Made by a program: the position numbers and the translations under genes. A DNA stretch of 64,000 nt from an uncultured Chiayiivirga sp. (GTDB lineage: Bacteria; Pseudomonadota; Gammaproteobacteria; Xanthomonadales; Xanthomonadaceae), in assembly GCA_934525595.1 (NCBI GenBank), contig CAKSZJ010000016.1, forward strand, positions 8,172 through 72,171. Direction: 5' to 3'. This document shows positions 1-64,000 of this stretch, one piece after another (the first letter of the stretch is position 1; each line of letters begins with the position of its first letter). The notes beneath the pieces are model-generated. The model did no database searches. It worked only from the letters and a program-made list of their open reading frames with translations, and was not told where the DNA came from.

Positions 1-2
1 GT

Positions 3-656
3 TCGGCCGGACAGCGCTGTTCGGCGACCCGCATCCTGTTCGTGCAGCGCGACATCGCCGACAAGGTCATCGCCATGCTCGCCGGGGCCATGGCGGAGCT
101 GAAGGTGGGTGACCCGGGCCTGCTTTCCACCGACGTGGGGCCGGTCATCGACGCCGACGCGCTCGCCATGCTCACCACCCACGCCGAGCGCATGGACGCG
201 GAGGCGCGCCCGATCGCCATCGTGGCCCCCGGCGAGGACACGGAGCACGGCAGCTTCTTCGCACCGCGCGCCTACGAGATCGACTCGCTGGATCGCCTGC
301 AGCGCGAAATCTTCGGCCCGGTCCTGCACGTGATCCGTTACGACGCCGAAAAGCTCGACGCGGTGATCGACGCCATCAACGCCACCGGCTACGGCCTCAC
401 GCTCGGCATCCACAGCCGCATCGACGAGACCGTGCAGAAGATTTCCAGCCGGGTTCGCGCGGGCAACTGCTACGTCAACCGCAACATGATCGGTGCGGTG
501 GTGGGCGTGCAGCCCTTCGGCGGCGAAGGGCTTTCCGGAACCGGCCCGAAGGCCGGCGGACCGCACTACCTGGCGCGTTTCTGCACCGAGCGCACGCTGA
601 CGGTCAACACCACGGCGGCGGGTGGCAACGCGTCGCTGCTGACGCTGGAGGATTGA
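3..656 (+). CDS. putA: Bifunctional proline dehydrogenase / P5C dehydrogenase PutA, C-terminal part
   Basis: This is the end of a gene that begins before the window; the reading frame is open from base 3. The visible 217 residues are the C-terminal part of an aldehyde dehydrogenase domain. The catalytic cysteine lies in GQRCSA within the first ten residues, and the frame continues through EIFGPVLHV and PFGGEGLSGTGPKAGGPHY. The last motif, with the closing LLTLED, is typical of PutA rather than of free-standing aldehyde dehydrogenases. PutA oxidises proline to glutamate in two steps at the membrane and often also represses its own gene; the proline dehydrogenase and any DNA-binding domain lie outside the window. 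The assignment to PutA over RocA is confident but rests on the tail only. Confidence 0.85.
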   Translation, partial: SAGQRCSATRILFVQRDIADKVIAMLAGAMAELKVGDPGLLSTDVGPVIDADALAMLTTHAERMDAEARPIAIVAPGEDTEHGSFFAPRAYEIDSLDRLQREIFGPVLHVIRYDAEKLDAVIDAINATGYGLTLGIHSRIDETVQKISSRVRAGNCYVNRNMIGAVVGVQPFGGEGLSGTGPKAGGPHYLARFCTERTLTVNTTAAGGNASLLTLED

Positions 657-746
657 GGCAGACGAAAACCCGCGAAAGCGCAAAACCAAGAACAACAGAA
701 GCCGCACGCAAGGCTGACCGGACGAGGTCAGCACCGCCCGCCGGAT

Positions 747-1586
747 TCACCGAATCAGGAAAAACCATCCCAGCACCGCCACGCCCAGCAGCACCCGGTA
801 CACGACAAAGGGCGCTGTGCCGATGCGGCGGATCACGCCAAGGAAGAAGCGGATCACGAACCAGCCCGAGACCGCGGAAATGAGCGTGCCCAGTGCCATG
901 TCTCCCAGCCCGGCGAGCGGCTCGCCGCGCGCCTCCCATGCGCCGTAGGCGGTGGCCAGGGCCATGACCGGGGTGGCCAGCAGGAAGGAATAGCGCGCCG
1001 CCTGCGCGCGGTCGAGCCCGAGAAACATGCCGGCGGTCATGGTCGCCCCCGAGCGCGAGGTGCCGGGCATCAGCGCCAGGGTCTGGGCGCAGCCAATCAG
1101 CAGCGCGCGACCGATCGAAAGGCGTCCCAGCGCCTCGCCCGCGCCTGCGGCTTCGGCCACCAGCGCGTGTCCGGCGCGCAGTGACCAGCGTTCGCCCAGC
1201 CAGAGCAGCAGTCCGAACACGATCAGGTTGGATGCGATCACGACCGGGTGGCGCAGCACCTGTGCACCCGCATCGCCCAGGAGCAGGCCCGCGATGCCCG
1301 CGGGGATCGTCGCCAGCGTGATGCCCAGCGCCAGGCGCTGGGTCGGGTTCAGCGGGCGGCCCGGTCGCCAGGCCAGGGTCTCCCGCACCAGTTCGGCGAT
1401 GTCGCGGCGAAAGTAGGCCAGGATGGCGATCAGGGTGCCGAAGTGGAGGGCCAGGTCGAAGCTCAGGCCCTGGTATCGCCATCCGAAAATTTCGCTGGCG
1501 AGCACCAGGTGCGCGGAGCTGGACACGGGCAGGAACTCGGTGAGGGCCTGCACCAGGGCGAGGATCAGAATCTGCAGGAAGTCCAT
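747..1586 (-). CDS. uppP: Undecaprenyl-diphosphatase UppP (BacA)
   Basis: The 279-residue polytopic membrane protein matches the usual length of UppP. It removes a phosphate from undecaprenyl diphosphate, regenerating the lipid carrier used for peptidoglycan and other surface polymers; overproduction gives bacitracin resistance in studied species. Two family motifs are visible: TEFLPVSSSAHLV near residue 20 (Glu-rich entry plus Ser and His) and PGTSRSGATM in the middle of the protein, which holds the catalytic-site arginine. The ATG lies at 1584-1586. It is the last gene of a minus-strand series that runs down from about 12 kb; the 76-base gap to the preceding gene leaves open whether it has its own promoter. 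Confidence 0.95.
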   Translation of the reverse strand: MDFLQILILALVQALTEFLPVSSSAHLVLASEIFGWRYQGLSFDLALHFGTLIAILAYFRRDIAELVRETLAWRPGRPLNPTQRLALGITLATIPAGIAGLLLGDAGAQVLRHPVVIASNLIVFGLLLWLGERWSLRAGHALVAEAAGAGEALGRLSIGRALLIGCAQTLALMPGTSRSGATMTAGMFLGLDRAQAARYSFLLATPVMALATAYGAWEARGEPLAGLGDMALGTLISAVSGWFVIRFFLGVIRRIGTAPFVVYRVLLGVAVLGWFFLIR

Positions 1587-1662
1587 CGGTATTCAGGGCG
1601 CTCGTACGGGCACCGGGGCGGCTGCTGCGCCGCCGCGGTGCGTGGATCGGGTCGGCAATGGG

Positions 1663-2292
1663 TCAGCCGAGCGCCGGGTTCAGGCTGTAGCTTCCGAAGA
1701 TCAGCGCCTCGTCGAGCACATGGCCCTGCATGGCGGCCAGCGCCTGCGCAGCGGTGAAGGGCTCGGGCAGGTCGAGCGTCGCCACGTCGAGCGCGAACAG
1801 GCGGAAGAAGTAGCGGTGCGCAATGGTGTCGTTGAAGGGCGGGCAGGGGCCGTCGTAGCCGTGGTATCGGCCGGCCATGTCGGCGTCGCCGGCGAACCAG
1901 CCGGTGTAATCGTTGAGTCCCTGACGCGCGCCGCCCGGGCCGGGCTGCGCCGGCTTGCCGCGCGCGACGACGCCGCGCCCGAGCGAGCCCGCCGCGATTT
2001 CCCGAATGCTGGCGGGAATGTCCACCATGATCCAGTGGGTGAATTCCACGCGCGGCAGATCCGCGGGAACGCTGCGGCCGGCCTGGTTCACGTCGTCGCC
2101 GCGCGAGGGTACGTCCGGATCGACGCACCACAGTGCGAACGAGGCGGTGCGGGCGGGCGCATCGTCCCAGGCCAGGTGCGGATTGTGGTTGTCCGACAGC
2201 GCGATCGGGCTGGCCGCGTCGCCGCGCCGTCCGAAGGCGAACTGCGCGGGAATCGCACCGCGGTGGGAAAAGCTCTGGCTGGAAATCTTCAT
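1663..2292 (-). CDS. YbhB/YbcL-family PEBP-like protein
   Basis: About 209 residues of the phosphatidylethanolamine-binding protein fold, bacterial YbhB/YbcL group. Visible hallmarks are CVDPDVPS and HWIMVDIP in the first half, which build the ligand pocket, and GRYHGYDGPCPPFND followed by HRYFFRLFALD, the most conserved block of the family. The bacterial proteins have no firmly established biochemical role; YbcL of uropathogenic E. coli affects host neutrophils. I start at the ATG giving MKISSQSFSH because it aligns with the usual family start; an upstream in-frame ATG at 2322 would add ten residues. No signal peptide is evident, so it is probably cytoplasmic. Confidence 0.88.
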   Translation of the reverse strand: MKISSQSFSHRGAIPAQFAFGRRGDAASPIALSDNHNPHLAWDDAPARTASFALWCVDPDVPSRGDDVNQAGRSVPADLPRVEFTHWIMVDIPASIREIAAGSLGRGVVARGKPAQPGPGGARQGLNDYTGWFAGDADMAGRYHGYDGPCPPFNDTIAHRYFFRLFALDVATLDLPEPFTAAQALAAMQGHVLDEALIFGSYSLNPALG

Positions 2293-2358
2293 CGCAGCGT
2301 CTCGGGCAAGGAACTGGCGCATAGGGTATCGGAAGCCGCACGCAGCGCGGCACGCGCA

Positions 2359-3360
2359 TCAGTCGGCGGGGCAGGCGTCTTCCAGCCGCGCGGCGATCCA
2401 TGTCTCGGCCAGGCCGTTGAGGCGCAGGTCGGCGATGAAGCCGCAGTGCCCGCCCCAGGGCGCGATCTCGAGTCGCGCCTGCGGCGGCAGCGACAGCGTT
2501 CGGAAGTCCTCGACCGGGATGATGGGGTCGTCCTCGGCGGTGAGGATGCTGGCCGGCACCTGCAATCCGGCAAGGCGTTCGCCGGCGATGGAGTATCCGT
2601 CGAAGTAGGCATCGAGCGAGTCGAAGTCGGTGTAGCGCTCGACCAGCGCGCGGGTGAGACCGCGCACCCCGGCGCGCAGCTCGGAGCGGCTGAACTGGAA
2701 GGCCTCGGGGAAGGTGGCCTGCTTGCGCCGCAGCGAACGGCCCCACTTGTGCATGAAGTAGCGCTGGTAGAACCAGGGCGCGGTCTCGATCGCCTCCAGC
2801 CCGGCCTTCGGGCTGATCACCGGGCAGACCGCTGCAGCGTGCCGCAGGCCGATGCCGGCGCCGGGTGCGCGCAGGGCCACGCGCAGCGCGAAGTTGCCGC
2901 CCAGCGAATAGCCGGCAATGCACAGCGCGCGATGCGGTACGCGACGTGCCAGATCGCCCACGGCGCCGACCACCTCGTCGATCCGGCAGGAGTGGAAGAG
3001 GTCGCGGTTGAGCGCGTGGGTGTCGCCATGGTCGCGCAGGTGCAGCCGGAACGCGTCGAAGCCGGCGTCCAGCAGGCGCGCCCCGGTGGCGAGGATGTAG
3101 TTGGAGTTGGCCGAGCCTTCCCAGCCGTGCACCAGGACGACCAGCCCGCGCGCCTGCGCACGGCGCGTCTGGCGGGTGAGGAAGCCCTGCAGGCGCACGC
3201 CTCCGCCGCTGTCGAGGATCAGCTCCTGCGCCCTTGCGATCAGATCGGCCGCCACCCGTCGCGTGGATATCCCGCGAAGCCGGCTGCTGGCCAGGATCGA
3301 CTGCACATGGGCATTGCGCAGCGGTGCAGGCGGGCGGAATCGGGCGGGATCCGGGCTCAC
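2359..3360 (-). CDS. YheT-family alpha/beta hydrolase
   Basis: A 333-residue alpha/beta-hydrolase of the YheT group (putative esterase/acyltransferase-like, COG0429). The N-terminal PPAPLRNAHVQSI is the family's characteristic opening. LVHGWEGS forms the oxyanion region, GYSLGGNFAL (Ser about 152) is the nucleophile elbow, and EDDPIIPVE and WGGHCGF supply the candidate acid and histidine. The physiological substrate is unknown for most members. The start codon is GTG at 3358-3360 and overlaps the stop of the upstream acyltransferase gene by four bases (GTGA), so the two are very likely translated together. This pairing suggests a lipid-related role, which is inference. Confidence 0.88.
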   Translation of the reverse strand: MSPDPARFRPPAPLRNAHVQSILASSRLRGISTRRVAADLIARAQELILDSGGGVRLQGFLTRQTRRAQARGLVVLVHGWEGSANSNYILATGARLLDAGFDAFRLHLRDHGDTHALNRDLFHSCRIDEVVGAVGDLARRVPHRALCIAGYSLGGNFALRVALRAPGAGIGLRHAAAVCPVISPKAGLEAIETAPWFYQRYFMHKWGRSLRRKQATFPEAFQFSRSELRAGVRGLTRALVERYTDFDSLDAYFDGYSIAGERLAGLQVPASILTAEDDPIIPVEDFRTLSLPPQARLEIAPWGGHCGFIADLRLNGLAETWIAARLEDACPAD

Positions 3361-4160
3361 GACGCCAGTGCCGCGACGATGGATTCGCGCGCGCGCTCGG
3401 CCACCTGGCGGCGGCCTTCATTGCCCGGAAGAATCGCCGGCAGGAAGTGCGCTTCGGCCACCCGCGACGGCTCGCCCAGCAGGCGCAGGAAGTTCTGCAG
3501 GAAGTTCTCGCCCGGCGCGAAGGCCACCACGGTCTGGGCGCTGCCGCCGCTGCCGTAGCGCAGCGCCACCGGCTGCACGGGAACCTGCGCCTGGAAGGCG
3601 GCCTGGAAGATGCGCGCGTGGAAGGTTCGCACTGCGTCGCCGCCGCTGGTGCCGCCTTCGGGAAAGGCGCCCACCGCCTGACCCGAACCGAGCCGGCTTG
3701 CCATCAGATCGAGCACGCTCGACAGCGAGGCGTTGCTGCCGCGCTCGTGGTAGATCGTGCCGGCGCGCCTTGCCAGCCAGCCGACCAGCGGCCAGCGGCT
3801 TATCTCGGATTTGGCCACGAATCCGACCACGCGCTGGCTGTGCACCAGCTCGATGTCGATCCAGGAAACGTGGTTGGCCACCAGCAGGTGCGCTTCGCGC
3901 AGCGGCTGGCCCACGCGCCGGACGCGCATGCCGAAGATGCGCATCAGCGTGCCCGACCACCAGCGGATGGCGTGGTGGTCCACGCGTTCGCCGTTCCACG
4001 TCCAGCGTGCGGTGAACCGATTGATGGCAAGCAGGGTCAGCGGCAGCCCCAGCGCCAGGTGCAGGACGAAAAGCGGAATCCGGACGGCGTAGCGCAGCGG
4101 GCGCAGCAGAGGCTCACCCGGCGCGGCAGGGATGCGTGATGGTGGTGGAGAGGGGGACAT
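3357..4160 (-). CDS. 1-acyl-sn-glycerol-3-phosphate acyltransferase-like protein (PlsC family)
   Basis: A 267-residue membrane-associated acyltransferase. A hydrophobic stretch near residues 28-48 precedes the catalytic motif NHVSWID (HX4D, His about 97). Further motifs are FPEGGTSGG, which in this family contacts the phosphate, and a proline-containing block near residue 190. PlsC enzymes acylate lysophosphatidate to phosphatidate; related paralogues acylate ornithine or other lysolipids, so the exact acceptor is not certain. The gene is translationally coupled to the YheT-like hydrolase downstream and follows the hotdog thioesterase gene after 96 bases. Confidence 0.85.
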   Translation of the reverse strand: MSPSPPPSRIPAAPGEPLLRPLRYAVRIPLFVLHLALGLPLTLLAINRFTARWTWNGERVDHHAIRWWSGTLMRIFGMRVRRVGQPLREAHLLVANHVSWIDIELVHSQRVVGFVAKSEISRWPLVGWLARRAGTIYHERGSNASLSSVLDLMASRLGSGQAVGAFPEGGTSGGDAVRTFHARIFQAAFQAQVPVQPVALRYGSGGSAQTVVAFAPGENFLQNFLRLLGEPSRVAEAHFLPAILPGNEGRRQVAERARESIVAALAS

Positions 4161-4256
4161 CGGGTGACAGGCCGGTTCGGTGCGTGGAGTCTATCCAAAG
4201 GCCGGCGGCGAGTTCGCCCGGAGCGCGCTTCGGATCCGCGCCGGGTTGGCCTGCGT

Positions 4257-4691
4257 TCAAGCAGCGCGGCGTGGCACTACCGCCAGGGTCAGGCGCGATA
4301 CGCAGACCAGCCGGCCCGCTTCGTCTTCGATGCGGATATCCCATACTTGCGTATTGCGGCCCAGGTGCAGCGGACGCGCCGTGCCGGTCACCGTGCCCGT
4401 AGTGACCGATCGGATGTGGTTGGCCGAGATCTCCAGACCCACGGCCATCGACACGTCGTTGTCCAGGCAGAGGTTGCCGGCGAGGCTGCCGAGCGTCTCG
4501 GCCAGCGCCACCGATGCGCCACCGTGCAGCAGGCCGAAGGGCTGGTGGGTACGGCGATCGACCGGCATCGTGCCGCGCAGGAAATCCTCGCCCTGTTCGG
4601 TGATCGTGATGCCAAGGTGCTCCACCAGCGAATCGGCACCGCTGGCGTTGATTCCCGCCAGCGGCGGATGTCGCGTGAAGATGCCGGCCAT
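4257..4691 (-). CDS. Hotdog-fold acyl-CoA thioesterase (PaaI/YdiI-like)
   Basis: A 144-residue single hotdog domain of the PaaI/YdiI/DUF4442-like thioesterase group. The diagnostic block is QPFGLLHGGASVALAETLGS (about residues 50-69), in which the HGG turn and the following Glu form the active site of YdiI-type 1,4-dihydroxy-2-naphthoyl-CoA and related thioesterases. The C-terminal NTQVWDIRIEDEAGRLVCVS is also typical. Substrate cannot be told from sequence; hydrolysis of an aryl- or acyl-CoA is the safe call. The start at 4691 shares one base (TGATG) with the stop of the upstream DUF1232 gene, indicating coupled translation. Confidence 0.88.
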   Translation of the reverse strand: MAGIFTRHPPLAGINASGADSLVEHLGITITEQGEDFLRGTMPVDRRTHQPFGLLHGGASVALAETLGSLAGNLCLDNDVSMAVGLEISANHIRSVTTGTVTGTARPLHLGRNTQVWDIRIEDEAGRLVCVSRLTLAVVPRRAA

Positions 4692-5305
4692 CAGCGCATC
4701 CTGAAGATGCTGGGGCGCCAGCTGCGGCTCAGGTAGGTCTTGCCGCTGGAGTAGCCGCTGGAGCTGCCGTAGCCCACGCCGAAGTCGCGCTCGCGGCGCA
4801 TGTGCATGCGGTTCTGCAGCTCTTCGCGGCGTGCGTCCAGCCAGTCGCAGCGCCCGACCTTGGCAGGGTCCAGCCCGAGGCGGACGGCCTCGCTTTCGCG
4901 GAAATCGCAGAAATCGTCGTAGGCATCCAGCTCGTGCTTGAGGTCGCGCACGCACAGCTCGATCATGATCGCGTCGTCAAGGTAGCCCAGCACGGGTGCC
5001 GAGTCGGGGATCACGTCGGCGGGGTCGACGAAATAGACCAGCGCCGCGAGCACGCGCTTGCGGTCTTCCTCGTCGAGCGCCCAGCCCTCGTCGCGCAGCA
5101 TGGCGATCATGTTGTCGAGCCTGGCCAGGCGCTGCTGGACGAAGTCCGGCACCCTGGCCTTGAGCGCACCCTCCAGCATCTGCGTGGATGCGGCGATGAT
5201 CTCGTCGGCGCTCTTGCTTTCGGCCGCGGCCGTGGCGCTGCGCTGGGCGGAAACGAAGTGCTCGAGATCCTGATCGCTCAGTTCGAACGAAATGCTCAGA
5301 GGCAT
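4691..5305 (-). CDS. YkvA-like DUF1232 domain protein
   Basis: About 204 residues. The central segment RKRVLAALVYFVDPADVIPD followed by PVLGYLDDAIMI is the DUF1232 (YkvA) signature, a short amphipathic/membrane-associated hairpin with a conserved Asp-Pro-Asp pattern. The N-terminal half is helical and acidic. The C-terminal end is rich in Arg, Met and a Gly/Ser/Tyr stretch (GYGSSSGYSSG) that looks disordered. The function of the family is not established. I start at MPLSISFELS (ATG at 5303-5305), since upstream sequence in this frame looks non-coding. It is coupled to the thioesterase gene. Confidence 0.8.
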   Translation of the reverse strand: MPLSISFELSDQDLEHFVSAQRSATAAAESKSADEIIAASTQMLEGALKARVPDFVQQRLARLDNMIAMLRDEGWALDEEDRKRVLAALVYFVDPADVIPDSAPVLGYLDDAIMIELCVRDLKHELDAYDDFCDFRESEAVRLGLDPAKVGRCDWLDARREELQNRMHMRRERDFGVGYGSSSGYSSGKTYLSRSWRPSIFRMR

Positions 5306-5498
5306 GGCCTGACCTTCAAGATGACCGGGAAGGCGGCAGCCTAGCGAAGCGCCGGCGGAGGCGTCAATCGGAAGCCGTGCGGGGGGAATGACCGGGACGG
5401 AACAGGGGCATGCGGTCGGCCGTCGGCCCCTGCGGCTGTTTCCGGAGCAGATGGATGGTGCCGCTGCGCGGACTTTGGCGCTGCCGATGCACGATCCA

Positions 5499-7400
5499 TC
5501 AGAGGATCGGGGCCAGACCGGCGCCGAAGGCGGTGAGGATGCGCGTGTAGATAGATTTGAGCGGCACCTGCACCTGGGGGAAGTCGCCGACGGGTTCGTA
5601 GCAGTCGATGAATCCCGGATCGTCGCGCGCAACGGGGGCGCAGCCGGGTTTCATCTCCCAGCTGGTGGCGTAGCGGAACGGCCAGATGTCGAACAGGGGC
5701 AGCGCCTCGAAGACCTTTCCCAGGCTGTAATTGAGCCCGGACAGCACCACCGGCCGGGGGCGCGGCGCGATCACCCAGGCGTTCTCCGGCGCGGTGTCGG
5801 CGAGGATTTCCGCCGCCAGCTCCCCGGCGAATCCGGAGTCGTGCACGATCACCACGCTTTCGGTGTTGAGCCGGTCCGAGCGCGGATCGAAGTTGTGCGT
5901 GCCGACGAGCCCGATGCGATCGTCGATCACGATCGACTTGGCGTGGATGCCCATGCGCATGCCCTCGCGCGCCAGCGGCACACGGCCGCTTAGCGCGCTG
6001 CCGCGCGAGCCGCCGGCGGCCGAGCCCTGGGCGCTGGAGCCGAAGGCGCGACGCGACTCGGTGGCGCGCTCGCCGAGCGCGGGACGCGAGGGTTCCCGTG
6101 CGTCCGGCGACGCGGCCAGCGCATCCAGCGGCGCGCTGCCGGGGAATGGCTTGTACTCGTGGATGTGCAACCCGAACTCCCGCAAATAGCGGCGCTTGTA
6201 CTTGTGCGAGAGCGCGTAGACCGGGAAGGCATCGGTCGAGGCGAGGCTGTTGGTGGAGACGATGAGGCGCGGCGGATGCTCGCGCGCGTGCAGCGCGCGC
6301 AGGCTGCGCTGCGCGGTGCGCGAGAACACCAGATACGGCGTCTGCAGTACGAGACGCTCCTGCGCGCCGTCGAACAGTGCCAGCAGCTCGCCCGACAGGT
6401 CGCGCTCGCTCGGATCGTTGCGCTCCAGGGTCTTGTTGGGCAGGTCCGAGACGAACTCGACCTCGCCCACCGTGCGGGTGCGGGCGAGCAGGCGCTCGGC
6501 GATCACGTCCGGGTTGCCGGCCGCGCGCGACATGGCTGCGACCCGCTCGGGCGCATGCGCCGGAGGAATCAACGTGTCCGGGTCCAGCGGGCGGCCGCGC
6601 TCCAGGCCCCGCAGACGGCGGCGCACGTCGTGCAGCGCGGCGGCCGGTACGGCGCGCGGATGACGCCAGAAACGGCTGAAGGATTCCTGCATCTGTGCCG
6701 CGGCGGGACCGGCGACGAGGATGTCGCGGTCGCGGTAGTTGAATGCCGGATCCCAGTCGAAATAGCGGTCCTGGTAGTTGCGCCCGCCGGTGATGCCGAT
6801 GATGCCGTCGGCCAGCAGCAGCTTGTTGTGCATCCGCTGGTTGAAGCGGGTGAAGCAGCACAGGATGCCGGCGGCGAATTCGAGCGGTCCGGTACGGGCC
6901 TTGCCGAAGGTGGGGTTGTAGAGGCGCAGCTCGAAATTGACGTGCGCGCTGGCCAGCGCGGCAACCAGCTCCACATCGTCGACGCTGTAGAGCTGGTCGA
7001 GCAGAATCCTCACCCGGACGCCGCGTCGCGCCGCGGCCAGCAATTCGTTGAGGATGAGGAATCCGGAGTCGTCCTGGGCGTAGATGAAGCTCTGCACGTC
7101 GAGCCGGACGCGCGCGGCCCGGATCAGGTTGAGGCGCGCCAGAAGCGCATCCTCGCCGCTTTCCAGCAAGGTGACCCGGTGGGTCGGCGCCTCGGGCCGG
7201 CTGTGCGCCATCGCCGTTTCGGCCATGGAATACAGCGCCGATGCCTGCGCACAGCGGTCCGGCAGGCCGCAGGTGGTGGAGGTGTCCTGCAGCGCACGCG
7301 CATCCGCGCGCGCCGCGCGGATGTCCTTGCGGCTGGGCATGCAGGCGGTGAGCATCAGCGCCAGCAGGGCCAGCGCGATCAGGTGCGGTGCGCGGCTCAT
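5499..7400 (-). CDS. Phospholipase D-type lipoprotein, cardiolipin synthase C-like
   Basis: A 633-residue protein with two phospholipase D HKD motifs: MHNKLLLADG (His about 191) and GIHAKSIVIDD (His about 486), followed by GTHNFDPRS. The N-terminus is a lipoprotein signal with lipobox LTAC (Cys about 20), so the enzyme is probably anchored in the envelope. The domain layout matches ClsC/YmdC-like cardiolipin synthases, which join phosphatidylglycerol with another phospholipid, but closely related PLD proteins have other activities. A low-complexity Ser/Ala/Gly/Arg stretch (about residues 445-475) interrupts the second half just before the second HKD motif and may be a flexible insertion. The start overlaps the stop of the YceI gene by four bases. 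Confidence 0.87.
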   Translation of the reverse strand: MSRAPHLIALALLALMLTACMPSRKDIRAARADARALQDTSTTCGLPDRCAQASALYSMAETAMAHSRPEAPTHRVTLLESGEDALLARLNLIRAARVRLDVQSFIYAQDDSGFLILNELLAAARRGVRVRILLDQLYSVDDVELVAALASAHVNFELRLYNPTFGKARTGPLEFAAGILCCFTRFNQRMHNKLLLADGIIGITGGRNYQDRYFDWDPAFNYRDRDILVAGPAAAQMQESFSRFWRHPRAVPAAALHDVRRRLRGLERGRPLDPDTLIPPAHAPERVAAMSRAAGNPDVIAERLLARTRTVGEVEFVSDLPNKTLERNDPSERDLSGELLALFDGAQERLVLQTPYLVFSRTAQRSLRALHAREHPPRLIVSTNSLASTDAFPVYALSHKYKRRYLREFGLHIHEYKPFPGSAPLDALAASPDAREPSRPALGERATESRRAFGSSAQGSAAGGSRGSALSGRVPLAREGMRMGIHAKSIVIDDRIGLVGTHNFDPRSDRLNTESVVIVHDSGFAGELAAEILADTAPENAWVIAPRPRPVVLSGLNYSLGKVFEALPLFDIWPFRYATSWEMKPGCAPVARDDPGFIDCYEPVGDFPQVQVPLKSIYTRILTAFGAGLAPIL

Positions 7401-7966
7401 CGTCCCGCGTCCGGCGGCAGCGCCTGGTCCAGCATCACCTCGAAGCTCAGCGTCACGCTGTCGCCCAGCGAGAGGCGCCGTGCGTCCATGGCAAAGGCGC
7501 TGCGGCTGACCGCGCCCTCCGCCCGGATCGGACACTCCGTTCCGAAGGCGACGCACTGGGCGGGCTCCAGGGTGAAGCCGATCTGGCGGGTGACGCCGCG
7601 CAGCGTGGCGAGCCCTTCGATCGTCCCGCCCTGGCGCAGCTGGCTGATGGGGAAAGGATCGGAGCGGAAGCGGATCCACGGATGGCGTTCGACGTCGAAG
7701 AACTCGGGCGACTGTGCCCAGGCCACCCACGCGGCGCGTCCCATCTGCAGGGCGCGCACGTCGATGCGTACATCGACCGCGATCGTGTCCTGGTCGCGCA
7801 CCATCACGCCCTCCAGGATCGGAAAGTGTCCCTGGATGCGCTTGAGCCAGACCGGACGCAGGCTGAAGCTCGCGCTGGCGCGTTCCGTATCGATGGACCA
7901 GGTCTGCGCGGACACGTCGGGCCAGGGCAGTGAGAGGAGCAGTGCGGGAAACCAGGACCAGCGCAT
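7397..7966 (-). CDS. YceI-family periplasmic protein
   Basis: A 189-residue protein with an N-terminal signal peptide (hydrophobic residues 4-15, likely cleavage near VSA-Q) and one YceI-like domain. The pattern WSIDTERASASFSLR at the start of the domain, FDVERHPWIRFRSD in the middle and GTIEGLATLRGVTRQIGF are typical of YceI, a lipocalin-like beta barrel that binds isoprenoid or similar amphiphilic ligands. It is exported to the periplasm. The downstream PLD lipoprotein gene overlaps it by four bases, so the two products may work at the same membrane site; this last point is inference. Confidence 0.88.
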   Translation of the reverse strand: MRWSWFPALLLSLPWPDVSAQTWSIDTERASASFSLRPVWLKRIQGHFPILEGVMVRDQDTIAVDVRIDVRALQMGRAAWVAWAQSPEFFDVERHPWIRFRSDPFPISQLRQGGTIEGLATLRGVTRQIGFTLEPAQCVAFGTECPIRAEGAVSRSAFAMDARRLSLGDSVTLSFEVMLDQALPPDAGR

Positions 7967-7973
7967 CGCGTGG

Positions 7974-8453
7974 TCAGGGAGACCAGAACGCGTCCAGTCG
8001 CGCGGTGCCGGGTTCGAGCGCCGCCTCCGCTGGCAGGTCCAGCACGGCGATGCCTGCGGGCGGCATGCCCCGGTATTCGCCGGAACGCCCGGTGCACAGC
8101 AGGGCGACGAGCTGCTCCAGCCCCGGGTTGTGTCCCACCAGCAGGACGGGCGCGGCGTCGTGTTCGTCCAGGATTTCGATCAGCTCGCCGGCGCTGGCCT
8201 CGTAGATGCGCGGGTCGTGGCGGGTGTCGGCGTAGCCGATCTGTGCCATCACGCGCTCGGCGGTCTGGCGGGCGCGCAGCGCGGGCGAGCACAGCACGCG
8301 TGCAAACGGCGCGTGGGTGGCGAGGAACGCCGCGGCCGCGTCGGCTTCCGCCTCGCCGGTGCCCGACAGCGGACGGTCCCTGTCGGCCTGCACGGGACCG
8401 GCCGGCAGCGCGTGTGCGTGACGCAGGAGGATCAGTCGGCGTTCCAGTTTCAT
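7974..8453 (-). CDS. sixA: SixA-like phosphohistidine phosphatase
   Basis: A 159-residue histidine phosphatase of the SixA type. The catalytic RHA motif (LILLRHAHA) is at the N-terminus and LLVGHNPGLEQL supplies the second catalytic histidine in the second half. VLCSPALRARQTAERV is the usual phosphate-pocket block. SixA removes phosphate from phosphohistidine in phosphorelay or PTS proteins. Two in-frame ATGs compete: MKLERR at 8453, which fits the family start, and MRPAMKL at 8465, which overlaps the upstream protease stop by four bases (ATGA) and would allow coupled translation. The YceI gene follows after seven bases. Confidence 0.87.
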   Translation of the reverse strand: MKLERRLILLRHAHALPAGPVQADRDRPLSGTGEAEADAAAAFLATHAPFARVLCSPALRARQTAERVMAQIGYADTRHDPRIYEASAGELIEILDEHDAAPVLLVGHNPGLEQLVALLCTGRSGEYRGMPPAGIAVLDLPAEAALEPGTARLDAFWSP

Positions 8454-8461
8454 GGCGGGTC

Positions 8462-11400
8462 TCATCGGATCGGAACGAGGGGGATGCTGGTGCGCTGCCA
8501 CTCGCCCTGCAGCGGCGCCGGCAGGGTGATGCTGGTGCTGATGGTCGCACGGCCGGACTCCGGCCAGAGCAGGCGCAGGCTGCCGGCCGGCTGACGCTGG
8601 CTGGCCCAGTCCTCGTAGTGGGCGCAGCCCGGGCAGTGCGGACGATGGCTGCGCAGCAGGAGCTGGCCGCCCGGCGTCACCGCGCCTTCGCTGATGGTCC
8701 AGCGCGGCGTGCCGTGGTGGTCGTAGAGATAGGTGGCCGCCACGTCCAGGGGGGTATCGCCAAGCTGCACGCTTTCCACGTTCACCCCCCAGCCCGACTG
8801 GCTGGGCGGATACCAGTGCGCGGTGTGGTCGGCGCCGGGCCGCGCCAGCAGCGCGGTGGTCGACTCCATGTACTCCATGCCGGCGCGACCATCTTCGAAG
8901 CGCCAGGCAAAAAGCGCGCGGGTGGGTGTCAATGGCGCGATCCAGGCGCGCCCGACCTGGGTGACCCGAGGCTGCAGGCCCGCCGGCGCCGCGAGGTTGC
9001 GCGCGGCCAGCAGCGGGGTGTCCATGAGGTTGTCGCGGTAGGTGCCGACGATGTTGTACCAGGTGGGCAGGTGCGAGGCGTCGGCGGTGTACCAGGTTGC
9101 ACCCAGGTCGCTCAGGTGGGCCAGGCCGTTGCCGGACCTTTGCGGGTTGCTGATGTCGCCGCTGCGCAGGCGCACGGTGGTGATCGGTGCGGCGCAGTGG
9201 TTCACCGCCTGGCAGCTGGATGCCACGGTTCCCACCGTGTGGCGGCTGCCGCGCGCGCTGTGCGTGTTGACCGTCGCGGTGGCCAGGTAGTCCAGCCGCA
9301 GCGGCGTGCCGCAGGCGGCGGCGTCACTGACCTTGACCGGCAGGTTCACCGTAGCGCTCTGGCCGGCGGCGATCTGCGGCAGGACGATCGCCGCAGACTC
9401 CAGCCGCAGCGGCGCGTCCGCGTCGGGCTGCGCGCCCGGCGCGAAGGCGCACATCGCGCTGCCTGCGGCGGGCACGGTGCGGGTCGCCTGCGGGCAGGCC
9501 AGGGCCAGCGCATCGCCACCGTCGGCGTCGATCAGGCCGATGGCGCCGGAATAAAGATCGATGGGTGCGGCGCGGCGGTACTGGTAGGCGACTTCCCCGG
9601 TGCCCTCGTAGGCGATGGCCTGGAACTCGGTGTCGCCATTGAAGTACCAGTCGGCATCGAGCACCTCCATGCCGCTCCACTGGAAGACGTGGCAGGCCTG
9701 TGAACCGCCCGTCTGCGAGGGGCGCGGGCACTGGGCGAACCAACGGTAGCGCAGGCCGGCGCCGGCTTTCTCCAGCACGCGCAGGTCGGCGTGGAAGGGG
9801 CGCAGCTGCGGGCCTCCGGATCCTGCCGGAAATGCACCTCCGGCGCAGTCGGGGGCGCCATCCGACCCGGTATCGCCGGTGTCGAAGGACACGTAGCCGT
9901 TGGTCGACATCACCGCCTTCGAGTACGTCACTCCGTACAGGGTGATGCCGCTGCCGCCCAGGGAAATATCGGGAGTGCGCGCGTCGTCCAGCGCACCATA
10001 GGGATTGCCATCGGCAGCGGCCGTGGTCAGCGGCGCGGTTGCATTGCTTCCCGTGGCCAGGTCGATGAAGTCGTAGCCGCAGTCGCGGGTGCCGACGTAG
10101 CCGAAGCTGTTCGGGCCGGCGTCCATGCTCATCAGGCCCACCGGTGCGAACAGTGCGCGCGCGCCGGCCGCAAGGGAGACGCTGCCGACGTTGCGCAGCG
10201 TGACCGGCACGGTGTAGCGCTCGCCCGGGTCGATGCCGGCGAGGTCGTTGCCGCAGACCGGTGCCGGCGTTCCGATCGAGACGGCTTCGATCACGGGCGC
10301 CACCACGTCGAGCGCGCGCGAGGCCACGCCGATGCAGCCCTGCGCATCGCGCACCTGAACCTGGATGTTGAGCTGGCGCTGGGCAGGGAAGGAGACGCGG
10401 ATGCGGCTGCTTTTGCCGCTGCGCTCGTAGATCCCGTCGCCGTCGGCGTCCCACAGATAGGTGTAGCCGCCGGCGCCGCCCTGGGCGCTGGCGCGCAGTT
10501 CGAAGCGCTCGCCTGCGGCGGGCGCGGTGCTGAAGGCGGGGGATGTCAGGGTCACCTGCGGTGCGTTGCAGCTGGACGCGCCCGGCATGCTTTCCGGATT
10601 GTCGCCGCTGCGGTCGAGTGCCGCGCGGATCGTGGTGCCGGTGTCGCCGGGGATCTCCCAGGCCGTGCCGAGGCGGCCGTAGCAGTCGTAGCCGGACCGG
10701 TTGGAGCAGTCCGAGGTGCCGCCCGTCAGCACCCCGATCAGCAGGCCGCTGGAAGGATTCCAGAGGCCCGAGCCCGAGGAACCGATTTCGGTGGTGCCCA
10801 GTTCCCATTGATCCACCCGCCAGTGCGTGTCCGGATCGGCGTCGCTGATGATGCAGTTGCGCATCGTGGTGAGCGGATCGTCGTTGAAGGAGATGCGCTT
10901 CTCGTTGCCGTTGGCGTGGTGGATGCCGACCGCGCCGTTCGGCGCGATGTTGCTGCGGTCCCAGCCGCTGTAATAGGCCATGGCCTCGGCGGGCACCGCC
11001 GTATTGAGCTCCAGCACGGTGAAGTCGGTGGACTCGTTGGTGGACACGAGCTGCGCGCCGCCGGTCTGTATCGCGCGCGCGCCGCTGGTGGCCGGAAGGG
11101 GTGTGGCGTTCTGCGCGCTGCCGAGGGCGCGGCAGGTGGGGCTCTCGAAGCCCCAGTAGAACACTGCGCTGGACGCTTCCTGCGCGGTGGAGATGCAGTG
11201 ATAGGCGGTGGAAAGGCGCGGCTTGACTTTGTCTTGCCCGGCATCTCCCGTGGCCATCAGATTGCCGGTGCAGTAGAGGCTGCTGCTGTTGGAGCTGAAG
11301 GAATAGCCGGCCACCGAGGCGATCTGGTTGCGCCAGGCGTCGCCTTCCGGACAGGCCGTGTCCACGTTGCAGCTGCCCGACTTGGCGCGCGCCGCGGCGA

Positions 11401-11977
11401 ACGGATCGCGGTAGCCCCAGGAGACGCTCTTGAGCGCCAGTTCGAGCGTTGCGCGGCGGTCGGCCGGCAGGCTCAGCTCCAGCACCGCCGCGTCGCTGGC
11501 CAGCATCGCCGTGTGCAGCACACCGCTGGCCGGGTTGTCGGCATCGGTCAGCGGAGGCAGCGCTGCGCTGCCGTCGCGGGCGTGGATCGAAAGGCGGGCG
11601 CCGGGTGGCAGGCGGAAGCGCGAGAAGGCGAATTCCAGGCTGCGCGCGCCCTTGCCGGCCACCTCCAGACGCCACGTCAGACTTCCGTCGGCGGCGGTTT
11701 CCCAGCGCCCCGGGGCGTCGTCGCCGGTCAGGTCGAAGCGCGTCGGCAGCACCTTTCCGTAGCGCAGCGGCGCGCCGATCTTGAGATCACCCACGGCGTC
11801 CTGGGCCTTGAGCCTCGCCAGGTCGGGTGCGGCGAGGCGCAGGCGTTCGCCGCCGGCTTCCAGGCGTGCGGTCTGCGCCGGCGCGCGCTGGCCGGACTTT
11901 CCCGGTGCGGCGTGGCCGGAAGCCAGCGGCAGGGCGGCAAGCAGCAGGACGACAAGGGGGAGGCGAAGCAGGGACAT
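8462..11977 (-). CDS. Secreted trypsin-like serine protease, lysyl endopeptidase-like, with PKD-like domain and long C-terminal region
   Basis: A 1171-residue secreted protein. It has a signal peptide (residues 1-23), a propeptide-like region to about 190, a chymotrypsin-fold protease to about 450, a PKD-like domain (about 455-545, WDADGDGIYE), and a C-terminal half of beta-rich modules. The catalytic triad is visible: His about 260 in TAYHC, Asp about 318 in STDFTVLEL, and Ser about 401 in IGSSGSGLWN. Cysteine spacing and the CNVDTACPEGDAWRNQI start of the domain resemble lysyl endopeptidase of Achromobacter and Lysobacter. Lysine specificity cannot be proved here. The ATG at 11975-11977 begins the signal peptide. 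It is far longer than simple lysyl endopeptidases because of the C-terminal modules, whose role may be substrate or surface binding. Confidence 0.85.
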   Translation of the reverse strand: MSLLRLPLVVLLLAALPLASGHAAPGKSGQRAPAQTARLEAGGERLRLAAPDLARLKAQDAVGDLKIGAPLRYGKVLPTRFDLTGDDAPGRWETAADGSLTWRLEVAGKGARSLEFAFSRFRLPPGARLSIHARDGSAALPPLTDADNPASGVLHTAMLASDAAVLELSLPADRRATLELALKSVSWGYRDPFAAARAKSGSCNVDTACPEGDAWRNQIASVAGYSFSSNSSSLYCTGNLMATGDAGQDKVKPRLSTAYHCISTAQEASSAVFYWGFESPTCRALGSAQNATPLPATSGARAIQTGGAQLVSTNESTDFTVLELNTAVPAEAMAYYSGWDRSNIAPNGAVGIHHANGNEKRISFNDDPLTTMRNCIISDADPDTHWRVDQWELGTTEIGSSGSGLWNPSSGLLIGVLTGGTSDCSNRSGYDCYGRLGTAWEIPGDTGTTIRAALDRSGDNPESMPGASSCNAPQVTLTSPAFSTAPAAGERFELRASAQGGAGGYTYLWDADGDGIYERSGKSSRIRVSFPAQRQLNIQVQVRDAQGCIGVASRALDVVAPVIEAVSIGTPAPVCGNDLAGIDPGERYTVPVTLRNVGSVSLAAGARALFAPVGLMSMDAGPNSFGYVGTRDCGYDFIDLATGSNATAPLTTAAADGNPYGALDDARTPDISLGGSGITLYGVTYSKAVMSTNGYVSFDTGDTGSDGAPDCAGGAFPAGSGGPQLRPFHADLRVLEKAGAGLRYRWFAQCPRPSQTGGSQACHVFQWSGMEVLDADWYFNGDTEFQAIAYEGTGEVAYQYRRAAPIDLYSGAIGLIDADGGDALALACPQATRTVPAAGSAMCAFAPGAQPDADAPLRLESAAIVLPQIAAGQSATVNLPVKVSDAAACGTPLRLDYLATATVNTHSARGSRHTVGTVASSCQAVNHCAAPITTVRLRSGDISNPQRSGNGLAHLSDLGATWYTADASHLPTWYNIVGTYRDNLMDTPLLAARNLAAPAGLQPRVTQVGRAWIAPLTPTRALFAWRFEDGRAGMEYMESTTALLARPGADHTAHWYPPSQSGWGVNVESVQLGDTPLDVAATYLYDHHGTPRWTISEGAVTPGGQLLLRSHRPHCPGCAHYEDWASQRQPAGSLRLLWPESGRATISTSITLPAPLQGEWQRTSIPLVPIR

Positions 11978-12092
11978 GGGTGCAATCCAGCCTGAGAAGG
12001 TCACGACTTGGCAGAATACACTGTCACCGCAGCGTTCTCGCCCCGTGGCGCAGGCGTTTGCTCCACCTTCAACGGCTTCCCGTGGAAACCCG

Positions 12093-13571
12093 ATGTTCGA
12101 TCCCCGCGATCTGGCGGTGCGCATCCGCGCCGGCACCCCGCTGCTCCTGATCGAGACCAACGAGGAGGCGCTGCTGCTGGACGCCTTCCGTCACGTCGTG
12201 GCCGAGCTGTTCCGGCCGCTGTGGCGCTGGTCGATCACCGACGGCCTCAAGCGCCTGGACATGGACGACCCCTTCCTGCCTGCGGCCACCGATTCGAGCG
12301 CGGTGCTGGACGTGATGCGGCGCGAGGAAACGCGCGGCATCTGGCTGCTGCTCGATTTCTCCCCCTACCTGCGTTATGCCATGAGCGTGCGGATGCTGCG
12401 CGAGGTCGCGCTGGGGCAGGGCGCGGCACGGCAGACCGTGGTGCTGATCGGCGCGAAGATCGAACTGCCGCCGGAGCTGGAGCCGCTTGCCACGCGCTTC
12501 ACCATGCGCCTGCCCGACGATGCGGCGCTGGCGAAGATGCTGCGCGAGGAGGTGTTCGCCTATTCGCGCGAACACGGCGGCCGACGAGTGGAGGTGGATG
12601 CCGCGGCGCAGCGCGCGGTGCTGCGCCATTTGCGCGGGCTGCCCCTGCTGGACGCGCGCCGCATCGCGCGCGAGCTCATCTACAACGACGGGCTGATCGG
12701 CCCGGGCGATGTCGAGCGGGCGCAGCGCGCGCGCTTCGAGCTGCTCGCACGCGGTGGTGTCGTGACGCTGGAACCGGACGTGGCGCGCATGGACCAGATC
12801 GCCGGGCTGGGTCGCCTCAAGCGCTGGGTGGAACAGCGTCGCGGCGTCTTCGTCGCCGATGTTCCGCCCAAGGGCCTGGACCGGCCGCGCGGCATGCTGC
12901 TGCTGGGGGTGCAGGGCGCCGGCAAGTCGCTCGCCGCCAAGGCCTGCGCCGGCGGCTTCGGCGTGCCGCTGCTGCGCCTGGACTTCGGCGCGCTCTACAA
13001 CAAGTTCCACGGCGAGACCGAGCGCAACCTGCGCGAGGCGCTTGCCACCGCCGAGGCCATGGCGCCCTGCGTGCTGTGGTGCGACGAGATCGAGAAGGGC
13101 CTGGCCACTTCCGACAGTGACGACGGCGTCTCGCGCCGCGTGCTGGGCACCCTGCTCACCTGGATGAGCGAGCGCCGCGCGCCGGTGTTCATGGTCGCCA
13201 CCGCCAACGACGTGCGGCGCCTGCCTCCCGAGTTCCTGCGCAAGGGGCGCTTCGACGAGGTGTTCTTCGTCGATCTCCCGGGCGAGGCCGCGCGCTGTGA
13301 TGCCTTCCGCATCCATCTGGCAAGACGCGAGCAGGCGGTCGAAGGCTTCGATCTGCCCGCGCTGGCGGCGGCCAGCGACGGCTTTTCCGGTGCCGAGATC
13401 GAGCAGGCCATCGTCAGCGCCCTCTACGACGCCCACGCCGATGGCGCCAGGCTCACCACCGAGCGGATCCGTACGGCCCTGACCCAGACACGCCCGCTCT
13501 CGGTGATCATGGCCGAGCAGGTGCAGTGGCTGCGCGACTGGGCGCGGGAGCGCTGCGTGGCGGCGGAATAG
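12093..13571 (+). CDS. AAA ATPase, plastid Ycf46-like
   Basis: A 492-residue AAA protein. The N-terminal 200 residues (RIRAGTPLLLIETNEE) match the Ycf46-type domain; the C-terminal half is a complete AAA module with Walker A GVQGAGKSLAAK (about 272), Walker B CVLWCDEIEKG (about 328), sensor block VFMVATANDVRRLP and arginine-finger region RKGRFDEVF. The second half resembles FtsH/Cdc48-type ATPases but there is no membrane anchor or HEXXH protease motif, so it is not FtsH. The cellular role of bacterial Ycf46-like proteins is unclear, with links to carbon dioxide use reported for cyanobacteria. The ATG is at 12093; it is transcribed away from the large protease gene. Confidence 0.88.
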   Translation: MFDPRDLAVRIRAGTPLLLIETNEEALLLDAFRHVVAELFRPLWRWSITDGLKRLDMDDPFLPAATDSSAVLDVMRREETRGIWLLLDFSPYLRYAMSVRMLREVALGQGAARQTVVLIGAKIELPPELEPLATRFTMRLPDDAALAKMLREEVFAYSREHGGRRVEVDAAAQRAVLRHLRGLPLLDARRIARELIYNDGLIGPGDVERAQRARFELLARGGVVTLEPDVARMDQIAGLGRLKRWVEQRRGVFVADVPPKGLDRPRGMLLLGVQGAGKSLAAKACAGGFGVPLLRLDFGALYNKFHGETERNLREALATAEAMAPCVLWCDEIEKGLATSDSDDGVSRRVLGTLLTWMSERRAPVFMVATANDVRRLPPEFLRKGRFDEVFFVDLPGEAARCDAFRIHLARREQAVEGFDLPALAAASDGFSGAEIEQAIVSALYDAHADGARLTTERIRTALTQTRPLSVIMAEQVQWLRDWARERCVAAE

Positions 13572-13648
13572 GCGGCGGACGGGCTTGCGGGCGGCTTGGG
13601 TCTTCCCTCTTTTCCATCGAAGGCGAAGAGGACGACCTGGCTGAGGGC

Positions 13649-14413
13649 CTAGGGTCCTGCCCGTGCCGCAAGCTCCCGCACCGCCGCGGCGACGCGCTCG
13701 GGGTCGGTCAGGAAGGGCATGTGGCCGGTGTCAAGTTCGAGACAGGCTCCGCCCGGCGCGTTTTCCGCGGCCCAGCGCATCGCGCCGGGCGGCACCATGC
13801 GATCGCGTTTTCCGGCAAGCCAGAGTGAGGGGACCGCCAGCGAGCCGACGGCGTGGCGCAGATCGGTTTCCTGCAGCAGCGCCAGACCTTGCTGCAGCGC
13901 CCGTGCCGAGGGCAGTCCGTGCTCGAAGGCGCGCGTCTTCAGAGCGCGAAGCGCAGCGGCGTCGAGCGATGAGCCGATTGCTTCCAGCGCGAGGAAACGT
14001 TCGATCGTGGCGGAAAAGTCCTGTGCCAGGCCGGAGGCGAACTGTTCGAACACCTTTGCCGGTGCGCCGAAGTGCCAGTCCTCGCCCGCCACGAACCGCG
14101 GGCTGGATGCCACCGCCACGAGCGCCCGCACCCGCTCCGGTGCCTGCGCTGCGGCCTGCAGCGCGATCAGCCCGCCCAGCGACCAGCCCAGCCAGATCGC
14201 ACCGGATGGAACGACGGCGAGCAGGGCATCGACCACCGCTGCGGATGCGAGCCCGGTGTCGCCGCGGCTGCGCCCGTGGCCGGGCAGGTCGATCAGGTGC
14301 AGGCTGAATTCGTGTGCCAGGTGTTCAAGCAACGGCGCGAACAGTCCGCCGTGCATCGCCCAGCCGTGGATCAGCGCCAGCGGCGGCCCGCTTCCGAGAG
14401 TCTGGATGAACAT
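13649..14413 (-). CDS. bioH: Pimeloyl-[acyl-carrier protein] methyl ester esterase BioH
   Basis: A 254-residue alpha/beta hydrolase matching BioH. HGWAMHGGLF is the oxyanion block, WLGWSLGGLIAL holds the nucleophile Ser (about 75), VASSPRF is a BioH-characteristic piece, and AGKRDRMVP and TGHMPFL give the Asp and His. BioH hydrolyses the methyl ester of pimeloyl-ACP, ending the disguised fatty-acid route to pimelate in biotin synthesis. It lies 15 bases downstream of the bioF homologue and is evidently co-transcribed with it. The methyltransferase partner bioC, commonly placed next in Xanthomonadales, is not present here; the next gene is a convergent AAA ATPase. Confidence 0.92.
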   Translation of the reverse strand: MFIQTLGSGPPLALIHGWAMHGGLFAPLLEHLAHEFSLHLIDLPGHGRSRGDTGLASAAVVDALLAVVPSGAIWLGWSLGGLIALQAAAQAPERVRALVAVASSPRFVAGEDWHFGAPAKVFEQFASGLAQDFSATIERFLALEAIGSSLDAAALRALKTRAFEHGLPSARALQQGLALLQETDLRHAVGSLAVPSLWLAGKRDRMVPPGAMRWAAENAPGGACLELDTGHMPFLTDPERVAAAVRELAARAGP

Positions 14414-14428
14414 GCGCGGACGCGACGT

Positions 14429-15637
14429 TCAGGCGTTGATCACGGCCGCGGCGCGCAGCACCCGCGCCAGCGCATCCAGCAGGGCGTCGATGTCGGCGTC
14501 CTCGTGCAGCGCGCTGAGCAGCACGCGCAGCCGCGCGCGACCGTCGGGTGCGGTGGGCGGGCGCATCGCATCGACCCGGAAGCCGGCGTGTTCGAGCGAC
14601 CGGGCGGCGGCCACGGCGGCGGCATTGGCACCCACGAGAATGGGCTGGATGGGCGTGGTCGAATCCACCATCGGCAGCCCGAGCTGCTGCGCGCCGCGCC
14701 GGAAGCGCGCGACCAGTGCCGCCAGCTTGAAGCGCCGCCAGCTTTCGGCGCGGGAAATCTCCAGCGCGCGCAGCGCCGCCGCGGCCAGCGGCGGCGGCAT
14801 CAGGGCGGCGTGAAGATGGGCCGTGGCGCGCTCCGTGACGGCGTCGAGCACGTCGTCCGGCCCCACCAGAACCGCCCCCGAGGCGCCGAACGCGGTGTCC
14901 AGTGCGAGCAGCTGAAGCGGAACCTCGCGTGGCCCCAGGCCGGCGTGGGCCACGCTGCCGCGCCCATCGGGGCCGAGTACTCCGACGCCGTGCGCGTCGT
15001 TGACGTAGAGCGTGACGTTCTCGGCCCGCGCCAGCACCGCCAGAAGCTTCAGCGGTGCCAGATCGCCGTCCATCGCGAATACGCCGTCGGTTGCCAGGAG
15101 CGCGGCGGCGGAGCTGTCCTGCAGCAGCTTCAGCGCGCCTTCCGGCAGGACGTGCGGGAAATGGCGCAGCCGCGCGCCCGCCAGTCGGGCCGCGTCCGCC
15201 AGGCTGGCGTGGTTGAGATGGTCCTGCACGCACAGGTCGCCTTCGCGCAGCAGCGTCTGCATCACGGCGAGGCTGGCGAGATAGGCGGAGTCGAAGGCCA
15301 GTGCGCGCGGGTAACCCTGCCATTGCGCGACGGCCTGCTCCAGGGCGTGGTGCTCGGTGAATGCCGCGCCGGTGTGCGGCGTCGCGCCGGCGCCCACTCC
15401 GCGCCAGGCGGCGCACTCCTGCAGCGCCGCGACCACCGCGGGATGCTGCGCCAGGCCGAGCGCGTCGGCGCTGGTGAAGTCGCGCAGCACCCGCCCATCA
15501 ACTTCGATCGCGATGCCTTCGCGCCCGGCGATGCGCCGCAGCGGCAAAAGGCGCCCCGCGGCGGTCGTTTCGTGCGGGACGTCGCCGCGGGGCCACAGCG
15601 CGGGCCGGGCATGGGGGCGCGCCGTCCGGCCGATCAT
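14429..15637 (-). CDS. BioF-like 8-amino-7-oxononanoate synthase homologue lacking the PLP lysine
   Basis: A 402-residue alpha-oxoamine synthase-fold protein, the usual BioF length. Many BioF features are intact: LNHASLADAARLAG, LATDGVFAMDGDLAPL, NDAHGVGVLGPDGRGSV (the PLP-binding Asp and His) and RPPTAPDGRARLR near the C-terminus. At the Schiff-base site, however, the family pattern T-[LF]-G-K-[AG]-[LF]-G is replaced by ALDTAFG, so the lysine position is Thr 248 (codon ACC at 14894-14896). The following phosphate-binding threonine region reads HLHAALMPP. The protein may be inactive, or may have acquired another role; a second, functional bioF elsewhere in the genome would be expected. The start is uncertain because alternatives exist upstream; I chose the ATG giving the family length. 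It is co-directional with bioH. Confidence 0.8.
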   Translation of the reverse strand: MIGRTARPHARPALWPRGDVPHETTAAGRLLPLRRIAGREGIAIEVDGRVLRDFTSADALGLAQHPAVVAALQECAAWRGVGAGATPHTGAAFTEHHALEQAVAQWQGYPRALAFDSAYLASLAVMQTLLREGDLCVQDHLNHASLADAARLAGARLRHFPHVLPEGALKLLQDSSAAALLATDGVFAMDGDLAPLKLLAVLARAENVTLYVNDAHGVGVLGPDGRGSVAHAGLGPREVPLQLLALDTAFGASGAVLVGPDDVLDAVTERATAHLHAALMPPPLAAAALRALEISRAESWRRFKLAALVARFRRGAQQLGLPMVDSTTPIQPILVGANAAAVAAARSLEHAGFRVDAMRPPTAPDGRARLRVLLSALHEDADIDALLDALARVLRAAAVINA

Positions 15638-15781
15638 CGCGCGCGCCGTCCGGACGGCGAGGGCGCTGCGCTGGAAAGCGCGGCCGGGAGAAGGGCATTG
15701 GCTGGAAGCAGCGGCATCGGCATCGGGATCGCGCGAACGGAGCGCCGGTGGCACAGTGGCTGCAGTCTGGAAAGCGCAACG

Positions 15782-16498
15782 ATGCCTGTCAACCGTTCCC
15801 CGTCACTCGCTTCGCGCCTTTTCGGCAGCCTGTCGTTCGGCCTCTTGCCGGCGCGCTGCCTGATGTGCGGTGCAAGCGCGCGATCACGGGACCTGTGCCA
15901 GGCCTGCGTCGCCGCGCTGCCGGTGAATACGCCGTCGTGTCCGCGCTGCGCACTGCCGCTGGAGGCCCCGGCGCCCGTCTGCGGCGCGTGCCTGGCCGAC
16001 CCGCCCGCATTCGCGCTGGCCGCGACGGCGTGGCGTTACGAATCGGCCGTGGCGCAGCTGGTGCCGCGCTTCAAGTTCCATCGAGACCTGGCCTGCGGGC
16101 GCGTGCTCGGCGAACTGGCGGCGCACTGCCTGACCCATTGGCCGGGCTGGGTCGGTGCGGAGCGCGTGGTGCCGGTGCCGCTGCACCGCACCCGCCTGGG
16201 CCAGCGCGGCTACAACCAGGCGCTGGAGCTGGCGCACAGCCTGGCCGCCCCGCACGGACTGCCGGTCGATTGGCGGAGCCTGAGCCGCATCCGCGCAACC
16301 TCGGCCCAGACCACGCTGGATGCCCCTGCCCGAAGGCGCAATCTGCGCGGCGCCTTCGAGGCCGTGCCGCAGACGGGCGTCGTGGTGCTGGTCGATGACG
16401 TCATCACCACCGGCGCCACCCTCCAGGAGGCTGCGCGCACCCTGCTGCGCGCCGGTGCGCGCGAGGTGCGCGCCGTGGCCGTCGCGCGCGTGCGCTGA
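15782..16498 (+). CDS. comF: ComF-family phosphoribosyltransferase-like protein
   Basis: A 238-residue ComF-family protein (GntX-like). Four CxxC pairs in the first 70 residues (CLMC, CQAC, CPRC, CGAC) form the predicted zinc-binding region. The C-terminal half is a type I phosphoribosyltransferase fold with VVPVPLHRTRLGQRGYNQ and the PRPP loop VVVLVDDVITTGATL. In naturally competent bacteria ComF helps bring single-stranded DNA into the cytoplasm; in others the family is linked to growth on DNA. dprA, another DNA-uptake gene, is also in this window. The gene is divergent from the bioF homologue and is followed by a convincing intrinsic terminator. Confidence 0.92.
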   Translation: MPVNRSPSLASRLFGSLSFGLLPARCLMCGASARSRDLCQACVAALPVNTPSCPRCALPLEAPAPVCGACLADPPAFALAATAWRYESAVAQLVPRFKFHRDLACGRVLGELAAHCLTHWPGWVGAERVVPVPLHRTRLGQRGYNQALELAHSLAAPHGLPVDWRSLSRIRATSAQTTLDAPARRRNLRGAFEAVPQTGVVVLVDDVITTGATLQEAARTLLRAGAREVRAVAVARVR

Positions 16499-16543
16499 GC
16501 CTTCGGGAGACAGGTCGTCGCGCTGTTCCTGTCGTGGGCGATT

Positions 16544-16578
16544 CTCCCCGACAGCACCGCGGCGGCGGGGAGTTTTCT
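16544..16578 (+). terminator. Rho-independent terminator after comF
   Basis: A perfect 7-base stem, CTCCCCG at 16544-16550 and CGGGGAG at 16566-16572, with a GC-rich 15-base loop and a following TTTTCT run. It lies 46 bases after the comF stop and separates comF transcription from the borosin-like pair. Confidence 0.75.
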
Positions 16579-16763
16579 GAAGGTCCGCAGCGTCCGCACG
16601 GCCGCCTTGTCGGGGCGGCCTGGCACCGTCCCCAACAGGCGCTTCTGTGATAACGTCACGCGCCGCTTACCCGGATTTTTAGGGGCGAAGACGCGCGGCG
16701 ATGAAGGTTCACGCAAGGAGCCGGCCGACGGGAGGGCGCAATTCTGGTTAGGGGAAGCACTAC

Positions 16764-16982
16764 ATGTCGAAACTAGTGGAGCTGATGCGGGAGCTGGGCC
16801 GCAACGCAGCCCTCGCCCGGGATTACGAGGCCGATGCGGAGGCGGTGATGCGCAACGCGGGCCTTTCCGCAGAAGAATGTCGCGCGCTGCGGGAAAAGGA
16901 CTACGACGCGATCAAGCGACTGACCGGGCTGGTCGACGGCCAGTTCGCCGTCAATCACATCATCCGGGCTTACGACCAGTAG
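16764..16982 (+). CDS. Putative split-borosin precursor peptide (borosin-binding-domain type)
   Basis: A 72-residue cytoplasmic peptide with no signal sequence. Residues 1-55 are predicted helical: LGRNAALARDYEADAEAVMR and GLSAEECRALREKDYDAIK. This is the LigA-like helical fold used as the binding domain of split borosin precursors; from memory its pattern closely follows Shewanella SonA (opening MS.L, LG..A.L..DY, EAVMR..GL..E). Residues 57-72, ending HIIRAYDQ, are less constrained and form the candidate core in which backbone amides could be N-methylated. An AGGGGAAG ribosome-binding site precedes the ATG at 16764. The stop is 22 bases before the gene for a methyltransferase-bearing protein, the expected arrangement. 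The simple alternative, a protocatechuate dioxygenase small subunit, is unlikely because no LigB partner is present. Confidence 0.78.
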   Translation: MSKLVELMRELGRNAALARDYEADAEAVMRNAGLSAEECRALREKDYDAIKRLTGLVDGQFAVNHIIRAYDQ

Positions 16983-17004
16983 CCGACCGCTCGCCTGCAC
17001 GCGC

Positions 17005-19515
17005 ATGGCCAGATCATTCCCCATCCTGAGAACTCTGATTCTGGTGGCGTCATGCATGGTGTCGGGTGCCTGCGGATCTGCCGTGGACGCAGACGGTGCG
17101 GCCACCGATGCCGCGACCGACGGCAGTGCTCCTTCCGTGCTTTCCCTGACCCCGACCGACGGCATCGCTCGCCTCGATGAGGCCGATCCCGAAGGTGCCT
17201 ATACGCGGCTGCGCAATCTGGCCCTTTCCGGCGACCACGCCACCGCGCAGCGCGGACTGATCGAACTGCTGGCGCACGATGCCCTTCCCGCATCGCTGCG
17301 GATGCGCATCTACATCACCGCCATCAGCATCGCCACCAACTACGAAGACTGGCCGCAGGCGTTTTCCCTGCTCAACGAGGCCATGCCCCACCTGCCGTCC
17401 GCACCGGGCGAGGCCGCACGCCTGCTTGGCGCCGCCAGTCAGCTCTATTCCGCCGTCGGCGAAACCGAGCGCGCCCTCGACCTGGGCCTGCGTGCGGTCC
17501 AGGCGGCCGAAGCCGGGCAGGAGGATCTTCCAGCCTGTCACGCTGTCGCCGCGCTGGCCATTGCCTATGAGAACGGGGATGTCTGGGGAGCCGCGCTGCA
17601 ATGGCGCAAGCGCCAGGTCGAAGCCTGCGCCCGCGCTGGCGATGCGCTGTTTGCCGCCAACGGCAAGTATGGCGTCGGTACGGTGTCGATGGCGCAGGGG
17701 CAGTATCGCCAGGCATTGGAGTGGGGTGAGGAGGCGCTGGCCGATTACGAGGCCGACGCCTATGAAGCCGGTGCCAGCAACGCCAGACTCCTGATTGCCC
17801 TGACCCTGGTCGAACTGGGAGAGCAGTCGAAGCGCGCGGACGCGCTGCTGGCCGGCCTTGCCGCGCGCAATCGCACCCGCCCTTCGATGCTGGTGATGGT
17901 CGATGTCGAACAGGCCAGAGCAACCCTCGCCGAGTCGCGCGGCGATCTGGCAGCCAGCGTTGTGCATCTCAGGGAGGCATTGAGGCTGTCGAAGGAGGTT
18001 GACCGGAGCGCGCGTGCCCGGCAGCTGGCCTACCTGCAGATCCAGTTCGACACCCAGCTCAAGGAACAGCGGATTTCCCTGCTGGAAGCCGAGAAGGCAC
18101 TGGCCGAGGCGACCACCACGGCTGCCCACAGGCGCCAGCTGCTGCTGGCGACCGGCGTGGCTGGCCTCATCGTCTCGTCCACGCTTCTCCTTCTTCTCCT
18201 GCGCCGCACCCTGCGCGATCGCCGGCGCTATCGCTGGGAGGCCGAGCACGACGGACTCACCCGGCTCATCAACCAGCAGCACCTGCTCAAGGTCGGCGAT
18301 GCGGCGTTCTCGCGGGCTGCGAAGGCCGGACGGCCATTCAGCGCCATTGCGGTGGACATCGATCTTTTCAAGCACATCAACGATACCCACGGACACGCGG
18401 CGGGCGACGAGGCACTGCGCGCGATGGGTCACTGGATCCGTGACGTGGTGGGAGAACGGGGCATCGCCGCGCGGCGCGGCGGTGACGAGTTCATGATCCT
18501 GGTCGAGGACGATGTCATCCAGGCCAAGCGCCTGCTGCAGCGCCTGCGCGAGCGGATCGTTCCGGTGATCGTGCATGGCCGCACGCTGGCGTTCACCATC
18601 AGCGCCGGCATCTGTCAGGCCGACGCGCGCGTAGGCTCGATCGAGCAGCTTCTCCACAAGGCCGACAAGGCGCTGTATCGAGCCAAGCGGCAGGGCCGCG
18701 ACAGGCTCGCCTGCTGGAACGACGAGGTGCCGGATGATACGAATGCCGCTTCGACCGGCAGCCTCGTGGTGGTCGGGTGCGGCATCCAGTTCGGCCGTCA
18801 CGTCAGCGAACGCACGCTGTCGGAAATCCAGCAGGCGCAGGTGGTGTTCTGTCTGGCCGACCCCTTCGCGCTGGCGATGATCACGCGTCTGCGCCCCGAC
18901 GTCATCAACCTCGGGACGCACTACGCACCGGGCCGCGACCGGCGTGAGACCTACCGCGACATCGACGCGGCGATCATGCGCGAGGTGCGCGCCGGAAAAG
19001 CGGTCTGTGCGGTGTTCTATGGCCACCCCGGCGTCTTTGCCGACGTGCCGCACCAGGTGGTCCGCAAGGCGCGTGCCGAGGGCATGAGCGCGCGCATGGA
19101 GCCTGGCATCTCGGCCGAAGCCTGCCTGTATGCCGACCTGGGAATCGATCCCGGCCAGCGCGGCGTCCAGTCGCTGGAGGCCACGTACTTCCTCTGCTAT
19201 GACCGGCAGATCGACCCGCAGGGCCACGTGCTGCTCTGGCAGGTGGCGCTGGCGGGCGACTGGTCGTGCACCCGTCTGGAGGCCGATCGGGACGGGCTGC
19301 GCGCGCTGGTGGAAAAGCTCCTGCGCTGGTATCCGCCCGATCACGAGGTGATCCTTTACGAAGCCGCGCAGTTGCCGATCGACGACTTCCGCGCCGAGCA
19401 CCTGCGCCTTTGCGACCTGCCGGACGCGCAGTACCGGCAGATCACCACCCTGGTCATCCCGCCGCTGGAGTCCGCGCTGCGGCGCGATCCCGCCTGTGAA
19501 GCCGCAGCGAACTGA
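17005..19515 (+). CDS. Membrane TPR-GGDEF protein fused to a borosin-type alpha-N-methyltransferase domain
   Basis: An 836-residue protein. Residues 1-23 form an export signal ending VSGAC (possible, imperfect lipobox); about 60-365 are TPR-like helices, presumably periplasmic; 379-400 are a membrane helix; about 410-570 are a GGDEF domain with intact GGDEF (492-496) and KADKALYRAKRQGRD; about 585-825 are a tetrapyrrole-methylase-fold domain. The last carries VVVGCGIQFG (SAM loop), FYGHPGVFADVPH and MEPGISAEACLYADLGIDPG, which in my recollection are hallmarks of the borosin enzymes SonM and OphMA rather than of cobalamin-pathway methylases. Such enzymes methylate backbone amides of a peptide; the substrate is probably the 72-residue product encoded just upstream. 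Topology places both enzymatic domains in the cytoplasm. Fusion to a diguanylate cyclase is unusual; no frameshift or internal stop is seen at the junction (about 568-585), so the fusion is real in this sequence. Confidence 0.85.
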   Translation: MARSFPILRTLILVASCMVSGACGSAVDADGAATDAATDGSAPSVLSLTPTDGIARLDEADPEGAYTRLRNLALSGDHATAQRGLIELLAHDALPASLRMRIYITAISIATNYEDWPQAFSLLNEAMPHLPSAPGEAARLLGAASQLYSAVGETERALDLGLRAVQAAEAGQEDLPACHAVAALAIAYENGDVWGAALQWRKRQVEACARAGDALFAANGKYGVGTVSMAQGQYRQALEWGEEALADYEADAYEAGASNARLLIALTLVELGEQSKRADALLAGLAARNRTRPSMLVMVDVEQARATLAESRGDLAASVVHLREALRLSKEVDRSARARQLAYLQIQFDTQLKEQRISLLEAEKALAEATTTAAHRRQLLLATGVAGLIVSSTLLLLLLRRTLRDRRRYRWEAEHDGLTRLINQQHLLKVGDAAFSRAAKAGRPFSAIAVDIDLFKHINDTHGHAAGDEALRAMGHWIRDVVGERGIAARRGGDEFMILVEDDVIQAKRLLQRLRERIVPVIVHGRTLAFTISAGICQADARVGSIEQLLHKADKALYRAKRQGRDRLACWNDEVPDDTNAASTGSLVVVGCGIQFGRHVSERTLSEIQQAQVVFCLADPFALAMITRLRPDVINLGTHYAPGRDRRETYRDIDAAIMREVRAGKAVCAVFYGHPGVFADVPHQVVRKARAEGMSARMEPGISAEACLYADLGIDPGQRGVQSLEATYFLCYDRQIDPQGHVLLWQVALAGDWSCTRLEADRDGLRALVEKLLRWYPPDHEVILYEAAQLPIDDFRAEHLRLCDLPDAQYRQITTLVIPPLESALRRDPACEAAAN

Positions 19516-19537
19516 CGGTTCGCCGGATGCCTGCCTC

Positions 19538-20350
19538 TCAGCGCTGGCAGCGCGAACAGTACACCGTGGCGCGCTGGCCCCAGTCGGCGGCGCGCAGCGT
19601 GTGTCCACAAGCCTTGCACGGCTGCCCGGCGCGCCCGTAGACGAACAGCTCCTGCGCGAAATAGCCCGGTGCGCCGTCCGGCGCGAGAAAATCGCGCAGC
19701 GTGGTGCCGCCGCGCGCGATCGCCCGCGCGAGGATGTCCTTCACCGCCAGCGCGAGCCGCTCCCAGCGCGCCGGGGCAATGCGCCCGGCGGCCCGGCCGG
19801 GATGGATGCCGGCGCGAAACAGCGCCTCGGCGGCGTAGATGTTTCCCACGCCCACCACGATGCGCTGGTCCATCAGGAAATGCTTGACCGGCGCGCTGCG
19901 CCCCGCCGCCGCGCGCGCGAGCCAGTCGGCATTGAAATCATCCGACAGCGGCTCTGGACCTAGACCTTCCAGAAGCGGATGCCGGGTGCCGGCCGGCTGC
20001 CAGAGCAGGGCGCCGAAGCGGCGCGGATCGTTCAGGCGCAGCAGATGACCATCGTCGAGCACCAGATCCGCGTGGTCGTGCGGGCGCACCGGCGCATCGT
20101 GCGGCAGCACGCGCAGGCTGCCCGACATTCCCAGGTGCACGATCACGCTGCCCGATTCGGCGTCGAGCAGCAGGTATTTGGCGCGCCGCCGCGCCGCGAC
20201 GATGCGCTGCCCCGGAAGCTCTTCGCCGATCTCGCGTGGAATCGGCCAGCGCAGGTCGGGCCGCCGCAGCACCGTCGCGCGCACGCGGCGTCCGACGACG
20301 TGCGGCGCGATGCCGCGGCAGGTGGTTTCGACCTCGGGAAGTTCGGGCAT
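19538..20350 (-). CDS. mutM: Formamidopyrimidine-DNA glycosylase MutM (Fpg)
   Basis: A 270-residue DNA repair glycosylase/AP lyase. The N-terminus is PELPEVETT, in which Pro2 becomes the catalytic residue after removal of Met and Glu3 is essential. [13 protein letters not shown] is the helix-two-turn-helix DNA-binding block, and the C-terminus is a zinc finger (CKACG and CSRC) with the final QR. It removes 8-oxoguanine and opened purines from DNA. The start (ATG at 20348-20350) is fixed by the need for Pro2. It converges with the TPR-GGDEF-methyltransferase gene, leaving only 22 bases between their stops. Confidence 0.96.
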
Positions 20351-20462
20351 GGCGGGCAAAGCGTCACGGGGCACCTGATTGTCGTGCCGGAACGCCCGGA
20401 ATGCGACGCGGCGCGGTGACTTTGCCGGCAAAGGCGGCGATGATCCGCCCAGGGAGAATCCA

Positions 20463-20846
20463 ATGCCGCCGATGTACCCTCGCCCGTCCGAAGGTTCCGC
20501 GTCCCTGCGCTTGCGTCACGCCTGCGCGGTCGCCGCGGCGCTGCTGTCCGCTTCCTTTGCCACCCAGGCGCAGGCCAGCCGCAGCGAGTACCTGAGCTGG
20601 TTCGATACCGATGGCGACGGACGCGTCTCGCTGGCCGAGTATCAGGACTACCTGAGCCAGGGATTCCACGCCATGGACCGCAACGGCGACGGCGTGCTGT
20701 CGGCCAGTGAAATGCCCGCCGGCGTCCGCCTGCGCACCGCCACCACGCTCGAATCCCGCCACCGCGCCCTGACCCGCATGTTCGACCGGCTCGACCTCGA
20801 CAACGACGGCTACCTGGATGCCAACGAGCTGACCGCGGTGCCGTGA
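20463..20846 (+). CDS. Exported EF-hand calcium-binding protein
   Basis: A 127-residue protein with an N-terminal signal peptide (hydrophobic [14 protein letters not shown], cleavage near AQA-S) and three canonical EF-hand loops: [24 protein letters not shown] and [12 protein letters not shown]. Each has Asp at positions 1, 3 and 5 and Glu at position 12, so calcium binding is expected. It probably acts in the periplasm or outside; its partner is unknown. It is divergent from mutM and followed by xthA after 106 bases. Confidence 0.85.
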
Positions 20847-20952
20847 GTGTCGATGGCGGCGTGTGTGCGGGGCGGCCTGCTGGTGACCTGCGCGGGCTAC
20901 CGGTTTTCCCGGGTGCGCGCCAGAATGGCCGGGCACGCACCGTGGATCGCCC

Positions 20953-21729
20953 ATGAAAATCGCCAGCTGGAACGTCAACTCGCTCAACGTGCGCTTGCCG
21001 CATGTGCTCGACTGGCTGGGCCAGGCGCGTCCGGACGTGCTCGCGCTGCAGGAGACCAAGCTGGACGATGCGCGTTTTCCCGCTGAGGCGCTGGCGCAGG
21101 CAGGCTATGCCAGCGTCTTCCACGGGCAGAAGACTTACAACGGGGTGGCGATCCTCGCTCGGGATCACGCCATCGAAGACGTGCGATCGGGCATCCCGGG
21201 TTTCGAGGACGATCAGGCCCGCGCGCTGGCGGCCACGGTGGGCGGGGTGCGGGTGATCGACCTCTACGTGGTCAACGGCCAGTCGGTGGGCAGCGACAAG
21301 TACGACTACAAGCTGCGCTGGCTTGCCGCCGTGCACGACTGGCTCGCCGCCGAGCGTGCGCGCCATCCCGATCTTGTCGTGCTGGGTGATTTCAACATCG
21401 CGCCGGACGATCGCGACGTGCACGACCCCGCGATCTGGGGCGACGACAGCATCCTCACTTCCACCGCCGAACGGGCCGCCTTGGGCCGGCTGCTGGCGCT
21501 GGGCCTGCACGACAGCTTCCGCCTGTTTGAATCCGAAGGCGGGCACTTTTCCTGGTGGGACTATCGTGCCGCAGGATTTCGCCGCAACCTCGGGCTGCGC
21601 ATCGACCTCGTCCTGGCCAGCGACGCCCTGCGCCCGCGCCTTGTGGCCGCAGGCATCGACCGTGAGCCGCGCACCTGGGAACGGCCCAGCGACCATGCCC
21701 CGGTGTGGCTGACGCTGGCACCGGGTTGA
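20953..21729 (+). CDS. xthA: Exodeoxyribonuclease III (XthA)
   Basis: A 258-residue member of the exonuclease III/APE family. [30 protein letters not shown] (metal-binding Glu), [15 protein letters not shown] (catalytic Asp-Asn) and the final SDHAPVWL (catalytic His) are all present. It cuts abasic sites and removes blocked 3-prime ends, the step after MutM action; the two repair genes sit within 700 bases of each other on opposite strands. A small GC hairpin (21733-21747) follows the stop before the convergent priA gene. Confidence 0.94.
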
Positions 21730-21732
21730 AAC

Positions 21733-21747
21733 CGCGGCGCAGCCGCG
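21733..21747. terminator. GC hairpin between convergent xthA and priA
   Basis: CGCGGC, a GCA loop, then GCCGCG: a perfect six-base stem located four bases after the xthA stop. There is no T-run on either strand, so it is only a candidate terminator or transcript-end stabiliser. Confidence 0.4.
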
Positions 21748-21833
21748 ATCCCGTTGGAAGCCGTCCGCGAGGAGTTCATCGCTGATTGCCCGGCAGCGGG
21801 CGATGCCCGGGGCGCGTACTGGACACGTCGCGG

Positions 21834-24026
21834 TCAGTAGAGATCCACGGGGTCCACGTCCAGCGACCAGCGCACGCGGCGCGCTTCGGGCAGCTCGAAG
21901 AGCGCGGGATACAGCGTGCGCAGCAGGGCCTGCAGGGCGGGGCGATGGGTGGATTCTATGAGGAGCTGGCCGCGCAGCCGTCCGGCGCGGCGCGGCATGG
22001 GCGCTGGCATCGGGGCGTGCACCTGCACCTCTTTGCCGCCCTGCGCGCCGGCGCAGGCACGGGCGGCGGCGAGGAAGGCCTCGAGCGGCTCGGCGTGGGG
22101 CGCCTCGGCGCGCAGCAGGGCCAGGTGCGAGAACGGCGGGAAGCCGGCGGCCGCGCGTTCGGCCAGTTCGGCCTCGGCGAAGGCCGGGTAACCGCGCGTC
22201 ACCAGGGTCTGCAGGAGCGGATGCTCGGGGTGGTGGGTCTGCAGCCAGACCTCGCCCGCACGCTGCGCACGCCCGGCGCGCCCGGCCACCTGTACCAGCA
22301 GTTGGGCCATGCGCTCGCCGGCGCGGAAATCGGCACTGAAGAGCCCTTCGTCGGCGCTGGTGATCGCGACCAGCGTGAGGTTGGGCAGGTCGTGGCCCTT
22401 GGCCAGCATCTGGGTGCCGACCAGGATGCCTGGCCGGTCGCCGAGCGCCTCGAAGTGCTTTTCCACTGCGTCGCGCCCGCGCGTGGTCTCACGGTCCACG
22501 CGTACCAGCGGCACGCCGGGAAAGCGCGCCGCGAGCGCTTCTTCCAGGCGCTCGGTACCGGCGCCCTGCGGCACCAGCGCCAGCCCGCCGCAGTCCGGAC
22601 AGGCCGGTGGCACCGTGCGCCGGTGACCGCAGTGGTGGCAGATCAGGCGGTGACGGCCGTGCAGGGTGAGCGGGCGGTCGCAGCGCGCGCAGTCGGCGTG
22701 CCAGCCGCAGTCATGGCACAGCAGGACGGGGGCGTAGCCGCGACGGTTGCGGAACACCAGGGCCTGTTCGCCGCGTTCGAGGCAGGCTTCGATGGCATCC
22801 AGCAGCGGGCGCGAGAGCCCGTGCTGCAGGCGCTGGCTGCGCAGATCCAGCACGTTCACCCGAGGCGGACGGGCGCCGCCGGCGCGCTCGCGCAGTTTCA
22901 GCCAGGCGTATCGGCCGGTGCGCGCGTGCTGCAGGGTTTCCAGGCTCGGGGTGGCGCTGCCCAGCACCACCGGCACGCCGAGGCCGTGGGCGCGCACCAG
23001 GGCGAAGTCGCGGGCGTGATAGCGAAAGCCGTCCTGCTGCTTGTAGGAACCGTCGTGCTCCTCGTCCACCACGATCAGGCCGGCCTCCGGCAGCGGCGTG
23101 AAAACGGCCGAGCGGGTGCCGATCAGCACCCGCGCCTCGCCGCGCGCCATGCGTGCGAAGGTGGCGGCGCGCTCTGTTTCGGAAAGGCCGGAGTGCAGCG
23201 CCAGCACGGGCACCGGCAGGCGTTCGCCATAGCGGCGGATGGCCTGCGGGGTGAGGCCGATCTCCGGGACCAGCACGAGCGCCTGGCGGCCGCGCGCCAG
23301 GCAGCGCTCGATTGCGTCCAGGTAGACCTCGGTCTTGCCGCTGCCGGTGACCCCTTCCAGCAGGGCGACGGCGAAGCTGCCGGCCAGGGTGTCGATGGCG
23401 CGGGTGGCTTCGGCCTGCGCCGGAGAAAGCTCGGGCGCGGCGCGTGCGGGCGGCTGCGGATCGCGCGATGGCGCGCGCAGCGCCGAAGCGGCCAGGCCGC
23501 GGGACTCGAGGCGGCGCAGGGCGTCGCGCCAGCCCGGGCCGATGGATGCTGCCAGCGTTGCCGCGTCGCGTTCGCCGCCTGCCAGGCATTCGGCGAGCGC
23601 ACGCGGGCGCGTGCCGCGTCGCAGCCCGGACAGCGCGGTGATGCCGGCCTCGGTCAGATGCCAGGAGGCGATACGGGTGTCGGGCAGCGCTTCGCCCTGC
23701 CGTAGCGCCACCGGCAGGGCGGTGGCCAGCACTTCGCCGAGGGGGCGCTGCCAGTAGCCGGCCGCCCAGCACAGCGCCTGCCACAGCGGCGCGTCGAACA
23801 GCGGCGTTTCGTCCAGCACGGCGTCGGCGGCGCGAAGTTCCGGTCCGCCAGGGTCGGCCGTGCCGGATTCGACGTAGAAGCCCACCAGGGAGCGGTTGCC
23901 GAACGGCACCCGCACCCGGGCGCCGGCCGCAGGCTCGGGCGCGCCGTCCGCAGGCAGATAGTCGAACAGGCGCGGCAGCGGTACGGGCAGGGCGAGGCGC
24001 CAGATGGCCGGGGCGAGGGCGGGCAT
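21834..24026 (-). CDS. priA: Primosomal replication protein N' (PriA helicase)
   Basis: A 730-residue replication-restart helicase. The order is an N-terminal DNA-binding domain (WRLALPVPLPRLFDYL), helicase Walker A GVTGSGKTEVYL, DEEHDGSYKQ (motif II), a zinc-binding segment with paired cysteines (CHDCG, CARC, CHHCG, CPDCGG) and the C-terminal helicase lobe with GTQMLAKGHD and QVAGRAGR. PriA rebuilds replication forks by loading DnaB. The start at MPALAPAIWRL (ATG 24024-24026) matches the family N-terminus. The upstream intergenic region contains a perfect DnaA-box sequence. Confidence 0.95.
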   Translation of the reverse strand: MPALAPAIWRLALPVPLPRLFDYLPADGAPEPAAGARVRVPFGNRSLVGFYVESGTADPGGPELRAADAVLDETPLFDAPLWQALCWAAGYWQRPLGEVLATALPVALRQGEALPDTRIASWHLTEAGITALSGLRRGTRPRALAECLAGGERDAATLAASIGPGWRDALRRLESRGLAASALRAPSRDPQPPARAAPELSPAQAEATRAIDTLAGSFAVALLEGVTGSGKTEVYLDAIERCLARGRQALVLVPEIGLTPQAIRRYGERLPVPVLALHSGLSETERAATFARMARGEARVLIGTRSAVFTPLPEAGLIVVDEEHDGSYKQQDGFRYHARDFALVRAHGLGVPVVLGSATPSLETLQHARTGRYAWLKLRERAGGARPPRVNVLDLRSQRLQHGLSRPLLDAIEACLERGEQALVFRNRRGYAPVLLCHDCGWHADCARCDRPLTLHGRHRLICHHCGHRRTVPPACPDCGGLALVPQGAGTERLEEALAARFPGVPLVRVDRETTRGRDAVEKHFEALGDRPGILVGTQMLAKGHDLPNLTLVAITSADEGLFSADFRAGERMAQLLVQVAGRAGRAQRAGEVWLQTHHPEHPLLQTLVTRGYPAFAEAELAERAAAGFPPFSHLALLRAEAPHAEPLEAFLAAARACAGAQGGKEVQVHAPMPAPMPRRAGRLRGQLLIESTHRPALQALLRTLYPALFELPEARRVRWSLDVDPVDLY

Positions 24027-24497
24027 CGGTGCAGTGTAGAGGCTGTACCGTGACGGGCGTCTCGCAGTTACCGCAAGGTCCTGTCCCTGGGGTGATGAAT
24101 TGTCGGTAACTTCCTGTCGTGTCAGACGAAACCCGTGAAATCCACATGTCCTGTGGATAAGTGTGTGGAGCACCCGCCGCGGTCGGGTGCGCCGGCCCCA
24201 TGGCTGCGTCCACTGGGGCGTCTTGGGTAAAAAATAGCCAAGCGAACAATGGTCATATATATCAATGCGTTGCTGGCACAGGCCGTGCGACGGGAAGCGT
24301 GGCGAGGGGAAAATCCACGCGATCGGCGCCGCAGCGATCCCGCTGTGCACAACGCGCGCGCCGCAAGCCCTTGTGCTGCTTGGCTGGAACCCGAGGCGAT
24401 GGGAAGTCAAGCCCCACGGATGGGGTAGGCTGGAGGCGGCCGATCCAGGGTGGACGCGCTGCTATCCTGCCCCGGCCATTCCGCCCTCTTCGATCCG
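24027..24497. other. 471-base intergenic region between divergent priA and a sigma-like gene
   Basis: No convincing gene on either strand. It holds a TCCACA-TGTCC-TGTGGA inverted repeat (24141-24157) overlapping a perfect DnaA-box sequence (TGTGGATAA, 24152-24160), and an AT-rich stretch about 24222-24270 (runs AAAAAA and ATATATA) that stands out strongly from the surrounding GC-rich DNA. Promoters for both flanking genes must lie here; a TATCCT hexamer at 24463-24468 is a weak -10 candidate for the plus-strand gene. Confidence 0.55.
24152..24160 (-). promoter_or_regulatory. DnaA-box-like 9-mer
   Basis: TGTGGATAA on the plus strand is the exact complement of the consensus DnaA box TTATCCACA. 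It lies 126 bases upstream of the priA start. A single box may regulate priA but is not evidence for an origin. Confidence 0.45.
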
Positions 24498-25193
24498 ATG
24501 CCGCTTCCCAGTTCGTCTTCGCCCGCACCGTCGTTTCTCTCGCTGCCGGATGCGGTGGCGCGGCGGCGGCTGCACGAGGCACTGGCGCGACTTTCCCCGC
24601 TGCAGCGTCAGGTGTTCCTGCTGCGCCTGCAGGAGGGCGTGGAGTCGGGCGACATCGCCCGGCGCCTGGGCGTGGCGCCCGTGGCCGTCGGCGCGTCGCT
24701 GGCGTTTGCCACGTCCCAGCTGCGCATGCAGCTCTCGGATCGGCCGCAGGATCGCGAGTCGGCCGACTGGCTCAGGCGCTGCCGTGCGCTGCTGCGCGAG
24801 GGCGTGGTTGCCGATGGCGCGGGTGCATCCGCGCCTGAAGCGGGGCAGCCCGCGGTGCCTGCGACGCGCGCGGCCGCTGCGCCGAACGGTTCGGTCACTT
24901 CGCCGCGCCGGCGTCCGCCGGTCACGCTCGGGCTCTGGCCGCGGCTTCCGGCGGCGCTGGCCCTGTTGGTGCTGGGGGCCGCGCTGCTGCTCGGCTGGCT
25001 GGCCTGGCACACGGCGCGCCCTTCGCGCGTCGAGATGCCGGCGGGCCCTCATCGGATGCCGCCACCGACGGCGCCTGAAGCTCCGCTCACCGCGCCCGAT
25101 TTCATGCTGGTGCTCCTGCGCCAGCAGCACCCGGAGATGCTCGACGACCTGGAGTTCCACGTCTGGCTGTCCGAGCAGGAGGCGTTGCGATGA
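24498..25193 (+). CDS. Membrane-anchored sigma-70 region 4-like protein
   Basis: A 231-residue protein with an unusual layout. Residues about 15-75 look like a sigma-70 region 4 helix-turn-helix (LARLSPLQRQVFLLRLQEGV then DIARRLGVAPVAVGASLAFA); there is no region 2, so it cannot act as a complete sigma factor. A linker follows, then one membrane helix (about 153-175, LALLVLGAALLLGWLAW) and a short outer segment ending FHVWLSEQEALR. The layout puts a DNA- or RNA polymerase-binding domain on the inner face of the membrane. It overlaps the next gene by four bases, so the two products are probably made in fixed ratio. In related bacteria such genes are sometimes annotated as sigma factors; its regulatory role is not known to me. 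Confidence 0.7.
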   Translation: MPLPSSSSPAPSFLSLPDAVARRRLHEALARLSPLQRQVFLLRLQEGVESGDIARRLGVAPVAVGASLAFATSQLRMQLSDRPQDRESADWLRRCRALLREGVVADGAGASAPEAGQPAVPATRAAAAPNGSVTSPRRRPPVTLGLWPRLPAALALLVLGAALLLGWLAWHTARPSRVEMPAGPHRMPPPTAPEAPLTAPDFMLVLLRQQHPEMLDDLEFHVWLSEQEALR

Positions 25194-25849
25194 AGCGCGC
25201 CGCGCTCTGCGGCCTGGTCGTGCTCGCCGGTGCGGCGCTGGCGCAGGCTCCGGTTTCGCCAGAAGACCCTGACGCGGCGGCGCTGCGCCGGACGCTGGCG
25301 CCGTTCCATAGCCTGCTGGCCGGGTGGCCTGCGGTGCTGCGCGAACGCCTGGAGCTGCACGCGCGGGCGTGGCTGGCGCTGTCGCCCGAGGCGCAGGCCC
25401 GGCTGCGCCTGGCGCTGGCCGCGTGGGACGAACTGGCGCCGCAGGAGAAACTCGCGCTGCGCGAGCGTTTCGACGCCTGGGAGCATCTCGACGAACCCAC
25501 CCGCCGCGCGGCGCTCGAAGCCGCAGCGCAGCTGGCGCAGATGCCGACGGAGGTGCAGGCCGCATGGCGCGCGCGCTTCGACGCGCTGACACCCGAGGAG
25601 CGCCAGCGCTACCGCTTCGATCCGCCCACGCGGGCCGCCATGGATCTGGCCGGCCAGCTCTTCCCGTTCGTGCCGGCCGAGGAGCACGCCGACACGCTGG
25701 CGCTGCTGCGCGCGCTGACGCCCGCCCAGGTCGAAGCCCTGCGCCACGAGCTGCGGCGGCTGCCGCCGAACCGGCGTGATGCGTTCCGGGTGCGCCTGCT
25801 CGAACTGGACGACCAGGGCCGCGCCGCCCTGCTGGGGACCGTTCCCTGA
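25190..25849 (+). CDS. Exported DUF3106 domain protein
   Basis: A 219-residue protein with a signal peptide (residues 1-19, cleavage near ALA-Q) and a repetitive helical domain. LSPEAQARLRLALAAWDELA, LTPEERQRYRF and related LxPxxxxxL units are typical of DUF3106, whose repeats are rich in Leu, Arg, Glu and Trp. It is predicted periplasmic. Its ATG overlaps the stop of the membrane-anchored sigma-like gene (ATGA), implying that the periplasmic protein and the membrane regulator belong to one system; the direction of control is inference. A GCCGCGG hairpin (25864-25880) follows the stop. Confidence 0.78.
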   Translation: MKRAALCGLVVLAGAALAQAPVSPEDPDAAALRRTLAPFHSLLAGWPAVLRERLELHARAWLALSPEAQARLRLALAAWDELAPQEKLALRERFDAWEHLDEPTRRAALEAAAQLAQMPTEVQAAWRARFDALTPEERQRYRFDPPTRAAMDLAGQLFPFVPAEEHADTLALLRALTPAQVEALRHELRRLPPNRRDAFRVRLLELDDQGRAALLGTVP

Positions 25850-25929
25850 GTCCGGGCGAGCGGGCCGCGGCTGCCGCGGCGCGGGTCCAGCTGCTACCCT
25901 CTCGTCCCCGCGCCGCGCCCGTCACCGCC

Positions 25930-26616
25930 ATGCACGATTTCATCGAAATCCACGAAGATGCCGTTTCGCGCGAGGACTGCGCCGCCATCATCGCGCGCTT
26001 CGAGGCCGAGGGCGGCGGCACGCCCGGGCGCGTGGGCTCGGGCTATTTCCCCGAGCTCAAGGACAGCAGCGACATCACCCTCGAAGGCCGGCCGCAGTGG
26101 GAGGACGTGCAGAACCTGCTGCTCGGCGCCGCGCTGCGCGCCACCCGTGCCTACCTGCGGCGCTATCCCTACACCGTGCTGGCGCCGCTGATGCTGCAGA
26201 CCGGCAATCCGCCGCGGCGGCTGGCCGAGCAGGATCTCCACACCATGGACGAGGCCACGCTGACGCGCCTGGTGCAGGCCGTGCTGCGGCCGGGCTCGAT
26301 CAACCTGCAGCGCTACACCGCCGACAAGGGCGGGTATCCCTACTGGCACTGCGAGCTTTTCCCGCGCGATGAACAGTGCGACACGCTGCACCGGCATCTC
26401 CTGTGGACGCTTTACCTCAACGACGAGTTCGAGGAAGGCGAAACCGAGTTCCTCTACCAGAACCGCAAGGTGAAGCCGCGCACCGGCAGCCTGCTGGTGG
26501 CGCCTGCAGCCTTCACCCACACCCATCGCGGCAACATGCCGCGCGGCGGCGCCAAGTACATCGCCACAAGCTGGATCCTGTTCCAGCGCGCCGCACAGCT
26601 GTTTCCGGCAGGGTGA
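25930..26616 (+). CDS. 2-oxoglutarate/Fe(II)-dependent oxygenase (prolyl 4-hydroxylase-like)
   Basis: A 228-residue protein of the 2OG-Fe(II) dioxygenase superfamily. The double-stranded beta-helix motifs are WHCELFPRD (first iron ligands), YLNDEFEEGETEFLYQ and VKPRTGSLLVAPAAFTHTHRG (distal His), with the 2OG-binding Arg in MPRGGAKYIATSW. In bacteria such enzymes hydroxylate proteins such as EF-Tu or small molecules; the substrate here is unknown. No signal peptide. The gene begins 80 bases after the DUF3106 gene and has a possible TACCCT -10 element just upstream, so it may be a separate transcript. Confidence 0.82.
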   Translation: MHDFIEIHEDAVSREDCAAIIARFEAEGGGTPGRVGSGYFPELKDSSDITLEGRPQWEDVQNLLLGAALRATRAYLRRYPYTVLAPLMLQTGNPPRRLAEQDLHTMDEATLTRLVQAVLRPGSINLQRYTADKGGYPYWHCELFPRDEQCDTLHRHLLWTLYLNDEFEEGETEFLYQNRKVKPRTGSLLVAPAAFTHTHRGNMPRGGAKYIATSWILFQRAAQLFPAG

Positions 26617-26670
26617 TGACAATGCGGTGCGAGAACGGCCGGCGCCGCGTGCGCCGCGGGACGGGCTGCC

Positions 26671-27591
26671 GTGGCCTTTGACGCGTTTTTCCTGGTGGTG
26701 CTGATGCTTGCCGTGGGCAAGCTCTGTGCCGCCACGCGCCTGTTCCCCGACAGCGCCGCCGAAGTGCTAAACCAGTTCGTGCTGTATGTCTGCCTGCCGG
26801 CAGCGGTGCTGCGTTACGGCTCGCGCCTGGAGCTTGGGTTCGGCCTGCTTTCCGTCGCGCTGGTGCCCTGGGTGCTCGGCGCGCTTTCGGTGCTGGCGGT
26901 GCTCGCGCTGTGCCGCAGGTTCGGCTGGTCGCGCGAGATCTGCGCCGTGCTCCTGCTGTGCGTGCCGTTGGGCAACACCTCATTCCTGGGCTATCCGCTG
27001 GTGCAGGCGATGCGCGGCGACGCGGCGCTCTCGCACGCGGTGATCTATGACCAGTTCGGCGCCTTCATCATGCTTTCCACCTACGCGCTGGTGGTGCTCT
27101 CGCGCTTTGCCGGCGATGCCCGGCCGAGCGTTGCGCAGATCGTTCGCAGGGTCGCCACCTTCCCGCCCTTCATCGCGCTGGTGCTGGCGCTGACGGTGTT
27201 TCCGGCGCAGCCGCCGACGGCGATCGACGGGGTGCTCCAGCGCCTGTCGGACGCGCTGCTGCCAGTGGTTGCGATGGCCGTCGGACTGCAGCTGCGTCTG
27301 CGCCTGCCGCGCGAGGCGCTCGCGCCCCTGGGGGCGGGCATGGCGCTCAAGCTGCTGGTGCTGCCGACGCTGGCGTTTGCGTGGGTACGGCTGATCGGAA
27401 TGCCCTCGCCCGCGGCCGAGGCCGTGGTTCTGGAAACCGCCATGCCGACGATGATCACCGCCGCGGCGCTTGCCATCTCGCATCGCCTCGCGCCCACGCT
27501 TGCCGCGGCCCTGGTGGGCTACGGCCTGCTCGTTTCCCTCGTCACGTTGCCGCTGTGGAACTTCCTGCTCGACTGCTGGCCGGGGGGGTGA
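26671..27591 (+). CDS. AEC-family (auxin efflux carrier-type) transporter
   Basis: A 306-residue integral membrane protein with about ten helices and the AEC (PF03547) layout: a first half with LNQFVLYVCLPAAVLRYGS, a central CVPLGNTSFLGYP (the conserved N-T-G/S-F-x-G-x-P motif), and a second half with LLPVVAMAVGLQL and ETAMPTMITAAALA. These carriers move malate, malonate or other small organic anions out of the cell in studied bacteria; substrate cannot be predicted here. The start codon is GTG at 26671. Confidence 0.88.
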   Translation: MAFDAFFLVVLMLAVGKLCAATRLFPDSAAEVLNQFVLYVCLPAAVLRYGSRLELGFGLLSVALVPWVLGALSVLAVLALCRRFGWSREICAVLLLCVPLGNTSFLGYPLVQAMRGDAALSHAVIYDQFGAFIMLSTYALVVLSRFAGDARPSVAQIVRRVATFPPFIALVLALTVFPAQPPTAIDGVLQRLSDALLPVVAMAVGLQLRLRLPREALAPLGAGMALKLLVLPTLAFAWVRLIGMPSPAAEAVVLETAMPTMITAAALAISHRLAPTLAAALVGYGLLVSLVTLPLWNFLLDCWPGG

Positions 27592-27618
27592 GGCATTCGG
27601 CAGCCCAGGCCGCGTGCG

Positions 27619-27624
27619 TATAAT
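27619..27624 (+). promoter_or_regulatory. Candidate -10 box upstream of the HD-like gene
   Basis: A perfect TATAAT hexamer at 27619-27624, 40 bases before the TTG start of the next gene. The matching -35 position holds only a weak ATTCGG. It stands out in GC-rich DNA and lies in a short intergenic region after the AEC gene. Confidence 0.4.
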
Positions 27625-27663
27625 TCTTCGACCGGCCGGATCGGCCGATGCGGGATCCGTGAT

Positions 27664-28725
27664 TTGGACATCGACCCGGCCGCGCGCCACCACGCCGACG
27701 CCATAGAGGCCGAACTGCCCGACGGCGATGCCGCTGCCGCACTGCTTCTTGCGCGCAGGCCCGAGCTGGTGTCGTGGATCCTGCAGTGGCAGCGCGGCCT
27801 GATCGAAACCTTCGGCGGCGAGCTGCGTCCGGACGCGCTCCGCGGCGGTGTCGCACTGAGCATCGCGCTGGCGCGCATGGGCCTGCGCCACGGCAGCTGG
27901 GGCGAGGATTTCCATGCCTACCACAACGAGAACCACGCGCTGGAGCTGATGGATGGGCGCCTCGGGCGACTGATATCGGCAGCGGGTGAGGCGTTCGACG
28001 GACGCGATCGGATCGCGCTGATGCTGTTCTGCGCCTGCCACGACCTGCGCCAGCGCGAGGAGGGCGAGGGCGACGGGCCGGTGGGGCCGAACGAAGCGGC
28101 CAGCATGGCCGAGAGCCGGCGCATCCTGACGGCCGCCGGCTTCGATCCCGTGCGCGATGCCTGGCTCTACGGAACCCTGGAGCTGGCAATCGCCGGCTCC
28201 ACCTTCGACGCCCGCCCGCTGCCGCCGGGCAGTCGCAGCAATACCGCCGAACTTGCCGCGCGCGGCGGCGCGCTCGCGCCCCACCTGCCGGAGTGGCTGG
28301 ACGAGCGCGAGCCGGGCTGGCGCGAGGATCCTGCCCGGGTGCGCGCGCTGGCGCTGGCGCAGGTCGCTTCGGATCTGGACACCGCCAACGTCGCCGAGCC
28401 GCTGCTGGAGCTGGTCGCCAGCTCGATCCGGCTGTGCGAGGAGCGCGAGATGCGCGCCGGCCGTTCGCTGGGCGAGGCCCACTCGGCCGCGCCGTGTCTG
28501 GGCTTCCTGACCGAAGGGCAGGAACGCTACTTCTTCGAGCTGCACCGCTTCTGCTCCGGGCCCGGGCAGCTGGCCTTTGCCGAAGGCAAGGCCGCCAACG
28601 CGGCGCCGATGCGCGCACTTCTGGGCGTGCTGCGCGAGGACCATGCCGACGGTCCCGACCCGCGCCAGTGCGGGCTGGACGTGATCCGCCACTTCGCGCG
28701 GCTGGCGCTGCGGGTTTCCGGATGA
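27664..28725 (+). CDS. HD-domain-like metal-dependent hydrolase, function unknown
   Basis: A 353-residue protein that looks like an HD/PDEase-type metal hydrolase: AYHNENHALELMD gives the first histidine pair, MLFCACHDLRQREEG the His-Asp pair, and VASDLDTANVAEP the third Asp. This order (H..H..HD..D) is that of HD phosphohydrolases, but no known substrate group can be assigned. It has no signal peptide or membrane helix. The start is TTG at 27664; no ATG fits the domain boundary. Its stop overlaps the pyrE start by four bases (ATGA), so it may be co-translated with the pyrimidine gene, which could hint at nucleotide chemistry. Confidence 0.65.
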   Translation: MDIDPAARHHADAIEAELPDGDAAAALLLARRPELVSWILQWQRGLIETFGGELRPDALRGGVALSIALARMGLRHGSWGEDFHAYHNENHALELMDGRLGRLISAAGEAFDGRDRIALMLFCACHDLRQREEGEGDGPVGPNEAASMAESRRILTAAGFDPVRDAWLYGTLELAIAGSTFDARPLPPGSRSNTAELAARGGALAPHLPEWLDEREPGWREDPARVRALALAQVASDLDTANVAEPLLELVASSIRLCEEREMRAGRSLGEAHSAAPCLGFLTEGQERYFFELHRFCSGPGQLAFAEGKAANAAPMRALLGVLREDHADGPDPRQCGLDVIRHFARLALRVSG

Positions 28726-29387
28726 ACGTGAAAGAACATCAGTCCCGATTCTTCGATCTGGCGCTGCGCTGCGAGGTGCTGCGCTTCGGCGAGTTCACCC
28801 TCAAGTCCGGGCGCGTGAGCCCCTATTTCTTCAACGCCGGCCGCTTCGACCACGGCGCCGCGCTGGAGACGCTGGGGCAGTGCTATGCGCAGGCGCTGCA
28901 AGACGCGGGCCTGGAGTTCGACATGCTGTTCGGCCCGGCCTACAAGGGCATCCCTCTCGCAACCACGCTCGCCATCGCTCTCGCGGCGCGCGGGCGTGAC
29001 GTGCCGGTGGCCTTCAACCGCAAGGAGGCCAAGGCGCACGGCGAGGGCGGCCAGCTGATCGGGGCGCCGCTCAAGGGGCGCGTGCTCGTGGTGGATGACG
29101 TCGTGACGGCCGGCACTGCGGTGCGCGAATCCATCGCCCTGATCCGCGCTGCCGGCGCGAGTCCCTGCGGCGTGCTGGTCGCGCTCGATCGCCAGGAACG
29201 AGGTGAATCGGGCCTGTCCGCCACCCAGGAAATCACCGCGCATGCGGGCATTCCGGTCGTTTCGATTGCGCGGCTGGAAGAATTGCTGACCTATACTTCC
29301 GGCCAGCCGGCGCTGCATGACCACCTGGAGCGCCTGCGAGCCTACCGCGCGCGCTACGGCGTCGCGCGGCTCGTACCGTCCCACTGA
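28722..29387 (+). CDS. pyrE: Orotate phosphoribosyltransferase PyrE
   Basis: A 221-residue enzyme of the usual length. It converts orotate and PRPP to orotidine monophosphate in pyrimidine synthesis. FGEFTLKSGRVSPYFFNAG is the characteristic opening block, FGPAYKGIPLA contacts orotate, and VLVVDDVVTAGTAVRES is the PRPP loop. The ATG at 28722 overlaps the preceding HD-like gene. No other pyrimidine genes are adjacent, which is normal for pyrE in gammaproteobacteria. Confidence 0.96.
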   Translation: MNVKEHQSRFFDLALRCEVLRFGEFTLKSGRVSPYFFNAGRFDHGAALETLGQCYAQALQDAGLEFDMLFGPAYKGIPLATTLAIALAARGRDVPVAFNRKEAKAHGEGGQLIGAPLKGRVLVVDDVVTAGTAVRESIALIRAAGASPCGVLVALDRQERGESGLSATQEITAHAGIPVVSIARLEELLTYTSGQPALHDHLERLRAYRARYGVARLVPSH

Positions 29388-29405
29388 TTTTCCGCAGGTT
29401 CCCGA

Positions 29406-30062
29406 GTGAAAACGACAGCTGCCCTTCCCCTGATCGCCGGCGTGCTCTGCCTTGCACTCGGCGCGCTTTCGCCCGATGCCCAGGCCCAGCGCAAGCTCTA
29501 CCGCTGGACGGACAAGGACGGCAACGTGCATTACACCGACTCGCTCCCGGCCGAGGCGGTGAAGGACAAGCAGGAAGAGCTCAACAGCCAGGGCATCACC
29601 GTCAAGACCACCGAGCGCGAGCGCACCGCCGAGGAACAGGCCGCCTGGGAGGCCGAACAGGCCGAGCAGGAAAAGCTGCGCGCGGCCGCCGAGGAAAAGG
29701 CCAAGATGGATTCGGTGCTGACCTCGTCCTATCCCAGCGAGGCGGATCTGCAGCGCGCCTACCGCGAGCGCTTCGACCTGATCGAGCAGAGCCTGGAGTC
29801 GGCGCGGGTGGGTATTCGCAGCCAGGAAAAGAGCCTGGCGGAACTCCTCGACCACGCCGCCGACCTCGAACGCAACGGCAAGGTCGTGCCGGCGCAGATC
29901 AAGGAATCGATCCGGCGCGCGCGTTCGCAGGTGGCCGAGCAGCGCAGCTACCTCGAGCGACGCGAGAGTGAACGCACCGCCCTGCACGCCGAATTCGACC
30001 GGCTGCTGGCGCGCTATCGCGAGCTCAAGGGCATCACGCCGCCCGCGCCGAAGGACGCCTGA
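29406..30062 (+). CDS. Exported DUF4124 domain protein with coiled coil
   Basis: A 218-residue protein with a signal peptide (residues 1-27, DAQA-Q cleavage), a short DUF4124 domain (KLYRWTDKDGNVHYTDSLP), then a long charged helical region rich in Glu, Lys, Arg and Ala (about 65-205) likely to form a coiled coil. DUF4124 is a small exported domain of unknown role, common in Lysobacterales. The start is GTG at 29406, 18 bases after pyrE. Its last 49 bases overlap the end of xdhC on the opposite strand. Confidence 0.8.
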   Translation: MKTTAALPLIAGVLCLALGALSPDAQAQRKLYRWTDKDGNVHYTDSLPAEAVKDKQEELNSQGITVKTTERERTAEEQAAWEAEQAEQEKLRAAAEEKAKMDSVLTSSYPSEADLQRAYRERFDLIEQSLESARVGIRSQEKSLAELLDHAADLERNGKVVPAQIKESIRRARSQVAEQRSYLERRESERTALHAEFDRLLARYRELKGITPPAPKDA

Positions 30063-30952
30063 GTCACCCCGTCGCGCTGCGCGCTGCGTTGCGCGATGAG
30101 CTGGGCGAGGATTCCAACCGCGATCTCATGCGGCGTTTCGTCGCCGATCGGCAGGCCGACCGGCGCTTCCAGGTCTTTCAGCCACGCCGCGTGTGCGGGA
30201 AGCGCGCGGCGCACCTGCGCGATGCGCCTGCGGCTGCCCATCATGCCGAGGAAAGCGTGGCCGACGCCCGCGAGTGCCTCCAGCGCGGCGACGTCGGTCG
30301 CATAGTCGCGACTGAGCAGCACGATGTAGAGGGCGCGCGCGGTGTCGGCCGCGCGGCGCAGGCTGTCCGGCGCGGCGTCGATGCAGACCGCCGCGCGGTG
30401 GCGCCCGGGCGGAAAGCACTCGGCCCGTGAATCGGCCAGCCAGACCTCGAAATCGACGAATCCGGCCATCTCCGCCAGCGCGTGTCCGCAGTGTCCCGCC
30501 CCGACGACCAGCAGGCGCGCGCGCGGATGCAGGATCTGCGAGGCCGCATCCGCGTCGCCCAGCGCGGTGCCCGACAGCGCCTCGCGTCCACCCGCGGCCA
30601 GCGTCGCTGCGATGGCGCGGGCGCGGGCCTGATCGTCCGCGCCCCGCCAGACCCGCACGGCGACCCGCATCGTGCCGCCGCACACGCCGGCCGAGCCGGG
30701 CTGGCCGTTCAGCGCGATCGTGAGCGCCTCGCTTCCGCCACCGACGACAAGCCGCCGCCGCGCCGCTTCGATGACGCGCGCCTCCATCGCGCCGCCGCCG
30801 ACGCTGAAGGCAATGCGGTCGGGTTCGACAAGCATTCGCGCGCCCGGCTTGCGCGGCGTCGCGCCGTGCGTTGCGAGGACGCTCGCCAGCGCTACGCCGC
30901 GACCGTCGGCCAGGCGTTCGGCCAGGCAGGCGAACAGCGCCTCGTCCATCAC
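30014..30952 (-). CDS. xdhC: Xanthine dehydrogenase accessory protein XdhC
   Basis: A 312-residue XdhC/CoxI-family protein. Its N-terminal domain contains ATHGATPRKPGARM and VGGGAMEARVI, followed by a PGSAGVCGGTMRV cysteine motif, and the C-terminal Rossmann-like domain holds LLVVGAGHCGHALAEMAGF and GMMGSRRRI. XdhC binds the molybdenum cofactor, promotes its sulfuration and delivers it to XdhB. The gene overlaps the xdhB stop by four bases and is the last of the xdhA-xdhB-xdhC run. Two ATGs in tandem (30952 and 30949) are possible starts. The gene end overlaps the end of the DUF4124 gene. Confidence 0.93.
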   Translation of the reverse strand: MMDEALFACLAERLADGRGVALASVLATHGATPRKPGARMLVEPDRIAFSVGGGAMEARVIEAARRRLVVGGGSEALTIALNGQPGSAGVCGGTMRVAVRVWRGADDQARARAIAATLAAGGREALSGTALGDADAASQILHPRARLLVVGAGHCGHALAEMAGFVDFEVWLADSRAECFPPGRHRAAVCIDAAPDSLRRAADTARALYIVLLSRDYATDVAALEALAGVGHAFLGMMGSRRRIAQVRRALPAHAAWLKDLEAPVGLPIGDETPHEIAVGILAQLIAQRSAQRDGVTQASFGAGGVMPLSSR

Positions 30953-33330
30953 CGCAGGTCCGGGGAGCGCTCCCTTTCCCCATCGGCGCCGGGACGCGGG
31001 TCGGGGTGAGGGAGCCTTTCGCGCAGCGCGTGAACGGCGCGAAAGATCGCTTCGGGCGTGGCCGGCGCGGCCAGCTCAACGCGGCGCGGATCGTTGCCGA
31101 ACGCGGCCACCGCCTCGCGGATCGCCTCACGTGCGGCAATGGCCAGCATCAGCGGTGGTTCGCCTACCGCCTTGCTTCCGAAGATCACATCGGCAGTCGG
31201 CGGCCTGCTGCGCTGGAACAGTGCGGTGCGGAAGTCTTCCGGCACATCGCCCAGGGTTGGAATCTTGTAGGTGCTCGGCGCATCGGTCAGCAGCCGGCCC
31301 TCGTCTGAAAAACGCAGCTCCTCGCAGGTCAGCCAGCCCAGACCCTGCACGAAACCGCCCTCGATCTGGCCGCGGTCGATGCCCGGGTTCAGTGAATCTC
31401 CGACATCGTGCAGGATGTCCACGCGCAGCAGCCGATGCGCGCCGGTCTCGCCGTCCACTTCGACCTCGCACACCGCCGCGCCGAAGGCGAAGTAATAGAA
31501 CGGATGCCCCTTGCCGGTGGCCGGATCCCAGCGCAGTCCCGGCGTGCGGTAAAAGCCCGTGGCCGAAAGGCTCACGCGCTGCGCGTAGGCCGCCTTCACC
31601 ACCGCGACGAAATCCAGGCACGCATCGGGTGCGTGGCGCAGATGCACGGCATCGTTGGCAAACACCACCTCGTCCGCCGCGCCGTGCAGCAGCTCCGCCG
31701 CCGCCGGACGCAGCCGGGCAAGCACGGTTTCGCACGCGGCCTTCACCGCCTGCCCGTTGAGGTCCGCGCCGGTGCTGGCGGCCGTGGCCGAGGTGTTGGG
31801 TACCTTGTCGGTGCTGGTGGGCATGATGCGCAGCCGTGCCGTGGAAACGCCTAGCGTGCGCGCCGCCACCGCAAGCATCTTGGTGTGCAGGCCCTGGCCC
31901 ATTTCCGTGCCGCCGTGATTCACCTGGATGCTGCCATCGGTATAGATGTGCACCAGCGCGCCGGCCTGGTTGTACTCGGTCTTGTTGAAGGAAATGCCGA
32001 ACTTGATCGGGGTGATGGCAATGCCGCGCTTGCTGTGCCGGTGCGCCGCATTGAAGGCGGCGACCTGTTCGCGGCGTGCGGTGAAGTCGCTGCGCTGCAG
32101 CGCCTGCGCCCACAGCTCGTGCATGTGGCTGTCGATCACCGGCTGGTCGTAGTGCGTGGTCTGGCCTTCGCGGTAGAAATTGCGCGCCCGCACCTCGTGC
32201 GCCGGCAGGCCGAGATGCCGCGCAACCTGTTCGAGGATTTCCTCGCCCACGATCACGCCCTGCGGCCCGCCGAAGCCGCGGAACGCGGTGTTGGAGGGCA
32301 GGTGGGTGCGGCAGATGCGTCCGACCACGCGCACGTTCGGGCAGAAGTAGGCGTTGTCCACGTGCACCATCGCGCGCGACAGCACCGGCGGGGAGAGATC
32401 GCAGCTCCAGCCACCGTTGGCGATGAGCTGCACCGCCATGGCGCGCAGCGTGCCGTCGCGTTCGCAGCCCACGCGCCAGCGCGCGAGGAAGGGGTGGCGC
32501 TTGCCGGTCATGCGCATGTCCAGCCCGCGCTCAAGCTTGATCCGCACGGGTTTCCCCGTGCGCCACGCCGCCAGCGCGGCGACGGCGGCATACGGGTTGG
32601 CCTGGGTTTCCTTGCCGCCGAAGCCGCCGCCCATGCGCAGCGAGCGGCACACCACCTGGCTGGCCGGCAGCCCGAGCACGTGTGCGACGATGGCCTGGGT
32701 TTCGCTCGGATGCTGGGTGGATGCGGTCACCTGCACCACGCCTTCCGAATCCACCATCGCCCAGCTCGCCTGGGTTTCCAGATAGAAATGCTCCTGCCCG
32801 CCGACGTGCAGCTCGCCTTCCAGCACGATGGGCGCGGCAGCCAGCGCCGTTTCCGCATCGCCGCGCACAATCTGCGAAGGAGGCAGGTGGAAGGCCTCTG
32901 CGGCCAGCGCTGCCTCGATGGTGAGGATCGCCGGCAGCGGCTCGTATTCGACGATCACATTCGCCGCCGCCGCGCGCGCCGTGGCTTCGTCCCTGGCAAC
33001 CACCCACGCCACGGACTGCCCGTGGAACGACACCACGTCAGCCGCGATGATCGGCTCGTCGTGCAGGATCGCGCCGCTGTTGTTCTCGCCGGGAATGTCG
33101 GCGGCGGTCAGCACGGTTTCCACGCCGGGCATCGCCAAGGCGGGCGAGGTGTCGATGCGCAGTACCTTCGCATGCGCATGCTTTGATGCTACCGGCCAGA
33201 CGCTCAGCAGGCCCACGGGCGGATGCTGCTCGTCGGTGTATACCGCCCGCCCGGTGACGTGGCCGACGGCGCTTTCGTGCTTGAGCTGCGAGGGATCTCC
33301 GGCAGCAGGAGCGGGCTGGCGCAAGGTCAT
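30949..33330 (-). CDS. xdhB: Xanthine dehydrogenase molybdopterin-binding subunit XdhB
   Basis: A 793-residue large subunit of bacterial xanthine dehydrogenase, which oxidises hypoxanthine and xanthine to urate. Visible cofactor and substrate motifs include GGQEHFYLETQ, RMGGGFGGKETQ, AFRGFGGPQG, NHGGTEMGQGLHTKM and GSKAVGEPPLML (active-site Glu). The start at MTLRQPAPAAG (ATG 33328-33330) overlaps the xdhA stop by four bases. The last 20 or so residues (ERLPHPDPRPGADGERE) are encoded by a palindromic, repeat-like DNA segment (30963-31015) and extend past the normal family C-terminus; this tail is probably not functional. Confidence 0.95.
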   Translation of the reverse strand: MTLRQPAPAAGDPSQLKHESAVGHVTGRAVYTDEQHPPVGLLSVWPVASKHAHAKVLRIDTSPALAMPGVETVLTAADIPGENNSGAILHDEPIIAADVVSFHGQSVAWVVARDEATARAAAANVIVEYEPLPAILTIEAALAAEAFHLPPSQIVRGDAETALAAAPIVLEGELHVGGQEHFYLETQASWAMVDSEGVVQVTASTQHPSETQAIVAHVLGLPASQVVCRSLRMGGGFGGKETQANPYAAVAALAAWRTGKPVRIKLERGLDMRMTGKRHPFLARWRVGCERDGTLRAMAVQLIANGGWSCDLSPPVLSRAMVHVDNAYFCPNVRVVGRICRTHLPSNTAFRGFGGPQGVIVGEEILEQVARHLGLPAHEVRARNFYREGQTTHYDQPVIDSHMHELWAQALQRSDFTARREQVAAFNAAHRHSKRGIAITPIKFGISFNKTEYNQAGALVHIYTDGSIQVNHGGTEMGQGLHTKMLAVAARTLGVSTARLRIMPTSTDKVPNTSATAASTGADLNGQAVKAACETVLARLRPAAAELLHGAADEVVFANDAVHLRHAPDACLDFVAVVKAAYAQRVSLSATGFYRTPGLRWDPATGKGHPFYYFAFGAAVCEVEVDGETGAHRLLRVDILHDVGDSLNPGIDRGQIEGGFVQGLGWLTCEELRFSDEGRLLTDAPSTYKIPTLGDVPEDFRTALFQRSRPPTADVIFGSKAVGEPPLMLAIAAREAIREAVAAFGNDPRRVELAAPATPEAIFRAVHALRERLPHPDPRPGADGERERSPDLR
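30963..31015. repeat. Palindromic repeat-like element inside the xdhB 3-prime end
   Basis: A perfect palindrome GGGAGCGCTCCC (30963-30974) overlaps arms GCTCCCTTTCCCC (30969-30981) and GGGGTGAGGGAGC (31003-31015), which pair at 11 of 13 positions. The element codes for the low-complexity C-terminal tail of XdhB. Confidence 0.5.
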
Positions 33331-34715
33331 GCCGCCGCCTCCACGCCGAACCTTTCGCGCGCGAACTTCGCGAACAGGTTGGCGCACAGCGCACGGCGGT
33401 AATCGGCGCTGGCGCGGTGATCCGACAGCGGCGTGAACGTCTGCATCAGCGCCGCGCATGCGGCTTTCACGGCGGCAGCATCCAGGCGCTTGCCGAGCAG
33501 CATGGCCTCCACCTCCGTTGCGCGAACCGGCGTTGCGGCAACGCCGCCGAACGCCAGCCGCACATGCGTCACGATGCCGCCTGCGTCGCAGCCGAGGGCG
33601 AACGCTGCGGCGACGATGCTGATGTCGTCGGTCTGGCGCTTGGCGATCTTGTGGCCGGCCTGCACCACGTCATCGCGGCGCGGGATCGTCACCGCCGTGA
33701 TGATCTCGTCCGGCGCGCGCACCGTCTTGCGGTATGCGATGAAGAAGTCCGCCAGCGCGACCTCGCGCCGCCCGTTCGGGCCGGCCAGTTCGACCGTCGC
33801 ATCCAGCGCCAGCAACACCGGCGCGAGATCGCCGATGGGAGACGCCGATCCCAGATTGCCGCCGATCGTCGCGCGGTTGCGCACCTGCCGCGCCGCGAAC
33901 CACGGAAAGAGGTCATCCAGTGCCGGAAACAGCCCGGCCAGCGCGTGTTCGATCCGCGTCAGCGGCACGCCCGCGCCGATGCGCACATGGGGTTCCTGGA
34001 TGGTGATGACATCCAGCTCGGCAATGCGGTCCAGCGCAATGAACGCCGGCGCGACCGCCTGCCCGCGACTCAGGTTCACGCCCAGATCGGTGCCACCGGC
34101 GATGAAGGCCGCGTCCGGGTGCGACGCCTTCAGTGCAATCGCATCGGCCAGCGTCGAAGGGCTGTGGAACGCATCCAGCACCGCCGCATTTTGCGCCGCA
34201 CGCGGCACATCGAGCAGCGCATCGAAGCGGTCTGCCTCGCGCGGAGCAAGGCGCAGCGCCGCCGTCGCATCGCGGATCGAGCGATAGCCGGTGCAGCGGC
34301 AAAGATTGCCTTCGGTGGCGTGGTCGGAAAGTTCATCGCCGTAGTAGCCGGCGAACAGGCTCATCACGAAACCCGGCGTGCAGTAGCCGCACTGCGAGCC
34401 GCCGTACTCCACCATCGCGTGCTGCACTGGGTGCAGCGTCTCGCCCTGCGCCAGCGCCTCCACCGTCAGCACCTCGCGCCCTGGCAGCGCACCCATCGGC
34501 AGCAGGCAGCTGTTGACCGAAACGAACCGCGAACTGCCCGCGCTGTCGGCTTCGACCAGCACCACCGTGCACGCGCCGCAGTCGCCATCGCCGCAGCCTT
34601 CCTTGGTGCCGGCCAGGTGGTGACGCCGCAGCCAGCGCAGCAACGATTCGGTAGGCGGATCGCCGGTCAGGTCGATCGCGCGTCCGTTCAGGGTGAAGGT
34701 GGTGGCGGGGTCCAT
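33327..34715 (-). CDS. xdhA: Xanthine dehydrogenase small subunit XdhA (Fe-S and FAD)
   Basis: A 462-residue subunit carrying two [2Fe-2S] clusters and FAD. The first cluster motif is EGCGDGDCGACTVVL (about residues 38-52), the second CGYCTPGFVMSL plus LCRCTGYRSI. The FAD-binding domain follows with FIAGGTDLGVNLSRG and RNRATIGGNLGSASPIGDL, then the CO dehydrogenase flavoprotein C-terminal domain. It passes electrons from the molybdenum site in XdhB to NAD. The start at MDPATTFTLNG is chosen because the family begins about there; it opens the xdhABC operon. Upstream lie 367 bases with large inverted repeats. Confidence 0.95.
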   Translation of the reverse strand: MDPATTFTLNGRAIDLTGDPPTESLLRWLRRHHLAGTKEGCGDGDCGACTVVLVEADSAGSSRFVSVNSCLLPMGALPGREVLTVEALAQGETLHPVQHAMVEYGGSQCGYCTPGFVMSLFAGYYGDELSDHATEGNLCRCTGYRSIRDATAALRLAPREADRFDALLDVPRAAQNAAVLDAFHSPSTLADAIALKASHPDAAFIAGGTDLGVNLSRGQAVAPAFIALDRIAELDVITIQEPHVRIGAGVPLTRIEHALAGLFPALDDLFPWFAARQVRNRATIGGNLGSASPIGDLAPVLLALDATVELAGPNGRREVALADFFIAYRKTVRAPDEIITAVTIPRRDDVVQAGHKIAKRQTDDISIVAAAFALGCDAGGIVTHVRLAFGGVAATPVRATEVEAMLLGKRLDAAAVKAACAALMQTFTPLSDHRASADYRRALCANLFAKFARERFGVEAAA

Positions 34716-34885
34716 CGGCGAAACATACCGCAGGACACATCGAAAATCCGCCGTCATTGCCGCGCAGACGCACTGCTGTCCGGGGACGTTCCCTCGAAGC
34801 AAACGGGCGCAACAACACTGGCTTCCCCTTATCCCCCGGGATCGAAGTCGCGGCTGGCGAAAGAGGGTGTCCGACAGGGTGTGAT

Positions 34886-34956
34886 GAGGGTACGGGCGAA
34901 GCGGGATAATTAGGTTTCGCAGGAAGGTTGGATTTTCCCGCTTCGCTCGCGCCCTC
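34886..34956. repeat. Long imperfect inverted repeat upstream of xdhA
   Basis: Two 25-base arms (34886-34910 and 34932-34956) match in inverted orientation at 21 of 25 positions around a shared GCGAAGCGGGA core, with a 21-base spacer. It could be a REP/MITE-like element or a regulatory or terminator hairpin; no coding capacity. Confidence 0.6.
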
Positions 34957-34972
34957 ACCCAACCCATACCCG

Positions 34973-34998
34973 GCCTGCCGGCTTGCATGCCGGCAGGC
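34973..34998. repeat. Perfect 10-base inverted repeat
   Basis: GCCTGCCGGC and GCCGGCAGGC flank a TTGCAT loop. It lies about 85 bases after the end of the DUF11 gene on the minus strand and may act as its transcription terminator, although it lacks a T-run. Confidence 0.55.
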
Positions 34999-35082
34999 GT
35001 TCGCGGACTCACGGCTGCGCCGTTCGGAAACCCCGCTCACCCCGGCGAAAGAGGAGCCTGCAGGTCATCGCGATTGCACGAC

Positions 35083-36039
35083 CTACGGTTTCCTCCTCGC
35101 CGCTTCCGCGCCCGGCACGGTGAGCGCCTCGCCTTCGTTCTCGAAACCATCAGCGAACACGCCCACCGGCACGATCAGCACGCTCGCGCTGGCGTCGTTG
35201 GGTGTGGCCGGATCGGTGACGCCCGCAGGCACGATCAAGCTCGCGCTGTTCTGGATTTGTGCGCCGATCACGCCCGCCACCGCGCCGATGAGGTCATAGC
35301 GCAGATACTGATTGGCCGGCAGGTCGAAAAGCACATCCATCGCGCCTTCGCCCGCATCGTTGGGTGCAGTCGGGCACGGGATGCTGGAGGCGGCGGGCAC
35401 GCAGGCCCATCCCACGTCCGCCAGCGTGCCCGGTGGCGTATCGACGAGCCGCGCCCCGGTCACGTCGTTCGGCCCGGCATTGGCCGCTACCAGCGTGAAC
35501 ACCACGATATCGCCGATCATTGCGCTGGCCCGGTTGGCATCCTTGGAAAGTTGCAGATCAGCCTTCGGCGTCACGTTCACGTCCACCGTTGCAGTGGCAA
35601 CGAGGTAGTTCACATCGGCGGCCTTGGTGGCGGTGATGGTGCAGGTGCCGGTGACGGTGGTGCCATCAAGCGCGCAGAACGCCGCACCGTCAGTGATGGC
35701 CAGGCTCACCGCGCCGCTGCCCGAGCCGCCGGAAACCTCGACCACGCTTTCTCCTCCGTAGGCGATGCCGGAGGGTGTGGTGGTGACGGAAAACGTGGCT
35801 TGCGGAAGGCGAAGCTGCGCATAGGCGATGGCGGCAGGATGGTTGGCCGCCGTGGTGAAGCGGCCCCCGGCGTATAAATCGCCACTGCCGACGACAGCCG
35901 CCTGGATTGAACCGTTGAACCCAGGCACGGCGATGGACGTCCAGTCCGCATCGCTGAAGGTCGGGTCGATGCGGATGGGGTAGCGCGCGCCTTCGTCCTG
36001 CACGTGTATCGGCAATCGGTTGCGCGGCAGCGGCGTCAT
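35083..36039 (-). CDS. DUF11-domain secreted protein, 3-prime part of an interrupted gene
   Basis: 318 codons from an internal ATG. The product has a short beta-propeller-like piece (GSGDLYAGGRFTTA), an Ig/MBG-like segment, a DUF11 domain (about 155-275) and the motif VFADGFE close to its C-terminus. It lacks a signal peptide of its own. The upstream gene piece (36055-36654) ends at a TAA that lies in the same reading frame, 15 bases before this ATG, and the joined frame reads through sensibly (DADG-stop-ALAAR; DEGARYPIRIDP is a typical continuation in FG-GAP/SBBP-like secreted proteins). I therefore regard this as the back half of one gene disabled by a nonsense change; independent translation is possible but would give a non-exported product. 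Confidence 0.6.
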   Translation of the reverse strand: MTPLPRNRLPIHVQDEGARYPIRIDPTFSDADWTSIAVPGFNGSIQAAVVGSGDLYAGGRFTTAANHPAAIAYAQLRLPQATFSVTTTPSGIAYGGESVVEVSGGSGSGAVSLAITDGAAFCALDGTTVTGTCTITATKAADVNYLVATATVDVNVTPKADLQLSKDANRASAMIGDIVVFTLVAANAGPNDVTGARLVDTPPGTLADVGWACVPAASSIPCPTAPNDAGEGAMDVLFDLPANQYLRYDLIGAVAGVIGAQIQNSASLIVPAGVTDPATPNDASASVLIVPVGVFADGFENEGEALTVPGAEAARRKP

Positions 36040-36054
36040 GCGCGCGGCGAGGGC

Positions 36055-36654
36055 TTACCCATCGGCATCGGTCACGTGCAGGGCGTGGCAATGCAGCGCG
36101 CGACCATCGGCCATGTGCAGGGCGATGGCATCGTGCAGGGTGGGTGAAAGGGCGGATTCAGGCGTTTTGGATTCGGGGTCACCCGATACGGCAGGCAAGG
36201 CGTGCAGGCTGGCGTTCTCGAACGCCAGATCCAGATGCAGCGGGCCTATGCCTGCGGGTTTTGCGGTGAGAATGAAGTCCTGCCGGATGCCGTCGGCATT
36301 GGCGCTGAACTCCTGCACCAGTACGCCTTGCAGGGCGTAGGCGCGCTCGCCATCGTGCCGCACCTGCGCGGGCAGCGGCAGCCACATGGCATTCTCGCGC
36401 CCGACCGCCTGCACGCGCTGGGCAAAAGCGGCGCTGCCGCCTTCGTCCACGGAGCGCAGGATGAGGCCATGCGGGCCGATGTCGGCCTGCAAATCCTGCA
36501 TTGGTGCATTCATTCGGATGCGGCCATCAGCCAGTGCCTCGATGGTGTGCGCCGATTTCGACTGCGCCGTGGCCTGATCCACCAGTTCGGCATGGCTCAG
36601 CGCCGCGCCTTCCCCTGCAAACGCCGGTGCCACCGCCATCCATGCGCCCCACAT
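36055..36654 (-). CDS. N-terminal part of the same interrupted secreted-protein gene
   Basis: 199 codons ending at TAA (36055-36057). The N-terminus is hydrophobic and ends AVAPAFA-GEG, like the end of a signal peptide, but no start codon precedes the basic n-region (the in-frame sequence RYGRVWPGVRTAA before the ATG looks like lost coding sequence, and a TAA lies further upstream). Internally it resembles the N-terminal domains of large secreted repeat proteins (FILTAKPAGIGPLHLDLAFE, ALHVTDADG). The weak start plus the premature stop suggest a decaying pseudogene spanning 35083-36654. Confidence 0.5.
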   Translation of the reverse strand: MWGAWMAVAPAFAGEGAALSHAELVDQATAQSKSAHTIEALADGRIRMNAPMQDLQADIGPHGLILRSVDEGGSAAFAQRVQAVGRENAMWLPLPAQVRHDGERAYALQGVLVQEFSANADGIRQDFILTAKPAGIGPLHLDLAFENASLHALPAVSGDPESKTPESALSPTLHDAIALHMADGRALHCHALHVTDADG

Positions 36655-36890
36655 CGCCGCCGTGCGAACCCCCGGCCAAACGCGCCCATAACGCCCATGT
36701 GCATCCCCTTGTCTTTGTTACCTCAAGCCCCCCTGCGCGCCATCACGTCGCGCAGCCCGGAGCTGCGCTATCAGACGCGTGGGGGCAGGGTGAATCGCTC
36801 AATAGCCAGAGAACACAAGGGTCCGAACTGTCTGGCTGCCGTGACGCCACGCACGGCTTTGTTGCAGACTCGGGTTTTCCGCCAGCGTTG

Positions 36891-37940
36891 ATGCCCGCCA
36901 TGACCCCTGATCCCGCCCTCGAACGCCTCGTGCGCAGCATGCCCAAGGCCGAACTGCACATCCACATCGAAGGTTCGCTGGAGCCGGAGCTGATCTTCGC
37001 GCTGGCCCAGCGCAACGGCGTGAGCCTGCCGTATCCGAGCGTGGATGCGCTGCGCGCGGCCTATGCCTTCACCGATCTGCAAAGTTTTCTCGACATCTAT
37101 TACGCCGGCGCCAGCGTGCTCTTGAAGGAGGAGGATTTCTTCGACATGGCCTGGGCGTACCTCGAACGTGCCAAGGCCGACAACATCACCCGCGCGGAAA
37201 TCTTCTTCGATCCGCAAACCCACACCGAACGCGGCGTACCGTTTGCCACCGTGATCGCAGGTTTGACCCGCGCCTGCGACAAGGCACGCGATGAGCTGGG
37301 CATCCATGCGTCGCTGATCCTGTGCTTCCTGCGGCATCTTTCCGAAGAGGCCGCCTTCGCGACGCTGGAAGAAGCCCTGCCGCATCGAGACGCATTCATC
37401 GGCGTGGGGCTGGATTCGAGCGAAGTCGGGCATCCACCGGAAAAGTTCGCGCGCGTGTTCGCCAAGGCGCGCGGGCTGGGCCTGCGCATCGTCGCGCACG
37501 CCGGCGAGGAAGGCCCGCCTGCATATGTCTGGAGCGCGCTCGACGTGCTGCGCGCCGAGCGCATCGACCACGGCGTGCAGTCGCTGAAAGATCCGGCACT
37601 GGTCGCACGGCTCGCCGAAGAACGCATTCCGCTCACCGTCTGTCCGTTCTCCAACGTGAAGCTGCGCGTGTTCGATGATCTTTCCCGGCACACCCTGCGC
37701 GAGCTGCTCGATGCGGGCCTGGTCGCGATGATCAACTCGGATGATCCGGCCTACTTCGGCGGGTATCTCAACCAGAATTTCGTCGACACCTTTGCCGCGC
37801 TGAATCTGGATGCTGCGCATGCCTACCGCCTGGCGCGCAACAGTTTCGAGGCGAGCTTTGCCTGCGAGGCGGAAAAGTCCGCGGACATCGCGATGCTGGA
37901 CCGCCACTTCGCCGCGGCCGGTTTCCCGGTGCCGGCCTGA
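36891..37940 (+). CDS. Adenine deaminase / adenosine deaminase-family protein
   Basis: A 349-residue TIM-barrel deaminase. Metal and catalytic residues are visible: ELHIHIEGSLEPE (HxH), IVAHAGEEGPP (His and catalytic Glu) and INSDDPAYFGG (Asp-Asp). The HIEGSLEPEL start, EIFFDPQTHTERGV and GLDSSEVGHPP are features I associate with the adenine deaminase subgroup (type 2, fungal Aah1-like) rather than classical adenosine deaminase, which has a different opening motif. Adenine to hypoxanthine would feed the adjacent xanthine dehydrogenase. The start could be this ATG or the next one (36900). It leads a plus-strand run with HIU hydrolase (16-base gap) and urate oxidase. Confidence 0.85.
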   Translation: MPAMTPDPALERLVRSMPKAELHIHIEGSLEPELIFALAQRNGVSLPYPSVDALRAAYAFTDLQSFLDIYYAGASVLLKEEDFFDMAWAYLERAKADNITRAEIFFDPQTHTERGVPFATVIAGLTRACDKARDELGIHASLILCFLRHLSEEAAFATLEEALPHRDAFIGVGLDSSEVGHPPEKFARVFAKARGLGLRIVAHAGEEGPPAYVWSALDVLRAERIDHGVQSLKDPALVARLAEERIPLTVCPFSNVKLRVFDDLSRHTLRELLDAGLVAMINSDDPAYFGGYLNQNFVDTFAALNLDAAHAYRLARNSFEASFACEAEKSADIAMLDRHFAAAGFPVPA

Positions 37941-37956
37941 TCCTGTGGAGCACATC

Positions 37957-38310
37957 ATGGGCAAGCTCACCACCCACATTCTCGATACCGCACACGGCCG
38001 CCCCGGCGCGGGCATCGCGATGGCGCTGTTCCGCATCGACGGCGAACGGCGCATTGCGCTGGGCCGCTTCACCAGCAACGACGATGGTCGTTGCGACACG
38101 CCGTTGCTGGAAGGCGACGCGCTCGCTGTCGGCGTCTACGAGCTGGATTTCCACGTCGCCGATTACTTCGCCAGGGCCGGCGTGACGCTGGCCCGGCCAG
38201 CGTTCCTGGACGTGGTGACGCTGCGCTTCGGCATCGCCGATGCCGGCGCTCACTGGCACGTGCCGCTGCTGGTTTCACCCTTCAGCTACAGCACCTATCG
38301 CGGGAGCTGA
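37957..38310 (+). CDS. uraH: 5-hydroxyisourate hydrolase
   Basis: A 117-residue transthyretin-related protein. It opens GKLTTHILDTAHGRPGAGIA (catalytic His in THILD), contains RCDTPLL (Arg), and ends with YSTYRGS, the diagnostic YRGS tetrapeptide of HIU hydrolases. It converts 5-hydroxyisourate to OHCU, the step after urate oxidation. There is no signal peptide. It lies between the deaminase gene (16 bases) and puuD (one base from its ATG), clearly one transcription unit. Confidence 0.95.
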   Translation: MGKLTTHILDTAHGRPGAGIAMALFRIDGERRIALGRFTSNDDGRCDTPLLEGDALAVGVYELDFHVADYFARAGVTLARPAFLDVVTLRFGIADAGAHWHVPLLVSPFSYSTYRGS

Positions 38311-38311
38311 G

Positions 38312-39541
38312 ATGTCTGGTTTCTGGTTCGATGCAGGAGCCTTCCTGCTGCGCTGGCTGCACGTTGTGGCGGCGATCGCCTGGATCGGTGAATCGTTCTA
38401 TTTCGTCGCGCTGGATCGCGGCCTGAAAGCGCCGAGGCAGCCGGCACAGGGGCTGGCGGGAGAAAGCTGGTCGGTGCACGGCGGCGGCTTCTACCACAAG
38501 CAGAAATACCTGCCTGCTCCGGCGCAGTTGCCCGAGGAACTGCACTGGTCGAAATGGAAGAGCTACACCACGTGGCTGTCGGGTTTTGCACTGCTGGCCA
38601 TCGTCTATCTGGCCTCTCCGCAGGTCTGGCTGATCGACCCGCGCGTGGCGGCGCTTTCGCCCACGATGGCGGTGTTCTATGCGCTGGCACTTCTGCTGGG
38701 CACCTGGTGTGTCTACCACGTGCTGTGCCATCTGGTCGGCTTCCGCGATCGCCTGCTCGGCGCGCTGGTCGGGCTGCTGGTGCTGGCGCTGTGCCTGACG
38801 GCCACCGCGCTGTTTTCCGGGCGGGCGGCCTTCCTGCTGGTGGGCGCGGCACTGGCGACGATCATGTCGGCCAACGTGTTCTTCGTCATCATTCCAGGCC
38901 AGAAACGCATGGTGGCGGCGTTGGGGAAAGGCGAGGCGCCGAATCCGCTCGACGGCGCACGCGGCAAGCAGCGCTCGGTGCACAACACCTATTTCACCCT
39001 GCCCGTGGTGTTCGCGATGCTGAGCACGCACTACGCGGCGGCGTGGTCGCACCCGCACAGCGGGCTGATCCTCGCGCTGTTCATGGCGGCTGCGGCGGCG
39101 ATCCGGCAATTCTTCGTCCTCTGGCACGGCGGGCAGCGCGCATGGTGGCTGCCGGCGCTGGGGGCGGCGCTGCTGGCGGCGACGTTTGCCTGGCTGATGC
39201 CCACCAAGGCCGCGCCGCCTGCGGCGGCGAACGCATCCGGGACAGCGATGCCGATCCGCGCGCAGGCTCCGCCTGAGGCTGCGGTCACTCTTCCCGCCGA
39301 TACCGCCACCGTGCGAGACGTGCTTGCGCAGCGCTGCGGCGCCTGCCACGCCGCCCGTCCCAGCCTGCTCGGCTTCCCCGCCAAGGGCCTGGTCTTCGAC
39401 ACGGAGGAACAGATCGAGACGCACGCCGCCGCGATCTACCAGCAGACCGCGGCGCTTCGGATCATGCCGCCCGGCAACATGACCGAGATGACCGACGCCG
39501 AGCGCGAACTGATCGCACGCTGGTTCGCGCTGCGCCGCTGA
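38312..39541 (+). CDS. puuD: Membrane urate oxidase PuuD (urate hydroxylase with cytochrome c domain)
   Basis: A 409-residue membrane protein with about eight helices followed by a cytochrome c domain. The N-terminal RWLHVVAAIAWIGESFYFVALD and the YHKQKYLPAP-type segment are typical of PuuD, as is NVFFVIIPGQKRMVAAL. The haem-binding motif is CGACHA (about residue 347) and the axial Met is in IMPPGNM. PuuD oxidises urate to 5-hydroxyisourate and passes electrons to the respiratory chain without making peroxide, unlike uricase. The gene ends the purine operon and is followed by a strong terminator. Confidence 0.94.
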   Translation: MSGFWFDAGAFLLRWLHVVAAIAWIGESFYFVALDRGLKAPRQPAQGLAGESWSVHGGGFYHKQKYLPAPAQLPEELHWSKWKSYTTWLSGFALLAIVYLASPQVWLIDPRVAALSPTMAVFYALALLLGTWCVYHVLCHLVGFRDRLLGALVGLLVLALCLTATALFSGRAAFLLVGAALATIMSANVFFVIIPGQKRMVAALGKGEAPNPLDGARGKQRSVHNTYFTLPVVFAMLSTHYAAAWSHPHSGLILALFMAAAAAIRQFFVLWHGGQRAWWLPALGAALLAATFAWLMPTKAAPPAAANASGTAMPIRAQAPPEAAVTLPADTATVRDVLAQRCGACHAARPSLLGFPAKGLVFDTEEQIETHAAAIYQQTAALRIMPPGNMTEMTDAERELIARWFALRR

Positions 39542-39542
39542 T

Positions 39543-39584
39543 CGCCGGGGGCGGCAGCTCCCACCGAATGATCCCGGCGTTTTT
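39543..39584 (+). terminator. Rho-independent terminator after puuD
   Basis: CGCCGGG (39543-39549) pairs perfectly with CCCGGCG (39573-39579), followed directly by TTTTT. It begins two bases after the puuD stop and lies between convergent genes. Confidence 0.8.
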
Positions 39585-39691
39585 CGCCGCGGTGTCGCCC
39601 CGTTCCTCTTCGCCGTTGCCGCGTGAAACCCGCGAAGGCCGGGTGGGGGCGTCATCGGGCGTGATGGAGTTCGCCGGGGTGTGCACGCCGC

Positions 39692-41311
39692 TCACCCCCG
39701 CCAGCGCAGCTCGGCCAGGTCCAGCTCGCGGATGAGCTTTTGATAGCTGGCGTCGTCGATGCCGCGCTCGCGGCGCAGCTGGGCGAGTGCGCGCCGCTCC
39801 GCGGCAACTCCGACCAGGCGCAGTTCGCGCTCGATGTCGTCGGCGCGAGGCGGGTGTTCGGTGTGCCCTTCGCGGGATTCGCCGCGGCCGGCGCGGCGGC
39901 GGTAGTCCTCGGCCAGGTGGGCGGCGATGGCGGCATACAGTTCCGGGTCGGCGCGCTGCGATGCATCCTCCGACGCATGGTCCTCGATGGCGCGCAGGCC
40001 GGCCGCGGCGGCGGTTCGGCGTGCGGGCGTCTCGGCGCCGTGCGAGGTGTCGCTCGGGATGTTCCGCAGGAGGCGCGGCAAGGCGAAGCTGGCGATGAGA
40101 AGCGAGGCCAGGATGACGCCAGCGGCGAGGAAGATCGCCAGGTCGCGTGCCGGGAAGGGTGACCCGTCGTCGAGCATCAGCGGCAGCGTCAGGATGCCGG
40201 CGAGCGTGACGGCGCCGCGCACGCCCGCCAGCGACATGGCGGCGATCACGCGTTGATCGATGCCCGGATGAGGCTGGCCGCGGCGCCGCGCGTTCCACGC
40301 CGAGATGCGCATGGAGGCGGCGACCCAGGCATAGCGCAGCGCGGCCAGTGCCCCGACCACGCCGGCGACGTATACCGCCAGCCACCACGGGCTGGCGTGG
40401 CCGGTTTCGCCCACCACCTGGATCGCGCCATCGACCAGTGCGGGCAGTTGTTCGCCGAGCAGCACGAAGATCACCCCGTTGGCCGCGAACTGCACCGTGT
40501 CCCAGAAGGCGCGACGCTGCACGCGGGTGCTGGCAAGCAGGCGGGTGCTTTCCATCAGCGCCATGCTGATGCCGGCCGCGACGGCCGCGAGGATTCCAGA
40601 GGCCTCCATGGCCTCGGCCGCGAGATAGGCGGCGAACGGAGTCAGCAGCCCCACCAGGATGCTGGAGCCGGCATCCTCGCCGATGCGCCGCTGTACCAGG
40701 TCGAGCGCGCGGGTGACGCCCCAGCTGGCAAGCACGCCGACCGCAAGGCCGGCGAGGGCCACCCAGACGAACTCCAGCGCCGCCTGCGCCAGCGAGAACG
40801 ATCCGGTGAGCGCGGCGGCGACGGCGAAGCGCATGCACACCAGGCCCGAGGCATCGTTGAGCAGCGACTCGCCCTCCAGGATGTGCATCAGCCGGTGCGG
40901 GATCGGGGTGCGCGAGGCGATGGCCGATACCGCGATCGGATCGGTGGGCGAGAGGATCGCCGCCAGCGCGAACGCCACCGCCCAGGGCATCGCCGGGATC
41001 ATCCAGTGCAGGAACACGCCCAGCCCGAGCACGGTGAATACCACCAGCCCCAGCGCCAGGCCGATGATGGTGCCCTTGTCGCGGAACAGGCCGTCCTTGG
41101 GAATGCGCCAGCCGTCCAGGAACAGCAGCGGAGGCAGCAACAGGAGGAAGAACACTTCGGGGTTGAGTTCGACGCTTTCCCCGGTGTATTCGGCGATGCC
41201 GTAGCCCAGGGCGATCTGCATCAGCGGCAGCGGCATCCGCAGCGCCCGTGCCAGCGGGCCGCTCAGCGCGACGGCCAGCAGGAACGCCAGGATGGTCATG
41301 ATCGTGCTCAT
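39692..41311 (-). CDS. Na+/H+ antiporter of the CPA1 family (NhaP/YjcE-like)
   Basis: A 539-residue membrane protein. Roughly the first 410 residues form 11-12 helices with CPA1 hallmarks: FFLLLLPPLLFLDGWRIP, ALAAILSPTDPIAVSAI (ion-binding Asp of the TDP motif), LEGESLLNDASGLV (Asn-Asp) and SLAGVRGAVTLAGIL. The C-terminal 120 residues are a hydrophilic charged tail (EDYRRRAGRGESREG), probably cytoplasmic and regulatory, as in YjcE-type antiporters. It exchanges sodium or potassium for protons in pH and salt control. Two starts, 41311 and 41299, differ by four residues. Confidence 0.9.
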   Translation of the reverse strand: MSTIMTILAFLLAVALSGPLARALRMPLPLMQIALGYGIAEYTGESVELNPEVFFLLLLPPLLFLDGWRIPKDGLFRDKGTIIGLALGLVVFTVLGLGVFLHWMIPAMPWAVAFALAAILSPTDPIAVSAIASRTPIPHRLMHILEGESLLNDASGLVCMRFAVAAALTGSFSLAQAALEFVWVALAGLAVGVLASWGVTRALDLVQRRIGEDAGSSILVGLLTPFAAYLAAEAMEASGILAAVAAGISMALMESTRLLASTRVQRRAFWDTVQFAANGVIFVLLGEQLPALVDGAIQVVGETGHASPWWLAVYVAGVVGALAALRYAWVAASMRISAWNARRRGQPHPGIDQRVIAAMSLAGVRGAVTLAGILTLPLMLDDGSPFPARDLAIFLAAGVILASLLIASFALPRLLRNIPSDTSHGAETPARRTAAAAGLRAIEDHASEDASQRADPELYAAIAAHLAEDYRRRAGRGESREGHTEHPPRADDIERELRLVGVAAERRALAQLRRERGIDDASYQKLIRELDLAELRWRG

Positions 41312-41534
41312 CGGTCGGCGTGTGCTGACGGCGGCGTGGGAGGCATTGGCGGATTTTACGCAGCGATGCCTGTACCCGCGGCCATGCCGTTCGAGCCTGC
41401 CGATGCAGGCCGGGTCTTGCATTGCCGCTCCGGTCGCCTCATTCAAGGAAGATCGGGTCTGCGCAGCCTGCGGCGATTGGCGCTGCGGGCGTTGCGGGCC
41501 TTCCAGTCGTAATTCACCACCCAGGAGATCGACA

Positions 41535-42287
41535 ATGAAATACCGCTTCAAGGGCAACGTGGCGCTGGTCAGCGGCGGCGGTTCGGGCATTGGCGAGGCG
41601 GCGGCGAAGCTGCTGGCAGCCAATGGCGTGAAGGTGACGGTCTCCGATCGCGACGCGGCCGCCGCCGAGCGCGTGGTGGCCGCCATCGCGGCCGCCGGCG
41701 GCAGCGCGGTGGCACACGTGGGCGACGTGGCGAAGCCGGAAACCGCGCAGAGCGCGGTGGAGTGTGCGATCAGGCACTTCGGCGCCCTGCACCTGGCGTT
41801 CAACAACGCCGGCGTCGGCGAGGCCGCCCGCCCGCTTGTTGAGATGACGCCGCAGGAATGGCAGCAGATCATCGACATCAACCTCGGCGGGGTGATGCAC
41901 GGCATGCGTGCGCAGATTCCCGCCATGCTCCAGGCCGGCGGCGGCGCCATCGTCAACATGTCTTCGATCCTGGGCCTGGTGGGCGATCCCGGCGCGCCGG
42001 CCTACGTTGCCGCCAAGCACGGTGTCACCGGGCTGACCCGCTCGACGGCGCTGGCCTATGCCAGCCAGGGCGTGCGCATCAATTCGATCCATCCCGGATA
42101 CATCGATACCCCGCTGCTGTCGGGCCTGGCGCCGGAGCACATGAAGGCGCTGGTCGGGCGGCATGCCATCGGTCGCCTCGGCCACGCCGACGAGGTGGCG
42201 CACGCCGCCGTTTTCCTGCTTTCCGAAGGCGCCGGGTTCATGGTCGGGGCCACCCTGGAGGTCGACGGAGGCTACACCGCGGCCTGA
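41535..42287 (+). CDS. SDR-family oxidoreductase
   Basis: A 250-residue classical short-chain dehydrogenase. Cofactor motif GGGSGIGEAAA (12 residues in), SDRDAA after the second strand (favouring NAD over NADP), FNNAGVG, catalytic Ser in NMSSILG and YVAAK (Tyr/Lys) are all present, as is the C-terminal GGYTAA. The substrate is unknown; it is similar to cyclopentanol/3-alpha-hydroxysteroid dehydrogenase-like members. An AGGAGA ribosome-binding site precedes the ATG. It is divergent from the antiporter gene. Confidence 0.9.
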   Translation: MKYRFKGNVALVSGGGSGIGEAAAKLLAANGVKVTVSDRDAAAAERVVAAIAAAGGSAVAHVGDVAKPETAQSAVECAIRHFGALHLAFNNAGVGEAARPLVEMTPQEWQQIIDINLGGVMHGMRAQIPAMLQAGGGAIVNMSSILGLVGDPGAPAYVAAKHGVTGLTRSTALAYASQGVRINSIHPGYIDTPLLSGLAPEHMKALVGRHAIGRLGHADEVAHAAVFLLSEGAGFMVGATLEVDGGYTAA

Positions 42288-42505
42288 TTCCCTCGCGCTG
42301 CGGGCATGCGCGTGCCGCCGCGGGCCTCGGAGCCGCGGCGGCATCGGGCGCCATGGTTGCCGGCCAGCCGGGCGTTTCGGTGCGCGAGCGGATCCGGGGC
42401 GCTTTTCCCCGCATCCCGTCCGGCTAAACTTCCGCGCCCGCCGCCGCATCCCGACGACGGTACCGTCCAGGCGGCCCGCGGGTCGCGCCTCACCGGAAAG
42501 GATCC

Positions 42506-44871
<2,366 letters not shown>

Positions 44872-44875
<4 letters not shown>

Positions 44876-45057
44876 GCGCCGTCGTGCCGACGCTTCCGGT
44901 CCATCCCGAGCACGATCCGCGACCCGAGCCGCCAGAGCGTCCGCTGCCTTCGGATTGCTGCGACAGCGGCTGCGATCCCTGCGTGCACGACACCTACGCC
45001 GAGGATCTGGCGTACTACCGCGAGCAGCTCGCGGCCTGGCTCGAACGCCACCCGTAG
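44872..45057 (+). CDS. Small oxidoreductase-like domain protein
   Basis: A 61-residue protein starting at GTG 44872, whose stop-start overlap with tex (GTGA) supports this start. The core [23 protein letters not shown] matches the short Oxidoreductase-like domain found at the N-terminus of some larger redox proteins: four cysteines in a CC-x3-C-x2-C pattern. It may bind a metal or iron-sulfur cluster. As a stand-alone gene its function is unknown. The codon usage and overlap make it a real gene despite its size. Confidence 0.75.
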
Positions 45058-45083
45058 ATGTGCCGCCGGTGCCGCTCCATGCC

Positions 45084-45157
45084 GTCGGGGACGTAGCCCC
45101 GACCTACGCGAGGGTGCCGTAGATCACATGGTGTCGGGGACGTAGCCCCGACCTACG
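45084..45157. repeat. Two direct copies of a GTAG-type palindromic repeat
   Basis: A 25-base unit occurs identically at 45084-45108 and 45133-45157. Each contains the stem GTCGGGG/CCCCGAC and, read on the minus strand, begins CGTAGGTCGG with the GTAG tetranucleotide. This is the layout of the SMAG/GTAG REP sequences of Stenotrophomonas and relatives, usually spread by a RAYT transposase. Confidence 0.8.
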
Positions 45158-45188
45158 GCAAGGCAGAGCGTCACGGCGGCACGGCATC

Positions 45189-45213
45189 CGTAGGTCGGCC
45201 CTACGCGGCCGAC
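45189..45213. repeat. Third GTAG-type repeat, opposite orientation, with compensatory stem changes
   Basis: A 25-base copy in inverted orientation relative to the other two. The stem is GTCGGCC/GGCCGAC instead of GTCGGGG/CCCCGAC: both arms changed together, keeping pairing. It ends nine bases from the stop of the minus-strand metalloprotease gene and could also end its transcript. Confidence 0.75.
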
Positions 45214-45222
45214 GGGGGGGGC

Positions 45223-47385
45223 TTATTCGAAGCCGTTGGCGAACAGGATGCCGCCCTTGAGTCCGATGCTTGCGCCGGCTGACTTCGGGCCGCCGGCACC
45301 GGTGTTTCCGTTGTCGTTGATGCTGATGCCCAGCGTGCCGGTGCCGCTGAAACCGCTGGTTGCCAGGCTGACCTGGGCGCTGCCGAAGTAGGCGTTGAGA
45401 GCGGTCAGCGTCCCCTGGAAACTGCGGGTCGAGCCGCTTCCCGATGCCGTGACGCCGCCGCCGCTGACTCCGTTGACGGTGACGCTGGTGGGCGCGCCGA
45501 GCGTCACCGTGAGCAGGCCGAGGGCCGAGTCCACGTCGCTGAACGAAACGCCTGAAAGCGCCGCGGTGCCGGTGTCCGGGAGGCCGAGCTGTCCCGGCGT
45601 CATGATGCCCGGCGCATCGTTCACCGCCTGGATCGCGATGCTGAGGTTTTGCGTGGCGCTCTGCGCGCCGCCGCTGCCGGTGTTGCCGTTGTCGTTGATG
45701 GCGATGCCGAGCGTCACGCTGCCGGTGGCGTTGGCTGCGGTGGTGTAGCGCAGGCTGCCGGCGGCGATGAAGGCGTTGAGCGCGGCGAGAGTGCCGGTCA
45801 GGGTTCGGGCCGTCGGTGTTCCGCCCACGCTCACGCCGCTGCCGGTGGTGCTCAGGTTTCCCGCGGGCACGGTGAAGGTGGCAGTGAGCGATCCGCTGCC
45901 CGCATCCGGGTCCGAAAAGGACATGCCGACAAGCGGGGAGGTCACGTCTTCCTGCAGCGAGATGCTGGGCGGTGCGCTGATGGACGGCGGCTGGTTGGCA
46001 GGAGTGCCGCTGATGGGCACCACGCAGCTTGGAGGCTGGCTGGCGATGCGGTTGTTGATGGTGGTGACCTGCACGGGATGGATGAGAGCCGCATTGGGCA
46101 TGCCGCAGCCGCTGATGTGGCAGTAGCTCATCAGGGTGCCCTTCGGCGCGCCTGGGGAGCCTGTGGGGCAGGAGGTCGCGCCGGTGTAACAGCCTGGCTC
46201 GCCCGAATAGCAGCGATCCAGCGTCGCGGTGGCTGCGGGGAACGCGCCCGACGTGTTGGTGCAGTGGGTGTGAGAGAGGCCGAAGTTGTGGCCCAGCTCG
46301 TGCGCCACCAGCGATACGTCATCGGCCGCCGTGGCGCCGCTGTACTTGAACACGCGGTTGATGCTGTAGTGGCCCCAGGTCTGGGCGCCGTAGTCGGTGC
46401 CGGTGGCTGCGCAATAGCTGCCCGATTCGACCAGCCAGGCTATTCCTGCCGCGCTGTTCGGGCTGGGGGACTTGCCCGAGATCATCAGCGCGAAGGCGCG
46501 CGGATAGCTGGCGTAGGGGTAGGCGCTCTTCCAGTGCGCGCTGAACTCGTTGAGCTGGTCGAGGGTGTTCGAGCCGATTGCGGAAAGGTAAGGGTCGGAG
46601 GTGCTGGAAATCCGCAGGATCTGGGTGCCGATTTCCAGCTTGATCCTGGCACCGCCCGCGCCCGGTTCCATTTCGTAGATCGCGTTCATGTCGGCCAGCA
46701 GCGCGGCCATGTAGTTGCTTGCGAGGGTGATGTTGTCGGAAAACTTCTGCGCCATCAGCTCGTTGTCGGTGTCGATCGCCAGGGTGACCTTGCGCGTGGC
46801 GACTTCGGGCGCTGTCACGGGCGCCGCACGCGGAAGGTCGAGCGCCTTCCGCCACGAGTCCGCGCCCTGCAGTCCGCCGACGCAGTCCGCTTCGGGCTGG
46901 CTGCCGTCGGGCAGCGCCGCCTCGGTGGAAACGCCGGAGAGGGTGAGCCCGCCGTCCGCGCGCGGCGTCACATCGAGTCGGAAGCTGCCCTCCTCGCCCA
47001 GCAGCAGGCCCTCGCCCTGCGAGAGGTCGGGGGTCAGCGACAGGGAAAGGCGTTCGCCCGCCCGCACGCCGACGAAGTGCACCAGATTGCTGCGCGGCAT
47101 CGGCTCCAGTCCGCGCGCGGTGGCGACCCGGAGACGCGCGTCGGGCGCGTAGACCTCCAGGCGCCGCAGGGTCCAGTCGCTGCCGGCCGACGCATTGTCG
47201 TCGCGGTGCAGGGTGATGCGGGCCTCCTGGTCGGAAGCGAGCGCGCGCAGCCGGGTGAGCGTCGTGGCATCCAGCTGGCGCTCGACCGTGATCGCCGGTT
47301 CCGTCTGCGCGGCCGTTGCCGACGCGCTGCCGAGTGCGAGGAGCAGCGCCAGCGCGCTGCCGAAGCCGATTCGTGTCGTGGGCAT
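45223..47385 (-). CDS. Secreted zinc metalloprotease (reprolysin-like) with two C-terminal repeat domains
   Basis: A 720-residue secreted protein. It has a signal peptide (residues 1-25), a propeptide-like region to about 190, a metzincin protease domain with HELGHNFGLSH (zinc ligands His 362, 366, 372) and a downstream MSYCH Met-turn (about 419), then two related beta-sandwich repeats (about 467-585 and 595-700) that each contain an IxINDNGNTG[SA]GG motif. The protein ends GILFANGFE. The repeats resemble cadherin/Ig-like adhesion modules. It is likely an extracellular peptidase; pairing with the other secreted protease here is only thematic. The ATG at 47383-47385 starts the signal peptide. 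Confidence 0.88.
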   Translation of the reverse strand: MPTTRIGFGSALALLLALGSASATAAQTEPAITVERQLDATTLTRLRALASDQEARITLHRDDNASAGSDWTLRRLEVYAPDARLRVATARGLEPMPRSNLVHFVGVRAGERLSLSLTPDLSQGEGLLLGEEGSFRLDVTPRADGGLTLSGVSTEAALPDGSQPEADCVGGLQGADSWRKALDLPRAAPVTAPEVATRKVTLAIDTDNELMAQKFSDNITLASNYMAALLADMNAIYEMEPGAGGARIKLEIGTQILRISSTSDPYLSAIGSNTLDQLNEFSAHWKSAYPYASYPRAFALMISGKSPSPNSAAGIAWLVESGSYCAATGTDYGAQTWGHYSINRVFKYSGATAADDVSLVAHELGHNFGLSHTHCTNTSGAFPAATATLDRCYSGEPGCYTGATSCPTGSPGAPKGTLMSYCHISGCGMPNAALIHPVQVTTINNRIASQPPSCVVPISGTPANQPPSISAPPSISLQEDVTSPLVGMSFSDPDAGSGSLTATFTVPAGNLSTTGSGVSVGGTPTARTLTGTLAALNAFIAAGSLRYTTAANATGSVTLGIAINDNGNTGSGGAQSATQNLSIAIQAVNDAPGIMTPGQLGLPDTGTAALSGVSFSDVDSALGLLTVTLGAPTSVTVNGVSGGGVTASGSGSTRSFQGTLTALNAYFGSAQVSLATSGFSGTGTLGISINDNGNTGAGGPKSAGASIGLKGGILFANGFE

Positions 47386-47504
47386 GCCATCCTCCTTGCG
47401 CTGCGCCAGCGCCGCCGGGGGCAGCCGCCGCAGTCTATCGGTCTCGGGAAAAAAACGGTCGCGCACCGCGACGGACGCGCGCAATGCGCCGGCGGGCGGC
47501 GCGG

Positions 47505-48281
47505 TCAGAACCCGTAGCGCAAAAACCCCCCGTCCACCGCGATGCACTCGCCGGTGACGTAGCTGGCTGCAGGCAGGCACAGGAAGGCCACCGCTGCCGC
47601 CACTTCCTGCGGCTCGCCGATGCGCCCCATGGGCGTGCGCGCCAGCACGTCGTCGCGGTATTCGGGTTCGGCCAGCGGCCCCAGGGTGCGGCGGGTGCGG
47701 ATGTACCAGGGCGCCACCGCGTTGACCCGGATGCCATCGTGCGCCCATTCGCAGGCAAGGTTGCGGGTGAGCTGGTGCAGGGCGGCCTTGCTGGCCCCGT
47801 AGGGCGCACCGGTGCGCACGTGGGTCAGGCCCGAGACCGAGCCGACGTTGACGATGGCGCTGGCCGGATGCCGGCACAGCAACGGATGGGCGTAGCGGCA
47901 GATCTCGAACGCGGCGAAGAGGTTGGTCTCGAAAATGCCCCGCCATTCGTCCTCGCCGTAATCCATGGCGGGGCGCGAGACGTTGGTCCCTGCGTTGTTG
48001 ACCAGCAGGTGCAGGTCGTTGCCGCCGTCCTCGATCCAGTCGAACAGCGCCTGGCGTTCGGACGCGACGGCCACGTCCGCGGCCAGGGCCAGCACGCGAC
48101 GGTCCGGAAACTCTTCGGACAGTTCGGCCTCGACGGCGCCCAGCGCCTGCGCATCGCGCGCTGCCAGCAGCACATCGGCGCCCAGCCCGAGGAGCTCGCG
48201 CGCGATGGCGAGACCGATTCCGGCACTGCCGCCGGTGATGAGGGCCGTCTGGCCGTCCAGCCGCCAGCGAGGGTCGATCAT
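47505..48281 (-). CDS. SDR-family oxidoreductase, tropinone reductase-like
   Basis: A 258-residue short-chain dehydrogenase. [15 protein letters not shown] is the dinucleotide motif, LAARDAQAL follows the second strand (Arg suggests NADP), [13 protein letters not shown], catalytic Ser in NVGSVSG and YGASK are present, and the C-terminus is [10 protein letters not shown]. The [11 protein letters not shown] and [21 protein letters not shown] segments resemble tropinone-reductase-like proteins, whose bacterial substrates are unknown. It is transcribed toward the metalloprotease gene; the 119-base gap leaves co-transcription open. Confidence 0.9.
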
Positions 48282-48340
48282 GCGTATCTCCGGTGCGGGG
48301 CGGCGATAGGATATAGGACAGCCTGCCCCGGGAGTCCCGT

Positions 48341-48703
48341 ATGTCGCTTCGCCTCTGTCTTGTCCTGTTGTTGGCCGCAGCCCCGGCCGCGGTTGCGGTC
48401 ACGCCAGCCTGCAGCGCGGTGGATGGCTGGAACGCCGGTCGCCGCGGCGCGCCCGCCGATGGCGGCTGCGGCGCCGAGGGCTACGTCGAGGCCTATCGCC
48501 TGGGTGAAGCGCTGGCGCAGCTCAAGGCCAGACGCGAGGCGCTCGATGCGCAAGCCGCCGGCATGCTGGACAAGGCGGGCGCGCTGCGTCGCCAGCAGCG
48601 CCAGATCGACGTCGACATCGAAGCCATCCACGGCGTTGCCACGCTGCGCGGCTGGCCGGTACAGACGCTCAGCCAGGAAACACACCCCGGGGATGCGTCA
48701 TGA
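48341..48703 (+). CDS. Exported DUF2799-like small protein
   Basis: A 120-residue protein with a signal peptide (residues 1-19, cleavage near AVA-V). The mature part has three cysteines near its N-terminus and the segment [34 protein letters not shown], which resembles DUF2799 proteins (YfiL-like), followed by a charged helical region. The role is unknown. An ATAGGATATAGGACA stretch (48307-48321) upstream may contain its promoter. The stop overlaps the next gene by four bases. Confidence 0.65.
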
Positions 48704-48915
48704 CCACGAGACGTGCGGGTGTCACCGCGCTGCTGCTTGCCTGCGCACACCTGTCGGCGTGCGCAGGCTCCGAGGCTCCAGCGCCGCCGCAGGAGCGGGA
48801 CAGGGCGCTGCAGCGTGCGATACAGGAGCCGATCGACACGGCGCGCGCGGTGGAAGGCGAGCTGCAGAAGCAGCAGGAGGCGATGCGCCGGCAGATGGAT
48901 GCGGCGGAGCGGTAA
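48700..48915 (+). CDS. Small lipoprotein
   Basis: A 71-residue protein with a lipoprotein signal: hydrophobic core and lipobox LSAC (Cys about 21). The mature part is a short charged helix rich in Gln, Glu and Arg (ERDRALQRAIQEPIDTARAV). It overlaps the preceding exported protein gene by four bases (ATGA), so the two form a small envelope operon. I recognise no family. Confidence 0.65.
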   Translation: MTTRRAGVTALLLACAHLSACAGSEAPAPPQERDRALQRAIQEPIDTARAVEGELQKQQEAMRRQMDAAER

Positions 48916-48958
48916 TCGCCTCCGGGAGCCGGACATCGGCGTGTGGCACGATCCTGCG

Positions 48959-48986
48959 CGTCATCCCGGCGCGCGGCGGGATGACG
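48959..48986. terminator. Bidirectional hairpin between the lipoprotein gene and topA
   Basis: A perfect ten-base stem, CGTCATCCCG and CGGGATGACG, with an eight-base GC-rich loop, lies between convergent genes. No T-run, so it is a probable but not typical terminator for both strands. Confidence 0.55.
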
Positions 48987-49000
48987 CATGAGGGATCGAC

Positions 49001-51478
49001 TCAGTCCGCCGTCGCTTTCTTCACCACGGCCTTCTTCGCTGCGGCTTTCTTGGCAGGCGCCTTCTTCACCGCCGTTTTCTTCGCCGGTGCTTTCTTGACG
49101 GCGGCCTTCTTCGCCGGAGCGTCCTTCTTTGTCGCGACCTTTTTCGTGGCTGCCTTCTTCGCCGCGGTCTTGCGGCCGAATCCCTTGCGCGCCGGTTTGC
49201 CGGTCTCTTCCATCAGCTGCTGGACTTCGGCCAGGGTCAGCGAGGCAGGCTCGCGATCCTTGGGGATCTTGCCGTTCAGCTCACCGTCGGACAGATACGG
49301 CCCGAAGCGGCCGTTGAGCACCTGGATCGGGGAACCCTCGAAGGTCTTGATGATCCGGTTGGCGGCAATTTCCTCTTTTTCCCGGATGAGGAAGAGCGCG
49401 CGCTCCAGCTCGATGGTGTAGGGATCGTCTTCCTTCTTGAGCGAGGCATAGGTGCTGCCGCGCTTGGCGAACGGCCCGAAGCGGCCGACGGCGACCGTCA
49501 CCTCGTCTTCGCCATCGACGCCGAGCGTGCGCGGCAGTTTGAACAGCTCCAGCGCCTCGGGCAGGGTGATGGTGTGGATGCTCTGGTTTGGGCGAAGCGA
49601 GGCGAAGCGCGGCTTGTCCTCGTCTTCCTTGGTGCCGATCTGCGCGAACGGCCCGTAGCGGCCCAGGCGTACGGTGACCGGCTTGCCGCTGGCCGGATCC
49701 TCGCCCAGCACGCGCGCGCCGGTGGCTTCGGAGCGGTCCACGCTGTCGGTCTTTTCCTCCACCAGCGCCTTGAACGGCTTCCAGAAGCGCGCCATCAGCG
49801 GCACCCAGTCCTCCTCGCCGCGGCTGACCGCATCCAGCTCGTCCTCGAGCCGTGCGGTGAAGTCGTAGTCGACGTAGCGGGTGAAGTGGCCGGAGAGGAA
49901 CTTCGCCACCGCGCGGCCGACGTCGGTCGGGCGGAAGCGGCGCGCGTCGAGCAGCACGTACTCGCGGTTGAGGAGGGTCTGGATGATGCTGGCGTAGGTG
50001 GACGGACGGCCGATGCCGTATTCCTCCAGCGCCTTGACCAGGCTGGCCTCCGAGTAGCGCGGCGGCGGCTCGGTGAAGTGCTGGTCGGCAAGGATGGCCG
50101 ACAGCGGTACGCGCTCGCCCTGACGCAGCGCAGGCAGCTTGCGGCCCTCGTCGTCGTCGTCGGCGCTGCGCGTGTCCTTGCCTTCCTCGTAGACGGCCAG
50201 GAAGCCCGGATCGACGATCGTGGTGCCGGTGGCACGGAAGCCATCGTCCGGGCCGGCGGCCAGCTCGACGCTGACGGTGTTGAGCGTGGCGTGAATCATC
50301 TGGCAGGCCACCGAGCGCTTCCAGATCAGTTCGTAGAGCCGCGCTCCGTCCGGATCGAGGAAGGCGGCGACGGACTTGGGCGAGCGCAGCGCCGAGGTCG
50401 GCCGGATCGCTTCGTGCGCTTCCTGTGCGTTCTTGGACTTGGTCTTGTAGACGTTGGCGGTGGCGGGCAGGGCGTGCGTGCCGAAATCGCGTGCGATGGT
50501 CTGGCGAAGTTCGTCGACCGCCTCGGCGGAAAGGTGCGTCGAGTCGGTTCGCATGTAGCTGATGAGGCCCACCGTGCCCTCCGCGCCCAGCGCCACGCCC
50601 TCGTAGAGCTTCTGCGCCACGCGCATGGTGCGGCTGGTGGAAAAGCCCAGCTTGCGCGCCGCCTCCTGCTGGAGGGTGGACGTGATGAAGGGCGGCGCCG
50701 GGCGGCGCTTGCGCTCCCTGCTCTCGACGGAGGCCACTTCCAGCACGCCGCCGGCGGCGGCCAGAAGACGCGCCCGCGCCGCTTCCGCCGCGGCTTCGTT
50801 GGTCAGATCGAACTGCTCGAACTTCTTGCCGGCGAGCTTCACCAGGCGCGCGCTGAAAGGTTGCGCGGCGTGCGCCAGCTGGGCTTCGATCGTCCAGTAC
50901 TCGCGCGAGACGAAGGCTTCGATCTCCTCCTCACGCTCGACGATCATGCGCAGCGCAGGCGACTGCACGCGCCCGGCCGAGAGGCCGCGCTGCACCTTGC
51001 GCCACAGCACCGGCGAGAGGTTGAATCCCACCAGGTAATCCAGCGCGCGGCGCGCCTGCTGGGCGTTGACCAGGTCGGCCGAGACCTCGCGCGGTGACGC
51101 CATGGCTTCCTTGATCGCGCGCGGCGTGATCTCGGAGAACACCACCCGATGCACCGGTTTGCCCTCGGTCAGGCCGCGCGCCTTGAGGATTTCCTCGATG
51201 TGCCAGGAAATCGCCTCGCCCTCGCGGTCCGGGTCGGTGGCCAGATACAGCGCGTCGGCGCTCCGGGCGGCCTTGGCGATGGCGTCGACGTGGCGTTCGT
51301 TCCTGTCGATCAGTTCGTAGCGCATGGCGAAGCCGGCCTCGGGATCGACCGCGCCCTCCTTGGGCACCAGATCGCGCACGTGGCCGTAGGACGCCAGGAC
51401 CTGGAAGTCCTTGCCGAGGTATTTGTTGATGGTCTTCGCCTTGGCGGGCGATTCGACGATGAGGAGGTTCTTGGGCAT
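49001..51478 (-). CDS. topA: DNA topoisomerase I TopA with Lys/Ala-rich C-terminal tail
   Basis: An 825-residue type IA topoisomerase that relaxes negative supercoils. LLIVESPAKAKTINKYLG and ATDPDREGEAISWH are the Toprim motifs; ISYMRTDSTHLS holds the catalytic tyrosine. After the catalytic core come several topoisomerase C-terminal repeats (RLGRYGPFAQIG, VGRFGPFAKRG, LNGRFGPYLSDG) in place of E. coli-type zinc fingers. The last 55 or so residues are a highly basic, histone H1-like run of KKA/KKAA units, likely to bind DNA or polymerase without fixed structure. Confidence 0.96.
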   Translation of the reverse strand: MPKNLLIVESPAKAKTINKYLGKDFQVLASYGHVRDLVPKEGAVDPEAGFAMRYELIDRNERHVDAIAKAARSADALYLATDPDREGEAISWHIEEILKARGLTEGKPVHRVVFSEITPRAIKEAMASPREVSADLVNAQQARRALDYLVGFNLSPVLWRKVQRGLSAGRVQSPALRMIVEREEEIEAFVSREYWTIEAQLAHAAQPFSARLVKLAGKKFEQFDLTNEAAAEAARARLLAAAGGVLEVASVESRERKRRPAPPFITSTLQQEAARKLGFSTSRTMRVAQKLYEGVALGAEGTVGLISYMRTDSTHLSAEAVDELRQTIARDFGTHALPATANVYKTKSKNAQEAHEAIRPTSALRSPKSVAAFLDPDGARLYELIWKRSVACQMIHATLNTVSVELAAGPDDGFRATGTTIVDPGFLAVYEEGKDTRSADDDDEGRKLPALRQGERVPLSAILADQHFTEPPPRYSEASLVKALEEYGIGRPSTYASIIQTLLNREYVLLDARRFRPTDVGRAVAKFLSGHFTRYVDYDFTARLEDELDAVSRGEEDWVPLMARFWKPFKALVEEKTDSVDRSEATGARVLGEDPASGKPVTVRLGRYGPFAQIGTKEDEDKPRFASLRPNQSIHTITLPEALELFKLPRTLGVDGEDEVTVAVGRFGPFAKRGSTYASLKKEDDPYTIELERALFLIREKEEIAANRIIKTFEGSPIQVLNGRFGPYLSDGELNGKIPKDREPASLTLAEVQQLMEETGKPARKGFGRKTAAKKAATKKVATKKDAPAKKAAVKKAPAKKTAVKKAPAKKAAAKKAVVKKATAD

Positions 51479-51675
51479 TGAGCGTGTTGTTCTTCTGGCT
51501 CGCCGGCGGACGGAACGCGGTGCGCCGGGGTGGGGGTCGTGCGTCTACTCAAAGCATGCGGCGTGCCGGCCTGTCAAGCCGCAGCGTCGTGTGCGGGCGG
51601 GAGCCGGGCTCTCCGAAGTGTTGCCGGGGTGCCGAATGCAGCGGGTGGCGCGGTGCGATGGGGTGGCCGGGTGCC

Positions 51676-52650
51676 TCAATGGCACCACTGGGGGAGCCGG
51701 TCGATACCGGCCTTGTCGGTGCAGTACCAGGTGTTTTCATCGGGGTCCAGCTCCGCCAGGAACTGGCGTTCAACGGTTCCGACGGCGGGGGGCATCCATA
51801 CCGAAATGCCGCAGAAGCCTTCTTCGAATTCACCGATGACGATGCGATTGATGCCGGGCGCGGCGTAGCTTTCCGGTGTGCCGAACCCCGGACTGGCGTT
51901 TTCCGGGCAGCGTCCGTCCGAGGCCGCCGCTTCGGCGACCCGGTCGCGCAGCGGCACCAGCGTAGCCTCGACCTGGGCAAACTGCGCGCGCGACAGGTAG
52001 TGCTGGTAGGCGGGTACGGCGGTGGCCGCAAGGACGATGACGACCATCATGACGATCAGGCAGATCATCCCGGCGACCAGCGCGATGACGCAGCCTCCGA
52101 GGCCGCGCCGCTGCAGCTCGGGATGCTCGGTGTAGGCCCAGCGGTCGACCACCAGGGTGCCTGCGACCATGTCGTGCAGTGCCTGCTTGCGTTCGGTGAA
52201 GGCCGCCATCAGGAAGCCGATGTAGAACGTCAGGTACGACAGGCTGGCGGCGAACCAGCGTCCGAGCGCACGGGCGGGCGTAAGCCGGTTGCCGTTCTGG
52301 TCGACCACCTTGATGCCCAGCGCCAGCTTGCCGAGCGAGGCCTGGTGGCGCGAGCTTTCCATCAGGGTGAAATAGGTGCCGGCCGCCGCGTAGTAGAGCA
52401 GGGTCATCCCGAAGTAGGCGCCGATCACCCAGCCCGGTGGATCTCCCGAGTCCAGGCCCTGCAGGCGCTCGAATCCACCGACCACGCCGAAGATGATGAT
52501 GACGATGAAGATCAGCGCGTAGAAACCGACGCCGAGGATGAGCTGATCGAGAAAAAGTGCCGCCCAGCGCTTCAGGAAGCCGGCCTGGACGACGTCACTG
52601 GGCTGGCGGCTGCCGACGATGCGGCCCGGGTCGATCCACTGGTCCGACAT
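51676..52650 (-). CDS. RDD-family membrane protein fused to a pilin-like C-terminal domain
   Basis: A 324-residue protein. Residues about 20-165 form an RDD domain with the Arg-Asp-Asp-type start (KRWAALFLDQLILG), SLGKLALGIKVVDQNGNRL and ALHDMVAGTLVVDR. A second part begins with a membrane helix (about 188-212) running into AVPAYQHYLSRAQFAQVEA, the signature of a type IV pilin-like N-terminal helix, and ends in a cysteine-containing globular segment (CGISVWMPP and WYCTDKAG). There is no prepilin cleavage site because the helix is internal. RDD proteins are linked to ion or sodium transport in a few cases. It lies between topA and smg, all minus strand. Confidence 0.82.
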   Translation of the reverse strand: MSDQWIDPGRIVGSRQPSDVVQAGFLKRWAALFLDQLILGVGFYALIFIVIIIFGVVGGFERLQGLDSGDPPGWVIGAYFGMTLLYYAAAGTYFTLMESSRHQASLGKLALGIKVVDQNGNRLTPARALGRWFAASLSYLTFYIGFLMAAFTERKQALHDMVAGTLVVDRWAYTEHPELQRRGLGGCVIALVAGMICLIVMMVVIVLAATAVPAYQHYLSRAQFAQVEATLVPLRDRVAEAAASDGRCPENASPGFGTPESYAAPGINRIVIGEFEEGFCGISVWMPPAVGTVERQFLAELDPDENTWYCTDKAGIDRLPQWCH

Positions 52651-52732
52651 GGTGCTTGATCCATTCTGGAAGGGGCGGATCGCGCCGCCCCGTTGATGTC
52701 TGTCTTGTGTGCGAGCCGCACCGTTCCGCGAG

Positions 52733-53215
52733 TCAGTGCACGGGTTCGCCGGCGTCCTGGAACATGAAGCTTTCCATCCACGCAAATGCGGCTTCCTGTC
52801 CGGGCTGGTTGAACAGCACCATCAGCACGACCCACTTGAGGTCGTCCAGGTCGATTTCGTCCTGGTCCAGGGCCATCGCGCGTTCCACCACGTGTTCGTG
52901 CTGCGCGGCATCGAGGATGCCGTTGTGGGTCAGGAACATCAGGAAGCCGCGGCAATCCGCGTCCAGGCGCTCCAGCTCCTGGCCGGCGTACAGCCGGGTC
53001 GGCGTCTCGCGCAGGATCTCGCCGGCCGGTGCAAACTGGGCGCGCTGGTCGTCCAGCGCTTCGAGCCAGTCGAACGCCTTGCTGATTTCACTGGGGCTGA
53101 AGCCTGCCTGGATCAGGCCGGCCTGAAGCGTGGTGCGGTCCCTGACGGTGTCGGGGTCGTCGTAGAAGTAGTTCTCGAACAGGTAGAGAAGTACGTCCAG
53201 CAAGGTCTCTTTCAT
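52733..53215 (-). CDS. smg: Smg/DUF494 family protein
   Basis: A 160-residue protein of the Smg (DUF494) family, starting [17 protein letters not shown]. It contains [18 protein letters not shown] and [20 protein letters not shown], the two most conserved blocks, and ends with [11 protein letters not shown]. The gene regularly lies beside dprA in gammaproteobacteria, as here (41-base gap). Its function is not established. Confidence 0.92.
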
Positions 53216-53256
53216 CCATCCTCTGCCTGCGCCCGGCGGTGGCGCGTCGCGGAACC

Positions 53257-54396
53257 TCAGTGATGGCGCAGCGCGTAACGCCCGTGCGACGCCGCCACCC
53301 GACCGTCCAGCTCCATGAGAATCAGCATGGAGGATAGGGTTTCGACCGTCAACCCGGTCCGCTGGGCGAGTACGTCGATGGGCACCGGATCGTGCCCCAG
53401 CGCGGCGCGCAGGCGGGCATAGTCGGGGTCCTCGCCGGCCTCGTCGGAAACAGGCGCGGCTTCGCCCGTCGGCGACGCCTCTGCGGCGAGCCTGCCACGC
53501 AGCGCGGTGGCCAGCTCCTGCGCCCTGGGGCCGAGCGCTTCGATGATCTCCTGCGCGGTTTCCACGAGCGCCGCGCCCTCGCGGATCAGGCGATGGCAGC
53601 CCTTGGCCATGGGGTTGTGGATCGAGCCGGGCAGGGCGAAGACCTCGCGCCCCGATTCCGCCGCCTCGCGCGCGGTGATGAGCGCGCCGCTGCGCTGGGC
53701 CGCTTCCACCACCAGCGTGCCCAGGGACAGGCCGGCGATGATGCGGTTGCGCATCGGGAAGTGCTGGCGCTGGGCCGGGGTGCCGGGCGGGTACTCGCTG
53801 ACGATCGCGCCCTGGGTCAGGATTGCGTCGGCCAGGGCGCGGTTGCGCGCGGGGTACACCAGATCCGGCCCGGTGGCGACGACCGCGATCGTCGCCTGCC
53901 CCACATCGAGCGCGGCGCGATGTGCCGCCGCATCGATCCCGTCGGCCAGTCCCGAGGTGATGACCAGCCCGGAACGCGCCAGCGCGCGGGAAAAATCGCG
54001 CGCATTGGCGATGCCGCCGTCGGTGGGGTTGCGGCTGCCCACGACGGCAGCCTGCGCGAACCAGAGCCACTGCGGGTCGCCGGCGACGAATACCGCTGCC
54101 GGCGCGCGCGGCGCGCGCTTCAGGAGCGTCGGGAAGTCGACGCTGTCGCAGGTGAGGAGATGGTGGTCGGGCGAGCCGTCGAGCCAGGCGCGGTCGGCGG
54201 CAAGGGCGTCATGGTCGGGTGCGGCGAGCCACTGGACGCTGATCTCGGGTGCGCCGGCGGCGCGCAGCTGCGCCGCATTCGCATTGGCCACCGCCGGGGC
54301 CGAACCGAACCGGGACAGCAGATGCCTGATGCGGGTGCCACCCAGGCCGGGCGCGCGGATCAGGCGCAGCCACGCGTCGATCGCGTCGTCTGTCAT
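53257..54396 (-). CDS. dprA: DNA-processing protein DprA
   Basis: A 379-residue DprA/Smf protein that loads RecA onto incoming single-stranded DNA during transformation. An N-terminal helical (SAM-like) domain precedes the Rossmann-like core: [74 protein letters not shown] and VFALPGS. A winged-helix (DML1-like) C-terminal domain follows ([19 protein letters not shown]). Together with comF it suggests the organism can take up DNA. Confidence 0.95.
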
Positions 54397-54456
54397 GGTG
54401 TGCGTCAGACAGGTGACGTCGCGGGCGAACGGGTCGCCCGCGACGGAAGGGATGGC

Positions 54457-55626
54457 TCAGTAACGGTCCGGCGCATCGAGCCGGTCGCCGAGCTGGACGG
54501 GGCGGATGCCGTCCATGACCAGGCCATAGCTGACCTTGTCGAAGGTGCGGAAGATCATGACGTGGCCGGCGAACTCGTCCGGCAGGCTGACCTTGTTGCG
54601 GTCGAGGTTGGACTCGATGCGCTGCGGATAGCGCACGTCGTCGCGCACCCGCTCGCCCTGGTGCCAGATCGAGAACACCTGGCCGTTCTCCAGCCCCTCG
54701 CGTGCGCCTGCGGAAATGGCGACCACGTCGTGCCGACCGCCGAACTGGAGGTGGTCGGTGACCGCGAGTACGCGCGCGTTGGGTGGCACCTGGGCCGGCG
54801 CACGCGGGTAGAAGCTCAGGTCGTGGGGGAAGGCGTCGTAGGGCATCAGCAGGTCGCCCTTCTTCACTTCGTGCCCGCCGGGAACGACCAGTACGGTGGC
54901 CGGGTCGCCGTCGCGGGTGATCTGGCCCTGGGCGATTTCGTTGACCTCCCAGCCGAGGAACTCGAAACGCTTCTTGGTGATGAAGTGCCGCGCCCAGCGG
55001 ATACTGTTGCTGGTCGGCTCGGCGCCGCCCCCGGCGCTCCAGTCGTCGCGGCGTAGGATCGGCTCGCGCTCGGGGTGCTTCTCGGTGGCGATCGGCATCA
55101 TCGCGTAGCGCACCGTCGGGCGCACGATGGAAACGCGCGTTCCGGGCACCAGATTGTCGCCGCGGACGTAAACCACCTGGCCTTCCGCGCTCAGCAGCCG
55201 GCTTTCCTCGATTCCCAGCACGTAGGGCAGGGCCTTGTACTGGTCCTCATCCAGCACGTGCTGGTTGGTGAGGAAGTCCTCCACCTCCGACAGCGGCACC
55301 GCCGGGATCGGCAGCGCCTCCGCCCGGACCGTGGGCGAAAGGCGGTTGACCATCAGCGCGGGCTGGTTTCGGCCGCGGCCCAGGTAGGCCAGGCTCAGCA
55401 CGTCGCCGGGATAGATGAGGTGCGGGTTCTCGATCTGCGGGTTGGCCTGCCAGATTTCCGGCCAGAGCCAGGGCTCGTTGAGGAAACGCTTGGCGATGCC
55501 CCAAAGTGTGTCGCCCTTCACTACTACGTAGGTGTCGGGATGGTCGGCGCGCATCTGCAGGGCGACGGCACCCGTCGCGAAGGTCAGCAACGCTGCCGCG
55601 GAAACTGCAAGAAGTTTTTTAAGCAT
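54457..55626 (-). CDS. LysM peptidoglycan-binding domain protein
   Basis: A 389-residue exported protein with a signal peptide ([19 protein letters not shown]) and one LysM domain directly after it ([18 protein letters not shown] then [25 protein letters not shown]). The remaining 270 residues form a conserved, mostly beta region of unknown fold. LysM binds peptidoglycan glycan chains. Genes of this type always precede or sit opposite def-fmt in Xanthomonadales, next to dprA. An in-frame ATG at 55635 would add three residues. The leader contains an inverted repeat (55646-55675). Confidence 0.9.
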
Positions 55627-55645
55627 GGCTTCCATGTACCTGATT

Positions 55646-55675
55646 CCCCAAGCAGGTTTGTCCCCTGACTTGGGG
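55646..55675 (-). promoter_or_regulatory. Inverted repeat in the leader of the LysM gene
   Basis: CCCCAAG (55646-55652) and CTTGGGG (55669-55675) form a perfect seven-base stem with a 16-base loop, ending about 20 bases before the start codon on the minus strand. It may affect translation or be an operator. Confidence 0.35.
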
Positions 55676-55825
55676 TTGAATATAGCGGAAAACCGTGAAG
55701 AAACGAAACAGGCCGTGCAGGCCCGCGGCGGCGGTCGGTCGGGCCGCTACACTGTCTGGCCCAAACGTGTCCGATCGGGCGATCATCGCCTTGATTCTTC
55801 CGGGCCAGGAGCCCATCTTCCCGCC

Positions 55826-56335
55826 ATGGCCAAACTCACCATCCTCGAATTCCCGGATCCTCGCCTGCGCACCGTGGCGCGCGCGGTCGACCCCGCCGAG
55901 CTGGACGACGCCTTCCGGGCGCACGTCGCCGACATGTTCGAAACCATGTACGAGGCGCCGGGCATCGGTCTTGCGGCCAGTCAGGTCGACGACCATCGGC
56001 GCTTCATGGTGATCGACGTGTCCGAGGCGCGCGACGAGCGGCGCGTGTTCGTCAATCCGCGCATCGTCTCCCGTGAGGGCGAGCAGGTCTGCCAGGAGGG
56101 CTGTCTCTCGGTGCCGACGATCAACGCCGACGTGACCCGCGCCGCCTCCATCGTGGTAGAGGCGCTGGACGAGCACGGCGCGCCGTTCGAACTGGCCGCC
56201 GACGGCCTGCTGGCGGTGTGCATCCAGCACGAGATGGACCACCTCGAAGGCAAGCTCTTCATCGACTACCTCTCCCCGCTCAAGCGCGACATGGTCAAAC
56301 GCAAGCTGGCCAAGCTGCGCCGCAGCGCGGCCTGA
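55826..56335 (+). CDS. def: Peptide deformylase Def
   Basis: A 169-residue metalloenzyme that removes the formyl group from new proteins. All three motifs are present: [16 protein letters not shown] (metal-binding Cys) and QHEMDHLEG (HEXXH). Its length is typical. A candidate TACACT -10 box at 55748-55753 precedes it. It forms an operon with fmt (65-base gap), which adds the formyl group to initiator tRNA. Confidence 0.96.
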
Positions 56336-56400
56336 TTCCGCCTCCACCCGCTGTTCCGGCGCGCGGCCTGTCCGCGCGTCTTCGTTTCCGAAGGAATGAA

Positions 56401-57318
56401 ATGCCGCTCCGATTGCTGTTCGCCGGCACCCCCGACTTCGCCGTGCCCAGCCTGCGCGCCGCGCTGCAAGGCGGCGACCTGCTCGCTGTGCTGACCCAGC
56501 CCGATCGCCCCGCCGGGCGCGGTCGCCAGCCGCAGATGAGCGCGGTCAAGCAGGTTGCGCTCGAAAACGGCGTGCCGGTACTGCAGCCGCATACCCTGCG
56601 TGAGGCCGAGGTGCAGGCGCAGCTGGCGGCGTTCCAGCCGGACCTGCTGATCGTTGTCGCCTACGGGTTGATCCTGCCGCAGGCAGTGCTCGACATCCCG
56701 AGCTTCGGCGCCTGGAACGTGCACGCCTCGCTGCTGCCGCGCTGGCGCGGCGCGGCGCCGATCCAGCGCGCGATCGAGGCCGGTGACGGCGAGACCGGTG
56801 TCTGCCTGATGCAGATGGAGAAGGGCCTGGACACCGGTCCGGTGCTGCTGCGCGCGCGTACGCCGATCGGCGCGGACGAGACCGGCGGATGCCTGCATGA
56901 CCGCCTCGCCGCGCTGGGAGCGGATGTGCTCGCCGAAGGTCTGGCGCGATTGCGCGCCGGAGACGTGCCTCCCGCCCAGCCCCAGGATGCTGCGCTGGCC
57001 ACCTATGCGAACAAACTCGACAAGGCCGAGGCGCAGCTCGACTGGGCCGATTCAGCCGCGATGCTCGCGCGCCGCATCCGCACTTTCAATCCATGGCCGA
57101 TGGCCGAAGTACGGCTCGATGGCGAGCGCCTGCGCATTCATCGCGCCGTGGCCGTCGACGGTCATGGCGAACCCGGTTCGGTGCTGGCGGCCGGACGCGA
57201 CGGCATCGTGGTGGCGTGTGGCGAAGGCGCACTGCGGCTGGAGGTGGTGCAGCGCGACGGCGGGCGCCCCGTCACGGCGGCCGATTATCTGAACGCGCAC
57301 CCTGGCCTGCGGCGGTGA
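56401..57318 (+). CDS. fmt: Methionyl-tRNA formyltransferase Fmt
   Basis: A 305-residue enzyme. [14 protein letters not shown] opens the formyltransferase domain, [20 protein letters not shown] contains the catalytic His and the SLLP motif, and the C-terminal OB-like domain has [11 protein letters not shown]. An AAGGAA ribosome-binding site precedes the ATG. Its stop overlaps the GTG start of rsmB (GTGA), the usual def-fmt-rsmB operon order. Confidence 0.96.
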
Positions 57319-58673
57319 GCGCGATCGCAGGTGCGATGCCGCGCGCTCTTGCGGCTGAAGTGATCGAAGCGGTGCGCTTCGACGGGCGCTCGCTCAAGGC
57401 GGTGCTGCCCGATGCGCTGGCGCGGCTGCGCGATCCGCGCGATCGGGCGCTGTGCGAGGCGATTGTCTTCGAGGCGATGCGCTGGTTGCCGCGCTACGAA
57501 TTCTGGCTGGGCCGGCTGCTCGATCGCCCACTGCCCGCCGCGGCGCGGCGGATCCACGCGTTGCTGCTGGGCGGCTTCGCCCAGCTGGACGCGATGGGGC
57601 TGTCCGACTACGCCGCGATTTCGGCGACCGCGGAAGCCGCGCGTACGCTGCGCCAACCGCGCCTCGTCGGCCTGGTCAACGCGATACTGCGGCGCTTCGG
57701 GCGCGAGCGCGAGGCGCTGCGCGCCGCCCTGGATTCCAGTCCCGCGGCCGCGGCCGCCCATCCCCGCTGGCTGCTGGATCGCATCGTGGCCAACTGGCCG
57801 CAGGACGCGGCGCGCATCGTGGACGGCAACAACGCCCAGGCGCCGATGTGGCTGAGGGTCAACCGCCGCCGCGCCACCCGCGAGGCCTACGCCGCGATGC
57901 TGGCCGCGGAGGGCATCGAATGCGAACCGGTCGGGGGCGCTCCGCAGGCGCTGCGCCTGGCGCGGCCGGTTGCGCCCACGCGCCTGCCCGGCTGGAGCGA
58001 AGGTCTGGTTTCGGTACAGGATCTCTCGGCGCAGTGCGCGGTGCCGCTGCTGGATGCGCAGCCCGGCGATCGCGTGCTCGACATCGGCGCCGCGCCCGGC
58101 GGCAAGACCGCGCAAATCCTCGAAACCTTCGAGGCGCTCGGTGAGGTGGTGGCGCTCGACATCGATGGCGCGCGGCTGGCGCGCGTGGAAGGCACGCTGG
58201 CCCGCCTCGGACTGTCGGCGCGCTGCATCCAGGGTGATGCGGCGCGTCCGGCTGACTGGTGGGATGGCGTCGGGTTCGATCGCATCCTGCTCGACGCGCC
58301 CTGTTCGGCCACCGGCGTCATCCGCCGCCAGCCGGACATCAAGTGGCACCGGCGCGAGGAAGACATCGCGGCCCTGGCGCAGCGGCAGGCGGCGCTGCTC
58401 GATGCCGCCTGGCCTATGCTGCGCCCGGGCGGGCGTCTAGTCTATGCGACCTGTTCCGTGCTCCGGGACGAGAACGACCGCCAGATCGATGCCTTCCTTG
58501 CACGCACGCCCGCTGCCCGCGCCATCCTTCCGCCCGATGACTTCGGCCTTCGCGTCGGTGCGGGCGTGCAGCGCTTTCCGCAGGGCAACGGTGGTGACGG
58601 GTTCTTTTACGCAATCCTCGCCAAGCAGGGCGCTGGCGATCCTGCTGATCCTGGCGCTGGCCGGATGCGGTGA
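57315..58673 (+). CDS. rsmB: 16S rRNA (cytosine-967-C5)-methyltransferase RsmB
   Basis: About 452 residues. An N-terminal NusB-like RNA-binding domain (to about 140) precedes the methyltransferase with [16 protein letters not shown] (SAM), [19 protein letters not shown] (PC motif) and [12 protein letters not shown] (catalytic Cys in TCS). It methylates C967 of 16S rRNA. I start at GTG 57315 because of the overlap with fmt; an ATG at 57336 is an alternative. The last 80 bases overlap the beginning of the DUF4390 gene in another frame; the C-terminal tail ADPGAGRMR is therefore likely an extension through that overlap. Confidence 0.94.
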
Positions 58674-59124
58674 CGCGCCGCAGCGCGCCAGCATCAGCGC
58701 TGCGCGCGCGGTCCCCGGGCCGGACGGGCTGGTGCTGGAGGTGACGCAGCGCATCGAGCTGTCCCAGTCGATGCACGCCGCACTCGACCACGGCATCGCG
58801 CTGCGCCTGGTCTATCGCATCGATGCCTGCGGCCACGTGCGCCGGCGTGCGCTGTGGCTGCGCCACGCCCCGCTCAAGCGGCAATATGAGCTGCAGCGTG
58901 AAGGTGATGCCGAAGTTCGTGGCTTCGCCCGCCTGCCGCTGCTGGCCGCCGCGCTGGATCGGGTCCGCCTGCCGCTCGACCTTCCCGGCGACGCGCAGTG
59001 CGAAGGGCATGTGCAGGTTCGCCTGGATCCGGCCGCGCTGCCGACTCCGCTGCGCTTTCCCGCCTTCCTGGAGCCGGAGCAGTGGCGCCTGGCCTCCGCG
59101 CGGTTTTCCTGGGCCGCGCAATGA
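58594..59124 (+). CDS. DUF4390 lipoprotein
   Basis: About 176 residues from a GTG start, with a lipoprotein signal ([13 protein letters not shown], Cys about 24) and a DUF4390 domain (VPGPDGLVLEVTQRIELS). DUF4390 proteins are small periplasmic proteins of unknown function almost always encoded between rsmB and ntrY, as here. The start is uncertain (GTG at 58591 or 58594, inside the rsmB end). Its stop overlaps the ntrY start by four bases (ATGA), implying coupling to the sensor kinase. Confidence 0.8.
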   Translation: MTGSFTQSSPSRALAILLILALAGCGDAPQRASISAARAVPGPDGLVLEVTQRIELSQSMHAALDHGIALRLVYRIDACGHVRRRALWLRHAPLKRQYELQREGDAEVRGFARLPLLAAALDRVRLPLDLPGDAQCEGHVQVRLDPAALPTPLRFPAFLEPEQWRLASARFSWAAQ

Positions 59125-61250
59125 GCACCTTCCGCCGCGCCCGCGCCGTTCGCATCACCCTTGCCGTGCTGCTGCTCACCGCCCTGCTGGCCGGGCTTTA
59201 TCTGGTCGCCGGCGCCCAGGGTCTGGGGCCGCGCTATGCGCGCTGGTATCCGGCCGTGTTTGCCACCACGCTGGGCGCGCTTGCGCTGCTCTCGATCGCC
59301 ATTGCGCTGCGGCTCTGGCGCCTGCGCCGCCAGCTTGTGCGCGGCGAGCCCGGCGCTCGCCTGACGCGTCGCCTGCTGCTGCTGCTGGTGCTTCTGGCGC
59401 TGCCGCCGCTGGTGCTGGTCTACGGCTTCGGCGTGCGCTTCATCGGCGCGACGGTGGATTCCTGGCTTCCGGCGAACAACGCAGACGCGCTGTCCGACGC
59501 GCTGGCGCTCGGCCAGCGCTACCTGGACGAGCGCATCGCCGAAGCGCGCGCCGCCACCGAGCGCAGCGCCAGGGATCTCTCCATCCCCGGAGGCGACGGG
59601 CTGGACGCGGCGCTGGAAGACGCGCTCGACGCCAGCGGCGCGCGCCAGATGGCGGTGTTCGAACCGGACGGCCGCACGCGCGCGGTGGCCGCCGCCGATC
59701 CGGCCCTGCTGCTGCCCGAGCCGCCGCAGGACGAGGCGCGCCTGGCGCTGCGCAATCGCGCCCTGTACGCCGCCACCGAGCGCGACGGCGAGGGGCTGCG
59801 CATCCGCATCCTGGCCGCACTGCCGGGCGACCGCATCCTGCAGGCGCTGTACGAGCTGCCGCCCGAGGCCGCGGCGCAGGCGCTGCGGGTCGAATCCGCC
59901 GTGCACGCCGCTTCGCGCGCGCAGTTCCTGCGCGAATCGCTGAAGCTCGCCTTCATCCTGATCCTGAGTCTGGTGCTGCTGCTGTCCCTGTTCGCCACGG
60001 TGCTGGTCTCGTTCGGACTGGCGCGGCGTCTGGTGGCGCCGATCGCGCGCCTCTCCACCGCCACGCGGCGCATCGCCGAAGGCCGCTTCGATGCCCAGCT
60101 TCCCGAGGGAGAGGACGACGAACTCGGCTTCCTGGTGCAGTCGTTCAACCGCATGACCCGCGAACTGGAGCTGTCCCGCGCCCGCGAGCGCGCGAGCGCC
60201 GAGGACAACGAGCGCCAGCGCGCCTTTCTGGAAACCGTGCTGGCCCACCTGACCTCCGGCGTACTGGTGGTGGATGCCGATCTCCAGCTGCGCAGCATGA
60301 ACGCCACGGCTCGCCAGATGCTCGGATTGGCGCCCGACCAGACTACGGTCTGGCCGCTGGCTGAACTGCGCCGCATTGCGCCGCAGGCGGCGGGGCTGGT
60401 CGGCACGCTGCTCAAGCGCCTTCGCGACGGCACGCGCGAGTGGCGCGAGGAAGTGACCCTCGATGGCAGTGGCGCCACGCCACGGGTCCTGCTCCTGCGC
60501 GGTGCGCGTCTTCCCGGCGAGGGCGCGGTGGCGGTGTTCGACGACGCCACCGTCATCGAGCGCGCCCAGCGCGATGCCGCCTGGGCCGAGGTGGCGCGCC
60601 GTCTGGCGCACGAGATCAAGAACCCGCTGACCCCGATCCAGCTGGCGGCCGAGCGCCTGCGGCGCCGCGTGCTGCCCAAGCTGGATGAAGACGACGCCCA
60701 GGTGCTCGATCGCGCCACCCACACCATCGTGGCCCAGGTGGATGCGCTCAAGGCCATGGTCAACAGCTTCGGCGACTATGCCCGCCCCCCGAGCCTCGTG
60801 CTGGCGCAGCTCGATCTCAATCGTCTGGTTGGCGAAGTGCTGGATCTCTACGAACACGACCAGCGACTGGGGCTGGTCCGCGCCCTCGCAGCGGATCTTC
60901 CCGCCGTGCAGGCCGATGCCGGGCGCATCCGCCAGGTGCTGCACAACCTCGTCAAGAACGCGATCGAGGCCTGCGCCGAGCGCAGCAGACCCTGGATCGA
61001 AGTGGCGACGAGGCGGGTGGAAGAGGGCGGGCGCAGCTTCGTCGAGCTGAGCGTGGCCGATGACGGCCCCGGTCTGCCGGAAGGCTTCGACCTGCACTGG
61101 TTCGAGCCTTACCGCAGCACCAAGCCGCGGGGTACCGGGCTCGGTCTCGCAATCGTGGCGCGCATCGCCCAGGAGCACGGCGCGCGTTTCGAAGCGCGCC
61201 GCCGCGCCGAGGGCGGCGCCATGTTCATCCTGAGGCTGCCGACGGGCTGA
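59121..61250 (+). CDS. NtrY-type sensor histidine kinase
   Basis: A 709-residue membrane kinase. It has two N-terminal helices, a third at about 85-110, a periplasmic sensor region (about 110-270), a fourth helix (about 275-300), HAMP (PIARLSTATRRIAEGRFD), PAS-like domain, the phosphorylation box RLAHEIKNPLTPIQLAAERL (His about 496) and the ATPase domain (NLVKNAIEAC, DDGPGLP, GTGLGLAIV). This is the NtrY architecture, linked to nitrogen or envelope/redox regulation. The NtrX response regulator normally follows directly but is absent: the next gene is a GAF-domain gene 265 bases away. Confidence 0.9.
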   Translation: MSTFRRARAVRITLAVLLLTALLAGLYLVAGAQGLGPRYARWYPAVFATTLGALALLSIAIALRLWRLRRQLVRGEPGARLTRRLLLLLVLLALPPLVLVYGFGVRFIGATVDSWLPANNADALSDALALGQRYLDERIAEARAATERSARDLSIPGGDGLDAALEDALDASGARQMAVFEPDGRTRAVAAADPALLLPEPPQDEARLALRNRALYAATERDGEGLRIRILAALPGDRILQALYELPPEAAAQALRVESAVHAASRAQFLRESLKLAFILILSLVLLLSLFATVLVSFGLARRLVAPIARLSTATRRIAEGRFDAQLPEGEDDELGFLVQSFNRMTRELELSRARERASAEDNERQRAFLETVLAHLTSGVLVVDADLQLRSMNATARQMLGLAPDQTTVWPLAELRRIAPQAAGLVGTLLKRLRDGTREWREEVTLDGSGATPRVLLLRGARLPGEGAVAVFDDATVIERAQRDAAWAEVARRLAHEIKNPLTPIQLAAERLRRRVLPKLDEDDAQVLDRATHTIVAQVDALKAMVNSFGDYARPPSLVLAQLDLNRLVGEVLDLYEHDQRLGLVRALAADLPAVQADAGRIRQVLHNLVKNAIEACAERSRPWIEVATRRVEEGGRSFVELSVADDGPGLPEGFDLHWFEPYRSTKPRGTGLGLAIVARIAQEHGARFEARRRAEGGAMFILRLPTG

Positions 61251-61515
61251 AGCGTGAAGCGAAGTCGCGTCGTGGTTGCGGACCAAACTTGTTTCCGGGG
61301 GATCGGGATGGGCCGGCGCTTGTTCGTGACTGGTGCGCCACTGGAATTGGACGGGCGTTGTCGTCGCTTCGGGGTCCGGAAGCATTTCGCCTGCCGATCG
61401 GCTTTTGCAGCGCAAAATACAGCCTTCCGCGGACAGCGGTAGGCTTGTGGGTACCGCGACGCGTGCCCCGGCACGAATATTCTCCGGTGCGGAACGCAAA
61501 CGAGGAATCAGTGCA

Positions 61516-62043
61516 ATGCGCTGTCCCGCGATTTCTCCCGACGAGCCCGAGCGCCTGCGCGCCTTGTCCGATTATGGCCTGGACGACGAACAGCTCGTCC
61601 CCAGCCTGGAGCCGGTGGTGCACATCGCCGCGCGCATGCTGGGCATGCCCGTGGCCGCAGTGAACATGATCGGCAGCGATCACGTCTTTTTCGCCGCCAG
61701 TGTCGGCGTGGGGGAGGTGGACATGAGCCGCGACGTGTCTTTCTGCGCCCATGCCATCAACCAGCGCGAGGTCATGGTGGTGTTCGACGCGCGCGAAGAC
61801 GAGCGCTTCCACGACAATCCACTCGTAGAAGGGCCCAACGGCATACGGTTTTATGCCGGCGTTCCGCTGGTGACCCCGGAAGGCCACGCCATGGGCGCGC
61901 TGTGCGTGATCGACAGCGTGCCGCGTCCGGATTTCTCCGAGGACGATCGCAATCGCCTGCTGGAACTGGCGAAAATGACGTCCGACCGGCTGGAGCTTCG
62001 CCGCATCGCCACCGCCGCGCAGCGCAGCCGCCCCAGTTTCTAG
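61516..62043 (+). CDS. GAF-domain protein, 5-prime part of an interrupted GAF-PAS-GGDEF-EAL gene
   Basis: 175 codons forming one GAF domain: LSDYGLDDEQLVPSLEPVVH, DVSFCAHAINQREVMVVFDA, GIRFYAGVPLVTPEGHAMGALCV. It ends at TAG (62041-62043). The same frame continues for nine codons before a GTG and the next piece, reading EHAGSSSTPVVWFDGARRI, the normal transition from a GAF into a PAS domain. The stop probably arose from CAG (Gln). As a separate product this would be a stand-alone GAF protein. Confidence 0.7.
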   Translation: MRCPAISPDEPERLRALSDYGLDDEQLVPSLEPVVHIAARMLGMPVAAVNMIGSDHVFFAASVGVGEVDMSRDVSFCAHAINQREVMVVFDAREDERFHDNPLVEGPNGIRFYAGVPLVTPEGHAMGALCVIDSVPRPDFSEDDRNRLLELAKMTSDRLELRRIATAAQRSRPSF

Positions 62044-62070
62044 GAACATGCCGGCTCGTCCTCCACGCCC

Positions 62071-63693
62071 GTGGTGTGGTTCGATGGCGCGCGCCGCATC
62101 GTGGCCTGGAACGAGGCCGCCTCCTCCGCGCCGGGCTACGAGAATCAGGAAGGCATCGGAAAACCCATCGACCTGCTGCTCCCTGTCCGCCGCCGCGCGG
62201 ATTTCGCTGCGGTGGTGGCACGGGCGCTGGAACAGGGGTCGCTAGACGGCATCAACGTTCCCTACGAGCTGGATGCACTGCACAAGAACGGCAGCGAAAC
62301 CCGCTTCGGATTCGCCATGTTCTCGTGGAAGGAACCAAAAGGGATTCGCTTCGAAGTGGTGCTCAAGGACATCAGCGTTTCCCGACGCGAAGAGCTGGAG
62401 CTGCGTCGTCAGGTCCATACCGACGCGCTGACGGGGCTGGCCAACCGCGCCTGTTTCTACCATGAGGTCGAGCATGCACTGCGAGATGGCAAGCCTGCCG
62501 CGGTCATGATGATCGACCTGGATGGATTCAAGGATGTCAACGACACCTTTGGCCATCTGCTGGGCGATGTGCTGCAGCAGCAGACGGCACAGCGCCTGCG
62601 CAGTGCCTTCGGCGGTGAGTCGCTCGTGGCGCGCCTGGGAGGAGATGAGTTCGCCGTGCTGCTGCCCGGAATGGAGGATGCAGAAACCGTGATGCGGCTG
62701 GCGAAGGATGCCTGCAGCGAGCTGGCCCGGCCGATCCGCGTGGATGACCAGCAGATGCGCGTGGACGTCAGCTGCGGCGTGGCGCTCGCACCGGAACAGG
62801 CGCAGGAAGCGCTGGAGCTTGCGGGGGCCGCGGACCTTGCGCTGTGCCATGCGAAGGCCAATGGGCGTGGCCGTTGCATGCTGTTCGCACCCGAGCTGCG
62901 CATGGCCGCGGTGGCGCGAAGGCTTTACGGCATGGAGCTGCATCGCGCAGTGGACGAAGGTGAATTCCTGCTGTTCTACCAGCCGCAGGTGCGCCTGAGC
63001 GATGGCATGCTGACCGGTTGCGAGGCTCTATTGCGCTGGAATCATCCCGAGCGCGGGCTGCTGTCGCCCGCGGCATTCCTTCCGGCGCTGGAGGGCAGTC
63101 CGCTGGCGCTTGCCGTCGGTTCCTTCGTGCTGGACGAGGCCTGCGCCCAGGCCGCTTACTGGCGACGCCACGGCGCATATGACCTGCGCATGGGCGTCAA
63201 TCTGTTCGGAGCGCAGTTCCATGCCGGAAACCTGGTGTCGGAAGTGATGGCCACGCTGGCGCGTCACGGCTTGCCGGAAGAGGCGTTGGAGCTGGAGGTT
63301 ACCGAGAACATCGTGCTCGACTGCGATGAAGTCGCCCTGGTCGCACTGGAAAAGCTGCATGCGAAGGGCGTAAGCATCGCCTTCGACGACTTCGGCACCG
63401 GCTATGCGTCCCTGAGCCTGCTCAAGCGCTATCCGCTGAACCGGATCAAGATCGACAAGAACTTCGTCCAGGGCATGCTGGAGTCGCCGCGTGACCTGTC
63501 GCTTACCCGCGCCATTCTCGATATCGCGCGTTCCTTCAACCTGCAGACCATCGCAGAGGGCGTGGAAACGCACGAGCAATGGGAGCATCTGCGCAACGAG
63601 GGATGCCCGGAAGGGCGGGGATACCTGTTCGGAAAGCCGATGCCGGCAGGCGTCTTCGCGCAGCGCTTCAATCTGGGGCAGATGGCTGCCTGA
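62071..63693 (+). CDS. PAS-GGDEF-EAL protein, 3-prime part of the interrupted gene
   Basis: 540 residues from GTG 62071, in frame with the GAF piece before it. PAS (about 1-105, ending LKDISVSRREELE), GGDEF domain with intact GGDEF (190-194) and EAL domain with CEALLRW (about 317-323), NLFGAQFHAG, EVTENIVLD, DDFGTGYASLSLLK and AEGVETHEQ. Both catalytic motifs are complete, so it could make or degrade c-di-GMP. No ribosome-binding site is evident before the GTG. It is best read as the distal part of one GAF-PAS-GGDEF-EAL protein cut by a nonsense change, or as an independently translated protein; the sequence cannot decide. Confidence 0.75.
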   Translation: MVWFDGARRIVAWNEAASSAPGYENQEGIGKPIDLLLPVRRRADFAAVVARALEQGSLDGINVPYELDALHKNGSETRFGFAMFSWKEPKGIRFEVVLKDISVSRREELELRRQVHTDALTGLANRACFYHEVEHALRDGKPAAVMMIDLDGFKDVNDTFGHLLGDVLQQQTAQRLRSAFGGESLVARLGGDEFAVLLPGMEDAETVMRLAKDACSELARPIRVDDQQMRVDVSCGVALAPEQAQEALELAGAADLALCHAKANGRGRCMLFAPELRMAAVARRLYGMELHRAVDEGEFLLFYQPQVRLSDGMLTGCEALLRWNHPERGLLSPAAFLPALEGSPLALAVGSFVLDEACAQAAYWRRHGAYDLRMGVNLFGAQFHAGNLVSEVMATLARHGLPEEALELEVTENIVLDCDEVALVALEKLHAKGVSIAFDDFGTGYASLSLLKRYPLNRIKIDKNFVQGMLESPRDLSLTRAILDIARSFNLQTIAEGVETHEQWEHLRNEGCPEGRGYLFGKPMPAGVFAQRFNLGQMAA

Positions 63694-63923
63694 GTCGTGC
63701 AACTGGCAGCCTGCACGCAGGCCAGAAGCATGTGGCAGCACGATCTTGCGGTGCCGAAGAATCCTTCGATGCGTCGTGGGTGCTGAAGCCCGCCCCGCAC
63801 CGGGTTCAAGGAAAGGCTCCCGCTGTCAGGCCGTGCGAGAGGACATCGCGGCCGGTGTCGGCCACGCCGTCAGTCAGCTCCGCGCTCGTTGATCCGGGCG
63901 GAATGGATTGGTCACGGGGAAGC

Positions 63924-64000
63924 TGGCGCGCCTGGAGGGATTCGAACCCCCGACCAATGGCTTCGGAAGCCACTACTCTATCCGGCTGAGCTACAGGCGC
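63924..64000 (-). tRNA. tRNA-Arg(CCG)
   Basis: A complete cloverleaf on the minus strand: acceptor GCGCCTG/CAGGCGC, D-arm TAGCTCAGCCGGATAGAG, anticodon stem-loop GTGGC-TTCCGAA-GCCAT with anticodon CCG, T-loop TTCGAAT, discriminator G and encoded CCA at 63924-63926. It reads CGG, one of the arginine codons expected to be common in this GC-rich genome. Confidence 0.95.

What the first reader, a model, noticed from the sequence alone, without database searches (positions are those of the whole stretch)
16764..19515. Putative split borosin RiPP pair: LigA-like precursor next to an alpha-N-methyltransferase domain
Seen directly: a 72-residue helical peptide with motifs LGRNAALARDYEA, EAVMR and GLSAEE, and 22 bases later a protein whose last 250 residues contain GHPGVFA, MEPGISAEACL and DLGIDPG. 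Established: in borosins, enzymes with a tetrapyrrole-methylase fold (fungal OphMA, bacterial SonM) methylate backbone amides of a precursor that carries a helical binding domain; bacterial versions are split into two adjacent genes. Inference: this pair is such a system. It is a minimal locus, with no transporter or protease beside it.
Basis: partly seen in the sequence, partly recalled or inferred. Interest (0 to 1): 0.92.

Follow-up and report, generated by a model that had tools for sequence, protein, structure and literature searches.

The report
Peptide methylator built into signalling receptor
A bacterial enzyme that probably adds methyl groups to the backbone of a small partner peptide is fused to a membrane sensor of the kind that makes the signal molecule c-di-GMP, and related gene clusters mostly carry such a sensor too, which suggests that these peptides serve in cell signalling.

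Summary
Window 16764-16982 encodes a 72-residue SonA-like precursor (five-helix borosin-binding domain plus short core). Twenty-two bases later, 17005-19515 encodes an 836-residue protein whose C-terminus is a borosin alpha-N-methyltransferase (SonM E 1.9e-72, OphMA 8e-42; SonM's catalytic residues are kept).

The pair is conserved: 27 of 27 examined fusion loci carry the precursor upstream, while most other neighbours differ. A GGDEF domain already appears in a published drawing of borosin types, so I file the object as a member of a known kind.

The interest lies in the context. Of 110 related loci with an unfused methyltransferase, 107 have a same-strand sensor gene beside it: 103 TPR-GGDEF, 1 GGDEF without recognised TPR, 3 TPR-hybrid histidine kinase. 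Sensor and methyltransferase trees give the same four clades. The fused loci form one clade, sister to an unfused precursor / TPR-GGDEF / methyltransferase locus.

Best reading: these split borosins belong to a transmembrane signalling module, here one polypeptide. Methylation, maturation and ligand binding are untested.

The parts
16764..16982 (+). Precursor peptide, 72 aa: borosin-binding domain about residues 1-55 (five helices), linker, C-terminal core about residues 61-72
   Evidence: phmmer to SonA E 2e-6; Pfam LigA 1.5e-4, below its cut-off; AF2 helices 3-13, 15-23, 25-32, 36-43, 47-54 with low-confidence tail; Foldseek to SonA chains rmsd about 1 A, probability 1.00, but E 0.1; relatives keep a frame A-x-N-x-x-[IV]-x-A-Y with exceptions and variable residues inside
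17005..19515 (+). 836-aa fusion protein: signal peptide - TPR-like - TM - GGDEF - alpha-N-methyltransferase
17005..17079 (+). Signal peptide, about residues 1-25 (hydrophobic from residue 5); a shorter gene call of 819 aa, from residue 18, exists in the database
   Evidence: hydropathy, similar N-termini in several relatives, P0001
17188..17937 (+). TPR-like helical repeats, about residues 62-311, predicted periplasmic
   Evidence: paired helices in AF2 model; TPR_12 in 48 of 57 aligned homologues, weak (7.8e-4, below cut-off) in the window protein
18139..18201 (+). Transmembrane helix, residues about 379-399, followed by Arg-rich stretch (inside)
   Evidence: hydropathy maximum 2.27
18241..18705 (+). 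GGDEF (diguanylate cyclase) domain, residues 413-567, motif GGDEF at 492-496, no RxxD inhibitory site
   Evidence: Pfam PF00990 E 4.2e-34; motif GGDEF in 117 and GGEEF in 3 of 120 homologues, RxxD in 1 of 120
18760..19476 (+). Borosin alpha-N-methyltransferase domain, residues 586-824; equivalents of SonM Y58, R67, Y71, Y93 are Y640, R646, Y650, Y672
   Evidence: phmmer to SonM E 1.9e-72; Foldseek best hit of the whole model is SonM, E 3.9e-20; residue conservation

Best explanation
This is a split borosin system whose methyltransferase is the C-terminal domain of a transmembrane receptor with a diguanylate cyclase domain. Steps: (1) the precursor docks on the methyltransferase domain through its helical binding domain and its C-terminal core is N-methylated on backbone amides in the cytoplasm (supported by homology to SonM/SonA; not assayed); (2) a protease not encoded in the locus releases the core (inferred); (3) the methylated peptide, or its methylation state, is read by the receptor, most likely by binding the periplasmic TPR domain after export (inferred); (4) the receptor dimer changes its GGDEF activity and so the c-di-GMP level (motif intact, activity not assayed). 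Both catalytic parts are expected to work as dimers (SonM: PMC8429565; GGDEF: general knowledge), so the fusion would join the two in one unit. The fused form derives from an unfused module of methyltransferase, precursor and TPR sensor in which the output domain is usually GGEEF and in three cases a hybrid histidine kinase. Rough likelihoods: borosin membership 0.95; functional link between methyltransferase and sensor 0.85; peptide as the ligand of the sensor 0.45.
For: Methyltransferase and precursor homology to SonM/SonA and kept catalytic residues. Precursor upstream of the fusion in 27 of 27 loci, although in ten loci with flanks no third gene is shared by more than three. Of 110 unfused methyltransferase loci, 107 have a same-strand sensor gene alongside: 102 TPR+GGDEF downstream, 1 TPR+GGDEF upstream (L073), 1 GGDEF only (L173), 3 TPR-hybrid histidine kinase. 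GGDEF domains by distance from the methyltransferase: 103 in the bin 2-3 kb downstream, 11 in the bins 3-6 kb downstream, 12 in 570 kb of upstream sequence; genome background 344 in about 48 Mb of 13 genomes. A constant sensor with exchangeable output domain is what a receptor looks like. Methyltransferase and sensor trees show the same four clades, also in genomes that hold two systems. Fused loci are one clade with the unfused locus L073 as sister. Both catalytic motifs are conserved in the fusion.
Against: No transporter or protease is linked in the fused loci examined, so export and maturation are assumed. The GGDEF motif in L073 is degenerate (GAAEF; sequence), so cyclase activity is not always needed. 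The TPR domain could sense something other than the peptide. The AF2 model is uncertain in the methyltransferase domain (ten-residue pLDDT means 39-89, whole-model pTM 0.45; rmsd about 15 A over the whole SonM alignment). No assay of methylation, c-di-GMP or binding exists. The trees can agree through common descent alone. Only Pseudomonadota were examined; the validated Streptomyces split borosin (PMC8429565) was not. L062 has a shorter fused frame (676 aa) and an odd sensor part (long branch).
Confidence: 0.55

Rival explanations
1. The sensor controls the methyltransferase: an outside cue unrelated to the peptide is sensed by the TPR domain, and the output is both c-di-GMP and peptide methylation; the peptide acts elsewhere as a natural product or effector.
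For: In the fusion the methyltransferase sits where an output domain sits, C-terminal to GGDEF. SonM cycles between open and closed states (PMC8429565 passages), so it could be gated.
Against: In the 110 unfused loci the methyltransferase is a separate protein, so direct gating through the membrane is not general; histidine kinase versions would have to gate it too.
Confidence: 0.25
2. The peptide is a secreted antimicrobial or metal-binding product and the sensor gene is only a neighbourhood regulator that decides when the bacterium makes it.
For: Some fungal borosins are secreted natural products; regulators often sit in biosynthetic clusters (general knowledge).
Against: No exporter or immunity gene is shared among the ten fused loci with flanks; the partner is nearly always one sensor type, and is physically fused in one clade.
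Confidence: 0.12
3. The unit is a scaffold: GGDEF and TPR parts only tether the methyltransferase to the membrane and have no signalling role.
For: Degenerate GGDEF in L073; near-absence of the RxxD site in fused proteins (1 of 120).
Against: GGDEF or GGEEF motif in 120 of 120 homologues aligned, with D451, N459 and K561 invariant in the 57 of A1.
Confidence: 0.07
4. An ordinary tetrapyrrole methylase beside an unrelated LigA-like subunit.
For: Pfam labels TP_methylase and (below cut-off) LigA.
Against: Borosin enzymes are far better matches and borosin active-site residues are kept; the LigA name is also given to SonA itself (molecule names).
Confidence: 0.01

Closest known systems
SonM/SonA, type IV split borosin of Shewanella oneidensis (PMC8429565: sections 6 and 7 read, other passages by term search)
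   Same: Separate precursor of about 70 aa with five-helix binding domain; methyltransferase 49% identical over 247 aligned columns with the same catalytic residues.
   Different: SonM is a free 263-aa enzyme; here it is the C-terminal domain of a TPR-TM-GGDEF protein. The core differs. The paper's main text does not contain the words GGDEF, diguanylate or tetratricopeptide.
GGDEF-bearing borosin architecture drawn in Figure 1 of PMC11395268 (sections 3 and 9, the Figure 1 legend and passages seen; the figure itself is not held)
   Same: A GGDEF domain is part of a drawn borosin architecture, and class 3 of that legend (binding domain and core in one protein, methyltransferase in another) fits this locus.
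   Different: Which type carries GGDEF, whether as a fused domain or a neighbouring gene, and whether TPR and TM parts were noted, could not be read: Imani 2022 and Lee 2024 are not held and Cho 2022 was not looked up.
OphMA and other fungal fused borosins (types I-III)
   Same: Homologous methyltransferase (OphMA E 8e-42).
   Different: There the core peptide is fused to the enzyme; here it is a separate gene, and the fusion partner is a signalling protein.
Peptide signalling loci such as Agr, and RRNPP TPR receptors (recalled, no call)
   Same: Small peptide gene, modifying enzyme and receptor encoded together; TPR receptors can bind peptides.
   Different: Those have no backbone N-methylation that I know of; RRNPP receptors are cytoplasmic, this TPR domain is predicted periplasmic; sequence relation was not tested.

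Membership tests
Split borosin (type IV-like) | Methyltransferase homologous to SonM/OphMA rather than to cobalamin or siroheme enzymes | tested here: met
   SonM E 1.9e-72, OphMA 8e-42; precorrin and siroheme models far below cut-off
Split borosin (type IV-like) | Active-site residues equivalent to SonM Y58, R67, Y71, Y93 | tested here: met
   Y640, R646, Y650 in 120 of 120 and Y672 in 119 of 120
Split borosin (type IV-like) | Separate adjacent precursor with helical borosin-binding domain | tested here: met
   SonA E 2e-6; model match about 1 A to SonA chains; 27 of 27 fused loci
Split borosin (type IV-like) | Backbone alpha-N-methylation of the core | not testable with these tools
   Needs mass spectrometry
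Split borosin (type IV-like) | Free-standing methyltransferase of about 263 aa, as in SonM | tested here: not met
   It is a domain of an 836-aa protein; nearest published architecture is the GGDEF-bearing one (legend), so I do not file it as type IV proper
Diguanylate cyclase | GGDEF/GGEEF motif and metal-binding aspartate | tested here: met
   GGDEF at 492-496; D451 in 120 of 120 homologues
Diguanylate cyclase | Synthesis of c-di-GMP | not testable with these tools
   Needs enzyme assay
Diguanylate cyclase | RxxD inhibitory site (optional feature) | tested here: not met
   1 of 120 fused homologues, against 82 of 103 GGDEF genes nearest to unfused methyltransferases
Peptide-receptor signalling module | Peptide gene, modifying enzyme and receptor kept together | tested here: met
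   107 of 110 unfused loci with a sensor gene alongside; precursor-like ORF detected in 57 of these 110 at a lax cut-off
Peptide-receptor signalling module | Receptor binds the mature peptide | not testable with these tools
   Only genetic linkage and tree agreement are available

The most novel reading that the evidence does not exclude
Split borosins of Pseudomonadota are signalling peptides: methyltransferase, precursor and a periplasmic TPR receptor with diguanylate cyclase (or hybrid histidine kinase) output form one module, and in this clade a single protein both makes the N-methylated signal and responds to it through c-di-GMP.
Probability: 0.42. Interest if true: 0.88.

Novelty: new member of a known kind. 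Interest (0 to 1): 0.62.

Why it matters
PMC8429565 (2021) states that none of the split borosin pathways was yet tied to a final natural product (passage), so their purpose was open then. A near-constant sensor partner (107 of 110 loci) gives a concrete, testable purpose: peptide control of c-di-GMP or of a phosphorelay. The fusion also offers a natural single-chain link between a RiPP enzyme and a second-messenger enzyme.

Tried and rejected
Rejected: tetrapyrrole methylase plus LigA subunit. Rejected: assembly artefact of the fusion, because 27 fused loci form one clade and the protein search returned full-length fusions (339 proteins, 120 listed; only proteins of 0.55-1.75 times the query length were candidates, so free methyltransferases could not appear there). 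Rejected: the long open frames of L039 and L042 as further fusions; their upstream parts look like spurious frames.

No help: promoter and terminator scan (one weak promoter-like match on the other strand, no terminator), Rfam on the window (only a tRNA), plasmid DNA search (short matches in the GGDEF part only). The AF2 model of the fusion is too uncertain in the methyltransferase domain to judge domain packing. A complex of precursor and enzyme was not modelled. Literature: alpha-N-methyltransferase with GGDEF gave one paper, PMC11395268; tetrapyrrole methylase with GGDEF, backbone N-methyl with RiPP and diguanylate cyclase, SO1480 with Shewanella, borosin with tetratricopeptide and borosin with c-di-GMP gave none; one search was too broad to tell (2,382 papers, 5 listed). 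Most subscription papers are not in that library, so priority of the linkage is not established. That the pepsin-like protease shewasin A cuts a borosin precursor is recalled from an abstract (Lee 2024), not read; one search found no held paper on it.

Limits of the counts. The 110 unfused loci are what I fetched, best scores first: 61 of 88 unfused matches at E below 1e-40 (my count), L072, all 16 unfused rows (three of them also in other lists), and 37 of 49 rows (my count). None of the 110 was dropped from the linkage count; the three exceptions are L074 (a different 1174-aa protein), L095 (3.8-kb contig) and L139 (sensor on the other strand). The sensor tree omits L074, L095, L139 and L173 and was the quick method; its groups were taken by me from the methyltransferase tree. 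In one search the motif and RxxD counts use the nearest GGDEF gene, which in L083, L086, L091 and L139 is not the downstream partner. One search printed VGSEF for L073, a mis-picked site; the motif read is GAAEF. The precursor profile, built on the fused clade, detects a precursor at E up to 0.1 in only 21 of 70 loci of the first unfused set and 36 of 40 of the second (my count).
Full report
What is in the window. Two ORFs lie on the + strand: 16764-16982 (72 aa) and 17005-19515 (836 aa), 22 bases apart.

The small protein. It matches SonA, the precursor of the type IV split borosin, at E 2e-6, and Pfam LigA below cut-off. An AlphaFold2 model from 34 sequences has five helices (3-13, 15-23, 25-32, 36-43, 47-54) and a low-confidence tail; 29 of the 40 Foldseek hits listed are SonA chains (my count), the best with rmsd near 1 A and probability 1.00, although no E-value is below 0.1. 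SonA's binding domain is likewise a five-helix bundle, residues 1-53 (PMC8429565 section 7). Among relatives the tail mostly keeps a frame, A-x-N-x-x-[IV]-x-A-Y-[DE], with variable residues inside and, in one subgroup of four loci, an added acidic end. In SonA the methyls sit on Leu63 and Ile65 (PMC11285071 passage); here the likely targets lie in residues 63-68, which is inference.

The large protein. Pfam finds GGDEF at 413-567 (4.2e-34) and TP_methylase at 587-788 (1.4e-17). Among 57 aligned homologues, 57 have both and 48 also have TPR_12. Hydropathy gives an N-terminal hydrophobic stretch and one strong transmembrane segment at about 379-399 followed by arginines, so the TPR part should be periplasmic and the two catalytic domains cytoplasmic. 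The model shows paired helices from 62 to 311, a long helix to 414, then the two domains; confidence in the methyltransferase is lower. The methyltransferase domain matches SonM at E 1.9e-72 and OphMA at 8e-42; Foldseek's best hits for the model are SonM chains. Residues equivalent to SonM Y58, R67, Y71, E146, W166 and Q167 are kept in 120 of 120 homologues, Y93 in 119 and F99 in 115 (the 120 are the window protein and 119 of the 120 listed out of 339 found). The roles of Y58, R67, Y71 and Y93 are from PMC8429565 passages. The motif is GGDEF in 117 and GGEEF in 3 of the same 120; the RxxD inhibitory site is present in 1 of 120.

Conservation as a pair. In 27 of 27 fused loci (window, L001-L010, L054-L069) a precursor lies upstream of the fused frame. 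In L062 the fused frame is shorter (676 aa) and starts over 500 bases after the precursor. In ten loci with more flanking DNA (window, L001-L009) the fusion is found in 10 of 10 and the precursor in 7 of 10 by my gene caller, in 10 of 10 by profile. Apart from these, one gene (exodeoxyribonuclease-like, named by eye) is shared by three loci (window, L001, L009), five further genes are shared by the window and L001 only, and three more by two other loci each. In a sample of 297 genomes of one family, 129 had a match at E 1e-3, many of them weak, and 21 of the 297 look fused by identity and frame length (my count). In 398 genomes of the phylum 15 had a match at 1e-20; by frame length and identity only G002, already known, looks fused in this way.

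The wider module. I fetched 110 loci with an unfused methyltransferase: L070-L139 and L143-L182, the latter mostly (36 of 40) from the genus of G657, which holds a close SonM relative. Of the 110, 102 have a TPR+GGDEF gene downstream on the same strand within 2 kb (99 as nearest gene; L083, L086 and L091 as second nearest; in L159 the GGDEF part is split over two frames). L073 has it upstream on the same strand. L173 has a GGDEF gene without a recognised TPR. L176, L178 and L179 have a TPR protein with HisKA, HATPase_c and two receiver domains, two of them also with Hpt. Exceptions are L074, L095 and L139. By distance, 103 GGDEF domains fall in the bin 2-3 kb downstream, 11 in the bins 3-6 kb downstream and 12 in all upstream bins together (570 kb). 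The background in 13 of these genomes is 344 GGDEF domains in about 48 Mb, that is about 0.007 per kb. The GGDEF genes nearest to unfused enzymes mostly carry GGEEF (100 of 105) and the RxxD site in 82 of 103 with a readable motif.

History. In a methyltransferase tree of 137 rows the 27 fused ones form one clade (100/96) with L073 as sister (100/99; a long branch, so with caution). L073 has the order precursor, TPR-GGDEF, methyltransferase as three genes, the last two with overlapping frames; this is the same order as in the fusion and differs from the usual methyltransferase, precursor, sensor. The fusion is thus most simply explained by merging the last two genes of such a locus (inference). 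The sensor tree of 133 rows gives the same four clades (fused 27, SonA-like 32, acid-tail 70, histidine kinase 3), each with one change (support 99, 93, 98 and 99). G002, G005 and G007 each hold a fused and an unfused system, and G698, G702 and G722 one system of each of two unfused classes, yet the partners sort by system, not by genome.

Protease. A pepsin-like aspartic protease gene lies near the methyltransferase in 16 of 110 unfused loci and was not found in the fused loci (useful flanks only in the window and L001-L009). By the Pfam model 3 of 30 genomes have one, each near a borosin gene. So the fused systems need a protease from elsewhere, or none.

Interpretation. Shown by sequence: borosin enzyme and precursor, fusion to a TPR-TM-GGDEF protein with intact motifs, lasting linkage of the enzyme with such sensors, exchange of the output domain. 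Inferred: methylation, release, export, recognition by the TPR domain, control of c-di-GMP. The strongest argument for signalling is that the sensor half stays while the output half changes between GGDEF and histidine kinase.

Known or new. PMC11395268 names a GGDEF domain in the legend of its Figure 1 of borosin types, so a GGDEF-bearing borosin appears to be already classified; the detailed sources could not be read. I therefore file the window locus as a new member of a known kind. I found no held text with borosin and c-di-GMP or tetratricopeptide, but that library lacks most subscription papers.

Noticed in passing
L176:6125-9016, L178:1251-4499, L179:6071-9328: TPR-hybrid histidine kinases beside borosin methyltransferase genes, in place of the usual TPR-GGDEF protein.
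   Followed up: partly
16 unfused loci, e.g. L171:2687-4261, L170:2898-4445, L085:6578-8077: Pepsin-like aspartic protease gene near the borosin methyltransferase; by the Pfam model no other copy in 30 genomes searched.
   Followed up: partly
L073:6848-8701 (-): TPR-GGDEF protein with degenerate motif GAAEF between a precursor and an unfused methyltransferase: a possible picture of the state before fusion.
   Followed up: partly
L074:1840-5364 (-): 1174-aa protein with a borosin-like methyltransferase near its N-terminus, a long region that looks repetitive, a hydrophobic segment and an acidic tail; very long branch in the tree.
   Followed up: no
L082, L103, L117, L122: Two TPR-GGDEF genes in a row after one methyltransferase (L103 also with two precursor-like ORFs).
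   Followed up: no
L003: Contig titled Sphingomonadales MAG, but its borosin genes sit among the Luteimonas-like ones in both trees; possibly a mis-binned contig or a transfer.
   Followed up: no
window 58998-63693: Run of genes for a histidine kinase, a GAF protein and a PAS-GGDEF-EAL protein, a second c-di-GMP locus in the window.
   Followed up: no
window 20379-20846: Small EF-hand protein between mutM-like and exodeoxyribonuclease-like genes (neighbours named by eye).
   Followed up: no
window 63927-64000 (-): tRNA gene at the window edge, the only Rfam match.
   Followed up: no
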